Assembly (NCBI GenBank): GCA_016490735.1
Contig: JAEMWC010000216.1
Span: 826,001-890,000, forward strand
Length of the DNA stretch: 64,000 nucleotides
Direction of reading: 5' to 3'
From: Pachyseris speciosa
Lineage: Eukaryota > Cnidaria > Anthozoa > Scleractinia > Pachyseridae
Shown: positions 1 through 64,000 of the stretch, one piece after another
Layout: each line of letters begins with the position of its first letter
Position numbering within the stretch: position 1 is the stretch's first letter
Translations under genes and position numbers: made by a program
The notes under the pieces: generated by a model
Seen by the model: the letters and a program-made list of their open reading frames with translations, nothing else
Told to the model about the DNA's origin: nothing
Databases searched by the model: none

Positions 1-217
1 ACAAAATGATGTGAGCATGGGCCTAACTCATGGGAAATCACAACCTGAGTAAGCATAAAGCAACTGCGGGAGAGTATCCCAATTGCCGCAAATGAAATGA
101 CCCCCCCCCCCCCTCCCCTCCTGGAAAACTGAATAACTAATTCCGAGTTCGCATGCGAGTTATCAAAAAAACACACATTTTATTGTTGAGTCACATCTCA
201 CCTTGACCTTGTTTTAC

Positions 218-524
218 CCCGGAATATTGTAGTACTTGAAGTTTATGCCATTGTCACTGTACGTCAGTTTGTATTTGGTAACCCACTGGGGTTTGCCATA
301 GATGTTGGTTCCTCCTTGTGTTGCTATACCTGTAACATTCCTGGGCTTGTCTAGGTCAACCTGGAGCCACTGCTTGGAATTGCTTTTAGGTGACCATCCT
401 GTTGGATTTCCCGGGGCGTTTAGCCTTCCCCGTGAAGGGCCATGCCCGTCGGAAACAAATGAAGAAGCAGTGATTCTGTCGTCTGGTATTTTACCGCTCT
501 CCATTCCAAGAGCTTTGTTGCACT
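218..524 (-). CDS. Exon 4: N-terminal part of an F5/8 type C (discoidin) domain
   Basis: A 307-nt exon that begins after acceptor TTCTAG at 525 and ends at donor GGGG|TAAAAC near 217. It codes the typical discoidin opening: CNKALGMESGKIPDDRITAS, then WSP, QWLQVDLDKPRNVTGIATQG and YKLTYSDNG. F5/8C domains are extracellular beta-sandwiches that bind phospholipid or glycans. Only about two thirds of the domain is here; the rest lies beyond the left edge. With the upstream exons this gives a secreted signal peptide-linker-EGF-discoidin protein. I see no break in the four exons, so it is probably a functional host gene. Confidence 0.8.
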
Positions 525-737
525 CTAGAAGTCAAAGTAAGTGCAGTTTGTTGGTTCAAGAATTGTTTTGTCTCCTGTCGCTGTTTTTCTTTAATGCAGC
601 ACTATATTATCTAGAATACAGCATAATATTAATAAAGCACTAAATTATTTAGAATGATGGTTTAGAAATTCACGCCTTGCCTGAATTTTACTATTAGGCC
701 TGATTACATGAGCCGGGCTGGCACGGTTGGCTGGCCT

Positions 738-961
738 GGGGTCCGTTTCTCGAAAGTCCCGGTAACCAAAAAAAAGCATATTTCAAAATCTAAGTCTAGA
801 AGGTATTGTGTGCTCTGACCTCTAATGAAGTCCATTTTGTTTCTTGAGTGATACCTTTACTGTATAATTTCAAACCTTTTGAAACTTCCATCTGGAATGG
901 GAAAAACAAAACAGCTTAACGGGCCCGGTAATTGCCGGGAGCTTCGAGAAACGGGCCCCAG
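738..961. repeat. Short inverted-repeat element (MITE-like) in an intron
   Basis: The arm GGGTCCGTTTCTCGAAAGTC near 738 is the near-perfect inverse of CTTCGAGAAACGGGCCCCA ending near 961, around an AT-rich core. It sits within a larger GGCC-rich stretch (about 705-1100) containing further imperfect inverted and direct repeats (CCGGGCTGG, CCGGTTAACCAGGCTGG). No coding capacity. The intron between exons 4 and 3 otherwise holds nothing I recognise. Confidence 0.55.
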
Positions 962-1381
962 GCCCGGTTAACCAGGCTGGTCCAATTAGCCGTGATGACT
1001 GCGTGATGACTGTGATCTAGGCACGTTTAATAAACGCAAAGAAAATCAACTTCATGATTACATGACTAGCAAGCCAGCCCGGTCAGCCCGGTTAGATACA
1101 ATGCATCCCCACCCCTCTTCCCGAGGAAAAGGAAGGAATAAAGAGCTTAGCCAAAATAGGGTTAGACCCTGTGAGGCCAAATTCTGCTTTTCTGGCGCTA
1201 TCAGCCTAAATAAATTTTGATATCCAAATTATCTGTTTGTACAAATCCAGCTTCAACTATTTCTAGTATGTTACTACTTTTGCAACAGCACTAAAGGAAA
1301 TGCTTCGTTTTTACGCGGATGATTTCTCTACGTCGAGATCAAAATGTTTTCAAGGAAGTTAATGAAAGATATCCCTCTTAC

Positions 1382-1486
1382 CCTCGCATCTGTCTCCCTT
1401 CCAATCAGCCGGGCATGCGCAACTGCAGGTTCCTCCCTTTTCTTCTAAGCAAGTCCCTCCATTAAAACAGGGATTGGAATCACAAG
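1382..1486 (-). CDS. Exon 3: EGF-like domain
   Basis: A 105-nt phase 1-1 exon, the usual form of a shuffled animal EGF module. It codes a cysteine pattern starting CDSNPCFNGGTC and ending CPADWKGDRC, with the consensus NPC-xNGGTC block and an aromatic-Gly between the last cysteines. Acceptor AATAAG and donor GAGG|GTAAGA flank it. EGF-like domains of this form act in extracellular adhesion or ligand binding. The order EGF then discoidin resembles EDIL3/lactadherin-type proteins, but orthology is not claimed. Confidence 0.7.
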
Positions 1487-1876
1487 CTTATTAGAAGAAA
1501 ACGACATAACGAAATGTTATCGAGAAGACGAGTAAAGAAAGCAAACAGATAAAAATAAAACACACAACCATGACCTCGTGAGCTTGCTAGCAATTTGTGT
1601 GTTTACAATGCTACTTTTCCACAAAGTTTCCTCAAAAGTAGTGTTGAAGCTCCTATAAGCTCTTAATTTCATTGGCGGGGATAGTGTTGCACTTTTAGGG
1701 CTAGGGTCCATTGTTTGTTGTTTTGTTCACCTGAAGGGTCGCAAGCCATTCACGTGAGACCTTACGACAGCTGCTACATCACCCCAAAATTGAAGTTCTT
1801 CTCCGGTAGAAGAAAAAAAAAACTGCAACTACAATTGAAACTATTTGAACGAGACCTGATGAATCTTTTCTTTCCT

Positions 1877-1942
1877 TCTTCTTCTTCTTCTTCTTCTTCT
1901 TCTTCTTCTTCTTCTTCTTCTTCTTCTTCTTCTTCTTCTTTT
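1877..1942. repeat. (TTC)n microsatellite followed by a T-rich tract
   Basis: An uninterrupted run of TTC units, then a T-rich stretch to about 1980, inside the intron between exons 3 and 2. Open frames read through it on both strands (poly-Ser or poly-Lys) and are not genes. Confidence 0.95.
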
Positions 1943-2146
1943 TTGTTTTGTTTTTTGTTTTTTGTTTTTTTTTTTTGCTGTTTAAAGCCTCTCGGTGAAA
2001 GGGAAATAACATTGTCACTTAAACAGTCAACTGTCTAGTGAGTTTTCGAGTCCATGATTAGAGTGCCAAGATTTAACCTATGCTAACGAATTCAATTGAA
2101 ATTATTATGTTTTCATTTGTAATTTTTCTTAGATTAGGTTTCATAC

Positions 2147-2272
2147 CTCCGCAAACTTCAGCCAAAGCGGACACTTCATCTAATATTTCCTTGATCTGAT
2201 TTATCTTCTCCCTCATTTCTTCTTTCAGACCCTTCCTGCTGTCCGCAGCATAACGGACAGGGAATACTACCT
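2147..2272 (-). CDS. Exon 2 (helical linker) of the EGF/discoidin-type protein
   Basis: A 126-nt phase 1-1 exon bounded by an acceptor (ATTACAG|AG) and a donor (GGAG|GTATGA). It codes a charged helical stretch containing KGLKEEMREKINQIKEILDE with heptad-like spacing of hydrophobic residues, so a short coiled coil or oligomerisation helix before the EGF domain is likely. No named domain is recognised. It is assigned to the gene by splice sites and phase compatibility with the signal-peptide exon upstream and the EGF exon downstream. Confidence 0.5.
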
Positions 2273-2960
2273 CTGTAATGACACAAAGTACCATTTCTTT
2301 CACTTAATAAAAGGAAGTGAACTCAACGATCGAAGTACCAAATTGTATGAAAAAGCCACAAATCGTAAGAGATGTTTTGGTGCGTAGCGAGTCAAAATAC
2401 AAACAACAAGTAAACATATGCAGAGATACTACAAATCAAAACATCTAATGAGAGATTAAACTTAACTTATCACGATAAGCAACAAAGAAATTATCACCTG
2501 ATGTGAGACGGAATGAGCACGCGTACATTTGAAAACCAGATTTTTGCAGTACAAATAACCGCAAAACCGTTTATTTAATTATTAAACAAATCACTAACAG
2601 CACAAATATCGCGAAATGTTCGCACTGTTTTTGTACGCTAGTCCAACGGTACTAAGTGGAGCTGGATATAATAATATAAAGTCATTCTTTTAATACCGCA
2701 GAATAATTTCGGGGATTTGCACGATAACTATTTCGATACTAAAAACAACAACAATAAAATAAAATCCCACAATGGAATTATAGTTGTATACATATTTTAA
2801 AATGTCGTCAAAATTGAAGACAAGTGAAATCATATTTGTAATTTTGACCTCCCTTTCTTCCAATGAAAAAATAAATAAATAAAAATGCCTTAATTAAGCC
2901 TTGTTACGTAAATATAACCCATCTTCGCCCGATTAGTTTCCTTTAAACACTGATATTTAC
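2273..2960 (-). other. Intron, nothing recognised
   Basis: AT-rich sequence between exons 1 and 2 of the EGF/discoidin gene. I see no domain, RNA gene or clear repeat in it. Confidence 0.4.
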
Positions 2961-3045
2961 CTCTCTGGGTTTCAGGAGCGTTTGATCCCATTATAACCGG
3001 GAGCATGATAATTTGGAAAAAGAAAACCGCCTTTTTAGCAGTCAT
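2961..3045 (-). CDS. Exon 1 (signal peptide) of a secreted EGF/discoidin-type protein
   Basis: The ATG at 3045 opens a 28-codon exon coding a short basic start (MTAKK), a hydrophobic stretch (AVFFFQIIMLPVIMG) and a small-residue cleavage region, a classic signal peptide. A GT donor follows directly at 2960 in the context AGAG|GTAAAT. The exon ends in phase 1, and the next three candidate exons on this strand all start and end in phase 1, which supports one gene. The product should enter the secretory pathway. The 5' UTR and promoter are not recognisable. The start is inferred from the signal peptide; an upstream in-frame ATG would only lengthen it. Confidence 0.6.
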
Positions 3046-3165
3046 TTTTGATCCTGGAGAATTAAAAACAAAACAAAAATGTAATATTAAACTCATTAAG
3101 CACACTTAGCCTCTGAATATATCTGCTTTTCCTTAACGATTGAAGAATATTACAGCAGGACCAAT

Positions 3166-3215
3166 TAGGTAACAAGTTCTTCTCTTTTTTTAGGTAACGA
3201 GTTCTTCTCTTTTTT
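3166..3215. repeat. Two tandem copies of a 25-bp unit at the LINE 3' flank
   Basis: The unit TAGGTAAC-R-AGTTCTTCTC plus a T-run occurs twice in direct succession just outside the LINE 3' end. It could be a remnant of target duplication or slippage. Confidence 0.6.
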
Positions 3216-3225
3216 TCGAAATCTG

Positions 3226-6200
3226 TAACAACAACAACATCTTTATTTCATTCATTAAATATACAAGTATCACACCACCTGCAAATAGCAAGGCTAATCG
3301 AGGCAGGTGGTGTGAGGACGGCTTAAGAATAAATACAATAGTTGAGGTGAAAAACAAAAAAGAAAAAGTACCATATTTAAAATAAAGAGGGTCAGTCACG
3401 AGAGTAATTGTAATAAGAAAATCGAGGCAGCTATTTAGATAAGCGGAGGCTAATAGTTTTTAAAGTCGGAAATTATTGTGTTTAGGTCAGCATAACTATC
3501 CTGAACTTCAAATATTTTCAACAGAGTTGAATGAACTTTTTCCTTAAAGAGTGATTTTGAAGAATTTCGTAAATTTTCAGGTATACTATTCCATATTTTG
3601 GCTCCCATAGTAGAAAACGAATCATTTTTCTGATTTAGTCTAGAGTAGTTAATGTAATAATTTCCAGAAGAGGAGGAGCGAGTATTGTAAGAGTGGATTG
3701 TCTTAGTAGATTTAAAGAGATGGGAAATATTATAAGGGGCAATGTTATTGTAAACATCGAACATTAATATCGAAGAAAGCTTAAAATAAAGCATTGTGAC
3801 AGGCATAATATTTGAGTGGAGAAAGTAAGGAACAGCAAGGGAGAGGAAAGGTGCGAAGTTAATTAGGCGCACAGCTCTCTTTTGTAATTTAAGGAGTTTC
3901 TCTAAGTGAGTTTTTGCAGCCTGGCCCCAGGCAACGAGGCCATAAGAAAGGTAAGGAAGGATTAAAGAATTGTAAATCCCGAAGAGTGTTTTGGGAGGAA
4001 CAAAATGTCTTAGTTTAGCTAATATCCCGATGTTTCTACTAATTTTTAGTGCAACATAGTTAATATGATGTTTCCACGAAAGATGGTTGTCAATCATGAC
4101 CCCTAGATATTTGGCGTATTCCTTACGTTCAAGGTTAAAATATTTATTTACACGGCTATCAAGAATTTTAATATTTACGTCGTAATTTAAGCGCTTCTGG
4201 TAAGGATGAAAAATTATATAGCTAGTTTTCTTGACATTAAGTGATAGTTTATTTGCTGTTAGCCAATCGACAATTTTAAGTAACTCATCATTCATTACAG
4301 TTTCAAGGGATCTCAGATTTTTATTTGCATACAAAAGGTTAGTGTCATCAGCGAATAAAAAGAATTCCAATTTGTTTGATGCTTTATATATATCATTCAC
4401 ATAAATGAGAAAGAGCAAGGGCCCTAGTACACTCCCTTGCGGGACGCCACACAAGGTATTTTGTTTTTCAGATACATGAGAGCCAATTTGTGTCGTTTGA
4501 ACTCGATTTGTCAGGTACGACGAGAACCAGTCATTCACTATTCCACGAACTCCATAGTGTGAAAGCTTCTGTAAAAGAATAGCGTGATCAACAGTATCAA
4601 ACGCTTTTTGTAAATCAATAAAGACACCACAGGAGAACATACCCTTGTCCATGTACGATTGAATTTTATTAACAATGTCCAAAATGGCATGGTTAGTCGA
4701 CCGACGCTCACGGAAACCATATTGTGACTCATAGAGAACATTATATTTATTGAGAAACGATTTTAGTCGATTATACATTACCTTTTCAAACAGTCTATTG
4801 AAAACTGAAAGAAGAGAGATAGGGCGATAATTACTAGGTTCGTCTTCGTTGCCGTCTTTATAAATCGGAATAATTTTAGCATGTTTAAGCTTAGAGGGGA
4901 AAATTCCCATGCGCACTGATTTGTTTATTATATTAGCAATAGGCTTCGAAATAATTTGACGTGAGCATTTAAGAAGGTGCATAGGACAAGAGTATAGTCC
5001 GTGGGCTTTATTAGACGGAGCCATGGTAATTTCAAGTTCGATTTCCGAGGGCAGTACAGTTTCAAATACGAAAGATCCAGAATAAGTGGTTCTCGGTAGA
5101 TAATCAGAAAATTGCCTACTACTATTTGGCAATTCAGAGGCTAGCCTGTTACCTACAGAAGCAAAATAAGAATTGAGAATGTTCGCATTCACCAAAGGAT
5201 CATGGGATATCTCTTGGGTTTTAGAGTGCTTCATTTTCGTAATTACTTTCGTGTGCTTCGTTTTACGATGTATTAAATCATTTATGCCTTGCCACATTCG
5301 CTTTAAGTTGTTTGTGTTTCCCTGAAAGTAATTATGGAAATAAAGCTTTTTACTTAGTCTCGTTAATGATAAGATTTTATTTCTATATAATTTATATGTA
5401 GCAGAATTACCCTCCGAGAGAAGTTTATTTTTTGTCTGAATAGATTTGCGAATTCCAGAGGTGATCCACGGTTTAGAGAAACATTTAGCTTTACGTCGAG
5501 AGGTATATTTAAGGGGGGCATGTTTATTAACTATTTTATTTAGTTTGTTGTAAAAAGACGAAAAGAGCTTATGGACGTTCGTTTCGTCATCAGGAACAGA
5601 ATGATCCCAGTTAATAAGTAATAGATCATTTATAAAATTTCTCTCTGTAAAATTAGAAAAATCTCGTGAGAGTAATCTGGCCGGTTTTCCTTTTGATATA
5701 GGTGTTTGTGAAATACAGAACTGCGCGAAGTGATCGCTAACATCCGAGATTAGGTTCCCGCTGATGATATTTCCTTCTATCTTATTAGTGAAAATATTGT
5801 CAATTAAAGTAGCAGAGTTTCGGTGTACACGGGTTGGTTTATCAATTGTAGGAGTTATGTTAAGGCTCTGTAAAGTGAAAAGAAAGTCTTGAACATAATT
5901 ACAGGAGTTAAAGTGCAGAAGATTTAAATTAGTATCAGACATTATATAAATGGGTTTGCAAGAAATAATGAGATTTTCAACTGTTTCTTCAAAATATTTT
6001 AAGAACGTTTCAGGAGAATTATGCTGCCTATATATTACTCCACAGATAATATTTGCTGCGTTAGTGAAATATATTTCTAGCCATAGGGCTTGAAAAGCTT
6101 CATTAGAGGTCTTTTCAAGGACTTCATACTTGAAATCTGAGTCAATGTACATCCCGACACCTCCAGCAGAAAGAGGCGTCGGGACGTATTCAAAATTATA

Positions 6201-6830
6201 CCCTGTTATGTTTGGGTTGAAGTCAATGAAATTTGAATTTGTAATTCTAGTTTCGGTCACTCCAATGATATTAAAATGAAAGTCAAGTTCGTTTACTAAA
6301 TGGGTTTGTAAATTTTCGAGATTACTTTTTAGACTACAAACGTTGTTGTGAAAAAGTGACAATTGATTTCGAAATACCTTTTTGTTTAATTTATTCGTTA
6401 GTAGGCTAAAACTAAGAGGAGAATAATATTTGCATCGAACGGGACGAATAGGTGAATATTCTGAGTCGCTATTATTTACATTATCAGCGTTAAGACTAAA
6501 AAGGTCGATATCATTAAGACTAGGCAAGCGATCAAGATACTTTTTACTTGGAAGATTTTCCATCGGTAATAAATTATTAAAGGAACCATGGCATTGGCTG
6601 ATATTATGACCATTGTAAGGCAATTCACGAAAACGTTCCTTAGTGAGTTTAGTTTGAACTGAAATTGGCATTGCTATACAAAAGAATTCACATAATGTAA
6701 ATGTACTTAGCTTAACTGCCCTTGTAATTATTGACCTTTGCATTAAAATCTAGGTTTTCGCGGTTTGTTTAAAAGCAATGCGAGCACGAATATTTTTTTT
6801 TCTCTTAGGACACCCTGGAAGGCCTGTAAC
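3226..6830 (-). mobile_element. Near full-length non-LTR retrotransposon (LINE)
   Basis: The minus-strand element carries one long endonuclease-RT ORF, a 3' UTR of about 220 bp and, at its 3' end, an AATAAAG signal followed by short GTT repeats (TTGTTGTTGTTAC), as in CR1/Jockey-like LINEs that end in simple repeats. The 5' limit is uncertain and placed at the change of sequence character near 6830. No separate ORF1 (gag-like) is visible upstream. Confidence 0.75.
3450..6743 (-). CDS. LINE polyprotein: AP endonuclease plus reverse transcriptase
   Basis: An open 1097-residue frame with no stop. The first 100 residues are unassigned. The apurinic endonuclease (EEP) domain covers about residues 125-340, with FHNNVCSLKSN, the catalytic Glu in GVTETRI, a D-x-N-type motif (SDTNLNL) and the final SDH motif (DVSDHFAQF). 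The reverse transcriptase covers about 600-870, with SNYRPISLLSVFNRLFEK, FIDLQKAFDTVDH, GVPQGSVLGPLLFLIYVNDI and the catalytic FADD. The C-terminal 200 residues include a YNTRSSSSG segment and WNSIPENLR, common in CR1/Jockey-superfamily proteins. It makes cDNA by target-primed reverse transcription. All catalytic motifs are present, so the copy is young and may be active. Confidence 0.9.
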   Translation of the reverse strand: MQRSIITRAVKLSTFTLCEFFCIAMPISVQTKLTKERFRELPYNGHNISQCHGSFNNLLPMENLPSKKYLDRLPSLNDIDLFSLNADNVNNSDSEYSPIRPVRCKYYSPLSFSLLTNKLNKKVFRNQLSLFHNNVCSLKSNLENLQTHLVNELDFHFNIIGVTETRITNSNFIDFNPNITGYNFEYVPTPLSAGGVGMYIDSDFKYEVLEKTSNEAFQALWLEIYFTNAANIICGVIYRQHNSPETFLKYFEETVENLIISCKPIYIMSDTNLNLLHFNSCNYVQDFLFTLQSLNITPTIDKPTRVHRNSATLIDNIFTNKIEGNIISGNLISDVSDHFAQFCISQTPISKGKPARLLSRDFSNFTERNFINDLLLINWDHSVPDDETNVHKLFSSFYNKLNKIVNKHAPLKYTSRRKAKCFSKPWITSGIRKSIQTKNKLLSEGNSATYKLYRNKILSLTRLSKKLYFHNYFQGNTNNLKRMWQGINDLIHRKTKHTKVITKMKHSKTQEISHDPLVNANILNSYFASVGNRLASELPNSSRQFSDYLPRTTYSGSFVFETVLPSEIELEITMAPSNKAHGLYSCPMHLLKCSRQIISKPIANIINKSVRMGIFPSKLKHAKIIPIYKDGNEDEPSNYRPISLLSVFNRLFEKVMYNRLKSFLNKYNVLYESQYGFRERRSTNHAILDIVNKIQSYMDKGMFSCGVFIDLQKAFDTVDHAILLQKLSHYGVRGIVNDWFSSYLTNRVQTTQIGSHVSEKQNTLCGVPQGSVLGPLLFLIYVNDIYKASNKLEFFLFADDTNLLYANKNLRSLETVMNDELLKIVDWLTANKLSLNVKKTSYIIFHPYQKRLNYDVNIKILDSRVNKYFNLERKEYAKYLGVMIDNHLSWKHHINYVALKISRNIGILAKLRHFVPPKTLFGIYNSLILPYLSYGLVAWGQAAKTHLEKLLKLQKRAVRLINFAPFLSLAVPYFLHSNIMPVTMLYFKLSSILMFDVYNNIAPYNISHLFKSTKTIHSYNTRSSSSGNYYINYSRLNQKNDSFSTMGAKIWNSIPENLRNSSKSLFKEKVHSTLLKIFEVQDSYADLNTIISDFKNY

Positions 6831-6852
6831 CAAGGATACGAGACCCCATGTC

Positions 6853-7470
6853 AGGTTTCAGTTTCAGTTTATTCACACTTATTCAAACATAATATTAGTG
6901 CGCAAGAATATACAAAAAGAAAACTAAAAGAGAAACAAAGCTAGCTTACATGTACATTAGGCATCAATTTGGAATAGTGCGTAGTGGCCAAAGGAGCAGA
7001 GCTTTCGAGTTGGCCACTACCACAGTGCAGTTACTAGTGAGGGGCAGTTATTTACAGAATATACATAGGTCATCACTATTTACGGAAGATGAATGGGTAA
7101 GATAGATTAATTAATTGATAGAGCTAGATAATAACTGAAATTTATTCACTGACTGTCTAGTAGCAGAACTTTGTATTCTTTGTTTGAAAGTATTAAGGGG
7201 CAGACACTTAACTTCAATGGGTATTGCCTCCCAGGTTTGTGATGCCACTACTCATAACCTTGCAAGGCCATAATTAGATCTAGAAGGTGGCCTATATAGG
7301 TTCTGATTAGTGGCATATCTAGTATTATAATTAAGAGCTGCAGAAGCGAGTTGAACCAAAAATCATAGAGAGCAGTAGGTGTTAATTTCCTTTTTGTGGA
7401 ATTGGGAGCCAATTTCCAATTTAAAAATGTTCTCTCCTGTAGGCACATAATAATTACAGTTGGCAAACTA
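6853..7470 (-). mobile_element. 5'-truncated LINE fragment (3' end only)
   Basis: On the minus strand the sequence codes a broken LINE C-terminal tail, including NYNTRYATNQNLYRPPSRS and WEAIPIEVK, like the region after RT in the intact LINE nearby but clearly a different family. It is followed by a 3' UTR ending in GAATAAACTGAAACTGAAAC near 6853. RT and endonuclease are absent, so this is a dead-on-arrival insertion. Confidence 0.65.
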
Positions 7471-7607
7471 ATAGGTCATTTCCGAATTACCTTCGGCCTC
7501 TTTTTTCAAAGTGAGTCCTGGTGCTCATCTTTTGATACGAAAATTAGTTTCCATTCACAAGCAAATTAAACTCATTTTCATATGACAGGATGAGCAACAG
7601 GCCTCGT

Positions 7608-7647
<40 letters not shown>

Positions 7648-8550
7648 TACCCCTTTAATATACCATGTTTGACAGAAAAGGTACCCCTTACGAATACCTT
7701 CCATTGACAAATGGTATCCCTTTTGTATACCTAAAACAGGACGTCTTCTTGTCATTTTCATGTAGAGTTCAGTAAATTAAAGCAGTACAGTCATAAGGTA
7801 TGTGTGCTCGAAGTATTTTAGTGAAAGGCCCTTTTAAATACCTCAATGACAGATTTCCCTACCCGTTCATACACTTTGACTCGTGAAATCCCTACTCTTT
7901 CATATACCTGAAGCGTGAAAAAGGTACCCATTTCGGGCAGAGCCTCCCCGTATAGGCCATTATAGGGAGTACCCCCGGGGGTTGGGCTGAAGCAAAACAA
8001 GTGTACCTTGTCAATCGCAAAGGATCAATCAACGAAACAGTGTGAGGCTTTGGGATTTTCTAACTTTTATAATATACTCTTAAATTTTGAGTAGCTTAAA
8101 CGTTAGGCTGCATTTTCCACTATAGGCTGGCATAGAAGAAATATTTGAAAAATATCAAAATTCCGCGACACTGTTTTGTATGTCATTATCAAAGGAATGC
8201 TTTGGCCAAATTTCATAAAAATGGAGCCAATCTTCACACTCTATAAATCCGCTCAAAGCTGGCATATTCTGCGAAAAGTAGAGTACGAGTGTTTTTGGCT
8301 TCTAACAATTTTCTATCAGCTCACGCCTCCCCAGGAGAGTGTATCACCTCCATATACTGCAAGTCAATGAAAGATGAGCTTTCGTGGTGTCAACTACAAT
8401 GGAAAGAAATTGGCAGGAAACCGCTTTCGTATTGCAGTTACGTGTTCTTTGTCGCAAGACGCGCGTATAAAATTATAACCCCTTGTGAAAGCTTAGCCCA
8501 CGGTCGTTAACTATGGGAAAGGTTTCTAAAGGCAAGCGAGTAAGTAAGTA
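7471..8550. other. Intergenic, no gene recognised
   Basis: Contains short diverged repeat scraps (for example the GTACCCCCGGGGGTTGGGC stretch near 7970) and random small ORFs. I see no supported gene. Confidence 0.4.
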
Positions 8551-8573
8551 AGATGACATCTACCCAGGAAACA

Positions 8574-8870
8574 TGTCTATGTCTATGTCTATCTCTATGT
8601 CTATGTCTATGTCTATGTCTATGTCTATGTCTATGTCTATGTCTATGTATGTATATGTATATGCATATGTATGTGTGTGTATGTATGTATGTATGTATTT
8701 ATGTCTATGTGCATGTGTATGTATATGTATGTATGTATGGATGTATGTATGTGTGTGTATGCGTATGTGTATGTATATGTATATGTGTGTGTGTGTGTAT
8801 GTGTGTATGTATGTATGTGTATATGTACATGTGTATGTACATAGATATGTACATGTACATAGACATGGAT
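8574..8870. repeat. Compound microsatellite (TATGTC)n to (TATG)n/(TG)n
   Basis: About twelve TATGTC hexamers pass into irregular TATG, TATA and TGTG repeats. Long ORFs in three frames (repeating MS, CL or YV residues) are artefacts of this low complexity. Confidence 0.95.
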
Positions 8871-8879
8871 ATCATTATT

Positions 8880-9067
8880 TATACCATGCCATAGAAAATA
8901 CAGCCAATCACAATGCAGGAAAGCCGTTGTATATTCGTCAGTATTCCACCGAACCTTCCCATCGATCAACGCAATTCAACGGTATCACACCCAACCTTCC
9001 CATCGTGCTTTGAGATTCCCGCTCATGCTGGCCTTGCTGGCCACTGAATTTTCTATGGCATGGTATA
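8880..9067. repeat. Small inverted-repeat element
   Basis: Arms ATACCATGCCATAGAAAAT (about 8880) and ATTTTCTATGGCATGGTAT (ending about 9066) are exact inverses around a core of about 150 bp with a CCTTCCCATCG direct repeat. No coding capacity; likely a MITE. Confidence 0.55.
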
Positions 9068-9072
9068 AAATG

Positions 9073-9231
9073 GTTATGCAACGCTTTCTCGTGGTATACC
9101 GGGGAATATCCCACTCGTCACTTGTATTTTCTTGGTATACACACTCGCCTAAACGCTCGTGTGTATACTAAGAAAATACAAGCGACTCGTGGGATATTCC
9201 ACGGTATACCACTCAAAACGCGTTGCATAAC
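9073..9231. repeat. Palindromic MITE, about 160 bp
   Basis: A near-complete hairpin. GTTATGCAACGC at the left end pairs with GCGTTGCATAAC at the right, and the inner arm TTGTATTTTCTTGGTATACA pairs with TGTATACTAAGAAAATACAA. It abuts the preceding element. Confidence 0.7.
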
Positions 9232-9968
9232 TAGTACGTATATTTATATGTAAATACGTGTTTCGTGAGTAGAATGTATTTCTTAGAGCGCTCAATTCAT
9301 TTGATTGAGGAGCATTGACTATAACTTCACAGGAGTTCAGGCTTCAGGAGTAATCATCGTTTTATTGCAACAATGCTGTTCCGTATGGTTCAAAATTATA
9401 GGACCACACTCATCAGGTGTTTTGCCTTTTTTTGCGACCAGAAAAATCGGAGGACACCAATCGACGCAGACGCGGTACATTGCCTGATACCCGTCCAACG
9501 ATTTGCACACGCGATCCAAAATAACCAATAAAATCGCACAAAAATTAATCAGTGGGTTATAATGAGAAGAAACTTACACGCAGAAGTAGCGGCTGATTTT
9601 CGAACATGTTTAATTTGGCCGTTGTTATGCTAATCACTTTCGCAGCCGTTTTGGGATGTCATGCAAGGAAGAGTCTTTATAAAGCTAAAGTCACCTCACA
9701 AGCTTAGCGAGGAATTCAAGTCCTTATTATAAGCAACAACACTGCTTATTTTGAACTTTACAGAATATAACCACGCATTTCGTCACCTCCTACATGTAAC
9801 TTTCGGATTGCTGTTTTCCAGGATTTATTTTTTTTCTCAGATTATTCGACCGAAAACTTCGCTTTATTGGCTTGTCAGCTGGAAAGGCTTTGTTTCACTT
9901 TGTTTACATTTCACGGTCTGTCGCGCACGGAGTCCCAAGGCCTCCAGTTGAAATTTTATTTTTTCGCC
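9232..9968. other. Intergenic, no gene recognised
   Basis: No domain, RNA gene or strong repeat seen. Small ORFs here have no recognisable features. Confidence 0.4.
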
Positions 9969-9980
9969 AGCGTTCTAATT

Positions 9981-11136
9981 AGTCTGCTACGCAGCCGTTC
10001 TTTGTCTCGTCACGGAACGCTCCTCGCCACTAACGGCTGCTGAAAACCGAACCACATTCCTTTCCCGAATATTAGCCAACCAGGATCAGCCTTCCATTTT
10101 CTGGAAAGTGTACGCGCCAATTCCTCAGTTCAGCGTCCATCCAATCACAGCCTAGTTTATATCGGTGTCCAGCGTGCGCTAACAATGGACTACAGTGGAG
10201 TGATAGGAAACGGTTAGCGTTTTGTTTACGTTTTTACTACGATACTAGATCTTTACCAGTAATTGCACTTGACTTTGTTTCCGAGTAGACGAGTTAATCG
10301 TGGACGAAATGAATGTGACAATCTTTTTCGGGACTTGTCATATTTTGATTTGGTAATACACTCAACACGAGATTGTAGGCCGCGTGTCTTTGAATCTGAG
10401 ATAGGAAGCCACAAACGTAAGTCATAGGCGCCCTAGTCCCGCTTTTAGGAGTCTATAGGAGAAGAAATACGAGCGCTAGCTTTGCCTTTGCCAAATTGCA
10501 GGGATTTAGATGCTTTCGCTCGGTCAGTCACGGAAACGTTTTCGCGGACAGTCTCTCCATCGGGAATATTTCGTATCTCTTCTGTAGCTCGTAGGAATCG
10601 CTTTGCTCTTGGAGGTTCCCTTTTACTGAAGACTTCCTCGCTTTCTCGTTGAATTTCTTTTTACGAAACCCGTTCGAACTCTCAACCGCTTGTAGCAAAC
10701 ATTTCTGGGCCAGATTACAGAATACCCGGCCACATCATTTACAGATAGCGTCCACTGCAAATGAACAATTTGCTGCTGTTTGAAAAACACCTCACATCCA
10801 CAACGATTAAATGATTTGTTGACAATTGAGTGAATTTTTGCCTGTATCAGTATTTACTGTGACTTGCATTGCCGACGACGATGATCACGTTAAACACTAT
10901 GAACACTATGGCCAATCTTTTTAGGAATTGTTCCATTCGTGACCAGAGTCCGTGACATTGCTGACAGAATGAAAAGCATGCTGTTTCCTCTGACGTCATT
11001 GTCATTTTTGTGATACCTGATTGGTTAATTCGTTAGACCGCAAACACAAAGGGAAAGGAACGTGGTTCGGTTTTCAGCAGCCGTTAGTGGCGAGGAGAGT
11101 TCCGTGACGTGACAAAGAACGGCTGCGTAGGAGACT
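9981..11136. mobile_element. Non-autonomous DNA transposon with 86-bp TIRs
   Basis: Left TIR 9981-10066 (starts AGTCTGCTACGCAGCCGTTC) and right TIR 11051-11136 are near-perfect inverted copies of equal length. The string AGCGTTCTAATT lies immediately outside both ends (9969-9980 and 11137-11148), giving a target duplication of 10-12 bp depending on where the TIR tip is placed. That is long for most DNA transposons and nearest to Mutator-like elements. The interior has no transposase and no long ORF. Confidence 0.8.
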
Positions 11137-11148
11137 AGCGTTCTAATT

Positions 11149-12590
11149 CGCAGAGCTGTAACTAGAATAGAACTGAAATAGAGTACCCGTTCTATTATCT
11201 AGTGTATTTTTTTTAATTAGTAATATATGTACAGGATCGATTTTGGGGGACTAAAGTTAGGCGTTATTTTCACACAGTTCAAAACAGCATACAAAAATGG
11301 AAAAAGCAACGACGGATAGCAACTATACTATAAAAGTTATTTTGCTTAAACTTTTTATACAGTCTTGAAGCTTTAAAAGCTTTCCATTTTATCTTGATTT
11401 CTCGCGCGCCCGAATTTCCCGTTCCGCTTCTCTTTCGAATGCCTTCGGCTCATGCTAAAAGCATACAGTAGCCTGCGTTGCACACGTTCTCTGACGCCAG
11501 AATTCAAACTTACCCTTCGAACGCCATCCACACAGGCTAAAAGTACAGTAGAAAGCATTCACAGAGGCTCTTGGAGAAATGTAAACTGTACAGTCTCTTT
11601 ACAGCCGCCGATGCCGATGGTACCCAAGCTAGAAAGCAAAGGCTAAGAATAGCTGAATGAGGTCGATGTTGTGAGGCGGAGAGTAACTGATAGGACGACT
11701 CGGAATGGTGCATAATTTACGAGTCCGAAGTGACTCCGCTATTTTGTATTTTGCGCTAACTTTCTTGTCCAGCTGTTCCATAAAATGGGCGAGAAAAAAG
11801 CGCCCATGATTATGTGAACTTTAAAACTAGATTACATCCTACCATTCTTGCATCCTAAACTGACTACGTCTTGGCATTAAGCGTAAAATCACGATTAATA
11901 TATACCTTGGCGTCCCAGTTTTTAACCAGAACCGAACACTTTCGCTGGAGCTAGAAGATGCAACTTTGAGCAATGGATGAAGAACAAGAATTGATTTTGT
12001 CTTTGACCAATACAAAGTCTTTTATGAAAAGGAACAGTTTTTATTGCATTCAGCAACGTACATCACTGGAAAATCTGATCCATCCAACGCAGTAATTTAC
12101 TGCCAGAAACTTGTGACTCGGAAAGTGCTTCTAACAGAATTATTGTTTTGTTTACATTTCATAAAGATACTTCATTTTGTGAAAACGTTCGATCTCCATG
12201 AAATCGCTGTGAAGCGAATCGGATTTGGGAGTAAAGTACCTACCAGATAATTACAATGCCCCTGTATTGTAGCTGTGCTTGAGACGCTCCGCGTATCACA
12301 CAATGATAATGTTATAGGCTTTCACTAATAATTTTACAAAATTAACATTAAATGGTATTTCTACTTCGGCGGAACATCTTTTAAGAAAACCGGCGGAATG
12401 GTAAATTTTTTGCCAAAATTCCCGTAAATGCAAGACAAATTTATTGCTGATGCTTGAAACAAAACCTAAGCGTATCGGTGAAAGTGATCCGAGTTCATCA
12501 AGCACGAGACGAAGAAGGATGCCAAGAGAAGGAAGAATGTTTGTGAAGCTAGGCTTCTTTGCTAACCAATTGAAAAAGGGGTTATTCGGA
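11149..12590. other. Intergenic, no gene recognised
   Basis: No supported coding region. Around 11390-11560 the direct motifs CTTCGG/CTTCGAACGCC and CTAAAAG-CATACAGTAG versus CTAAAAG-TACAGTAG suggest an old internally repeated element. Confidence 0.35.
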
Positions 12591-13435
12591 GAAGAACAAG
12601 TTGATCAATTTTTCGCCATTGCCGTCGGCTACATTTAATTGTTTTGTAATATGTTTGGTTTATTGCGCTGTTCGCGTCCTTTGTGATTGATCAGAGTAAT
12701 TTTTTGGTTTTGTTAAACCGCTCCTTCAGTATTATTGAGTACAAATGTTTAACCAACATGAAGCGCGACCACGTTTAAACACAAATTGGGAAGTAGCAGC
12801 ACTAAAACAAGGGGAAATCATTGATGGCTATGAAAGATGCAAATTTTATAAATCTAATCTTATGGTCAAAACATGCCAGTTGGAGCAAGGTCACCGTGTT
12901 TCCAAAGAGATGAGATCTTCAAAGTTAAGCATATTCTGTCCCAGTCCCTTTTCAATTATATTTTACGCTGAAATGGTTTTACTAGGAGTTATACACAGTT
13001 TAAAATCCTTTATCTTACGAATTAAAAAAACTACCCACCAAGAAGAACGGACATTCCTACGAAAAGAGAATTGAAGTTTTGCTTAACTTAGGGAGCAGCC
13101 TTTCCATCGGATAATCAAAGCTGATTTCCTTGGCATTATGCCTCAACTTTTGTCATGACAACACAACACGAGAAAAATGTATCCTTGCATGTACCTGCAA
13201 CTTTCAGACAATGGAAATAAGAAATATCTAGCTGTGACCTTCGTGTATCGCAAAATAAGGAAAATTTGGTATTGATCAAGCTTGCTTACTTCTTTATATT
13301 AAAGCATTTTACCTGAAATTGCTATATAATACTAAAATATTATTGGTCATTGTTACATTGATTTTTAAGAACAATTACATATGCTTGAATGAATTAAAGT
13401 TAACTGTACGTAACCTCAGGATACTTGACAAATTA

Positions 13436-13612
13436 ATGGGATCAAGTAAGCTGAAGCCACTCTTAGGGCACTAAGGCCACAAGGTAGCGGGTAATGCCCG
13501 CTACCTTGTGGCCTTAATGCCTTGTGAGTGGCTACAGCTTACTTGATCACATTAATTTGTGAAGTATCGTTGTCACTCCAGCCACATCCCACAAGCTTTA
13601 CGTTTTCCTTGT
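13436..13612. repeat. Hairpin repeat, solo relative of the fold-back inserted in the virus
   Basis: A palindrome: AAGCTGAAGCCACTC and GGTAGCGGGTAATGCC on the left arm are mirrored by GGCATTACCCGCTACC-type sequence and GAGTGGCTACAGCTT on the right. The right flank TGTCACTCCAGCCACATCCC followed by ACAAGCTTTACGTTTTC is the same as in the multi-copy insertion at 26685-28097. It is absent from the second tandem copy of the surrounding segment, so it inserted after that duplication or was deleted there. Confidence 0.75.
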
Positions 13613-14167
13613 TTGTAAGTAAACTCTCTTTCTTTGCTCCTTTGAAAAGCTTGTGATTGTAAACAACAAAGCGCAGGAACCAGTAAATCACTCACTAAAT
13701 AAGAAAGAGTTTGTCTATCCTCATCCTTCCCTAAATATGGGAATCGTTAATCAGCTACGTTTAAAGTGACCGGGGCCGTCCAAATTTACATCCAGCGTAA
13801 ATTGTTTAAAAGAGAATAGAATAGAAAGCAAAAGTTCATGTTTAAGTTTCACGTTTTTGTTCGTAACGAATGCAACTTGTAAAAAGGTTCCATATCAAAG
13901 TTTGTCATTGTAACGTTGATGAAAAATATTGATTACTCCCCGTGGATTCCGCTACAATTATTATTTAGCACACGTATCGAGTTTTCTTTCAAATCGAACG
14001 TGCCCCATGAGAGTATAGAGCACCCAAATAGCGCCATTTTTCCGCCCGTGCAGCTTCAAAATCTTCCCAAATCTGGCATTTTGCTCAATCCAAAACAGAA
14101 ATTACTCGATAAAATCGCACAGTCATACCACAGAACTGACAAGACGAAATCTAAGTGCTTCCCTCTT

Positions 14168-14940
14168 TTTATTACAATTAAAGGATTTTAGCGTCCCCTT
14201 GATGCAATCAAAGACGCCATTAATACGCGCGCAGCGCAAACTAAGAATAGACCTTTTCTCAGTTTTCCCACAGATTAAAATGAATTTATTTACAAATGTG
14301 GGTAAAACTATATTGACCATTCTCGTTCCTCTCTTGGATGCCGTACATAAGACTAAGCACTGTTAAGGGAAAGCGCGGCTGTTGATTCTATTTGATTTGT
14401 ATTTAATAATAGTTATGTTATACATGTTCTATTCAAACACAGTGCTCATAATACGAGGAGAGTACACTTTGTTTCCCTTCTCTTTAATAAATGAAGCATC
14501 TGCATTCACGTATTTTTCTCGTAGAAATTTTACGCCTCATAAAGCATCAATTGAAAATTCACAAGCTAGCATCTTTCTCTTTTTACTGCGTCAACCACCT
14601 CATCTTTTAGCAATTCTGCGTCACTTTTTAACTTCGTACAGTAATTCAGGAATTCCCGCACTCAAGATCATCATCACAGGCCCCATCAATCTCGTTCTGC
14701 CGCACATCGGGCATGTCAATCTCAGCTGGCTTTCCTTTCTTTGCATTTCGTCTTTTCCTTTTTCGCTCCTCCTGAAGCCTTTTCTTCCACTCCTGTTTTG
14801 TGTCTCTTCTTCTCCTCTTTCGAATGTCGACGAGAGCGTTACCATTCGTCTTTCACTATCGATATTTTTTTCTACGTTTAACGACGTACAGCTGTATACC
14901 AGTTTTATTACAGGTTGGAAAATGATTCATCTCTGAAGAA
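14168..14940. repeat. 773-bp segment duplicated without visible difference (copy A)
   Basis: Copy A and the sequence at 16927-17699 (constant offset 2759) read as identical, although the surrounding tandem copies have diverged. Both carry the same 184-codon open frame (14382-14936), which has no recognisable domain and is compositionally hydrophobic. I treat it as repeat sequence. It indicates recent gene conversion or duplication, or an assembly artefact. Confidence 0.85.
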
Positions 14941-15066
14941 AAAAAAAATAGTCGACGAGAGCGGTAGCATTCGCGGTCTTTCAGTATCGATATTTTATTT
15001 CAACATTTAACGACGTACAGCTGTATACCAGTTTTATTACAGGTTGGAAAATGATTCATGTCTGAA
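14826..15066. repeat. Local tandem duplication of about 125 bp
   Basis: The block from GTCGACGAGAGCG through ACAGGTTGGAAAATGATTCAT occurs twice in a row, near 14826 and 14953, with a few substitutions and an A-run at the joint. The matching place at 17585-17690 has only one copy. Confidence 0.75.
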
Positions 15067-16926
15067 GAAAATAGAATAGTGTAGCTCAGGCTTACCTTCA
15101 AACGAGAAATTGTGCGTGTTTTCGTTGTGTCCAACTATTCCTGCAGCCTCGCAGAGAAATATAACTTGAATTTGAAGATAGAGCAGTTTTATGTTTAGTG
15201 TCGAAAGTAATTCACCTTTATCTTTTTTTTTCTTTACCTCGCTCTTTGATTGGTTAGCAAAATTCGCATCACTTTCTCAACTAATGAGAAGTACAATCAA
15301 AGCGCAATTTTCCGCCATTGCCGTCGGCTACATTCAATGGTTTTGTAGGCGCGACGATTTTTTGACACAAATTGGGAACCAGTAGAACTAAAAGAAGGGG
15401 ATATCATTGATGGTTATGAAAGATGCAAATTTTATAAATCTAATATTATTGTCAAAACATGTCCGTTAGAGCAAGGTCACCGTGTTTCCAAAGAGATGAG
15501 ATCTTCAAAGTTAAGCATATTCTGTCCCAGTCCCTTTACAATTTTATTTTACGCTGGAATGGTTTTACTAGGAGTTATACACCGTTTAAAATCCTTTATC
15601 TTACGAATTAAACAAACTAACACCAAGCAGAATGGACATTCCTACAAAAAGAGAATTTAAGTTCTGCTTAACTTATCGAGCAGCCGTTCTATCGGATAGT
15701 CAAAGCTGATTTCCTTGGCTTTATGCCTCAACTTTTGTCATGACGACACAACACGGGGAGAATGGTTCCTTTCATGTTCGCGTAACTTTCAGACAATGGC
15801 AATAAGAAATCTCCAGCTGTGATCTTCGTGTATCCCAAAATAAGGAAAAAGTTGGTATTTATCAAGCTTGCTTACTTCTTTATATTAAAGCATTTTAGCT
15901 GAAATTTCTATATAAGACTCAAATGTTATTGGTCATTGTTACATAGACTTTTAAAGACAATTACATATGCTTGAATGAATTAAAGTTAACTGTACGTAAA
16001 CTCTCTTTCTTTGCTCCTTTGAAAAGCTTGTGATTGTAAACAACAAAGCGGAGGAACCAGTAAATGACCTACTGAATAAGAAAGAGTTTGTCTATCTGCA
16101 TCCTTCCCTAAATATGGCAATCGTTAATCAGCCAGGTTTAAAGTGACCGAGGCCGTCCAAATTAACATCCAGCGTAAATTGTTTAAAAGAGAATAGAATA
16201 GAAAGCAACAGTTCATTTTTAAGTTTCATTTTTTTCTTGGTAACGAATGCAACTTGTAAAAAGGTTCCATATCAAAGTTTGTCATTGTGACGTTGATGAA
16301 AAATATTGATTACTCCCCGTGGATTCCGCTACAATTATTTTTTAGCACATGTATCGAGTTTTCATTAAAATCGAACGTGCCCCATGAGAGTATGGAGCAC
16401 CCCAATAGCGCCATTTTTCTGCCCGTGCACCTTCAAAATCTTCCCAAATCTGGCATTTTGCTCAATTCAAAACAGAAACTTCTTGATAAAATCGCACAGT
16501 CATACCACAGAACTGACAAGACGAAATCTAAGAGCTTCCTCTTTTTATTATAATTAAAACATTTTAGCGTCTCCTTGATGCCATCCCAGACGCCATTAAG
16601 ACGCGTGCAGCGCAAACTAAGAATAGACCTTTTCTCAGTTTTCCCACAGATAAAAATGAATTTATTTACAAATGTGGGTAAAACTTTATTGAGTGTTCTC
16701 GTTCCTCCCTTGGATGCCTTACATAAGACTAAGCACTGTTAAGGGAAAGCTTGACTGTCTTGTATTTAATAATAGTTATGTTATACATGTTCTATTCAAA
16801 CACAGTGGTCATAATCAGAGCAGACTACACTTTGATTCCCTTCTCTTTAATAAATTAAGCATCTGCATTCACGTATTTTTCTCGCAGAATTTTTACGCCT
16901 CATAAAGCATCAATTGAAAATTCACA

Positions 16927-17699
16927 TTTATTACAATTAAAGGATTTTAGCGTCCCCTTGATGCAATCAAAGACGCCATTAATACGCGCGCAGCGCAAAC
17001 TAAGAATAGACCTTTTCTCAGTTTTCCCACAGATTAAAATGAATTTATTTACAAATGTGGGTAAAACTATATTGACCATTCTCGTTCCTCTCTTGGATGC
17101 CGTACATAAGACTAAGCACTGTTAAGGGAAAGCGCGGCTGTTGATTCTATTTGATTTGTATTTAATAATAGTTATGTTATACATGTTCTATTCAAACACA
17201 GTGCTCATAATACGAGGAGAGTACACTTTGTTTCCCTTCTCTTTAATAAATGAAGCATCTGCATTCACGTATTTTTCTCGTAGAAATTTTACGCCTCATA
17301 AAGCATCAATTGAAAATTCACAAGCTAGCATCTTTCTCTTTTTACTGCGTCAACCACCTCATCTTTTAGCAATTCTGCGTCACTTTTTAACTTCGTACAG
17401 TAATTCAGGAATTCCCGCACTCAAGATCATCATCACAGGCCCCATCAATCTCGTTCTGCCGCACATCGGGCATGTCAATCTCAGCTGGCTTTCCTTTCTT
17501 TGCATTTCGTCTTTTCCTTTTTCGCTCCTCCTGAAGCCTTTTCTTCCACTCCTGTTTTGTGTCTCTTCTTCTCCTCTTTCGAATGTCGACGAGAGCGTTA
17601 CCATTCGTCTTTCACTATCGATATTTTTTTCTACGTTTAACGACGTACAGCTGTATACCAGTTTTATTACAGGTTGGAAAATGATTCATCTCTGAAGAA
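16927..17699. repeat. 773-bp segment duplicated without visible difference (copy B)
   Basis: Partner of 14168-14940. At 16926 the diverged second tandem unit stops in mid-sequence (AAAATTCACA) and jumps back to an earlier point of the unit, so about 390 bp are represented twice in a row, once diverged and once identical to copy A. Confidence 0.85.
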
Positions 17700-18430
17700 A
17701 AAAAAATAGTGTAGGTGAGGGTTACCTTTAAAACGAGAAATTGTGGGTGTTTTCGTTGTGTGCAACTATTCCTGCGGCCTCGCAGAGAACAATAACTTGA
17801 ATTTGAAGATACAGCAGTTTTATGTTTAGTGTCGAAAGTTATTTTACCTTTATTTTTATTTTTCTTCACCTCGCTCTTTGATTGGTTAGCAAAATTTCCA
17901 TCACTTTCTCAACTAATGAGAAGTACAATCAAAGCGCAATTTTCCGCCATTGCTGTCGGCTACATTTAATTGTTTTGTAGTATGTTTGGTTTATTGCGCT
18001 GTTCGCGTCCATTGTGATTGATCGGAGTAATTTCTTTGGTATTGTTAAACCGCTCCTTCAGTATTATTGAGTACAAATGTTTAACCAACATGATGCGCGA
18101 CCATGTTTTAACACAAACTGGGAATTAGCAGAACTAAAACAAGGGGAAATCATTGATGATTATGAAAGACGCAAATTTTATAAATCTAATCTTATGGTCA
18201 AAACATGCCAGTTGGAGCAAGGTCACCGTGTTTCCAAAGAGACGAGATCTTTAAAGCTAAGTATATTCTGTCCCAGTCCCTTTTCAATTTTATTTTACGC
18301 TGAAATGTTTTTACTACTGAGTTATACACAGTTTAAAATCCTTTATCTTACGAACTAAACAAACTACCCACCAAGTTTTGCTTAACTTATCGAGCAGCCT
18401 TTCTATCGGATAGTCAAAGCTGATTTCCTT

Positions 18431-19440
18431 GGCATTATGCCGATTTCCCACTCTAAGAAGTATTCTCCGTAATTTTTCCGTTCCGAAGTGAAAATTTTCC
18501 CACCGCAGCCGAGCGATTTTCATTTCCAGTGTTCGCGAGAGATTCTCAAGGAGACAGCGCCCTTTGTGGTCGCATTGAATTGTGGACATAAAAATGGCCT
18601 TTCGAACGCGGGCAAAACGTCTTGAAACATCTGATTTTTTTCGCCTAAGTCAAAAAACAACTCTCCTTTCCGAATTTCTGGTACGGCAACCTTTGGTAAA
18701 TGGGGCAAGACACTCAACTGCGGGCCGCTTTTAAGATGAGAGTTGCTTTCAGATTGTCCCGACTGGCTCAGTACTCTGTCTTGCAAAACGCCGATTTGTT
18801 TCGGGAGTCAACTTAAATATCTTCGCGTTTGGCAAGCACAGAGAAACACCACTGGCTTCTTTGAGAAGTGTCTGACTTGCGGGTCCACAGACTTAAATGA
18901 TGTCTTTTGACCACCAGGCTGGCGAGTTTCGATTGAATTTAGCTAGCGATCGACAGCTCACAGCCATTTAAGTTTCCTATCAATAAAACTGAAATCAATG
19001 TTTTAACCGCTAAACGTATAGTTACGGCACACTATTAAACAATCCTTTCTACCCGTCATTCATTTCACGTGCTCTTCAGGTAATTCAATTCGTGCATGAA
19101 TATTAATACGTAAGGGAATGAGCTGATTTGAGTTTTTTTGCATACGTTATTTATCGAAAACGAAGAGGAAATCATCGAAAAAAAATTAAACAGAGCAATG
19201 TTTTTTAACTGGAATGAAGTCCACATGCCAAAATCTCAGTTACTTTTGAGCACATCGAAAATCGACCAAAAACCGGGAGGACGTTCTTGCCCCGAACCCT
19301 TCAATTATTGTACAGGTTGACCCCAATATTTAGGTTAATAATGATTATACCTAAATTAAATGTTCTAAATTAAATGTAATGAAAAGAACAGTTTGTTAGC
19401 AACCATTTAAAGCAATGGGAAGGGAACAACATCACATTAC
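18431..19440. other. Intergenic, no gene recognised
   Basis: I see no supported gene or strong repeat; small ORFs on both strands overlap each other without features. Confidence 0.35.
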
Positions 19441-19445
19441 TGCTA

Positions 19446-22400
19446 GTCCATGAATACCGTTGTTTTTCAGTTATAAGGTGCACTTGGCTGTAAGACGCAC
19501 CCCCAACTCGGCAACTCAGCTGTGACAGGTCCAATATGCAAAAACGGCTTTGTTTTGAAAATACTCGCAATGTTTTGTTGTCTCATATTTCAATCAAATT
19601 ATCTTTACCCTCATCTTGGGAACTAAAAGAGTGGATTCGAAAAACTTCAACATAACAACTTTATTTGCATGAATGTAAAACTAGACTGAAAAAAAAAAAC
19701 AAACAAACAAACAAACAAACAAAAATAGAGGTACAAATGCAAATAGGGTGTCAAACAGAGATGTTAATCCTCATGTAAAAGCTGACCCCCAGAAGATCTA
19801 TAATATTGATGTAACACGTAAATATATCCAATATGGCAAATACAAAAGGTCCTAGAGACAATATAAAACATTCTAGTTCGATAAAGGAACCCTAATAAGC
19901 AACTTATACAGATCCGTCTTAAAGTTACTAACACTTACTGCTTCAACGACATCTTTAGGTAAGAAATTCCACTCATCAATGTATCTCTGCCAAAAGGAGT
20001 ACTTAAGGATATTTTGTACGTGCATAGGGTTTCCAGATCTTGTAACTATTGGTAGATCTTGTGCGGCAAGTACAGAACTTTATATAATCATCTAGATTTA
20101 CATTACAAAAGCCCTTGATATACTTAAAAAGTTGTATTAGATTTAAAAAGTTCCGACGGGTTTTCTGGTCCTTCCATCTTAGCTTCGACAGTCTTTCGTC
20201 GTAAGCAATGTCCTTGCCAAGAATCCACCTAGAGGCATCACGTTGAATTCGCTCTAGGTTATCTAACGAGTATTGTTGATGGGGATTCCAAGCGGGGCAC
20301 GTATATACAATCGTCGGACGAACCATAGATATGTACCCCATTTTTATAGCTTCAGAGCATCTACCAAAAGTGCGTTTAAGTTAGCCAAAAACGCAGTTTG
20401 CTTTTGCGGCATTTGATAGAACATGGGATTTCCATGAGAGGGCACTTGAAAGAGTGACACCACGATGCTTGTGCGAAGAGACTTTCATCAATGAAACCGA
20501 GTTAATATTATAATATAAGAACAGTTAGATGCTGCCGTCGACCTTGTAATTCTCATGAATTCGCATTTGTCAACGTTTAAATTCAGAGACCATGAACTTC
20601 ACCAGTCACTCATTTGATGTAAGCCTTGTTGAACGGGAGCAGAGACAATGTCAATAGGATCAGAGTTATACAGCAGCGTATCATCAGCAAGCATTTCACT
20701 TGAGCATGATAGAGTTTGCGGTATGTCGTTTACGTACAAGACAAAGAGAAGGGGCCCCAAAATAGAGCCCTGAGGCACACCTGAGATGACATTTCCCCAG
20801 TCGGAGAAAGCACTATCGATGACCACTCTCTGCTTTCGATCATGAAGAATATCACTTAACCAGAGGACGATATTGCTCCTCTGATTCCAAAATATTGTAG
20901 CTTTGCCAAAAGATGTTTGTGGGGAACAGAGTCAAAAGGTTTAGCAAAATCCAAGAAGACTACGTCTGTTAGTGTGCCAGAATCCAAAGCTGAGGCCCGG
21001 CCACGAGTGAAAGAGATGTATTAACTGTGAGGTGCAGGATGAACCTGTTCGAAAACCAAACTGGTGATCGCTAAGTAAATTTTTTGAATCGATAAAAGAA
21101 GATATATGACTGGCAACCAGCTTCTCCAAAACTATAACCAAGAGACAGGTCAGCGAGATTGGCCTGTAGTTACATACGAGTTCCTTGTCGCCTTTCTTGA
21201 AGATTGGTGAAACATTTGCGTTTTTCCATTCGCTAGGGAGCTTTCCCAAAGCAAGTGAACAGTTAAATAACCTAGTAATAGATGGAACGATTGAGGAAGA
21301 TGCTTCACGAAGCAAGCGAGCTGTTACTCCATTAGGACCGCACGCCATATTGGTATCCAAATCGAGCAAGATCTTCATAACATCTGACTCCTGGCAGAAA
21401 AGATCACCAATAGCATCTTCACTTAGCGATGTGTAAGCTTCAGTACTTGACTTAGCGGTATCAGACGCATTGGATATGGAAAGAAAACATTTGTTGAATA
21501 ATTGAGCTTTATCAGCTGCAGTTGAAGCAACTTCATTATTAAGCTGTACGGTTGGCGGTACCGATTGATACTTGGTCTTACATTTAATAAAAGACCAAAA
21601 CCGCTTGGGGTTCTTCGATTCAATTAATGACCTAACGTGTCACTAATAACTCTTGTTTGATTCTGATTTGGTTTGGTTTCTTATTCGTTTATAGTTGTTC
21701 CAGTCATTTTGGTTATTTGAAACCTTTGCTCTCTTTCAGAGGGATTTACGCTTGTGAAATAATCTTCTAATTTGAGAAGTTATCCAGGGGACATTCTTCT
21801 TAGGTTTAATTCGTTTTGAAGGAATGTTGTTGCGAACGGCTTTGAAAAAAAGACAATTCCATCTCTCCCAAATGTTGCCGATCTTGTTGTCGGCGAAGAC
21901 TGAATCCCATGGGGAACTAGACAGCTCTGTACGAAAACATTCCCAATTTACATTTTTGTTATTGTAAACCATTTTTGATGGTTGTAATGGACATTTTACT
22001 TGGCATGGATAATCAATGTGAAGTTAATGATGTTGTGATCTGAAGAACCAAGACTTTCACCAATGTTGATATCCATAATATTTTCAGGGCTATTGACGAC
22101 TTGGGTTAAGCAAAACTGGCTAACAACAGAGTCACAAAAAAAGTCGGACAATTTATTAGGATGCAATGGCGAAATAACACTCCAACCAATGTCGGGTAAA
22201 TTAAAATAACCCAGAAGAAGAACACGAGATCTGTTGGATAAGTCTTCAAGCTTTTCAAGAGATTTTGCTAGTTCTTGTAAACATTTAAAGTCGTTATTTG
22301 GGGGACGATAAAAAACTCCAATAAAGTACGAGCAAGAAGGAACAGGAGACATAACAATTCACAATCCATTTCCAGGTCCATGCGCCGAAAGCAGTGAATA

Positions 22401-23140
22401 TTACTTTAGCAGCAAGCAAAACTCCTCCGCGATCCTTTCGGTGTACAGTAAAAGTCGAAGGCAAGATTTCGAGGTCGTCAATAGAGTCATTTAGCCACGT
22501 TTCAGTAACTGCTATAATATTCAGCTTCCCAATAGCGACGTAGGCTTGTAAATCCAACCGCTTATTTACGATACTGCGAGCATTGAAAGTCGAAATTCTT
22601 AGGTTGCTGCGTCATCCAGTCGCTGCTCCACCACGAAGAATTGGAGAGTTAGGTCCTGGAGAGTTAGGTCCTTAGATCGACATCGTTCGATAGCAAGAGA
22701 ATTGTGTAAAATAAATACTTCTTTAGGGATAAAGTGGTCCTTCCAAGCATGACTCGAGTCTTTCTTCCATTCGCCGCTTCAAAGTTGGAGCAACGCGTGA
22801 GTTTGGCCAAAATTTCAAGACCAAAACTTTCACGAGTTGACCGTTGATGGTTTAAATGCACACTAGGGCTGTTTTCAGTGGACGAGAGGACGTTTAGAAA
22901 ACGTAAAATAATATAAAGTTGGAGAGCGATCAAAACGCCTCTTGCCGCCATGCTGTATTACTGTGTTGTATTCTATCTATGAAGTTAGTGCTTAATCATA
23001 ACAGAAAATGCAAATTTAGAAAATTGTTTCAGTAAAACGTTTGCCTATAGGCGCACCCAGGTTTGCGAATAATTTTTGGGCGAAATTGTGATTATCTTTG
23101 AAAAAACAGTGTGCCTTATAACCATAAAACTACAGTAATC
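19446..23140. mobile_element. Old TIR element split by a LINE (tentative)
   Basis: Near 19452-19512 the sequence GTTATAAGGTGCACTTGG with TAAGACGCACCCCCA resembles the inverse of 23034-23130 (TATAGGCGCACCCAGG and TGTGCCTTATAACCAT). The two sit on either side of the decayed LINE, as expected if the LINE inserted into a DNA transposon. Similarity is partial and the boundaries are uncertain. Confidence 0.4.
19680..22600 (-). pseudogene. Decayed LINE (endonuclease-RT) with multiple frame breaks
   Basis: The minus strand carries pieces of one LINE protein in order. An endonuclease part at 22557-22294 contains AVTETWLNDSIDD. The next piece, 22352-21996, contains LLLGYFNLPDIGW and GSSDHNIINF, the D-x-N and SDH motifs. 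RT pieces are at 21378-20941 (YRPISLTCL) and 20826-20599 (GVPQGSILGPLLFVLYVND, then LADD where FADD is usual). The C-terminal part at 20341-20003 contains CPAWNPHQ and LERIQRDASRWILG. The 3' end abuts an (AAAC)n simple repeat near 19690-19725 (GTTT on the element strand). Stops and frameshifts make it non-functional. It belongs to a different family from the LINE at 3450. Confidence 0.85.
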
Positions 23141-24115
23141 CAAGTTAATCAACTAACCTCTTTTCTTTACGGTTAGCTATTGCCAGTGGAAAAACTGACT
23201 TAGCGCTTCGTGACAACCGATGCTGGGAATCTAGGGTAACAATACTAACTGACACTTGGTCTTTACCTACAAGCACAGAATTTAAAATATGAAAACCTCA
23301 ACTAATGAAAACTAAAATATTCACTGTCCCCATTCCATAATAAAAAGAGGTTTGAAATTGGTGATGAGTTAGATGTTACTTGCTCTAAGTTTACTGCCGT
23401 AGACAAGACAAAAATTCCAGATATGTACACATATCTATAGTACCTGACTTTCCTCTAGAAATATACAATAACAATCAAATGGCTCTACATGTGAATTCTG
23501 ATATCATAAGGTTTCAATACAGAAACAGAGAGTTCTCCCATTAATGCAACTGATAGGATTCAAATGCAAATTTATATGTGCACAATTGCGAGAATGTTTT
23601 TGTTGTTTGTCCATGGTTTCTATATTTTTTCCAATGCATGGCCTGCTTTTTATAGAAAATTAATCGCCGCGATAAATGAATTTATGCTGCTGGATTCGCA
23701 TAGCTTAATCCAAGCTCCCTGCCGAGGGATTTCCGGTTTCCGGGACATTCGAGTTTACGGTACTTAACCACATGAAGCGCTTGCAAAGGCATCTTTTGCT
23801 CCAAGCGCACAACGAGAGAACAGCAGAATTATCGAAGTCGCGAGATTTGACCCTCCTCCGTCCCCGACCAGCCGCCATGTCTAGATCTTGTCCTTCTTGT
23901 TCCTTTTGCGGGTAATCCCTCACCTTTGCTGGGAACGGATTATTTGGTTATATTCAAGCTTCTCATCTTCTTAGTAAAAACGATAACAAAATAAACGGCC
24001 ACGCCACGAGCGCGGCCAAATTATTGCCAACCCGGTAGCTGTCTTTTTTCACTGAATGCAGTACCCAGCAAATCGAGCTCAGCCAATACTGCGAACTAAC
24101 ATTGAAAATAAAAAA
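23141..24115. other. Intergenic, no gene recognised
   Basis: Unique-looking sequence without a supported exon. A short GC-richer part (23700-23900) has overlapping small ORFs on both strands and could hide an exon, but I see no domain. Confidence 0.35.
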
Positions 24116-24136
24116 CGAAAATTTGGTTTATCAACG

Positions 24137-24172
<36 letters not shown>

Positions 24173-24318
24173 CAATTAGCTGACGTTTCGAGCGTTAGCC
24201 CCTCGTCGGAGCGAATCGAGGAATTGTGGGTTGTGTATGGTTTATGTACAGAAAAAGGAGCTACGCTATTGGTGGTAACATGGTAAGTAGTATAGTAGTT
24301 GGGTGAGCTAGCGCACCT
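24116..24318. repeat. Dispersed repeat at the left border of the viral element
   Basis: GTTTATCAACGGAGTTGATA followed by ATTCAATTAGCTGACGTTTC and GAGCGTTAGCCCCTCGTCG looks like a transposon end. Near 24285-24335 is a hairpin with 13-bp arms (GTAGTATAGTAGT and ACTACTATACTAC) around GTGAGCTAGCGCACCTC. The viral element begins in or directly after this. Confidence 0.45.
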
Positions 24319-24480
24319 CACTACTATACTACTCAAATTCAATTGAATACTATATATTTTTAAATTCAATTGAAAACAAAATGTTTCAAAAAAATTTCAA
24401 ATTTTATATAAAACTATATATTTTCAAATTTTATATAAAACTATATATTTTTAATTTTACTAAATATTTCAATAGGCACT
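24319..24480. repeat. AT-rich tandem repeats at the candidate left terminus of the viral element
   Basis: After ACTACTATACTACTC come repeated short units (TTCAATTG, then ATTTTATATAAAACTATATA twice). Farther in, GCGTGACTTT-A/C-T-GGAAAA occurs twice (near 24491 and 24519). Polinton-type elements have terminal repeats, and this is the likeliest remnant. The matching right terminus is not in the window, so the TIR cannot be verified. Confidence 0.4.
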
Positions 24481-24664
24481 TCAACCCCTATGCGTGACTT
24501 TATTGGAAAATCATCAAGCGTGACTTTCTCGGAAAAACAGGGGAAACCCCCTTTGTTAAATGAGTCATCGCTAATTATTTCAGATCATGCGTATTTCCCA
24601 ATTAACATTTTCAATAACATTTTAAACGCACTTTCAAATTTTATTTTCTATTTTAATAATATAG

Positions 24665-24913
24665 ATGAAGACACTTAAAGAAATAACACTTTATAATAAT
24701 ATGGGAAAAATTGTAGGATCCCGGACCCTTGGAAAAGGTCAGAAATATATTATAATAATTGAAGATGATGAAACATGTAATTGTGATATTCATGATTATT
24801 TGAAGGATGACGAGGAATATGAATTTATTAATTGTCCATTTTGTGAGGAAGAAATAGCAGAACATCATGTTACAAGAGATGAACTATGTTGTGATGAAAA
24901 GAAATTATTATGA
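24665..24913 (+). CDS. Small Cys-rich viral protein, unknown function
   Basis: An 82-residue open frame, first gene inside the left end. It has paired cysteines (CNCD, CPFCEEE, and CC near the C-terminus) that could bind zinc, and an acidic middle (DDEEYEF). A TCTA lies 14 bases before the ATG, close to but not at the 12-base spacing of the late genes. Its stop overlaps the next ATG by four bases (ATGA), implying co-expression with the VLTF3-like gene. I do not recognise the family. Confidence 0.6.
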   Translation: MKTLKEITLYNNMGKIVGSRTLGKGQKYIIIIEDDETCNCDIHDYLKDDEEYEFINCPFCEEEIAEHHVTRDELCCDEKKLL

Positions 24914-25224
24914 TAGATAACTCAAATGTTTGCAAAAATTGTGGAAAAGTTCATGGATGCGAAACTGTTTCTGAATATATTGATTTCCATAAGAACAAGT
25001 ATAAATTCAAACGTAAAAGCACATATTACCGCAAGTATCATATTAAGAATAAAATTTTAGATTTTATGAAAAAATACAATATACGTATTAATTGTAATAA
25101 CTTTGTTACCATTGAAAAAATATTCCAACAAATTGAAATCATTCTGCCAATTATAAATAATAAACGTAAAAGAATGATAAATATTGAATTCATTACAAAA
25201 AATATTAAACTTGATGGATTATAA
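24910..25224 (+). CDS. VLTF3-like viral late transcription factor (tentative)
   Basis: 104 residues. The start has CKNCGK as a half zinc ribbon. The stretch KYKFKRKSTYYRKYHIKNKI resembles the conserved YkR-x-x-(H/Y)-F block of poxvirus/NCLDV VLTF3 (A2L-type) late transcription factors, and KRKRMINIEFI follows. Past an A11 run near 25240, another frame continues with a segment containing YENYWKLI, like the family's C-terminal IWK-type motif, so the gene probably extends to about 25340 and is frame-broken in the homopolymer. Family members activate late viral genes with viral RNA polymerase in large DNA viruses. The match rests on short motifs and needs a profile search. Confidence 0.45.
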   Translation: MIDNSNVCKNCGKVHGCETVSEYIDFHKNKYKFKRKSTYYRKYHIKNKILDFMKKYNIRINCNNFVTIEKIFQQIEIILPIINNKRKRMINIEFITKNIKLDGL

Positions 25225-25340
25225 TGAAGATTTTGAAATAAAAAAAAAAAGAAAACGATCCAGGAATATGAAAATTATTGGAAACTTATTCTTAATGAAA
25301 AAGAAAGGAAATTAATGATATTATTGAATATAGAAAATAA

Positions 25341-25846
25341 TTATTTAGGAATTTCTTCAGTAAAGTATTTATCGTATTTATGTAACCATTTATCAATTAT
25401 CGGACTATTATCAGTAATGAAATCGTCTGTTTGCATCATCGTCATATATAAATTAGGATCATAGTCGCCAGAACGCAATATGTTTCTTATGTTGTTTAAG
25501 AGATGCTGATATGCTTGGAAAGCATATATGCATTGTTTTTTTTTTAATCCAGATTTTTATGTTTCATCCAACCCTGAATGAGTAATGCTGTTGTACTTAT
25601 TGCAACAAGACTAATTCCTGAAGTAGCAATGGCTGAAACAAGACCTCTAGAAGCGAACAAAACACTAAGTGAATTTTCTGCTAATTTCCATTTTTTGAAT
25701 CTCTTTATTGCTTGTTTGAATGCCCAACATTTGCGATGATATGATTGATAATAAGATTTTAATTCATCGACTTGTTCTTTTGAAAGTTTGGTTGAAACAT
25801 GGTTCCAACCGAATATGCTTTTTCGAAGTTTTATCATATATATCAT
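25341..25846 (-). pseudogene. Viral membrane protein, frame-broken in a T-run
   Basis: From the ATG at 25846 a 100-residue frame has a charged N-terminal half (KLSKEQVDELKSYYQSYHRK) and a hydrophobic segment (SAIATSGISLVAISTTALLI) long enough for one membrane span. It stops beside a run of about 10 T (A on the coding strand, about 25540). Another frame continues without stop to 25341 with a segment containing QAYQHLLNNIRNILRSGDYD. The two parts probably form one gene of about 165 residues. Function unknown; an integral virion-membrane or host-membrane protein is possible. Confidence 0.6.
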
Positions 25847-26269
25847 TTATATTATTATTCTTTTGCAAATAAAATAAATTAATCCAGAGATTTTACCACA
25901 TAATGCAGATCTTTTCATAAATCTTGGTGTAATATTCGCTGGAATCACGTAAGTATATCCCCTATTTAATAAATAACGATTATAGAATCTTCCAAAAGCA
26001 TCGTGGAGAATACTATGTGAGTGTAATACATGAATCCAACCAAGTGTTCTTTCGAAAAATCGTGTAATACAACCATTTCCTGGACCAATAAGTCCTATAT
26101 CATTATGAATATATAAAATGTTGTTAATTGGAAGTATTCTTTTGAAATGCTTAAAAGACAAAAATTGGTATACTAGGTATGATTTTAATATTGTGTCATC
26201 AATATGAATATGTTGTTGTTTGGTTTTATTAAAAAGATAGCTAACGTATTTAATTATGTCTTGTATCAT
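25847..26269 (-). CDS. Viral protein of unknown function with GPGN and HDAFG motifs
   Basis: An open 140-residue frame ending immediately before the next gene's ATG. The middle has GLIGPGNGC and, about 30 residues on, HSILHDAFGRFYNRY, then GYTYV. The spacing of GPGN and an HD pair recalls the calcium loop and catalytic HD of phospholipase A2, but the essential disulphide pattern and Asp are not evident, so this is only a suggestion. The C-terminus is hydrophobic (ISGLIYFICKRIII) and may anchor in a membrane. There is no TCTA at the 12-base position. Confidence 0.55.
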   Translation of the reverse strand: MIQDIIKYVSYLFNKTKQQHIHIDDTILKSYLVYQFLSFKHFKRILPINNILYIHNDIGLIGPGNGCITRFFERTLGWIHVLHSHSILHDAFGRFYNRYLLNRGYTYVIPANITPRFMKRSALCGKISGLIYFICKRIII

Positions 26270-26275
26270 ATATTA

Positions 26276-28653
26276 TATCTTTGCATTAAAATTTGATGAT
26301 GATCTAAAATTGTTTTTTCATCAAATATAAAATCTAAGTATACACAGAAAAAACTAATACAACCATCTAAAGGTGCATTGGAATTTGGATCTAAATCACC
26401 AAAAGTCATTTGTTGACTACCGGTTCTATTAGCAGATGTAAAACTTCCTATATGTTTTTTGTTCTAATAGATTTTACTTTTTTCTGTATTTGGAGAAGAT
26501 AAATTATCCCAATGAACAGATAAACAATGCCAAACATTAATTTGACCTAAATCATATACGGAATAATCTGCTAATTTTGTGAAATTTTGTATAGATGCTG
26601 TTGGACCAAAATATACACAATTTGATTGATTAACACAACTTATAACTAAATTTGAACCATAATAGCTAACAAACTTATCATAACGGAGATGCAAGGATAT
26701 ACCTCAAAAATTCATGTGATTTGGTAAGCTGAAGCCACTCTAAAGGCACTAAGGCCACATGGTAGCGGGCATTACCCCTTAAATCTACCAAAGCAAAGAT
26801 TGAGCCCAAGCATTAGCAGCCATGGACAGCTGTTTTGGCCTTGTTAGGCCTCGTCAGCATGGCATAGCTAATGCTCAGGCTCAAGTACCCACATATCCAT
26901 AAAACAAGCAGTGAAAACGTAAAGCTTGCAGGATGTGGCTGGAGTGACAAGGATATACCTCACAAATTAATGTGATTTGGTAAGCTGAAGCCACTCTAAA
27001 GGCACTAAGGCCACATGGTAGCGGGCATTACCCCTTAAATCTACCAAAGCAAAGATTGAGCCCAAGCATTAGCAGCCATGGACAGCTGTTTCGGCCTTGT
27101 TAGCTCTCGTCAGCATGGCATAGCTAATGCTCAGGCTCAAGTACGCACATCTCCATAAAACAAGCAGTGAAAACGTAAAGCTTGTGGCATGTGGCTGGAG
27201 TGACAAGGATATAACTCCCAAAATAATGTGATTTGGTAAGCTGAAGCCACTCTAAACGCACTAAGGCCACATGGTAGCGGGCATTACCTCTTAAATCTAC
27301 CAAAGCAAAGATTGAGCCCAAGCATTAGCAGCCATGGACAGCTGTTTCGGCCTTGTTAGGCCTCGTCAGCATGGCATAGCTAATGCTCAGGCTCAAGTAC
27401 CCACATATCCATAAAACAAGCAGTGAAAACGTAAAGCTTGTGGGATATGGCTGGGGTGACAAGGATATACCTCACAAATTAATGTGATTTGGTAAGCCCT
27501 TAGAGTGGCTTCAGCTTACCAAATCACATTAATTTGTGAGGTATATCCTTGTCACTCCAGCCACATCCCACAAGCTTTACGTTTTCACTGCTTGTTTTAT
27601 GGATATGTGGGTACTTGAGCCTGAGCATTAGCTATGCCATGCTGACGAGGCCTAACAAGGCCGAAACAGCTGTCCATGGCTGCTAATGCTTGGGCTCAAT
27701 CTTTGCTTTGGTAGATTTAAGGGGTAATGCCCGCTACCATGTGGCCTTAGTGCCTTTAGAGTGGCTTCAGCTTACCAAATCACATTAATTTGTGAGGTAT
27801 ATCCTTGTCACTCCAGCCATATCCCACAAGCTTTACGTTTTCACTGCTTGTTTTATGGATATGTGGGTACTTGAGCCTGAGCATTAGCTATGCCATGCTG
27901 ACGAGGCCTAACAAGGCCGAAACAGCTGTCCATGGCTGCTAATGCTTGGGCTCAATCTTTGCTTTGGTAGATTTAAGGGGTAATGCCCGCTACCATGTGG
28001 CCTTAGTGCCTTTAGAGTGGCTTCAGCTTACCAAATTACGTTAATTTGTGAGGTATATCCTTGTCACTCCAGCCACATCCCACAAGCTTTACGTTTTCAA
28101 ACTTATCATAACCTCCATTATCATGACCAAAAAGTCCATTTTTCCATGGATTTCCATCTGTATTTGAATTTAATTTATAAACAATGTAAATATTAACAAC
28201 ATTATTATTTAAATTGATTTGACTCATCATTCTTTGTGATCCATTAAACTTTAAAAAATAACGTCCATTATGTTTCTCAGCCTTGGTACAAATAGTGGGT
28301 CTTAAATTTAAAGTTGATTGAGTTGCATTATTTTCTTCATTTGAGAGAGCATATAATGTTTCAACTTTTTTGTTTTCATTTATATTTACAAAATTACTAT
28401 TCGCTCTGTCGATTTGATAAACACATTTTGAGTATAATCTAATATATTCAGAAACCCATAAATCTAAAAAACTATCACTAAGAATATCAGAAACTTGTGA
28501 TTTAATAACAGCATGATTAACATCATTGCCGGGTTTTACATTTGCCAAACGTTTGTTTTCAAGATCATAGTTCCCATCGTTTGTTAATTTAAATCCAGTT
28601 CCATCTTTACCTTTGACATTTATATGTTCTATTCTGTGGTTAAATATACCCAT
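26276..28653 (-). pseudogene. Viral fibre/adhesin protein interrupted by a fold-back insertion
   Basis: The ATG at 28653 has TCTA 12 bases upstream. The N-terminus MGIFNHR and the block GFKLTNDGNYDLENKRLANV match the N- and C-terminal blocks of the neighbouring collagen-like protein, so the two genes share modules. The next 170 residues are beta-rich (RYFLKFNGSQRMM, VVNIYIVYKLNS, GLFGHDNGG), as in LamG/concanavalin-like sheets. At 28112 the frame is cut by a 1413-bp insertion and resumes at 26684 after a 15-bp duplication (VSYYGSNLVIS...). It shifts frame again near 26464 and ends about 26276 after FFCVYLDFIFDEKTI. Likely a receptor-binding or surface fibre, inactivated here by the insertion. 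Confidence 0.75.
26685..28097. mobile_element. Fold-back element of inverted 256-bp tandem units with 15-bp target duplication
   Basis: Units starting CAAGGATATACCTCACAAAT recur near 26692, 26949, 27203 and 27460 in one orientation. At about 27497-27510 the sequence turns (GGTAAGC-CCTTAGAGTGGCTTCAGCTTACC), and two and a part inverted units follow to 28097. CAAACTTATCATAAC flanks both sides (26670-26684 and 28098-28112), a perfect 15-bp target duplication inside the fibre gene. No ORF of substance. A solo hairpin of the same family is at 13436-13612. The architecture resembles Foldback/Galileo-type elements; the class is not established. Confidence 0.9.
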
Positions 28654-28669
28654 ATAATATTAATTTAGA
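28654..28669 (-). promoter_or_regulatory. TCTA-N12-ATG late-type promoter of the interrupted fibre gene
   Basis: On the minus strand TCTA (28669-28666) lies exactly 12 AT-only bases before the ATG at 28653. Confidence 0.7.
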
Positions 28670-30800
28670 TTAATTCATAATTACTTCAAGTGTGAATGTT
28701 GTATCAAATGCTTTATCATTGGGATGTGAATAGTCAATTATAAAATAGCCTCTCGATAATGATGTATTGACTGTAACTGTTCTTATGTTTCTACTCATAG
28801 AAGGAATTCTATATTCGAAAATAGTTGCTGGTAATGGCAATAACCCAGCACCTTCATTCTTTTTCTTGAAGTAGAACATTCCGCATTTTGTTCCTTGTAT
28901 AATATACATTTTCTTAATATAAAAGTTATTGTTATGAATAACTAAATATTCAGAGCCATTTATTAATACAGGCTTTAAAGTATTTTTAGTATGTCCTTGA
29001 CTGGCTTCAACAAAGCAATTTAAATATTGTATTTGACCAATTATATTATTCCCATTCAAATCTAAATTACCACCTAATTTCGGCTAGTAAAGAGAAAAAC
29101 CACCTAAATCGAAAGCTGTTTCCATAATTACGCCTGTAACGCTAGAACGAAAGAGATTTAAACTACCATTATGAATTCTATAGCCATTCAAATTTAAATC
29201 ACCACCAAGTTTAGCCTCACTTATAAAAAAGCTGTTCATATTAATATTATTTAGCATTGTCAATTCACCATTTTGACCGTCAAATAAGTTTTATGAATTA
29301 TTAATCACAGCATTTCCATTCAAACTAAAATCAGTTTGTAATTGTAGTTTTTCATTCACGATTTTATAAGCTTCAGTGAAGTCGTAAACACTTGATGGAA
29401 CGTCTACAGCTTCAAACTCAATACCATATACAACACAATGAACTTTGTACTTATTTGGATAAGTTGGCTTAGCATTAATATGAATCGTACAATATAAATA
29501 TTCAGGCGGTGAACTTACTGAAGGTTTTTCAATCCATAGCAAATATCTTGAATGATCTTCGTTTCTGTTATCAAATTTTCTCCCTACAGTTCTATGAATT
29601 GTAATTCCACCAGTTGCACTGAATGTTACACTACTAAGATTCATTCCTTCATAATCAGGAAATAGCCATTCAAGAATAAAAGTGTATTTTCCATCTTTTA
29701 TTGTATACATATTAACTCCAATTCTAGCTCTAAAAATATGATTATCTTCTTTATTCAAGTCTACATCAATGACCTTTTTTGAAATCATATGTGGTGAACG
29801 AGGTAAATTAATATATCCATTAACTTTCGAGCCATATTCAGTACTAACTTCATCGATATCATTCATGAAATATTTGAAAACATTCTTTGGATTAGAAGCA
29901 GATGAAATATGACTTTTTTCTAATTGATCTAAATTTACGGCATCGGTTTTATTTGTTCCTTCTTTTCAGTTAATGATTTTATGTCCCCCAAGTTTTAAGT
30001 CTGCTGCCATCGCGTTTGTTCCATTCAATAATAAAGCGTTTGCTCTGATAGTTTGTGAAGCTCGATTTAAAACTCTGAAATTCACCGCATCGCCATCATT
30101 TTTCACATCACCTACATTTGTAACTATATTTCCACTCATTGACAAATTTCCATACATCGCAGTCGAACCGTCTCGTCGGAGAAAATGTTCGTCAGTATAT
30201 CTTTTCGTCACTGCGTCGTCTAAATTTACGGGTGGAGCAAGATCAGTAATGGCATTGTTGTTCATATTTAGATTTTGTTGTGCAATCGTATCGTATTTGG
30301 TTTGCAACCTCTGGTCCACATATTTTTTATTAACTGCATTTTCAGCTGGTGTACTATTATCAACATCTTTCAGATCTTCAATTGCATATCCAGCCATGTT
30401 TAGATTACCTTCTGCGGGATTTGATCCATTTTTTTTTTCATAAAATTATTGTTTACATAGTTTCTATTCACAGCTGAATAACCAAATTTCGGGATATCTG
30501 GTAAACCAAATAAATCGTTTCTATTCATACTGACAGGTGCATAAATTACACCACCGGTATTTTTATTGAGGAAATTTGCTGTTTCATTATCAACATACTC
30601 TTTGGTGGTCAATTCATGTGATTCTGTCGGGTTTGGCACATTTATAATTTTATAAGAATTTTCCATGTCCATATTTCCAGAAAATAAAACATTCCCATTT
30701 TGTACTTTAAATATGGGATCGTGAATATGTGATAAAATGATATTTGAAAATCCAAAAATACCATATACAATAATAAAATGTTTTACATTATTTGATGTAT
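28670..30800 (-). pseudogene. Long viral fibre protein with repeated LGGxLxLNG / DAVTKxY motifs, frame-broken
   Basis: Consecutive minus-strand pieces belong to one beta-structured fibre. 30672-30400 has SHELTTKEYVDNETANF. 30397-29966 has NNNAITDLAPPVNLDDAVTK, then NAVNKKYVDQ and LGGHKI. 29866-29291 is a globular beta-rich part with YTFILEWLFPDYEG. 29059-28670 is a C-terminal domain ending FTLEVIMN. Breaks lie at a T10 run (about 30432), at a stop near 29966, at a stop near 29290 and at a TAG near 29085. Repeats of the form LNGN-x-I...DAV-x-K-x-Y occur in trimeric tail fibres of phages and in Polinton-like virus fibres. The start is unclear; coding character extends to about 30800. Role inferred: host-cell attachment. 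Confidence 0.65.
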
Positions 30801-30825
30801 TTGATGTTTTGACTATTAATTTAAT

Positions 30826-31515
30826 CTAATTATTTACTGGCGCGCCAACGTTCGTTAGACGTTTATTTTGGATATTATAATCACCATTTTGTGTTAATTT
30901 AAATCCATTTCCATTATCACCTTTATCACCCTTATCACCTTTAGGACCATTATCACCTTTATCTCCTTTTAAACCTATTGGACCTCTATCACCTTTATCA
31001 CCTTTAGGACCATTATCACCTTTATCACCTTTAGGACCAATTGGACCATTATCACCTTTATCTCTTTTTAAACCTATTGGACCTCTATCACCTTTACGAC
31101 CAATTGGACTTCTATCACCTTTATCACCTTTAGGACCAATTGGACCTCTATCACCATTATCACTTTTATCTCCTTTTAAACCTATTGGACCTCTATCACC
31201 TTTAGGACCAATTGGACCTCTATCACCTTTATCACCTTTAGGACCAATTGGACCATTATCACCTTTATCACCTTTTAAACCTATTGGACCTCTATCACCT
31301 TTATCACCTTTAGGACCAATTGGACCATTATCACCTTTATCACCTTTTAAACCTATTAGACCTCTATCACCTTTATCACCTTTAGGACCAATTGGACCAT
31401 TATCACCTTTATCACCTTTTAAACCTATTGGACCTCTATCACCTTTATCACCTTTAGGACCTTTTTCACCAGTTCTTGTATTATCTTGATTTGGTAAAAA
31501 ATTAAATATACCCAT
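30826..31515 (-). CDS. Collagen-like viral fibre protein
   Basis: An open 229-residue frame. The N-terminus MGIFNFLPNQDN is followed by about 55 Gly-X-Y triplets built from a repeated KGDKGDRGPIGLKGDKGDNG unit and, at the C-terminus, GNGFKLTQNGDYNIQNKRL, the same module that opens the neighbouring fibre gene. Collagen-like triple helices occur in surface fibres of several large DNA viruses and Polinton-like viruses. TCTA lies exactly 12 bases before the ATG. The stop right after GAPVNN, where the neighbour runs on, suggests C-terminal truncation. The nucleotide repeats make copy number prone to change. Confidence 0.85.
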   Translation of the reverse strand: MGIFNFLPNQDNTRTGEKGPKGDKGDRGPIGLKGDKGDNGPIGPKGDKGDRGLIGLKGDKGDNGPIGPKGDKGDRGPIGLKGDKGDNGPIGPKGDKGDRGPIGPKGDRGPIGLKGDKSDNGDRGPIGPKGDKGDRSPIGRKGDRGPIGLKRDKGDNGPIGPKGDKGDNGPKGDKGDRGPIGLKGDKGDNGPKGDKGDKGDNGNGFKLTQNGDYNIQNKRLTNVGAPVNN

Positions 31516-31531
31516 ATACTATTAGATTAGA
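31516..31531 (-). promoter_or_regulatory. TCTA-N12-ATG late-type promoter of the collagen-like gene
   Basis: On the minus strand TCTA (31531-31528) is followed by 12 bases and the ATG at 31515. A second TCTA overlaps at 31526-31523. Confidence 0.7.
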
Positions 31532-32168
31532 TAACACCATAAAAGTTTCTCTTCACTGTTTTCATTGGCTTGTCAACATAACAGAAAGAATATGGTTTTT
31601 TAGTTGCTTCAATATACTTTTGCTTATCGATTCCGAGTTCTTGGGAGATCAAGTTTCTTTCTCTTGAAGATGGAAAATCATAAAGGTAGAAGTGGCTACA
31701 ATTAAGCCTAATAGATTTTGGGCATCCATAGAATGACTGCGTTAGGTACAGTACTGAGCAATTTTTGTGACGACCTTGAATAAAATAGTTTATAATTTGA
31801 TCTTGTTTCTTATCCGTTACAAAATCATCGAACACAACTAATCGTTGCAATTCAGTGTCTTGAATTTGTTCAACAGGTAAAATTTCATCTTGACTGCATA
31901 TTAAAACGGAACAACCAACTTGTTTGCTTATTTTATCCATCTTTTGCTGTAGAAATTGATATTTATCTTGATCTACATTCTTTGCGTATAAAAAAATCTG
32001 ATCATAGTAAACTAAAGGTTCTAAAATTAAATGTAAAAATAACGTAGTCTTTCCGGAGCCGCTGTTTCCTGCTAGCAACATTCTAAATGTATCTTTTGGC
32101 ATATATGGATACAACTGTCTGAAAGACTTGTTTGAATCCTGAAAAATGTCATAATTTGGGATTTCCAT
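31527..32168 (-). CDS. A32-like genome-packaging ATPase (FtsK/HerA superfamily)
   Basis: An open 213-residue frame with Walker A AGNSGSGKTTLF at about residue 35, Walker B LVVFDDF at about 113 and a sensor-like LYLTQSF near 140. Length and motif order fit Polinton/virophage/NCLDV packaging ATPases, which drive DNA into preformed capsids. ATG at 32168 has TCTA 12 bases upstream and shares a 36-bp divergent promoter with the plus-strand gene at 32205. No break is visible, so the gene may still be functional or was inactivated only recently. Confidence 0.9.
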   Translation of the reverse strand: MEIPNYDIFQDSNKSFRQLYPYMPKDTFRMLLAGNSGSGKTTLFLHLILEPLVYYDQIFLYAKNVDQDKYQFLQQKMDKISKQVGCSVLICSQDEILPVEQIQDTELQRLVVFDDFVTDKKQDQIINYFIQGRHKNCSVLYLTQSFYGCPKSIRLNCSHFYLYDFPSSRERNLISQELGIDKQKYIEATKKPYSFCYVDKPMKTVKRNFYGVI

Positions 32169-32204
32169 ATAATAATAGTTTAGATTAGTCTAATATAATT
32201 GTAT
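32169..32204. promoter_or_regulatory. Divergent late-type promoter, 36 bp
   Basis: Separates the ATPase (minus, ATG 32168) from the coiled-coil gene (plus, ATG 32205). TCTA on the minus strand at 32184-32181 and on the plus strand at 32189-32192 each lie exactly 12 bases from their own start codon. The two cores face away from each other across four bases. Confidence 0.75.
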
Positions 32205-33067
32205 ATGGATATAGAGCGTATGAAAAGGCTTCTTCAAAGTGGAATTGAAGCTGGTAATAAAACGAGAGAAGTTCGTGAGGTTATCAAAAATTATGAATAT
32301 GCAAAACAAGATGCACATGATACAACATCACGATTATTAAAACCTTCTATTGATGCTCAGAAGAGTGTGAAAGAAAGTGTCGACAAAAAACAGGATGAAG
32401 TTATTGAACAGTTGAAAACAAATCAAAAAGCATTAACAAGTGGATTTGAAGATCTTATGCTTTTAAACACACTACCTGAATCAAAACCTACGGAAACAAC
32501 AAAATTACCAATTGATTATAAACCCAAAATGATGTCTGATATAAAATCACCTTACAAGTCGAATCTTGATAAGGGTTTTTCACTTAAGGAGGCTCAAAAA
32601 TTAATGAAATATAATTTATCTCCTCCATCACAAATAATCGATCAACATATGAATGGAATTATAAATATTGCTGACTATGATGCAAATATTAGTAAGTTAA
32701 CAAAAGAACTTGGACGTCAAAAAGGAATACTATCAAAAACCAAAAAGGAGAGGGATAATAATAAGGAACAAAAAAATGAATTAACTCAAGACATTAAATT
32801 GATGCAAAAGTACCGAAAAAGAATTGATCAAAAACTCTCGGTGAAGGTATTAGAAAGAGAAAAAGACAATATGGAACCGGTGTTGTTTATTATAATAATA
32901 TTGGAGACTTGCTTTCACGACTACAGTTACTCGGTGGATCTATTTTTGCTGGGAATAATAGTACAAGTGTTAGAGATGAGTTTGTGAAGATATTGCATGT
33001 ATTAAAAAAATTGGGTATTGTTGGAAACGAAGAGCTTAATAAAATAATAATGAAATATCTAATGTAA
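32205..33067 (+). pseudogene. Coiled-coil viral structural protein, one frame break
   Basis: ATG 32205 (preferred because TCTA lies 12 bases upstream). Residues 1-215 are charged and helical with heptads (KSVKESVDKKQDEVIEQLKT; KELGRQKGILSKTKKERD). Near 32840-32850 the coding frame changes without a homopolymer. The new frame is open to 33067 and carries SRLQLLGGSIFAGNNS followed by VRDEFVKILHVLKKLG, a compact helical end that looks conserved in type. In the original frame the tail after the break (to 32987) is not protein-like. Product likely a virion scaffold or DNA-binding component; no named family is claimed. Confidence 0.65.
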
Positions 33068-33073
33068 TAGTAT
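33058..33073 (+). promoter_or_regulatory. TCTA-N12-ATG late-type promoter of the candidate minor capsid gene
   Basis: TCTA at 33058-33061, 12 bases before ATG 33074. It overlaps the 3' end of the preceding coding frame. Confidence 0.7.
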
Positions 33074-33856
33074 ATGACAGAAATTTCATTACGATTCAAC
33101 AGTAAAAACAGAGACAAAATTGGTGTCAGTCAAAGTCATGATTTGACAAAAAGATTTAATACTCCTCTCATATTATCGAATGATATGAAATATGAAATCG
33201 CTGTGAAGACTATTAACATGACATACAGTTGGTATAATATCAGACAATCTTTAGGAAACAATCAAATAAAATACAGTTACAACAAGGGTTCAAATTGGGA
33301 AACAATAACTTTTGTTGATGGTATGTACTCATATGATGATATCAATAGTTACATTCACGAGTATATGAGAAAAAATAAACATTTAGTTGTTGATGATCCT
33401 GATGATGCCAAAAAGAAGTACGGTGTCAATATATTTTTCGTTTTATCAACATACCGTATTTTGATTGAACTTAATGAAAATTATCAAGTGGATCTAAGAA
33501 ATTTTGAATTCAGAAAATTAATTGGTTTCGATTCAAAGATAGTTTCAGCCACGGAATATGGAACAAATCTCCCTGATATTACCCGTGGAGTAGATGAAAT
33601 TTATATAAATTGTGATAAAGTAATTAATAGTATCGTTGATGGAAATAGTACATCTACAATTGCTGTTATTCCAGTTACAGATCTCGTTAGAAGTTTGCCT
33701 TTCACATACAAACCTCGTTTTCTTTCATGGAATCCTGTCTCAACACATACGATCAGTTCAATACATTTTTACGTTACTGATTCTTCTGGAGCACCAATTC
33801 ATTTGAATGGCATAGATTGGTATATTGAGTTATTTTTGAGAGAGAGGGAATTATAA
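33074..33856 (+). CDS. Candidate minor capsid (penton-like) protein
   Basis: An open 260-residue frame directly before the MCP region. It is rich in predicted beta strands: TEISLRFNSKNRDKIGV at the start, KYEIAVKTINMTYSWYNI, and a C-terminal strand block with HFYVTDSSGAPIHLNGIDWY and IELFLR. Size, position between ATPase and MCP, and the D-x-x-G-x-P-I-x-L-x-G closing strand fit jelly-roll penton-type minor capsid proteins of Polinton-like viruses. This is inferred from context and strand pattern, not from a catalytic motif. No break. Confidence 0.6.
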   Translation: MTEISLRFNSKNRDKIGVSQSHDLTKRFNTPLILSNDMKYEIAVKTINMTYSWYNIRQSLGNNQIKYSYNKGSNWETITFVDGMYSYDDINSYIHEYMRKNKHLVVDDPDDAKKKYGVNIFFVLSTYRILIELNENYQVDLRNFEFRKLIGFDSKIVSATEYGTNLPDITRGVDEIYINCDKVINSIVDGNSTSTIAVIPVTDLVRSLPFTYKPRFLSWNPVSTHTISSIHFYVTDSSGAPIHLNGIDWYIELFLREREL

Positions 33857-33869
33857 AACCAAATAGTAT

Positions 33870-34151
33870 ATGAAACGATTTGAATATAAAAAATATAATG
33901 AGGAACAACGAGGCGAAGGTGTCCTGACTGACATTGTCAAAACAGTTGGAAAAAAAGCAGCTGAAAAAGCAGCTACAACAATTGGTGATTATGCTGGCAA
34001 AAAAAACTGGTGATAAAATAATTGAACTTTTAAGAAATAGAAAGACAAAACCTAAACTGACCAAACTATAAATCCTAAACCTTTAACACAAAATGAAGTG
34101 AATGAAAGACTTAGTCAACTTATCTCAGGTGGAAAACTAAGAAAGAAATAA
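33870..34151 (+). pseudogene. Small viral Gly/Ala/Lys-rich protein, frame-broken
   Basis: ATG 33870 opens 47 codons with EQRGEGVLTDIVKTVGKKAA and then a repetitive Ala/Lys helix, stopping at 34013 after an A-run. Other frames continue with similar basic character up to 34151 (ERLSQLISGGKLRKK). The RGEG stretch could be a processing site for an adenain-like protease, as in small core proteins of adenoviruses and Polintons (inference). It has no TCTA at the 12-base position; TTATAAAA is there instead. Confidence 0.5.
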
Positions 34152-34157
34152 CTTTTA

Positions 34158-34173
34158 TCTAACCCATTCACAT
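34158..34173 (+). promoter_or_regulatory. TCTA-N12-ATG late-type promoter of the MCP gene
   Basis: TCTA at 34158-34161, 12 bases before ATG 34174. Confidence 0.75.
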
Positions 34174-35460
34174 ATGTCAAACTATCGTAACTCAAAATTT
34201 ATAGAGCGTTATGAAGATATTGATTTTGAGCTTGAAACAGCACTAAATACTGTAGTTGCAAACAATGCTCATCAGAAAAAATCGGGATACCGTTTCGTTT
34301 TAGATAACCAAGGGGAGACAACGCCATTTGATTGGTTTAATGCTCGTTTGAATGTTGATTTCATTGTAAAGAAGCTTGCAGATGGAGCTGATATAGATGC
34401 TGATGATCGAAACGGTATTGTAAATTCATCTCACTCTCTTATTAACACCATAAATGTAAAAATGAACGGCGTCGATGTTTATGAATGTAGAGATGCTAAC
34501 CAAGCTACAAATAACAAGTCTTTACTTAAATATTCACAAGGTTATGCTTCAAGTCAAGGAACAAATGAGTTCTTCTATCTTGACACTAACAGACATGCTG
34601 AAGACAGAGTAGCTCAAGCTAATTATAACAAAGGATTTGCATCAAGAAAGCTACTGTTGATTGGTGCAAATGGAACTGTGAATGTAGAAATACCATTGAA
34701 TAGATACGGATTTTTCAAGAGCCTCTGGAATGAACTTTTGCATAATTCAAAAATAGAGTTGAACCTTACACTTGAAGGTGATGCAAATTTAATTTGGCAA
34801 GCTGCAGATGAGTGTCGTGTTGTACTCACAAAATTTCAATTAATCGTCCCTCGTATTATTTTTAATGCTGAAGGTAAAAAACTATATATGGATAAATATC
34901 TTGATACGAGAAAATGGACATACATGAGAGAAATGGTTGAGAGAGGAAATTCAACAAGACAACAGACAGCTAATTTTAGAATTTCAACGGGAATAAACAA
35001 ACCTAGACATGTTTTTGTTTTTATAATCAATGACGCAAATAATGAATCTCAGACAGCCAATAAATTCTTGTACAACACATTTTCAGTTGCAAATAACCGA
35101 ACAATGACTTCATGTCATTTAGAAGTGGGAAATGGAAACGATTATCCAGAGGTTCATTATAAGCCATCAACTGAACCATCAAGGGTATTCAGAGATGTTT
35201 TGAAGTACGTTGAAGCAATTAATGAGTTTTCTGATTCTACTCTTTTAAATAGAGGTAATTTCGGTTCCATATTTCCTTCCATTTCTTTCGATCTAACGAA
35301 ACAAAAACAGGATATCAAAGATGGAATGACTAAACTGACATTCAAATATACATTAAGTGGTGGAACAAATGCGGACTATAGTGTTTATGCATTAGTCCTT
35401 TATGAACAGGATGTTGAAATGAGAAAGACTGATGGAAAATTAATTCTGAGATCGATGTAA
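34174..35460 (+). CDS. Double-jelly-roll major capsid protein (Polinton-like virus type)
   Basis: An open 428-residue frame. The strand pattern and phrases fit DJR capsid proteins of Polinton-like viruses: DWFNARLNVDFIVKKLADGA with DDRNGIVNSSHSLINTINV near the start, NKSLLKYSQGY and FFYLDTNRH, VNVEIPLNRYGFFKSLWNEL at mid-length before the second barrel, ECRVVLTKFQLIVPRI, and KLTFKYTLSGGTNADY near the end. About 430 residues is at the short end for this fold, nearer to PLV than to classical Polinton MCPs. Trimers would form the capsid facets. TCTA is 12 bases upstream and the frame has no break, unlike many neighbours. Confidence 0.8.
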   Translation: MSNYRNSKFIERYEDIDFELETALNTVVANNAHQKKSGYRFVLDNQGETTPFDWFNARLNVDFIVKKLADGADIDADDRNGIVNSSHSLINTINVKMNGVDVYECRDANQATNNKSLLKYSQGYASSQGTNEFFYLDTNRHAEDRVAQANYNKGFASRKLLLIGANGTVNVEIPLNRYGFFKSLWNELLHNSKIELNLTLEGDANLIWQAADECRVVLTKFQLIVPRIIFNAEGKKLYMDKYLDTRKWTYMREMVERGNSTRQQTANFRISTGINKPRHVFVFIINDANNESQTANKFLYNTFSVANNRTMTSCHLEVGNGNDYPEVHYKPSTEPSRVFRDVLKYVEAINEFSDSTLLNRGNFGSIFPSISFDLTKQKQDIKDGMTKLTFKYTLSGGTNADYSVYALVLYEQDVEMRKTDGKLILRSM

Positions 35461-35463
35461 TTA

Positions 35464-35479
35464 TCTACTCTAATATTAT
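35464..35479 (+). promoter_or_regulatory. TCTA-N12-ATG late-type promoter of the 97-residue gene
   Basis: TCTA at 35464-35467, 12 bases before ATG 35480, with a second TCTA at 35469-35472. Confidence 0.7.
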
Positions 35480-35773
35480 ATGACTACTTATGGAGTGACA
35501 CTTTCACCGAGCCAGAAAAAAAGTCTTGGAAAAGCATTCAAAGAAAATTCATCTTTAACAATTAGATTATCAGCAGGTTCTGATCTGCTTCTATTGACAG
35601 AGACACAGATTGATGAATTGAATAAAGAATTAGAAATAACTTTATCTGAAACACAAATCAGAGAAAATATAGAACGCGGTCCTCTTAGCTTTGATGATTT
35701 AGACATAACTGAATTTAACGACAATGGAACTGTCACACTATTGGAAAATAATCCATTCTTTAATACAATTTAA
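35480..35773 (+). CDS. Small viral protein, short paralogue of the next gene
   Basis: 97 residues. The N-terminal 70 match the start of the downstream 267-residue protein in order and spacing: MTTY, then GV-x-LS-x-x-QK, AF/AI-K-x-NS, T-L/I-RLS, LLLTETQIDEL against LMLTKTQIKRL, and SETQIRE against SKSQIRK. The C-terminal part is short and acidic (LSFDDLDITEF) and lacks the partner's hydrophobic core, so this is a duplicated or truncated version. Function unknown; virion-associated by promoter and position. Confidence 0.65.
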   Translation: MTTYGVTLSPSQKKSLGKAFKENSSLTIRLSAGSDLLLLTETQIDELNKELEITLSETQIRENIERGPLSFDDLDITEFNDNGTVTLLENNPFFNTI

Positions 35774-35861
35774 ATATTATCCCATCTATCTTTAATAAAA
35801 TATGACAAAAATCATCCATTTTTAATACTCTTCTTTTTATCTTAAATATAATTATAGTTTA

Positions 35862-35877
35862 TCTAATCTATTATTAT
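35862..35877 (+). promoter_or_regulatory. TCTA-N12-GTG: late-type promoter before an altered start codon
   Basis: TCTA at 35862-35865 is followed by 12 bases and GTG at 35878. In the paralogue at 35480 the same place is ATG followed by the same codons (ACT ACT TAT), so the start codon appears to have mutated from ATG to GTG. Confidence 0.7.
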
Positions 35878-36681
35878 GTGACTACTTATCATCCTCATGG
35901 AGTGAAACTTTCACAAGGGCAGAAAGAAAAGCTTGCAAAAGCAATTAAATCAAATTCAGCTATAACATTAAGGTTCTCACATAATGAATTATCTGGTAAT
36001 GATCAACTCATGTTGACAAAGACACAGATCAAAAGATTGATGAAAGCTCAAAAAATGAAAAAAGGATCAGATATTTCTATATCGAAATCACAAATCAGAA
36101 AAGCTGTTGTACATGGTGGCTCTCTTTTTTCTCTTGGAACAAAACTATTACCATATGCAACTACAGCTGTATCAAAAGCAGCTCCAGCGTTGGCAACAGG
36201 TACTCTTTCAGCTCTTGGGAGTATGGGAATTAATAAACTATTTGGGAAGAAACAAAAAGGAGGATTTCTCATTCCACAAGAAAAAATCAATCAATTAATA
36301 GCATATAAAAATTTATTAACTAAAAAACAAAAAGAGGATATTATTTATGCGATGCAATCCGGAGGACAACTTGTTACAAATCCAACAAAAACTCAAATTG
36401 GAAAAGGTATTGGAACAATACTTGCGAGTATTGGAATTCCCCTTGCTATGGAAGCAATTAAGAAATTAACTGGAAGGGGTCTACATGTTGAAAGAAGCCG
36501 TCCTAGGAGATCATTACCAGTTCATGTTCCAGATACAATTGCAATGAATAAAAGTGGTGGGAAACATTTGCAAATGCCGCCACCTGTTGTAGGTACATGG
36601 GATAATCCAATTGGTTTTGGAATGAAAAAAAAAAAAAGAACTTCAAAAAAAAAAAGACCTCAGGAAAAGGACTTCTGTTAG
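35878..36681 (+). CDS. Viral protein with glycine-rich hydrophobic core, putative minor virion protein
   Basis: 267 codons from a GTG that occupies the expected ATG place. N-terminal domain (1-85) shared with the 97-residue gene. Then a GGSLFSLG segment, a hydrophobic Ala/Gly stretch (ALATGTLSALGSMGINKLFG), KKQKGGFLIPQEKINQLIAY, a second GGQL-x-x-PTKTQIG-K-GIGTILASIG block and basic tail. The alternating GG-hydrophobic segments suggest membrane or capsid-interior contact and possible GG-type protease sites. Near A-runs at 36623 and 36646 the frame probably shifts; another frame there has a non-basic tail, so the real C-terminus may differ. There is no ATG close by to serve as a start. Confidence 0.65.
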   Translation: MTTYHPHGVKLSQGQKEKLAKAIKSNSAITLRFSHNELSGNDQLMLTKTQIKRLMKAQKMKKGSDISISKSQIRKAVVHGGSLFSLGTKLLPYATTAVSKAAPALATGTLSALGSMGINKLFGKKQKGGFLIPQEKINQLIAYKNLLTKKQKEDIIYAMQSGGQLVTNPTKTQIGKGIGTILASIGIPLAMEAIKKLTGRGLHVERSRPRRSLPVHVPDTIAMNKSGGKHLQMPPPVVGTWDNPIGFGMKKKKRTSKKKRPQEKDFC

Positions 36682-37169
36682 GCAAAAACAGCCCTTTCAA
36701 TTCAATCCCTATTCTAGGAACAATACTCCAAGATTCATAAATAAACCATTATCTAACTTTGATTTATTAGATTGGGTTAAAAAATTGAAAATTAAACATT
36801 TTAGAGGAGTTTTTTCACGAGATAATTTACCTAAAAAAATACAACTAAATGAATGTGGAATTGTAAATCTTGATTCTCAAATTGTTACTGGAACTCATTG
36901 GGTTTGTTATAGAAATTTCAAAAATGAGAAATATTGTGAGTATTTTGACTCATTCGGATTAATTATGCCAATTGAAGTTCAAAAATATATGACTACAAGA
37001 GATAGATACAAGAGCGTGATTCAGTCTTGTGTGGTTATTGGATTTTGTATTATCTTTTCGAGCGACAAAAAGGCAGATCGATTCTAAATACAATACATAA
37101 CTCAAAATTTTCTTGGACTGATAGATCTATTAATCATCAATTCATAATAAAGTATTTCAAGAGTTTGTA

Positions 37170-37170
<1 letters not shown>
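36660..37170 (+). pseudogene. Adenain-like cysteine protease, frame-broken before the catalytic Cys
   Basis: The frame is open from about 36660 with no ATG and overlaps the preceding gene's end. It has NFDLLDWVKKL, ECGIVNLDS, the catalytic His in GTHWVCYRN (about 36896) and the acidic residue in YFDSFG (about 36944). Before the cysteine the frame shifts: CGYW lies at 37030 in another frame, which stays open to 37170. Order His-Asp-Cys with spacing fits the C5/C48 (adenovirus protease/Ulp1) fold that matures Polinton-type capsids. The long frame starting 36785 ends at 37087 without the active-site Cys, so this copy should be inactive. Confidence 0.75.

Positions 37171-37228
<58 letters not shown>
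37168..37228. repeat. (TA)n microsatellite
   Basis: About thirty uninterrupted TA units immediately upstream of the ATG at 37229. It occupies the place where the TCTA promoter would be. Confidence 0.95.
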
Positions 37229-37230
<2 letters not shown>

Positions 37231-37480
37231 GAGCAAACTTGTTGAAGCCATGATAAATCTAAGTGAAAAGCAAAGAGAGAGAATTAATAATGCATCACCA
37301 AATCAAACTATAATGATAAAATTGAAAAAAGATTGTCTTGAAGGTTTTGATATCGTCCTTGTTTCTGAAACTACGAAATTAATGATTCAAGATAGAAAAA
37401 ATAAAAGAGGTTTGATGATAAAAATATTTCCAAAAAATGATATTGAAGAAAGAAATGGTGAATTATATTTAATGTATTGA
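37229..37480 (+). CDS. Small viral protein, likely third member of the LSxxQ/LxGxD family
   Basis: 83 residues. The pattern NLSEKQRERI, IMIKLKKDCLEGFDIVL and KRGLMIKIFPKNDI parallels, position by position, KLSQGQKEKL, ITLRFSHNELSGNDQLML and KKGSDISISKSQI in the 267-residue protein. That suggests a third diverged copy of the same N-terminal domain. No further domain. Its upstream is replaced by a (TA)n tract, so its promoter may be lost. Confidence 0.5.
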
Positions 37481-37486
37481 AAATAA

Positions 37487-37502
37487 TCTAATATAATAAT
37501 AT
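37487..37502 (+). promoter_or_regulatory. TCTA-N12-ATG late-type promoter of the Cys-motif/PLA2 gene
   Basis: TCTA at 37487-37490, 12 bases before ATG 37503; the next genes (PLA2-like, integrase) have no such motif of their own and may depend on this one. Confidence 0.7.
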
Positions 37503-37661
37503 ATGGTAAAATCGTATTGTATTAAACAGAGAAAAGTCACTAAATGTGTACCAGGAAGTGAAAGCTTTGAAATGACTAAAAATGGTCGAACTATGCTGAA
37601 ATGTACTTGTGCCGAATGTCGAATCACAAAAACTAAATTCGTCAAGAATCGGGGAAACTGA
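37503..37661 (+). CDS. Small viral protein with CxC...C motif, possibly the N-terminus of the PLA2-like protein
   Basis: 52 residues: basic, with MVKSYCIKQRK, TKCVPGSESFEM and KCTCAECRITKTKF, a possible zinc-binding patch. The stop at 37659-37661 is followed in another frame by an open reading frame (37679 on) that has no ATG of its own. The two may once have been a single protein, or the downstream part is translated by other means. Confidence 0.6.
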   Translation: MVKSYCIKQRKVTKCVPGSESFEMTKNGRTMLKCTCAECRITKTKFVKNRGN

Positions 37662-37678
37662 TTGGCCCGTCTGAAGGG

Positions 37679-38646
37679 GTGGGCATACTAGATTCAGCCG
37701 CAGATATGGCACTTACAGGATTTCTTCAGCATGGTGTTCCTTTCTTAGCAAAGAAGGGGGTTGAGATGGGAAGATATGGGGTTTCAGAATTAATGAGAAA
37801 TCCTAAAATTCAAAGCCGTGTAATTGACTACAGTATAAAAAAGGCAAAACCCGTTTTACAAAAAGTTGGTAAAGAGGCTTTAAATCAACTTTCAACCAAA
37901 GTACGCCCTAATATTCGTTATAAAACAGATAGACCCGATGTAGACAAAGTGGGTCGTGGTATTCCCATTCCTTTTCCTTTTGTTGATCTCAAAAAAGCTT
38001 GGGATGTTGTTTCAAACCCTAATCTTTTTAAAGGGCCTGAAGTTTCAGCCGAAGAGGGAAGAAAAATGGTTGCCAACTACAAACGGCAGTACGCTGAATA
38101 TAAAAAGAAAGGTGGAACGCGAAGTTATGGTTCTTGGATAAAATGGAAAGGATACGGTGCTGGAATATTAGGTGATATTATATATATGCTAAACCAGAGG
38201 ATTTGAATAAATGGGCCTCTCAAATTCACTCTCTCATTGGAAGCGATGTTGATATTCATAAAGCTATTGGAAAACTTCCAAAACCTAAAAAAGGATGGAC
38301 ATTACCGGGGCATCTATACACAGGTCCATACAATCCTTTAAATAAGCAACTTTCGTATGATCCTCAAACTGGTGAAATAATTGAGATATATCAGCAGCCA
38401 ACCGGTAAAACAGATGCTGTCGCCATGCAACATGATGTTGATTACTCTATTTGTAAAGATGACAAGAAATGCAAACAGAAAGCAGATCGTAAGATGGTTA
38501 AAGCCCTTGATGCCATTCCATGGAAAGATAGACAATGGGGACATATGTTAGCTCGTAATGCAATTGCAACAAAGGAGAAACTAGGTTTGGGTATTCCAAA
38601 AAACGGAAAAAGCCGTCGAGTGAAGAAAACTGGCAAGAAAAATTAG
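37679..38646 (+). pseudogene. Viral phospholipase A2-like (parvovirus VP1u-type) protein, frame-broken
   Basis: First part 37679-38206 (GTG at 37679, no ATG): helical, with GVPFLAKKGVEMGRYGVSEL and NQLSTKVRPNIRYKTDRPD. The frame changes near 38170-38190, and the second part runs to 38646 with LPGHLYTGPYNPL and AVAMQHDVDYSICKDDKKCK, then KADRKM and NAIATKEKLGLG. YTGPYNPL fits the calcium-binding loop and HDVDY the catalytic His-Asp of the PLA2 domain of parvovirus VP1, where it serves membrane penetration during entry. Polinton-like viruses of invertebrates can carry such a domain. All key PLA2 residues are present in the second part; only the joining frame is broken. Confidence 0.7.
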
Positions 38647-39545
38647 CAGATGAATTACATAAAACTATAAAACGCAACTTTACACGGCGGCGTGTGATTG
38701 TAAATAAAATTGATGAAATATGGGCTGCTGATCTTGTTGAAATGCAAAAATTCAGCAAATGGAATAAAGGTTACAAATATCTTGTAATGGTTATCGATGT
38801 TTTCAGTAAATATGGTTGGATTGTTCCTCTGAAGGATAAAAAGGGTGAAACTGTAACTGAAGCATTTCAAACAATATTCAGAGATAGAAAACCACAATAT
38901 CTATGGGTTGATAAAGGTAAAGAGTTTTACAACAAACACTTGAAGGACTTGCTAGAGAAAAATGGGATACATACTTACTCCACTGAAAATGAAGAAAAGT
39001 CCTCTGTGGTTGAAAGATGGAATCGAACAATAAAATCCAAAATGTGGAAGCAGTTCACTGTTCAAGGCAACACACAGTACATAGACATATTAAAACAATA
39101 CAACAATACAAAACATTCAAGCACAAAGATGACTCCCACAGAGGCTTCAAAGAAAAAGAATGAAGGAATAGTGTATTTTAATTTATACGGTGAAATGGAA
39201 ACATTACAACATAAACCAAAATTTAAAGTAGGTGATAAGGTTCGAATTAGTAAATACAAAAGAAAGACTTTTGATAAAGGTTATACTCCAAACTGGACTG
39301 AAGAATTATTCGTAATAGATAAGATTCAATACACTAATCCAATAACATACAAAATAAAAGATCTAAGAGGTGAAGATATTGAAGGGAGTTTTTATGAACC
39401 TGAATTATTAAAAGCCAAACAAAATGTTTTCCGCATTGATAAAGTCATTCGGAGGGATTACAAGAAGAAACAAGCTTTAGTAAAATGAAAGGGATATAGT
39501 GATAATTTTAATAGTTGGATACCATTTAGGGATTTAAAAGATATG
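38590..39545 (+). pseudogene. Retroviral-type (rve) integrase with chromodomain, premature TGA
   Basis: The frame is open from about 38590, overlapping the PLA2-like gene's 3' end. The GTG at 38694 is only a nominal start. DDE catalytic residues: Asp in AADLVEM, Asp in VDKGKEFYN, Glu in SSVVERWNR. VIDVFSKYGWIVPL lies between. The C-terminus has an SH3-like part (FKVGDKVRISKYKR) and a chromodomain beginning near FRIDKVIRRDYKK. A TGA at 39486-39488 stands where chromodomains usually have Trp, and the same frame stays open beyond it to about 39545. Polinton integrases insert the element DNA; the chromodomain may target chromatin. The catalytic core is undamaged, so a truncated protein could still be made. 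Confidence 0.85.
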
Positions 39546-39570
39546 TAAAAAGATTTAAAAAGATAATTAT

Positions 39571-40401
39571 ATGATATATATTATGTGTATGCAAAAATAT
39601 TCTTATAATAATAAAGAATTGAATGTATCAATAGATTGTTATCGTGATGATAAAAATGATATATGGTTCAGAGGTAGAGACATTGCTACTATTCTTGAAT
39701 ATAAAAATCCACAAAGAGCAATCAGAAATCATGTTGTATCTGATGATAAAATCTTGATAGATCTCAAAATAATCACAAATAGCAGGGGGAACAAAACGGT
39801 CCCTCAGGTCAATAGCAGGGACACCAAAACGGTCCCTCAGGTCGAACAATCTTATAAGTGTTTTTTTTATAAACGAATCAGGATTTTATTCACTTTTATT
39901 ATCATCCAAAAAACAAGAAGCTGAAAATTTTAAACATTGGGTTACATCAAAAGTATTACCATCAATGAGAAAACAAATATATTACAAGCAGTTCAACGAC
40001 AGAAATAATAATATGCTATTGATTGAAAATGAAAATGATTTGCACTACAAGGTTGTATCATTTATCAGAAAAAATATAAAGATGCTTTAATGATTGCTGG
40101 TCTTGGTGAAAATCAAATAAGCTCTGATATGAGAATCAAAAGTTACAACAAAGGATACATGTCCGGACAATGTGATTTGATGTTAATGAATCCAACTAGA
40201 AAATACAATGCTTTGTGTCTAGAATTTAAAAGTCCAACAGGTGTGTTCCAAGTTTCGGATAAACAAACAAATATGAAGCAGTTATATGAAAAAAATAAGT
40301 GCAAATATATTATGAGCAATTGTTTTGAAGATTTGATTTATGAAATAACTAAACACATGGAGGAAAGCAAATCATATTTATCACGTAGAGGAAAAAACTA
40401 A
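39571..40401 (+). pseudogene. Bro-N domain / VRR-NUC-like nuclease fusion, frame-broken
   Basis: ATG 39571 starts a Bro-N (baculovirus-repeated-ORF type) DNA-binding domain: DDKNDIWFRGRDIATILEYK and PQRAIRNHV. It is followed by a small in-frame tandem duplication (NSR-x-x-KTVPQV twice, 39780-39842). After a frame change near 39860 the Bro-N end continues in another frame (ESGFYSLLLSS, HWVTSKVLPSMRKQ) to about 40090. A third frame (40090-40401) has QISSDMRIKSYNKGYMSGQC, then D and, 20 residues later, EFKSP with a following KQ, the PD-(D/E)xK pattern of VRR-NUC nucleases. Bro-N plus nuclease fusions occur in large DNA viruses. TCTA follows at 40407 before a very short ORF. Confidence 0.75.
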
Positions 40402-40579
40402 CTTTATCTAACCTATAATTGATGGTTTTAGTAGAGAGAATTTATTAACTCTACTATTTTTTGTTCATTTTTAATGAACCAAGAATTGTAAAAATTTTTA
40501 TTTCATTTTTTTAATTTAATTAAAACCATTTAACTCCTATAATTCCCCCATATTTTTCAAATTTATTAGAAAAAAATAC
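40402..40579. other. AT-rich intergenic gap between convergent genes
   Basis: Separates the Bro/VRR-NUC (plus) and eRF1 (minus) 3' ends. It holds a TCTA at 40407 and AT-rich runs; no gene or clear terminator structure is recognised. Confidence 0.4.
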
Positions 40580-41589
40580 TTAACATGATGTAACTAATTC
40601 CATTTCTTTATATTTGTAATAATCATTAGTATCATTTGTAATAATATAAGATAATAAATATTCTTTATGGGCTATTGAGATATTTTCAACTCCAAAATTT
40701 AACATTTCAATATTTTCTGCTTTAGATATTATTTCTTCAATTTTCTGAATAATAGCATTTTCTTTTTCATCTAAATTAAAATTAGTATAATAATCCCTAA
40801 ATATTCTTTCTAATGTACTTTGATCTAAATTTTCACTTACTTTATAAATAGTATTAGGAAATATTGTTTAATTAACTTTTGTTTAAGTAATTCTTTCTTA
40901 AGATTATTTTGACCTATTATAATTAAATTCTCAATTATAGATTCTGTATTATTATTTTTCATAAAACAATAAATTACTTTTTCAGATATATATGTAAAAT
41001 ATCTTTCTTTTTTTTCAACGCCAATACGATGAATTCTTTTTGCACTTTGTCCACCTTTTCTCGTTGTATTATGAAGAGATACTTCTTTTGAATGTTTTAA
41101 TTCAAATTCTATATGTAATCCTGTTACAATTACTAAATAAAAATCAACTTTTTTTCCAGATACTGCTACAATTCCAAAAAATATTTCATTTTTAAACATT
41201 TCTAAAATAGATTCTAAATAAAATTTTTAGCACATATATAATCTGATTTTAAAATTCTTTTTGGAGGTTTAATTCAAATAGATTGAGAATAATTTAAATT
41301 TTCGTCAAACATAACACTTATTTTTTGTAATACCAGCACAAAGAATAAGACCATTTTCTGGAGCTTTAAATTCTTTATAATTTTTTATTTGATAAATAGC
41401 TGCTTTTAATGCAGTTATAACATCTTTTCTTACTATTTTACTTTTTATATTTTGTGCTGTTGACATTTCAAATATTAATTTATCTAAAGATAAAGATAAT
41501 TTTTCATTTGATCTTATAAAAAGTGTAATTAAACTTGTACCTATTGAAAGTGAAGTAGCTTCATTCATATTTTTAATTAATGAATTCAT
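40580..41589 (-). pseudogene. eRF1-like translation termination factor carried by the virus, frame-broken
   Basis: Three consecutive pieces give the full eRF1 order. N domain (41589-41305): SIGTSLITLF with the GTS motif and STAQNIKSKIV with the stop-codon-reading NIKS motif, then ENGLILCAG. After a shift near 41305 and a TGA at 41276-41274, the same frame has SDYICAKNF, the YxCxxxF motif, and then the M domain (41199-40837) with FFGIVAVSGKKVDFYLV and TRKGGQSAKRIHRI, the GGQ peptide-release motif. Domain 3 lies in another frame (about 40868-40580) with MLNFGVENISIAHKEYLL. Total about 335 codons, shorter than the roughly 430 of cellular eRF1. It is strongly diverged and AT-rich, so not a recent host copy. 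Flanked by PolB and the Bro nuclease within the element. Confidence 0.85.
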
Positions 41590-41603
41590 TTGATTTTATA
41601 TTA

Positions 41604-43270
41604 TTATTTTATATAATTTTGTATTTTATAATGACCATAAGCATAAGATTTTATTCCATCATTATGTAAATATCTTTTGTCATCGAAACAACTCAATGAG
41701 ACTTCATTAATTTCATATGATCCTAAAACATGATTTTCAGATCTTATGGTTTTCATAGTGTGATATAACTGCTTATTCTCAAATAGCGTTTGCTTATAAT
41801 CCTCATGTTTAATTATATTTTTAATAATATTCTTTTTGATACCCTTAGTAGTTTTCCCACCCCCTTTTTGATTGTCTTTTATATAACTATACATTTTTGA
41901 TCTCAAACCGATGAATTCAATTATTGAAATTCCAGCAGCCTCATCCTTAAATTTTCCGATCACTTTTTTGTTTGATTTATCGAAAAATTGATTGTTTTCA
42001 GGATAGTCACTGTTATCAAACATGTCTTTGTCTTTCCAACAATCTTGATAAACGTCTTCAACTTCGATTTCATAAGTTAAGCTATCCGTGTCTGTGAATA
42101 ATAACTTAGCTTTATCTCCATACTTCTTTTTAATGTAGTTGTAGTGAAAATCATACATCAGAGTTTTGCTTAAATCAAGAATACACATTCCCACATATGC
42201 CGGCCTGTTAAGGGTGAGTGTTTCTTTAATCTTGTGAACTGCAACGAGATTTTCATTAAAATTTTTACTGCTGACGAATGTTGGTTTGGATGTTATTTTC
42301 AACAATTTTTTTTCACAAGTTATTAGTCTAACATCAACTCTCTTCCGCAGATTCTCCATTGTTTTACCAAATACACTGTTATTCATGAGTTTGAAGAAAT
42401 CTTTTTCAAATGCGTTTTTAGCATTAGTTCTTTTCTGAGTGTTGAAATCGATGTATTGTTTCAACCAGGGAGACTGATTGAATTCTAATACTCTATGAAC
42501 TTTTGTAACTTTCAATCCAAGATCCATATAAAGTTGAAGGTTTCTGTAATGCAGAACATATTTCTCTTTATTACCCAAGGTCGGTATAAGTTTGTGTACC
42601 AACCCAGTTGATATATTGTATTTATCAGCTATCTTTTTACAATAGTCTGAAAGCATGCTATCAGTTACTTTAATCTTTTCAGGTCCAAACTAGAGCTCAT
42701 AAATTGGAAACTATCAATGAAGGTTAGATTACCAAGCATGAAAGCCATGTATTTTTCCATATTATTAGGAATTGCATTGATATTCATTTGACAGTCTTCA
42801 CCTTTCTTATTTATTTTTGTAAGTATGCTTTTTAACTATTTCACCAATCTCTTGCATAATGAAATGTGAATCATAACCTCTTAGATTATGAAATATTACT
42901 GGTATCTTATTAGTTATTTTAAAGTTTATATTAGAATCTTGGTGAGCTGATCCTCAGTATTTTCCAGTTATATGACAGTGATCTCTAACTCTAACATCAG
43001 TTTTTTTGTATTCTTTTTCACAAATATGACAACTATCAGCTTTTTTAAATTCTTCTTCATTTTCTTCCGTCATTCTTTATGGTTTGTTGAATTCTTTTTT
43101 CATAACCTTCTTACAATATTTAACTTCCTCCAACATAGCTTCCATAAATTTATAAACAGCTTTTTCACCTCTATATGTTTTCAGTGATTTGGTGAATTTA
43201 TCATCATAACAACAAACAACTTTGTATCCATAACCACAATCTGTATGTTTTTGATAAGCTTCAGTGTATG
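41604..43270 (-). pseudogene. Protein-primed-type family B DNA polymerase, N-terminus lost and broken
   Basis: The long open part 42656-41604 (350 residues) holds palm and thumb: polymerase motif B-like FFKLMNNSVFGKTMEN, motif C LLFTDTDSLTYEI, and a KFKDE-x-x-G-x-x-I-x-EF-x-GLRSKMYS block typical of Polinton and virus PolB. Upstream pieces (42657-43265) in several frames show CHICEKEYKK and VRDHCHITGKY, an exonuclease motif in FHNLRGYDSHFIMQEIG and YRGEKAVYKFMEAML. Stops (TGA after ITGKY, TAA near 43080) and shifts break them. The TPR-like and exonuclease N-terminus beyond 43270 is missing, replaced by other repeat DNA. No synthesis activity is expected. Confidence 0.85.
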
Positions 43271-43274
43271 ATTT

Positions 43275-43440
43275 ATCATTATTTGGTTGGCAACCAGAGA
43301 CCTTTTCTGTGATAGTTTCTCGGCTCGTGCGACCAGAGGTCCGTCTCTCGCGTTCTGTTTTGGCTTTTCAGGGATATTTATTTTTTTCAACGGGCCTCTG
43401 GAGCCAGGGTAGAATCCTCAATGTGCAATCAAACTATAAT
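43275..43440. repeat. Repeat fragment that truncates the viral element
   Basis: GC-richer sequence (CCAGAGACC...GACCAGAGGTCCG and CGGGCCTCTGGAGCCAGG, an imperfect inverted pair) starts directly where PolB coding ends. It marks the right breakpoint of the virus. Confidence 0.5.
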
Positions 43441-43481
43441 TATCGTATTAATAACAACATGTAAATCGGTCTCAACGTTGT

Positions 43482-44245
43482 ACATTTACAGTCAAAATAC
43501 TCAGCGCATGCCGCCTGTTATATGAGAATAGACTTTTGATTACCTGCCAACGGACTGCAAAATCCGTTTCAAACTTTCAAATTTAATTTCAATATTGTAA
43601 TCACTCAACCGTAGCCTGAGTGCGACCTCATTTCAAATATCGATTGTTGATCAGTTTATTTCTCATGTGGCTTGAACGCTTTGTGCGATCTTCACGTCTT
43701 GTGACATAAAAACCTACCGCACTCCACTGAAAGAAGGCCTTTCGGCAGCTATTCCCAGCTTGCTGGATCTGAATATATTTTGGGAGCGCGTTCGTTGAAA
43801 TTCACGCCGCTTGATCAAATAACACAATTGACATTTGACCTTTCACGCTGGAGACGTTTCTTGGATAATTTTCTCCGGCAACCTGGATACCTCTGTTCCA
43901 AAAATTCACCATTCTTTTCTACAAGAGCTTGTGCTTGTGTTTATCAAAAGAAATTCACGAAAACCATGTGAAACGATTGAGAAAATGACGAGCAAGTGAA
44001 GAAGATTCAAAATGGCACCAAACTGCGCACGTGAACACTGCACGAAGCGTTGAAGCCACGTGAGAAATAAACCAATCAAAAATCGATATTTCAAATGAGG
44101 TTACACTTGAGCTATGGTTGAATGATTACAATATTCAAATTAAATTTGAAAGTTTGAGATGAATAATTATGCAGTCTGTTGGCAGTTAATCAAAACTATT
44201 CTCAAGGAATAGGCGGCATGCGCTGAGTATTTTGACTGTAAATAC
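43482..44245. repeat. MITE-like element with long inverted arms
   Basis: ACATTTACAGTCAAAATACT with CAGCGCATGCCGCC at the left end is mirrored by GGCGGCATGCGCTGAGTATT and TTGACTGTAAAT at the right. The arms continue imperfectly for about 230-260 bp each (CCAACGGACTGCA/TGCAGTCTGTTGG; GATATTTGAAATGAGGT in inverse). The central 250 bp have no recognised gene. Confidence 0.75.
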
Positions 44246-44399
44246 ATCTTAAAAAATCTTAAGAAAAAAACTACATTCAGCAGATGACTGGATAAAAATT
44301 CCATATGTATTTAAAAATTAATTGCTAGTGTCAATATCAGTAAAGAGTTTATTGTGTAACATTTTGTTAGTTAATAAGAGGGTATGAAGTTTAGTTGAA

Positions 44400-44940
44400 T
44401 TACAATAAGCTTTGCTGAGTTTTGGTATTGTGTTTATTATGGTATTCAGTAGAATGTTTTGAACAATTTTGTCAGTACGTTTGTCTTTGTTGAATTGTGA
44501 ACGGTAACATACTATGCAGTAGGAGGGGTGATGTCATTTGGGTTTTTGTGTTTGGAACGTCGGAGGTGAGCAGCATGGGTTAGCCAATGGAAGGAATTGT
44601 CTGCAATTAGTTGGTTGGGATAGTCAAGCGCTGATCGGTCGAAGAGTAAAAAGTTTGTAGATACATTTGTAGTCGTCAATCGTGGCAGACAGTCTGCTGT
44701 ACCGTATTGTCTCTGTTTTGATACCATACCAGTGAAAATATGCTTGGGATGATTGGAAGAAAAATGGGGATACGTGTTTCTGGTAGACTTGATAGTGGAT
44801 TTTGTGATTATGCATGGTGAAATGGTTAAGTGATAATGTGAGGTCGAGATAGTGGATAGTGTGGCAGTTGGAGGTGAAAGTGATTGGTATATAATATCGA
44901 CCAAAGGTAGGAATTATAAAAATTTCGAAAAATCCGAAAA
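44400..44940 (-). pseudogene. Fragment of a retroelement reverse transcriptase (Penelope-like?)
   Basis: Overlapping minus-strand frames hold FSSNHPKHIFTGMV, then the other-frame continuation GIKTETIRYSRLSAT, and HAAHLRRSKHKN. The order SSNHP-x-H followed by a KTETIRYSRL-type helix occurs just after the RT palm in Penelope-like and related elements. The catalytic palm itself is not seen. Classification is tentative. Confidence 0.4.
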
Positions 44941-46050
44941 AATTCTGTGGACTGTCCTAGGTATTCTATTAATGAAAATATAAATTTTAGCATCTTCGGA
45001 CAAATATTTTGGTGGTATGGAGGGTGTCAAGTTCGGGCGCTTCATAACCTCTGCCAGATCGTTTTTTCAAGGCCCTAGACTGGGCTACGGAAAGAGCTCG
45101 ATTTGATTTTAACTGAAATATCATTCAAGTCATAAAGCTTCTTGACATATTAAAGAGATCTTAACACACGTTTTTGAGTGGTTGTGCCCTTGAATTGATT
45201 TGGACTTGAGAATTTTACACATTTTCAAATATTTACAAAATTTTGAGGATTTCGCGCGAGCACAATTTTGTCGAAATTCGAATGCTAAAAATCACACCTG
45301 GTACCTTATTTCAGCCAAAATAAGTGTAATTTAGGCAATCTCAAGACTTACAGTGATACATACTTGCTTCATAGACATTGAAGACAAAATTTACAATTTC
45401 AAACCTGTGGAATCTTGTCCCTACAAGTATATCCAAGGTGACTCCCTAGATTTTGAGCACTGCAAAAAGGAATATTGATGTGATTTTACTGTGTAATTCT
45501 GTTCAAACAGTAGGCAAAACCCACATAAAAAAAATATTAGTAAGAGTTGTTAAATTTTAACTTATTGCACAATACATCTATGTGCACCTCCATACACAGC
45601 TGAAAAGGCTGTCGTTATTATTTTGAGCTTGTGATTTTTGAATTGGTGGTGAAAGAACAGACCAATTTTACTGTGGTTTCCTTTCCACTGCGATTTCATT
45701 TACCCGACATGTACGTACAGTGTAAACGTACAGTGTACAATGTAGGTGTCTTATTATGCTGTCAGTAATTTTAATTGTAAACAGGCAGTGATCAGGGACT
45801 TAAAATACTATACACTGTAGCATACTACATCTACTTTATTGTGTTTTGTTACAACTTTACTATACAGGACAACGATTGGTTAAGTCTAAAAACTGGTCAG
45901 AGAAGTTTCTGGGCATAAAAAGGTATTGGCTGCAAAACTGTGTCTTCTAATTATACCGTAACCAACTCAGGAACTGAAACGTCAAAAATTGAGGGATGTC
46001 TTCTTCGATTCACAGTAAGTGGGTGTGTATGTTTAGGTCAAGAACAAACT
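44941..46050. other. Intergenic, no gene recognised
   Basis: No ORF or repeat with recognisable features. Confidence 0.35.
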
Positions 46051-46051
46051 C

Positions 46052-46287
46052 ATACCTAGAGTTCTCAGGCTGTTTGGCCAGCGGTTAGTCCCCAGGAGAG
46101 ACTCTGCGATAATGGAAGTTTTTTTTTTTTGAAAAAAAATATATATATCAATAAAAATAAATGTTTTGATTGGCTGGCCCGTAATTGTTTTACCCCAGAA
46201 ATCCTGGCAGGGGTGAAAAAATTCCATTATCGCAGAGTCTCTCTTGATGACTAACCGCTGGCCAAAGAGCCTGAGGACTCTGGGTAC
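46052..46287. repeat. MITE, about 235 bp
   Basis: The left arm contains TTTGGCCAGCGGTTAGTC and AGAGACTCTGCGATAATGGA; the right arm is its inverse (TCCATTATCGCAGAGTCTCT, GACTAACCGCTGGCCAAA). Arms of about 65 bp flank an AT-rich core. Confidence 0.8.
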
Positions 46288-46663
46288 GATATTGGGTCAA
46301 GAGGAGCTTTAATTTTGCTCTCCCTCCTTCCTCTTCCAACTTTCATTCTCTCTACATGTACCTGCCTCCTTCCTTCCTTTCCTCCTCTCTTCTATCTTAC
46401 TATTGCTCCACCCACCCTCTTCCCTATCTTGATATGATTGTCTGTTGGAAGTTTGTTCCACAGTCTAGGGGCAGCCATAGAAAGTTCTGAATCCGTACAT
46501 TTTGAGACTGAAAATAAGTGTCACAATACACGAAACATCATTGGCCAAGGGCAGATGTCTGTAAGGTTGTAATTTGGTGATGGTGCATTTTTACAAGGTC
46601 AAGAAGAGCTTCAATTTTTCTCTCTCCTTTCCTCCTGTGTTCCATCTTTCTTTCACCCCACCC

Positions 46664-46801
46664 ACCCACTTCCCTAAAATAATTATCTTGATGAGGTGCA
46701 CTGTAGTCTGAGGAGGTCTTATGACACACTTTGCCACTTCCCTAAAATAATTATATTATCTTGATGAGGTATTCGGAGGAGGTCTTATGACACACTTTGC
46801 C
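46664..46801. repeat. Direct duplication of about 70 bp
   Basis: The block from CCACTTCCCTAAAATAATTA through GGAGGTCTTATGACACACTT occurs twice in tandem with small indels. Confidence 0.7.
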
Positions 46802-49229
46802 AAAAAGTTTCAAATAAATTGAAAAGCCTCGTTTGATTAATTTTGGGTTAATCGCAGCTTTTAGGGGCTTTGAGGGATCTTTAATTTTACTGAAGCAAAG
46901 TTTTTTTCTAAATGGGAAATGAAACTTAGTAAGGAATGCATTGATTGATTCAAATTAAGTTTTCCGTCAGTGCATTTTTAACTCATTGGTATGGCCATAT
47001 ACAGGTAGGCCTCATGCCTCTATTTACTGTAGTTGTCAGCGGTTAAGATTAGTTTGTTTGTGTGTTTTATTTATTTTTTTTTCTGTAGTTCTCATCGTAG
47101 GCCTGTAGTCAGGGTTTCCATTAAGAATTGTAGTAACAGAATAATAGGGTAAAGTAACAGGAGAATTATTATGAAAAGGAAAAGCTCTTTCAGCGGGGAA
47201 GTGAGATTTAGCAGGAGAATTCTGCGTAGTAGCCTGAGAATTCTCCGATCTCCCATGTTTAATGAACACCCTGCCTGTAGTGCAGTCGACTTTCTTGACA
47301 TTAACTTAACAGTTCTTCTCTGTGAACTCATACACCCTCAGGCTCACTTCTGCTTTGACCAGAGAGGGATTTTGAAAAATCTGCCATGTTAGATAAGAGT
47401 CAATGAAAATTTTCCGGTTTTTTTTCCTCAATGTTCTCAACATTTGAGCAAGCACAAATGGACATTAACACTTTGAGGTATAAACAAGCTCTTGCATTCC
47501 TCGTTGCAAATTGCTGTATCATGATCTTGTAGTGACTCTGCATGAAGATATAATAAGTACTCTTACATTTGATTTGATTAAGAAAATTGAAAATATGTAC
47601 ATGTGCAGTACATTAGTATGTGCAGGAACAATTCACTTTCCATTCCTCTTTGTTTTCTTTGTGACAGTGACATTTTGTCCCAAACGAAACAAGCGAGAGA
47701 CAGAATCGCAAATGAGCGACAACATGACACCAGACCACCCCTTGAAACGCCTTTCTTTTTGCAGTAAAAAATTTCATGGACAATTAAACCCTAGAAATTC
47801 ATGTACACTTAAAGATTTATCAATTAAAATCACTTCAACCATGCGTTCGCCCATGGTTTATTAGTTTGCAGGGTTTTGGTTAGGCTGTTGCGTGGCAAGA
47901 TCCTTTGTAGAAGAAGATGATCACTTTAAGTACTTTTTTTCCTTATAATTCCATTGTTTTGACAACTGATTTCACTCTCAGTGTGCACACAGCAGCCTGT
48001 GTTCAAGCACCATATCCCATGATGTTACCCTTGGTAGAGCTTTCAGTTGAAATATGGATGATTTCATGGAACAGTTGTTTGTGGAAAACTTAACAGCAAT
48101 TATAATAAATTTAATTATTTTCCTACCAATTTTTATAGCCACAAAGCATCTTCTGTAGGTCAACTTTAAAGGTATTGAAAATTAGCTGTACCGGTATTCC
48201 TTTTAAATAACAGAATTTAAGGCTCAAAATTAGAACCCGAGGAAGGGCTTCTTCTTGTTCAAGGAAAGGATGGCAGAAAAAAATAATAATTTGCCATGGG
48301 TTCATCAATACCGGTTTTGAACCGTTGTTTCTTTGTCCGATACACCAAAAGAGGCAACTATTTTGAAACCAAACCAATAGAATTAAATGCAATTTAACTT
48401 AGTTAACGACTAGGAGTGTGCCTTTGCATGTGCTCGTAGTTTTACATTGCTCAGCGTACACGTGCAGGGCATTATAGGTCATGTGTTTTCATGTATTTCC
48501 CCTCCACCCTCTCCCTTTTATTAATAAAATTACCTATTTATTTTGTTTTGTGACTTCCACTGAACTCCTAGTTCAGTGTGACAGGTGCTTGGTCTGGGGC
48601 TGGGTATGGCGGGCGAAGCTCGTGGCTAGTTTGCGGGTAGGGCAGGCTTATGGGGTGTTTTACCGACCTGGGTTTGGATCGGCGGTACCAGTCCTCAGGC
48701 CCCTGAGCACCCAACCTCCACTTGCAACGCGGGCGTTAATGTGGTTTTTGACTGAATAACGGTATAACCTGGGAAGTAGGCCTTAGTTATCAACAGAATG
48801 GTAATGCCAGGCGTGATTAGCAAAAAACTGGAATACAGTAGTTCATCAGTATAGGATGTATTTGATAGAATAAATTGAAAGGGTTTAACCAAATATTCTT
48901 GTTTGCTGCAGCCGACTTCATTGGAGGCTTTGATTACAACTCGGCTCATCATCCACCATCAAAGTCTTCTCAGATGCAGATGCAGCCCGTGTGAGTACCT
49001 GTATAAAGTATTTCATGAAACAACGCGTTCCAAACTAATTTGTGGTATTACATTTTGGAGAAATTCCGTGCATGATAACAACAACGCACTGAAGAATTTT
49101 GCCAATCGGTGCGAAGTAGGGCATTTCATCGGAGGAAAATTTGGTTTCCGTCAAGTTCATAGGAGGCACGATTTAAAATATGACAATTCCGTCAAAATCG
49201 CACTATTTATTCCATTTTGAGCAAGCCTA
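46802..49229. other. Intergenic, no gene recognised
   Basis: Small overlapping ORFs without domains; none has splice-phase-consistent neighbours that I can see. A GC-richer stretch near 48590-48740 is unassigned. Confidence 0.35.
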
Positions 49230-49259
49230 ATGACAAGAATAAATTTTACTTTTTCCAAA

Positions 49260-49800
49260 TTAGAAGTTCCGAATTTCGGAGCCCCTCAACTCTTATCTGA
49301 GGAAAAATGGTCATTTCTATTTAACTTGAGAGGTATTCCGAATTTCGGAGCCCCTCAACACTTATCCGAGGAAAAACGATCATTACTATTTAACTTGAGA
49401 GGTATTCCGAATTTCGGAGCCCCTCAACACTTATCCGAGGAAAAACGGTCATTCCTATTTAACTTGAGAGGTATTCCGAATTTCGGAGCCCCTCAACACT
49501 TATTCGAGGAAAAACGGTCATTACTATTTAACTGTGAGAGGTATTCCGAATTTCGGACTCCCTCACCACTTCTCCGAGTAAAAACGATCATTACTATTTA
49601 ACTGTGAGAGGTATTCCGAATTTCGGACTCCCTAAACACTTCTCCGAGGAAAAACGATCATGACTGCGGTTTAACTTGATAGGTATTCCGAATTTCGGAC
49701 CCCTTCAGCAGTTATCCGAGGAAAAACAAATTACCATTATTATTTAACTTGAGAGGTTTATCCGAATTTCGGACCCCTTCAACACTTGTCTAGCTTGGAA
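49260..49800 (+). repeat. Tandem array A: about eight units of 69-72 bp with core TTCCGAATTTCGGA
   Basis: Cores recur near 49267, 49336, 49405, 49474, 49544, 49615, 49686 and 49758, each followed by CCCCTCAACAC and GAGGAAAAACG. The first units are 69 bp, so a frame reads through as a repeated IPNFGAPQHLSEEKRS peptide; later units of other lengths break it. I regard it as satellite-like, not coding. Confidence 0.9.
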
Positions 49801-52055
49801 AAAATAAAAACGATCATCGGAGATCTTCGGCTAGGAAAAACAATCTGTTCTATCCAACTCGAAAGGTTGTTCGAATTGCGGATCCTCTCAACACCTGTTC
49901 TAGGATAAGCACAGTCTTTACAAACCAGTAAAAGAAACGCGTTTCATTACTGTTAGAATTAAACACGTTACAACATAAAATGAAATTTAGAACAAGATAT
50001 AACGAAAATATATTTACTAGTTTCATAACTATTGATGATAACACATATATTGTATTTCAATGAAAACAAAAGATAGCCTGTTACTGAGCGCCTTCGGACG
50101 AACCAGCTTTCTCTCTGAGATTTGCAACAAATTTACTTTTTCTCCTTCCTGTTTGCCCAACGAAGATGCTGTTCCTCCTCACCTTCAAGCCTGCTAGCAT
50201 CCCATTTCCTAAAAAAATGGCAACACTTGCATCAAACGAGAACTGACTAACATATATCACATTAATATACAAACACAGCCAACGGCTTCTGTAAAATCTG
50301 TTTGCATGTTTAAGCGGTTTAATTCAGGTCATTTAAACAGTGTAAAATAAAGTTGAAATTGAAGTTTTAGGAAAGCGATGGCCGAACAATCTAGACGATT
50401 GTCTGAATAAAGGCAAAACAAGGCATTTTACGTTCCATGCAACCACTGACGAGAAAGTTTCCTACCTGGATTATCCTTTCCTTTTTTTATGGGCCGACGG
50501 CGCGCTTACATCCAGTAAACAACAATATTCTAGTCCTTTCGAACTTTTCAAAGCAAGGCCATTTCCGACAATCTTCGCTTTACCGTCAACAACCCGTAAT
50601 GAACCACAACTTCGCTGCTTGGGACGATGTTGTTATCAGGAACTGAAACACTGATTACTAAAGCAAGGCTAGTGATTAACTAACAGAGCTCTTATGTGCT
50701 GATCTCACTTATTCCAAGCTGACAGTGAGCTACGTGACTATTTTCTTAGCATTAACATTTTCTCACGGTTCATATTTGTTTAGAAGAGGTGTGAAAAAGT
50801 GGCAAAGAAACAGAATTCTTTGTTCAACTGATTTTTTTGCATAGATATTTTCTGTAGCAGATGACAAACCAGACTTAAAATGAGGGGCGCTGGCGCTTCA
50901 AAGTTTCCAGATAAAAATCTGGTTTCGAAAGCTACCGGGTTGTAGTTGTCAGTTGCAACAAACAACTCATCCCTTTGACCTAGATTCAGTGGTCGGTTTT
51001 GTTATTGTCAAGTTGCAATCAACGCGGTCATTTCAAAAATTACACTAACCTAATGTAAGTTGATAGTTGGTACCGTCAGTGATACAGCAAGGTTATAGGG
51101 TATATAACGTCCCTTGTCTGTCCCGTAGTTGGTAGATATATGTTCAACTTGTGGTGTGAGAAAAAAAATTCTTCCCAGAGTCGTTCAAGGTGACAGAGCT
51201 ATGCTTGGAAGCCCGCTTCTAATCTTTCATTTCCGATAAAGTGAACAATAACCTATTCTTTGCCCACAAATTTAATCTAAAAGGTGTTACCGACGCAATG
51301 AGATGCGGGTGTTCGTATCGTTGTTCGAAATGGAACTGTCGAATAGCCCATCAAACATTCCTGATGTCTCCACTGCTTCGCTTGAAATATTTCAGACGAT
51401 AGTTTTAATGATACGTGTTCGAGTTCTTGCACTAATTTATGTCATAGTATTCCAATCAAGGAAACTGCTTCTGCTCCTCAAGACAGTCGAACGATCAACG
51501 AATAGAACGATCTTTGTCAGTTCAGACTCGGAACCCGAAATTGACATGAGTATTTGACAAGACCGCGACCTCTGGTGAGTATTAACATTTGCCTGTATGT
51601 GGAATTTCCCTTTTTTATAACTTTGGTTGTCTAGGCTAGATTTTTACATGGTATTCTTTTCAGTTCAACGAACAATCGTGCGCGTGTGAAATGAGGCGTA
51701 AGTTCAGGTTACTGTAAACGCTCGGGGATAAAAATTTTCAACATTTAAGTTTTGCTCTTGTTGATTAGACGAATAATTTATCAAAAGAAAAGTTCCATAA
51801 AAAGATTTCCGTGAGCAGTTAATAAAAACGGTAGCTGAAGGTGTCGAAATACGTTAATTCAGCAGTCTTTTGGCATTTTTCGTGTGTACCTTCATTCGGG
51901 AGCTGGAATCCCGTTTACATCAACTTTCGAGTAAATTTCGAGCCGATGGTATTTGATTTTATTTTCAGATATATTTTCAACACCAAATCCTTTTATTCCG
52001 ATCATAACCGGAGGATAAATACTCTGTAACATATTTGGGAACTCATAGTCCGGGT
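49801..52055. other. Spacer between the two inverted arrays, no gene recognised
   Basis: About 2.2 kb of unique-looking sequence with short ORFs only. Near 49850 one diverged unit of array A may remain. Confidence 0.4.
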
Positions 52056-52059
52056 TCCG

Positions 52060-52700
52060 AAATTCTGAAACCGGTCTTAGTGTTGGTAGGGGCTTCCGAT
52101 ATTCGGAAACGTCTTGGCGTTGTTAGCTAGTGAGTTCCGAAATTCTGAAACGTCTTGGTGTTGGTAAGGTTTCCGAAATTCGGAAAGGTCTTGGTGTTAG
52201 TAGGGGCTTCCGAAATTCGGAAACGTCTTGGCGTTATTAGGGGTTTCCGAAATTCGGAAACGTCTTGGTGCAGGTAGGGGCTTCCGAAATTCGGAAACGG
52301 CTTGGTGTTGGTAAGGGCTTCCAAAATTCGGAAACGTCTTGGTGTTGGTAAGGGCTTCCGAAATTCGGAAACGTCTTGGCGTTATTAGGGGCTTCCGAAA
52401 TTCGGAAACGTCTTGGTGCAGGTAGGGGCTTCCGAAATTCGGAAACGGCTTGGTGTTGGTAAGGGCTTCCGAAATTCGGAAACGTCTTGGTTTTATTAGG
52501 AGCTTCCGAAATTCGCCCCTACCAACGCCAAGACGTTTCGGAAACGTCTTGGCGTTGGTAGGGGCTTCCGAAATTCGGAAACGTCTTGATGTTGTTAGTG
52601 GGTTCCGAAATTCGGAAACCTCTTGGTGTTGGTAGGGGCTTCCGAAATTCGGAAACGTCTTGGCGTTATTACGGGCTTCCGAAATTCGGAAGGTCAATTG
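52060..52700 (-). repeat. Tandem array B: units of about 57-60 bp with core TTCCGAAATTCGGAA
   Basis: About eleven units of the form GGGGCTTCCGAAATTCGGAA followed by ACGTCTTGGTGTTGGTA. The core and its GTGTTG...GGGGCT flank are the reverse complement of array A's unit, so the arrays are an inverted pair 2.3 kb apart. One unit near 52510-52560 contains a small internal inversion (CCAACGCCAAGACGTTTCGG). Confidence 0.9.
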
Positions 52701-53194
52701 GTTTTTAAGCGGTTCCAAAATTAGGAAAATCTGCATTAAGTGAAACCATTGATTTGTGCTGAGAAAATTTGCGCTTCCGAGTAAAATGAGAATTCCTTCT
52801 TCTAAATTTTAGCACGATTTTAAGATTCCGAGTTAATAAATAAAATTCACTCCTGTATAAAGGCGCGATTTTCAAATTCTGTGCAAAATGTAAGTGTACT
52901 TTTCTGCCAAATCTTTAATGTTTTCCGTTGAAACTTCAAACATTCCTTGGTTCAAATTAATGATTCCGACTGATATAGCAATTTTATTTGTTAAAATAAG
53001 CGATTTTTCGCTTGAATCTAAGTAATTGCTCTGAATTTTAAGAAAATGTAATGACACAATTTAGTTTGTAACGCGTTAAACATTTTCTTGTTGAATATAC
53101 ATATACAGTTAGACCTGTATTTAGACTGCGAGTAGTCTCTAATTTCGGCGGTTTGCGGGCAGGCGAAAGACGTGTGCACACAAAGTTGCGAGGA

Positions 53195-53203
53195 GACGCA
53201 ACT

Positions 53204-53245
<42 letters not shown>

Positions 53246-53263
53246 AAGGGGGGGGGGGGAGTG
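53195..53263. repeat. (GT)n microsatellite followed by a G-tract
   Basis: About twenty GT units (53200-53242), then ten or so G. Confidence 0.95.
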
Positions 53264-53340
53264 TCAAATTTAGTTAGTGTCAATATAGTTAGTTAGACCC
53301 CAAAACACTCAGTTTAGGTGTGGGCGAAGCCACTGGATTG

Positions 53341-54808
53341 CCTTAAGGACGGTGCTTCCTATTGCTAGTGCGCATTAGTTCTGCGCACCACGCAACCATC
53401 TTATCTTGCGCGATTACTCGCGCAATTTCCTCAGAAGATTGTTTGTTTGATGGTTATCGTATTTTTTGTAAGCTTATGATTTAGCGGATAGTTTTACTGG
53501 ATTGGCAACAGGCTGTCTACACCAAAAACTCGTAAACGAAAGCGTTATTGTGGTGTGTTTTATGAAATTACGCTGAATCACGCCGGGAAAAGCAATTGAA
53601 GTGAAGTGGCAAATAATATAAGACTTAAGCTTAATCAAAACATATCGCTGCTGTATAAACTGATTCAAGGGAATCGCTTAATAAAGTCATGTGCTACACA
53701 TATCGGTTTAATCCACAACAAATCCTTTTCGGTTTTATTCTTTTATTTTATTGCTGTTGCAACAATAATAAAAAGAAAGTTGTTTTCATCGAACGTAAGA
53801 TATAACATAACACGATGTCTTACCTTCGTAACTGATGAAAAGCTTGATCTTAATTGGCCTGAATAACGGACTGCGAAAATCAGAAGCAAGGAATCACGAA
53901 TACTGGCTCTCAAACTGCGTAGTTTTTATGCATTTCAAAACTCCTTCCAGGAAGATAATACAACCACAAGAAACAACTGCGAAAGTAATTGAAGAAACTA
54001 CAAAACGTGATCTTACGTACGTGTTTGTCTTCCTAAAAGGACAAGTTATACTGGAAAAAACTTTGAAATTTATGCAAAATGCACATCTCAAAACGTCTTC
54101 GAATTTGCTCTTAGCATTCAAAGCCATCTTCACTGAAAAAATGTCCTCTAATTCCCGAAGAATCAAGAAAACTTTTTGTTCCAGCATGTGTCGCCATACC
54201 GGATATCCCAGCATGCCCATAGAAAAGACATGCAAATATTTCACTTACTAGGGAGGGGGTAGAGGAAAAATTGTCTCAAGCCCCCAAAACAGCGCCTTAA
54301 AAGTAGAAAATAACCAATTTAGCTCTAAAACACGCTCGGTGACCCCCACTTTCTACCCCACAAAACGAAAGTGGTAAGCCTACTCAACACATGGTGATTT
54401 TTTCGTAGTTCGCAAAATACATTTAGCCTGTGTTTTTGCTCAACTAAAAGGGAGCAGTCAGGGCCAAAAATGCCTCAAATGCAATGATTTTGTAATAAAT
54501 ACCATATAAAAAGTAGTTTTTATATCACCAGTTGTTATGTGTTTAAAAGCTTGTGGTTTGTTGTTGCCTTGGTATATGTAAACAGGAATTCTAAGGAAAT
54601 GTTCAGAGAAATATTTCTTCTTTTCTTTTTTGCGAAAAAAATTCTAAGTCTCTATTTTTTTGCAGCTTTGGACTTAATTATCTCTGAAAAATACACGGTT
54701 ACCCCCAATTTTCTTTTCAATTTTCGTTAGCCCTTATCAACATCTACATTTTAGCATAGTGATAATCCGCGAAAAAATATCTTCGTATTAGGAGGCACCG
54801 TCCTTAAG
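53341..54808. mobile_element. Non-autonomous TIR element, about 1.47 kb
   Basis: CCTTAAGGACGGTGCTTCCT at the left end is inverted at the right as AGGAGGCACCGTCCTTAAG. The interior has overlapping small ORFs on both strands without a transposase domain. Target duplication not clear. Confidence 0.65.
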
Positions 54809-54921
54809 ACTTGATGATTGTATTCATGGCCTGGTTTTCAACAATTATTAGTCAGACATGACCTAACCTGAGTAAGCATTAACTTCATATTTAAAATATA
54901 ATTTTGTATATTTTATAACAG

Positions 54922-57900
54922 AGATCTGGTACCTTGTATGTTATGAGGATGATAACAATTTAAGGGTTCTTGGAAGAGAGGAAATACGTCACATTTTCCC
55001 TAACGAGGATGGTAGTGAGGATGAAAATGAGGAATTTGAAATCGGTGATATTGTAAGTGCTATTTGGATCCCAAATGGCAAGTTCTATGATGCAAAAATA
55101 CTACAAAAAGGAGGTATGTTTACTTTCTTATTGCAATGTTATGCTAATAGCATTATTTAAACTCATCGCCAATTGATGAGCTTGGGAATTGGTGCCTTAA
55201 AAGTTAGTGGGGAAGGGACTGAGGTAATCCAGGCACCGCGGGGAGCTATCCATGGAAACCCAGAAAGTGGAAACCACCCCAGCAGCAGCCACTAACAGGC
55301 ACCATCACACTGAAACTAGTCTAGTAGAATACTTACGTGTAACTAACCTGATACAGCTGTACTTACTGTACCTCCTTAGTCAAGTTGCCCTTTGAGAAGG
55401 GGTGGCGAGGCTAATGAAGCCATAATGGCTGTTTCATTAATGAATTAACTGTTAAAGAGTTCATGATTTTATTACGTTTCATAGTGTTTTCATTACTAGA
55501 ATTTTCATATGTCACAAAATACCTTTTACAGGTGATAGAAATGAACTTATGAAAGAACGAGTGCGAATGGAAAAGGCACAGAAGAATGATGCAAAGGAAG
55601 GAGAGAACTCTAAAGATTCAAGAGCCCAACAGAAAAGAAAGAACCATGAGGATGGTGCAGATAACCAGAAGAAAAAGAAGAAGCAAGCAGAGGATGATAA
55701 GGAGAAACAAGAAAAGGTAAAAGAAAGAGAAGAGAAAAGAAAGAAGAAGATCAGGAGAAGCAAAGACTCATGTTGGAAGCAAGGAAAGCCCAAGCAGCAT
55801 CTCGATTGGCCAGTTCTCCAAACAGCCTAACAGAGTCTGAGGTCATCATGTTTACGCCCGAACCTGTTCGCCGAACTTCAAGCCAATGCCCTGTACAAGT
55901 GACCCCACCAGTACCGCTGACCGTGAATGCTCCTGATAGTAGCCAAACACAAAAACACAACAAAAACCAAACTAGTCCTGTATTAAGCTCAGCCCGTCCA
56001 GCCTTGCCTTCTACTGACAATGACCAGAATGCCAACATTAGACAGAATGCACCTCATGGCACAAATAAAACTCCTCTACGACACAGCAAGCCAGTGCATC
56101 CTTCTGCACCAAGAAGAGGCTTGCATTTTCAGAGTGCGGTTGGAGATGGCAGTGATGATGAAATGAGTGAGGAAGGTGAAGAAAATCTGGAAGAGAGTCT
56201 CAGCACCTCTGATTTCTGCTGTAAAGACCACAAGCTGGAGATCAAGGCTTTACAAAAACGACTGGAAAAGGTTCATAAGAGGCTGAATATAGCATGTGAG
56301 TTTCCTTTAAGTGTATAACCTATTATTATAAATATAATCAGGGTTTTCCTTTTCAGCCAGCAACCGGCAATTTTAGTCGCCTGTGAACAGCTCAGTCCCC
56401 GGCAATTGCTCAAATTAGAGTCGTTGCTGTCAATAATTTGGTCTTAAAACCATTCTCCGCCTGCTTTGCCCAAGTCGACTGCAACTTCATATGAAAAGGG
56501 AAACTTTGATAATATTATTGTGTATCTTAATTGTATATAGGTTCCAAAGATCAAGTGAATTTCGCTAGTTGGGTCAAAGTTAGTATAAGTACATTTAATG
56601 CATTGTATCCACTCAGTCCTCTTAATTCATACTTTGTGCCATATCAGGGCTCAAAGTTTACGACCAGGTGGTCGCACACGCAACTAGATTTTTTATTATG
56701 CACCTAAGAATCATACGTGATTTGCACTTGTGCACTAAAACCTGTGAGTTCAGTGCGACTGAGCTTGTCGCTACTTACCTGACCATCCGTGTGTACTCTG
56801 ACTGGTTAGACACGAAAAGGAAAATAATAATGAATTCAAATAAAAACGTAGCTATGACACAATCAGGCATCACATAATAATTGCTATATCATTTTCCTCG
56901 TGTTAGTGTGTGTTTTATCTGTTCATTTCTCCAACTGGTGTTTCCATTCAATCCCAGACTCAGGAACAAACACAGGATTATAAATAAGATAACATACTGA
57001 TAACTTATACAAGGTCTGAAGCTTTTTGGTGCCACCAGTATTTTAAGCTGTGCTCTGCACGTCTTTTGCTGTGTTCCCGAATTTTTGACAATGCGCCTAG
57101 AAATTTACACCTGGTCGCAAAAGTGCTCCCAAAGCCAAAAGTAAACTTTGAGCCCTGCATATACATGGGTATGTCATGTGAGCATATATTAGGGCCTACT
57201 GTTTTCTACTTTCATTGATCTTTCAATATGAATCAAATTTTGGAGAACAGGTTACACTCTGTTAAGTGAATGGTGTTGCAAGACAATTCAGGTGTAAAAT
57301 AATTTCAAATATTAAAAAACATTTTTGAAAACTGTTAATCTAATGTTGCAAACTAAAGGCATTTCTTGACCAATGTTTCTGTATGTCTCTTCACAGTGAA
57401 GGCAAAGACATCTGGGGAGGTGGAAAACAACAGACCTGGGGCTGGTGTTTTGGACAAAACATTAGCAACAGAATACAAGGTAATTATGTTCTCTGGGAAA
57501 TGTGTAAGGCCTTCACTTTCCTTAACTTATTTGTAAAATTTATTTTGTTAGTCAGCAAGGCTGTTGTTTTGATTTTGAGGCAGGAGGCTATAGCTTATAA
57601 AATTTCACTACATCGTAACATCTCCATGGCATGGTCATAGTCCTTTCTTTGGCTACCCACTTTCATCATCAATGTTGAAGATTTTAACCGGACTGTGTAA
57701 CCATTTCAACCCGAATGGCCTATTCCTATTATTGGCCCATTTGCCAAGCCAAATCGCTTTCGTTTTCTTCACATTCTAGGTATACAGGTAACAGGTATCA
57801 TGTTGGAGCCCTTCTTTTGACAGCCCTTTGCATAATCAATAAGAAGCTAAAGTTGTACTGTAACTCCATTGACAAAAACATTTCTCAATGTTATATAATA

Positions 57901-58476
57901 TTGTGTTAGGATCAACACCAAAAATGTAATCTTGATCCAGGTAAAGTTCTTCTCTCATGATTAACTATTTTGTCCAAACCTATCCAACAGATGGTAGAAG
58001 TAATAGAGGGATCTGGAGTTTACTGGTATGCTCATCAGCGGGCTTATTGCTCTGCGTTCAAGAATTGGGCTGGCTACATCAATGCTGCCATTGATATCTT
58101 TTTCTCAAAGGAAACCCTTGCGTTGCCTTGTGCAAAGGGAAACGAGAAGAAGGGGAAAAATGGCCACCAGCCTTTGGATCCTCTTGTCATTGATGCTCTT
58201 ATTGGTAAGTTGTACTAACATCATTGTTATATATCTCAGTGTAGAGGCATTAAACACCCTAAGGTGTATAGTCACATACAACAGAATCTTTAGCATAAGT
58301 TCAGACTACAGTCCACAACATACACTACTTTAAACATATTTTCTTATTCTTTTTTAGGCAAAGTTTGTTCAAAATTCTTTAAAGATTCTCCTGTGCCGAG
58401 CGAAGTGGTCCAAAAAATAAATATGAAATGCGTCGAGGCAAGAAGACCCCAAAGAATCAGAGTCAGACAGGAGTAA
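54922..58476 (+). CDS. BEN-domain protein gene (five visible exons)
   Basis: Exons with matching phases: 54922-55113, 55532-56295, 57397-57479, 57991-58204, 58358-58476 (stop TAA 58474). Exon 1 codes FEIGDIVSAIWIPNGKFYDA, a Tudor-like strand block. Exon 2 is a long charged coiled coil followed by a Ser/Pro-rich linker and a second helix (KALQKRLEKVHKRLNI). Exons 4-5 code a BEN-type domain: YINAAIDIFFSKETLALPC, then LDPLVIDALIGKV and PSEVVQKI. BEN domains bind DNA and act in chromatin repression. Near 55740-55762 the exon-2 frame changes from one to another within an AG-rich stretch. This is a one-base indel, a tiny (38-nt) intron or an assembly error. The 5' exons lie upstream and were not found. 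Confidence 0.65.
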
Positions 58477-59280
58477 ACTCCACCAATATGGCAAAGGACA
58501 TGTAGTTTTTAAAGTTTTCTTTCTCGTTTCTTTGTTGGCTCAATAATTAATAATTCATTAGCAATTCTAGTTTTTTTAAGACCAATGCATTTGTCTCAAG
58601 GGTTGTTGTGAGAAATTCATTGAAAAGTGTTCTAAGTAGGGATACATGTATTATTGAACTTAATTTTTCGATGTGTTGTCTGAGGATTTTAGATATATGT
58701 ACACCTCAAAATTGCTGTCATGATCGCTTGGCCAAAAGACGTGATTTTACTCTGTGAAATCAGCTGGTTTGTTACATTCAACAAAATGAAGAAACTGGAA
58801 AGAAGCTTTCATCCAAGCTTTCCATAGTGGATGATTTGTTGTTTTCTCAATCATGGACATTTCGCAAATGAAATTAAACGGGTTTGAAACAAGTAGAAAT
58901 CATACACAAACTTGAAGCTTCATGCAACAAATCAAACCAGCTGATGCCAGAAGTACAAATTCTTGTTCCCAGTCCCTGGGACAATTTTGTAAGGAAAACA
59001 GGGTGTAAAGTCAACAAAAATTTACTAACTACCCTTAGATTTTTAAATTGTTATTTTATTTAGACACATGTAAACAATGTGAAAAATGCAAATGAAACCT
59101 GTGTGAAGAAGATCAATGAGAGGATTGGTTGCATAATTATATTTCCCCAAAAAAGTATGACAAATAATTGGAATGGGCCTTTTTGTTAACTCTGTCACAA
59201 AAGAGAAATTGTGACCCATAAAAACAAATACAATCAACAGGTGAGAGAAGCAGCAGGGTAATCCCTGCCAGTATTACAAG
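58477..59280. other. 3' flank of the BEN gene, nothing else recognised
   Basis: Probably contains the 3' UTR; no clear AATAAA-type signal close to the stop was identified. No repeats or genes recognised. Confidence 0.35.
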
Positions 59281-59284
59281 AGCA

Positions 59285-59760
59285 GAGAGCTTGTCTATAA
59301 GCTATATGGGAATGATATGGTTTCCAGATAATATGGGTTACCTATGGGTATATGTAATGCCCCATAGATTTCCCATAGTTTTTTTTACTAATTCCTGGAT
59401 CCTATGGTATTGCTATGGGACTCAAGTCAAAGGTCCCATAGTTACTTACGAAATACGTAGCAATCCCATAGAACAAAGCCAAGATCATATGGTATTGATA
59501 TGGGGCACACCCATACCATTCCCAAACCAGGTGTTATGGTGAATGTATGGAACTTTACGAAATACGTAGCCATCCCATAGCAACAGACAACAGAATGACA
59601 AAAGAGCAAGACAGTGACTGTGTATGGGTTTTCTATGTAAGGCAATAACCCATATCAAATCCATATAACAAACATATATGGGCCATAGCTTATCCCATAT
59701 TATTTCCAACTTGGGCCATATATGTCCCATACAATTTGATTCCATAAGGGTACATTAAAC
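59285..59760. repeat. Low-complexity CCCATA/TATGGG-rich repeat
   Basis: Many short words built on CCCATAG and CTATGGG alternate on both strands (for example TACCTATGGGTATATGTAAT and TCCCATAGCAA). ORFs here are chance products. Confidence 0.6.
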
Positions 59761-60079
59761 ACTTATTGTATGGTCCCAAAGGAAACAGTTAGCTTTTGTA
59801 GAACTGTATCTTGATATGGTTATCATTCAATTAAAAAAAATGGGGTTACCGAGTTCAGTTTTGGGTTTTTGGTTAGTCAATGTTGTAAACTCTTTTGGTC
59901 GAAGAGATACTCATAACGTGTATGACGTTGGAATTCTGGAATACTCATGACGTGGAATTCCGTTACAACCAATATGCAGCTGTTTTGTGTCACCTTAAGA
60001 GAGGTGGCACAAATTATTTAGTAAGGGGGGCTGTTGGTTGGGGCTGAAACACCAGTATTTCAGTTATTTTAATATGTTG

Positions 60080-60125
60080 TTTTTTTTAGGGGGGGTAAGG
60101 GGGGGTGTAAGGGGGGGGGGGTGGT
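60080..60125. repeat. G-rich tract
   Basis: Runs GGGGGG-TAAGGGGGG-TGTAAGGGGGGGGGG on the plus strand, able in principle to form a G-quadruplex. Confidence 0.7.
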
Positions 60126-60529
60126 GAGTGCAGAGGCTAATCACCAGCTTTTCTGTTGAAGGTGATTCCTCTTAAAGATAAGCACACAATTGACAATGTT
60201 GTTATGATTTGTGCAGGTATTTGAAGCCTGTACCCAGGCTACAAAAAGTCAAGATTAGGTTAAAAAAAAAATTGCCGAAAACGGGACAATGCGTTTCGAT
60301 CAGTTGCAAAGATTTATTTTAGCAAACAAAATATTTTGAGGTAAGGTGATCTTTTAATATTCTCATGCTTTACTTATCTAGTGGGAAATGATCGCTTAAA
60401 ACTTGAAAATAAAGTGCGAAAAGAACTCCTCTTTTTCCTAATTTACCTCCTAGCATCCCAGACATGAATAATTCCCCAGCTCTGTTTCATCAACCTGAGA
60501 AAACTTGACTGCTGAGACGAGACTGACCT

Positions 60530-60642
60530 ATTATATTATATTATATTACATTACATTACATTACATTACATTACATTACATTACATTACATTATATTATA
60601 TTATATTATATTATATTATATTATATTATATTATATTATAGA
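60530..60642. repeat. Pentanucleotide microsatellite (TTATA/TTACA)n
   Basis: A run of TATTA units changes to CATTA and back, over about 110 bp. Otherwise 60130-61900 holds no recognised gene. Confidence 0.95.
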
Positions 60643-61913
60643 TAATATAACCCACCTAGACCCACCCAGTAAAAAAATGAAAAATAAATGAAAATCGAGC
60701 GCAAAAAATGTTGCCAACGTAGCTTCATGAATTTAAAAAAATTACACTAAAAATTCCAAACGTTTCATATCTAACTAAAAATGAATAAACATTAACTGTT
60801 ATCATCCATATAATATTAATAATATTTCTTTAAGAATTAAACTAGAGAGTAATTAGTGCATATTTTTACATAGCAAGTTGTAATGGCCTGAGTTCTCTTT
60901 AGGCGTTCCACCAGAAATTGGTAATTGGGCATCTGCAAACTTGATGAATTTTTCTAATGGTTGTCTGTGAGATGCCCAATTACTCTCCTGGCCAGATTCT
61001 GCTGCATACTACTGACTTGTTGACACTGGAGGACTAGATAACTTAAGGCCCATTTCACAATAGTGACCAATGGTATTTGACTAAATTGGCATAACAATGT
61101 TGCTATATTGTTACTTTCGTACCATGTGACGACTCTACAATGTCATTATGATGTGCTGCTCACGTCTGGTAAACATCATTGTAAGGCTCTTTTTTGCGTA
61201 TTTTATCTTAACCTTGGCATTAAGTCAAAATGTTGCTGTTGTTGTATATGTTGCACACACGAACCTGGATTAAACGTACAGGTACTCATTTCTTCAGGTA
61301 AACAACCTGAAACAACCTGAAGGTTTCTGCACTGTTAAAAAAAACTGTTAAACTGTCCTAGAAGCAGCAAAATTCTTGTCTAAAAATCCTGGCGTTACAT
61401 TATACATGTACATGACGGCACTGAATGTACAATACAAATTCCTAATTAATTGTATCATGTTAAGATACTGTTAAGTAATAAACTTACGGGATTCTCAGCC
61501 TAATTGCAATCCTTTTCCAGTAGCCAAGCAAACACATTTCACAATTCCTAACTAAACTAAATGGCAAACGTTAATCTTGAGATGCCTTCTTTCAATGAAT
61601 ATAGATCTAGCAGTTTTTTCTCTAATTGGCAATTGTATTACAAAGATATAGGCTTTTCCACTTATAATAAAAATATTAAGTATAACCTTGATGCAGTTAA
61701 CATTAATGGTTCAGTCAATAGGGACCTTAAGCACCAACAGCGTAGAACGCCGCACACGCAAGTCGTGAGCCGAGAGGTCCTAGGGTGAAAGTTAGTCACG
61801 CAATCTCGTTGTTGACGTTAAGCAATTACGTAATTATGCTGCTCCCGTACGTCAAAATGTAAACAAAGGAGGTTTTGTCCAAGTTACTGCTTGTTTTCTT
61901 GGTTTTTTTGATA

Positions 61914-63267
61914 ATGGCCAGTGGGAAACAGATCGAGGAGATGTTGCTGTTGTCTTTTGTCCACGGCTTTATTACGGAAGAAGAATTTGTAATAATATAC
62001 GAAGCATATCAGACCAAGAATCTTATTTTTCCGTACAGAGATTATGATCGCTTTAGTCTAGACAACCTTGAGGAATCTGAGATTTATGCGGAGTTTCGAG
62101 TACGAAAACGGGCCTAGCCGATGCCCTGGGGCTACCAGAGTCCTTCATTTGCCACCAGCGGACAAGGGCTGACAAGCTTGAAGGCCTATGCATGGTGCTA
62201 AAGCGTCTGGCGTATCCGTGCAGGTACAGTGATTTAATACACCGAATTGGGCGAGCAGTGCCAGAACTATGCATGATCACCAATGCTGTGGAAGAATTTA
62301 TCTATCAGAATCACCACCAGAAGATGACAGGGTGGAATGCGAATCTTTTAAGCCCGGAGAAACTTGAAGAATATGCTAATGCAGTGGCAGCGAAGGGTTC
62401 TCCCCTGAGGAACTGCTTCGGGTCTATCGATGGAACTGTGAGGCCTATATCAAGACCGGGTGAAAACCAAAAAGTTGTGTATAATGGTCACAAGAGGGTC
62501 CATGCCCTAAAATTTCAATCTGTTACACTACCAAATGGGCTGATTGCGCATCTCTTTGGACCTGTAGGTAAGTCGTTATGGTGATGGAAGCCTTTCATGT
62601 TTTGCTTCAACACAATTTTTTTTGTATTCCAAATTTAAGTTTGCTTTCCCCCATCATCCAACCACTCCCCCCCCCCCTCCTCCAAAAAGGGAAAAGGTGA
62701 GGATTTCGATGAGGAAAACTGAGCAAAAATTACTTGAAAAGTATTATCATTATCCATACGTTGGCATAGTGTATCTCACTCAGCATATGCATGCAAGCAT
62801 ACAACCATAATTTCATAAACAGACCAAAAATCATCACTCTCTCTCTTTTTTGTAGAGGGAAGAAAGCATGATGCAGGGATGCTAAAAGATTCTCAGTTGC
62901 TGGGTGAGCTTGAAGCCTATGCATTCAGCACCACTGGCGAGGCCATGTGTCTCTATGGAGATCCCGCATATTCCCACCGCATCCACCTGCAAGGGCCCTT
63001 CAAAGAGCCACTGCTGACTCCTGCTATGGAGGACTTCAACAGTACCATGAGCTCTGTCCGTTCAACAGTTGAATGGGTGTTTGGGGATGTGATTGGGTCT
63101 TTTAAATTTCTAGACTTCAAAAAAATCTCAAAATTGGTTTAAGTCCAGTGGGTAAACATTATATTGTAAGTGCTCTTCTAAGGATTGCCCTGACATGTCT
63201 TTATGGCAACAACACAGGGGATTACTTTGGAGTAGAACCACCATCTCTAGAGGAATACTTCTTCTAA
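61914..63267 (+). pseudogene. PIF/Harbinger (HARBI1-like) transposase, two exons, two frame breaks
   Basis: The first Met in the conserved reading is at 61914 (MASGKQIEEMLLLSF). Exon 1 runs to 62567 and exon 2 from 62856; the GT-AG junction joins in phase to give GPVEGRKHDAGM, a hallmark of the family. DDE_Tnp_4 catalytic residues: Asp in FGSIDGTVRP, Asp in LYGDPAY, Glu in STVEWVFGD. The C-terminus ends DYFGVEPPSLEEYFF. Breaks: about 62113, where the frame shifts after FRVRKR, and an A7 run at about 63118-63125. The intron with preserved splice sites suits a Harbinger element or a host-domesticated relative. Terminal repeats were not identified; GGGACCTTAAGCACC near 61721 is a candidate left end. 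Confidence 0.8.
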
Positions 63268-63279
63268 GTAATAAATACA

Positions 63280-63520
63280 CCTGGGAGTCTGAAATAGGGT
63301 AATGATTTTACCCATTGTGGTCTGAAATATGGTAGGGTTTGGATATGTTTTTTAGCAGAAGCTATTTCTTCATCATTAGGCGATAAGACCATCAACAAAA
63401 TTATTTTTACACCAACCATGCACATGAAATAGTTCTGAAATAGGGTATCAAATTCTTGGTCAGGTCTGAAATAGGGTCAGGAATTCAGGAAGTGGGCCGT
63501 ACACCTCCATCCAATTTCTC
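63280..63520. repeat. Short interspersed TCTGAAATAGGGT motifs
   Basis: GTCTGAAATAGGG or close variants occur five times in 200 bp after the transposase stop. The remainder to 64000 holds nothing recognised. Confidence 0.6.
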
Positions 63521-64000
63521 TGGGAGTAACCCTCTCTCCTTCCCCGGGGAAATACATATGAGGCAAACAAAACAAAAAGCGACCATTACAGAATTTCATA
63601 CTTTCTAGAAGAATACCAAAGATGTTTGGAATACCCATACAAAGCCTTAAAATTTTAACATTCAGGTCCCAGTTGTTTATAGAGCAGATATCTCTATCCA
63701 GTGGATAAGTGGCTATACAGTGGATGAAATGTACATGTATTGCAACTAAATGTTGCGACTGATATATTTTAGATGTATCTGCTGGATAGAGTTACATGCT
63801 CTTTGTACATCTGTGGCCAGATAAGGAGATTTCCAGGAACCATGTGAAATTTGAACACATGGATGTTGTGGGTTCAATACCTAAGCCAAACTAAGGGTCC
63901 TTACCATTTACAAGGAAATCCCGGAAATTCTAGTTGGAAAATGAAATGTTACACACCATTCCATTTGGAACGTTTCAGAGAGCTTTCAAACTGATACAAG

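What the first reader, a model, noticed from the sequence alone, without database searches (positions are those of the whole stretch)
40580..41589. A Polinton-like virus carrying an eRF1-type translation release factor
Seen: in one colinear minus-strand region inside the element are GTS, NIKS, YxCxxxF (YICAKNF) and GGQ motifs in the right order and spacing, plus a domain-3-like segment. Known: these motifs read stop codons and release peptide in eukaryotic/archaeal eRF1; release factors are known in some giant viruses but are not core Polinton cargo. Inference: the virus modified host termination, perhaps to favour readthrough or recycling on its own AT-rich, frame-overlapping genes. Strong divergence argues against a recent host copy.
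Basis: partly seen in the sequence, partly recalled or inferred. Interest (0 to 1): 0.88.

Follow-up and report, generated by a model that had tools for sequence, protein, structure and literature searches.

The report
Polinton with giant-virus-type release factor
An integrated animal virus (a Polinton) holds a decayed gene for a protein-synthesis stop factor of the kind known from giant viruses, with what looks like the same built-in frameshift switch by which the factor would control its own production.

Summary
The eRF1-like gene is real (minus strand, 41589-40523). It lies in a Polinton/Maverick between PolB-like and VRR-nuclease-like genes. It is no host copy: host eRF1 is a separate spliced gene, and grouping the window family with eukaryotic eRF1 is rejected (p-AU 3.6e-7). 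Best viral fold matches of its relative P0123 are giant-virus eRF1s.

The first frame break is probably not decay. Domain 1 ends at GTT TGA C and homology resumes one base on, as at the +1 recoding site shown for Mimivirus eRF1 (CUU UAG C; PMC3521657). T-TGA-C is kept in 10 of 10 same-family copies in this genome; in 5 of 10 protein relatives the reading frame begins at or just before this junction. Other breaks differ between copies; all 10 carry further damage. A divergent copy (C459) has no shift.

Sibling Polintons have the slot empty or filled by another ORF, so eRF1 is optional cargo. Its GC3 is 4-7% against 25-30% for the element.

Verdict: new variant of a known kind, a mimivirus-type, probably self-regulated release factor in a small animal virus. 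Frameshifting is inferred, not shown.

The parts
41305..41589 (-). eRF1 domain 1 (GTS, TAQNIKS), 94 codons and the UGA
   Evidence: Pfam eRF1_1 E 4.6e-5; PDB eRF1
41304..41310 (-). putative +1 shift site GTT TGA C
   Evidence: position; T-TGA-C in 10 of 10 family copies
41217..41304 (-). end of domain 1 (YICAKNF) in the +1 frame, with a second UGA private to this copy
40840..41226 (-). eRF1 domain 2 (GGQ)
   Evidence: Pfam eRF1_2 E 3.8e-7 on 41199-40840; 65% identity to P0121 over 91 residues
40523..40867 (-). domain-3-like tail in another frame, with one in-frame UAA
   Evidence: no Pfam eRF1_3 match
40420..41621 (.). variable cargo slot (approximate ends)
   Evidence: comparison with eRF1-less siblings L043, L045-L049, L054, L067
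41604..42656 (-). PolB-like gene, C-terminal part
   Evidence: label recalled from motifs; no match in Pfam or NCBIfam; at least 116 copies in the genome; upstream PolB-like pieces at 43367-42810
40090..40401 (+). VRR-nuclease-like gene
   Evidence: Pfam VRR_NUC E 0.0038, 17.7 bits, below the cut-off of 23.8
39571..39924 (+). Bro-N gene
   Evidence: Pfam E 1.1e-10
38694..39488 (+). rve integrase
   Evidence: Pfam E 9.3e-11
38203..38646 (+). phospholipase A2-like gene
   Evidence: Pfam Phospholip_A2_4 E 3.4e-10
34174..35460 (+). capsid-like protein
   Evidence: label recalled; 2072 homologues at E <= 0.001, best 120 listed; no match in Pfam, PDB only E 0.18
31527..32168 (-). A32-like packaging ATPase
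   Evidence: Pfam Pox_A32 E 2.5e-15

Best explanation
The segment is a decayed copy of a virus-type eRF1 gene, carried as optional cargo by a subfamily of animal Polintons in the slot between the PolB-like and VRR-nuclease-like genes. In working ancestors it was most likely expressed like Mimivirus eRF1 and bacterial RF2. Ribosomes reach UGA-C after GUU. When release activity is ample they stop and give a 94-residue domain-1 fragment; when it is scarce some slip +1 and make the whole factor of about 355 residues with NIKS, YxCxxxF and GGQ. The gene would so hold termination capacity steady during infection. Shown here: homology, clade, genomic setting, conserved T-TGA-C, and the frame change at that point. 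Inferred: frameshifting itself, the feedback, and benefit to the virus.
For: eRF1 profiles and PDB matches. Clade with P0121-P0125, P0130 and two divergent copies 100/99, with P0126-P0129 100/98, apart from eukaryotes and archaea; window family with eukaryotes rejected, p-AU 3.58e-7. Fold of relative P0123: Catovirus eRF1 E 3.2e-22 and other giant-virus eRF1s. PolB-like gene beside eRF1 in 10 of 10 family copies, VRR-like gene on its other side in 7 of 10. T-TGA-C in 10 of 10, nine GTT and one TTT. Of 10 relatives, P0125, P0126, P0130 begin M-F and P0129 V-F at this column, P0123 nine codons before the same M-F. P0123's out-of-frame start allows exactly the window's AGITKNKCYV; 0 of 200,000 random peptides did, and the other offset does not. 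Mimivirus: +1 shift at CUU UAG C shown in E. coli (PMC3521657); CUUUAG consensus in further mimivirus relatives (PMC6582330).
Against: The divergent C459 copy reads the junction in one frame with no shift. All 10 family copies are broken elsewhere. Variable sites among eight copies show no codon pattern on either side (11/16/13 before, 26/18/32 after). No RNA structure at the site (z +1.78). No upstream UGA-C readthrough stop as in Mimivirus. DNA of P0121-P0130 not seen; four of these 10 start downstream of the junction and P0124 starts M-F but then diverges. The protein search could not return proteins longer than about 357 residues, so uninterrupted longer relatives would be missed. GUU is not CUU. 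The 10 family copies share ancestry, so they are not 10 independent events. No expression data.
Confidence: 0.68

Rival explanations
1. The eRF1 cargo is virus-derived, but the +1 break is only an old inactivating mutation of a founder copy that spread with the element; the gene was dead cargo.
For: All 10 family copies are damaged and share ancestry (95-99% identity among the eight aligned). The divergent C459 copy is in one frame at this point. The codon-position test shows no constraint.
Against: The frame also changes at the same column in distant relatives: P0123 is open from there to its end, P0126 and P0129 (47% and 38% identity to the window piece) begin there. The site has the recoding motif known from giant-virus eRF1 (PMC3521657).
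Confidence: 0.22
2. A processed or retrocopied host eRF1 gene landed in the element.
For: The pieces are intronless and match eukaryotic eRF1 in PDB.
Against: Host eRF1 exons on C167 are 78-91% identical to animal eRF1; the window piece is 31% identical to the host protein over 80 residues and 65% to P0121. p-AU 3.58e-7.
Confidence: 0.02
3. Origin only, compatible with the best explanation: this Polinton subfamily took the gene lately from a very AT-rich virus, separately from the C459 lineage.
For: GC3 of eRF1 pieces 4-7% against 25-30% for six other genes and 4-7% against 28-35% for PolB in seven other copies. Of 30 PolB loci fetched, 27 show no eRF1. C459 and C31 copies have GC3 24% and 17%, and in C459 eRF1 faces the other way.
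Against: All Polinton-linked copies fall in one clade with no named giant-virus row inside it. Drift of the gene itself is not excluded. Relatives' DNA not seen.
Confidence: 0.45

Closest known systems
Mimivirus R726 / Megavirus mg280 eRF1 (PMC3521657) and klosneuvirus, Bodo saltans virus, tupanvirus eRF1 (PMC6582330)
   Same: eRF1/aRF1-type factor with NIKS, YxCxxxF, GGQ; shortened tail; +1 shift motif NNU-stop-C in the first part of the gene; virus clade apart from cellular eRF1
   Different: Carrier is a Polinton of an animal; site is GUU UGA C, not CUU UAG C; no upstream UGA-C readthrough stop; copies here are decayed. Mimivirus sequences themselves were not compared residue by residue.
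Bacterial RF2 (prfB) programmed frameshift (CUU UGA C, as quoted in PMC3521657)
   Same: +1 shift at a stop followed by C in a release-factor gene; same UGA C
   Different: Unrelated protein family; P-site codon GUU; no Shine-Dalgarno-type element was sought
Marseillevirus eRF1 (PMC3521657, PMC6582330)
   Same: virus-encoded eRF1
   Different: Described there as eukaryote-like and without internal stops
Polinton/Maverick elements of animals (PMC8097293, passages)
   Same: rve integrase, PolB-like and capsid-like genes (labels recalled), ATPase, variable accessory genes
   Different: No release-factor cargo in the papers listed or passages seen

Membership tests
eRF1/aRF1 class-I release factor | Domain 1 with GTS, NIKS and YxCxxxF | tested here: met
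   Pfam eRF1_1 E 4.6e-5, at the cut-off; motifs
eRF1/aRF1 class-I release factor | Domain 2 with GGQ | tested here: met
   Pfam eRF1_2 E 3.8e-7; P0123 fold best PDB match aRF1/eRF1 E 1.3e-13, TM 0.43 of query
eRF1/aRF1 class-I release factor | Domain 3 | tested here: inconclusive
   No Pfam eRF1_3 match; tail aligns with P0121
eRF1/aRF1 class-I release factor | Releases peptide at stop codons | not testable with these tools
   Needs a biochemical assay
Mimivirus-type recoded eRF1 | Virus clade apart from eukaryotic and archaeal factors | tested here: met
   100/98; Mimivirus rows themselves not held; giant-virus eRF1 models are the best viral fold matches
Mimivirus-type recoded eRF1 | +1 shift site NNU-stop-C between NIKS and YxCxxxF | tested here: met
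   10 of 10 family copies; not in the divergent C459 copy
Mimivirus-type recoded eRF1 | Upstream UGA-C readthrough stop | tested here: not met
   Domain-1 frame open from its ATG to the junction in 7 of 10 copies, this one included
Mimivirus-type recoded eRF1 | Full-length protein made by frameshifting | not testable with these tools
   Shown for Mimivirus in E. coli (PMC3521657); not here
Polinton/Maverick | rve integrase and A32-like ATPase | tested here: met
Polinton/Maverick | Protein-primed PolB and double-jelly-roll capsid protein | tested here: inconclusive
   Labels recalled; Pfam, NCBIfam and PDB sequence searches do not confirm them; PHROGs and Pfam see only an endonuclease VII-like stretch in a sibling PolB
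Polinton/Maverick | Terminal inverted repeats | tested here: not met
   None of 30 bases or more joining the two ends in 22000-50000; the PolB side of this copy is in pieces, so this may be truncation

The most novel reading that the evidence does not exclude
A self-regulating release-factor gene, stop-codon frameshift switch included, is a mobile module shared between giant viruses of protists and small integrating viruses of animals, so that some animal DNA viruses carry their own feedback-controlled translation termination.
Probability: 0.48. Interest if true: 0.85.

Novelty: new variant of a known kind. Interest (0 to 1): 0.73.

Why it matters
Virus-encoded eRF1 has been discussed as a trait of giant viruses, and its RF2-like frameshift switch as a puzzle of their origin (PMC3521657). 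The same gene type with the same kind of switch as optional cargo in an animal Polinton would show that neither a giant genome nor a protist host is needed. It would give independent comparative support for the switch and make gene flow between giant viruses and Polintons testable on one gene. It also warns annotators: gene finders appear to cut such genes at the shift site (relatives P0125, P0126, P0129, P0130; several viral eRF1 records of only 231-269 residues).

Tried and rejected
Viral contigs: eight scans (eRF1 piece, capsid-like protein, PolB-like protein, P0121, four alignments) gave no confirmed relative; even the common capsid-like protein gave none, so this says little. The prokaryote scan returned 11 archaeal aRF1 loci, used as outgroup. 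P0129 had no match in the phage collection. A processed host gene was rejected. Reading all breaks as programmed was rejected: the T-TGA-C junction is the one break kept in 10 of 10, others differ. The second UGA as a readthrough stop was rejected: only the window copy has it. The codon-position test was null. No RNA structure at the site. PolB and capsid labels were not confirmed by profiles or PDB. The setting of P0121-P0130 could not be read. Three weak rows (C327, C140 twice, 26% identity) were not examined. Papers PMC6259494, PMC8877843 and PMC6563228 appeared in the listings and were not opened.

Full report
WHAT IS THERE. On the minus strand, 41589-40523, lie the pieces of an eRF1-type release factor. 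Domain 1 (94 codons, 41589-41308) holds GTS and TAQNIKS and matches Pfam eRF1_1 at E 4.6e-5, exactly at the cut-off. Domain 2 holds GGQ and matches eRF1_2 at E 3.8e-7. PDB searches give eRF1 chains at the top for both pieces. YICAKNF and a domain-3-like tail lie between and after, in other frames. Pfam does not recognise the tail, but it aligns with the relative P0121.

THE ELEMENT. The gene lies between a PolB-like ORF (41604-42656, minus) and a VRR-nuclease-like ORF (40090-40401, plus; Pfam match below cut-off), in an element with Bro-N, rve integrase and PLA2-like genes, an A32-like ATPase and a collagen-like gene, and a capsid-like protein with 2072 homologues. The names PolB, capsid and penton are recalled; profile and PDB sequence searches do not confirm them. 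No terminal inverted repeats were found and the upstream part of PolB is in pieces, so this copy is probably truncated.

THE GENOME AROUND IT. The window is C216:826001-890000 of an unnamed 984-Mb genome. P0121 gave 20 match rows there. They fall on 12 places that I examined (17 rows) and three weak rows that I did not. Ten places, the window included, are one family: 89-100% identity to the 221-base junction query, and 95-99% among the eight copies aligned over the gene. Two places (C459, C31:188585) are divergent. The PolB-like gene is beside eRF1 in 10 of 10 family copies and the VRR-like gene on its other side in 7 of 10. In C459 the same neighbours are present, but eRF1 faces the other way; around C31:188585 none of the other probes matched. 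The PolB search scored 116 matches of 3965 candidates. Of 30 such loci fetched (L041-L070), 3 hold eRF1 (the window among them), 8 have VRR next to PolB without eRF1, and 19 show neither within the 1500 bases held. In L048, L054 and L067 the slot is about 100 bases; L045, L046, L047 and L049 hold a different ORF there (stop-to-stop 115-128 residues in three, broken in L049); L043 has a short slot without such an ORF. eRF1 is therefore optional cargo in a variable slot.

ORIGIN. In a 25-row tree of domain 2 (129 columns) the window family, P0121-P0125, P0130 and the C459 and C31 copies form one clade (100/99). With P0126-P0129 they form a clade (100/98) apart from four eukaryotic eRF1s, the host's own included, and seven archaeal aRF1s. 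Holding the window family with the eukaryotes is rejected (p-AU 3.58e-7), as is holding the whole clade with them (p-AU 0.0054). Four of the 11 archaeal rows were left out of that tree; the trees with all 11 agree. Long branches are present and flagged. Host eRF1 on C167 is 78-91% identical, exon by exon, to animal eRF1, and the window piece is 31% identical to it. An AlphaFold model of P0123 (mean pLDDT 76, residues 1-40 poor) matches aRF1/eRF1 in PDB at E 1.3e-13. Among viral models it matches Catovirus eRF1 at E 3.2e-22, then Yasminevirus, an unnamed entry, Hyperionvirus, Orpheovirus and Bodo saltans virus. That P0126-P0129 are giant-virus proteins is inferred; only P0129 carries a name (peptide chain release factor subunit 1).

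THE SHIFT SITE. Domain 1 ends TGT TAT GTT TGA C, and homology resumes as DENLNYSQ one base on. All 10 family copies keep T-TGA-C, nine with GTT and one (C1116) with TTT. The second TGA is private to the window copy, and other breaks differ from copy to copy. The domain-1 frame is open back to its ATG in 7 of 10; after a +1 shift 1 of 10 (L014) is open to the end, and that one is broken in domain 1. Among the 10 protein relatives, P0125, P0126 and P0130 begin M-F and P0129 V-F at this column; P0123 begins nine codons before the same M-F. P0121, P0122, P0127 and P0128 start further down and say nothing; P0124 starts M-F and then diverges. Read one base off, P0123's VQGLLKTSVMF allows exactly the window's AGITKNKCYV. 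None of 200,000 random peptides (eight free residues plus VMF) did, and the other offset does not. So in P0123 too the end of domain 1 very probably lies in the upstream frame. In Mimivirus and Megavirus, +1 shifting at CUU UAG C and CUU UAA C was proposed, and in Mimivirus shown in E. coli with mass spectrometry (PMC3521657: abstract and sections 6-10 read). CUUUAG is given as consensus for further mimivirus relatives, among them Bodo saltans virus, klosneuviruses and tupanviruses (PMC6582330: passages). The site here is of the same kind, in the first part of the gene, with the bacterial-type UGA C.

RESULTS AGAINST. The C459 copy reads the junction in one frame: the switch is absent or lost in one Polinton lineage. 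Variable sites among eight copies show no codon pattern (11/16/13 before, 26/18/32 after). No RNA structure supports the site (z +1.78; 196 of 200 shuffles fold at least as well). There is no upstream UGA-C stop. The DNA of the protein relatives was not seen, and proteins over about 357 residues could not be returned. No family copy here is intact.

COMPOSITION. GC3 of the eRF1 pieces is 4-7%, against 25-30% for PolB, VRR, integrase, capsid-like, penton-like and ATPase genes; in seven other copies eRF1 has 4-7% and PolB 28-35%. The divergent copies have 24% and 17%. This fits a later pick-up from an AT-rich donor, or drift of this gene alone.

HOW IT LIKELY WORKED. As in RF2 and the Mimivirus gene, scarce release activity would lengthen the pause at UGA-C and let some ribosomes slip to make the whole factor; ample activity would end synthesis after domain 1. 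This would keep termination capacity steady during infection.

NOVELTY. Listings: eRF1 with Polinton 3 papers; eRF1, frameshift, virus, Maverick 0; adintovirus with release factor 0; Polinton with peptide chain release factor 2; Polinton with release factor 4; Maverick, translation termination, transposon 2. No title or abstract start reports such cargo. Passages searched in PMC6401483, PMC10120064, PMC8097293, PMC7805220, PMC11071296, PMC11071308, PMC6905037 and PMC11814242 show none. Most subscription papers are outside this library.

Noticed in passing
window 26685-28099: 256-base tandem repeats in inverted arrays hold type-I hammerhead ribozymes (Rfam RF00163 at 27331-27375 minus, 27636-27680 plus, 27892-27936 plus); one unit overlaps the end of ORF 28036-28653 of the element.
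   Followed up: partly
L045, L046, L047, L049, between the PolB-like and VRR-like genes: Sibling Polintons hold another ORF of unknown function in the slot where the window family holds eRF1.
   Followed up: partly
genome G000 (list): The genome holds many Polinton PolB-like genes 85-88% identical to that of the window, several in open frames of about 1,300 codons, which suggests recent activity of siblings without eRF1.
   Followed up: no
L051 1-2532: A sibling PolB-like protein matches endonuclease VII (Pfam PF02945 E 2.1e-6; PHROGs) near its middle, while no polymerase family matches.
   Followed up: no
window 14382-14936 and 17141-17695: Two ORFs with identical translations 2,759 bases apart, a sign of a local duplication.
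   Followed up: no
L022 703-4142: A divergent Polinton of the same genome carries eRF1 in the same slot, in reverse orientation and without the +1 shift.
   Followed up: yes
L071 (C817:132600-142590): PF03463 matches three places on C817, but eukaryotic eRF1 probes for domain 2 find nothing in this stretch; it may be an eRF1 paralogue such as Pelota (name recalled).
   Followed up: partly
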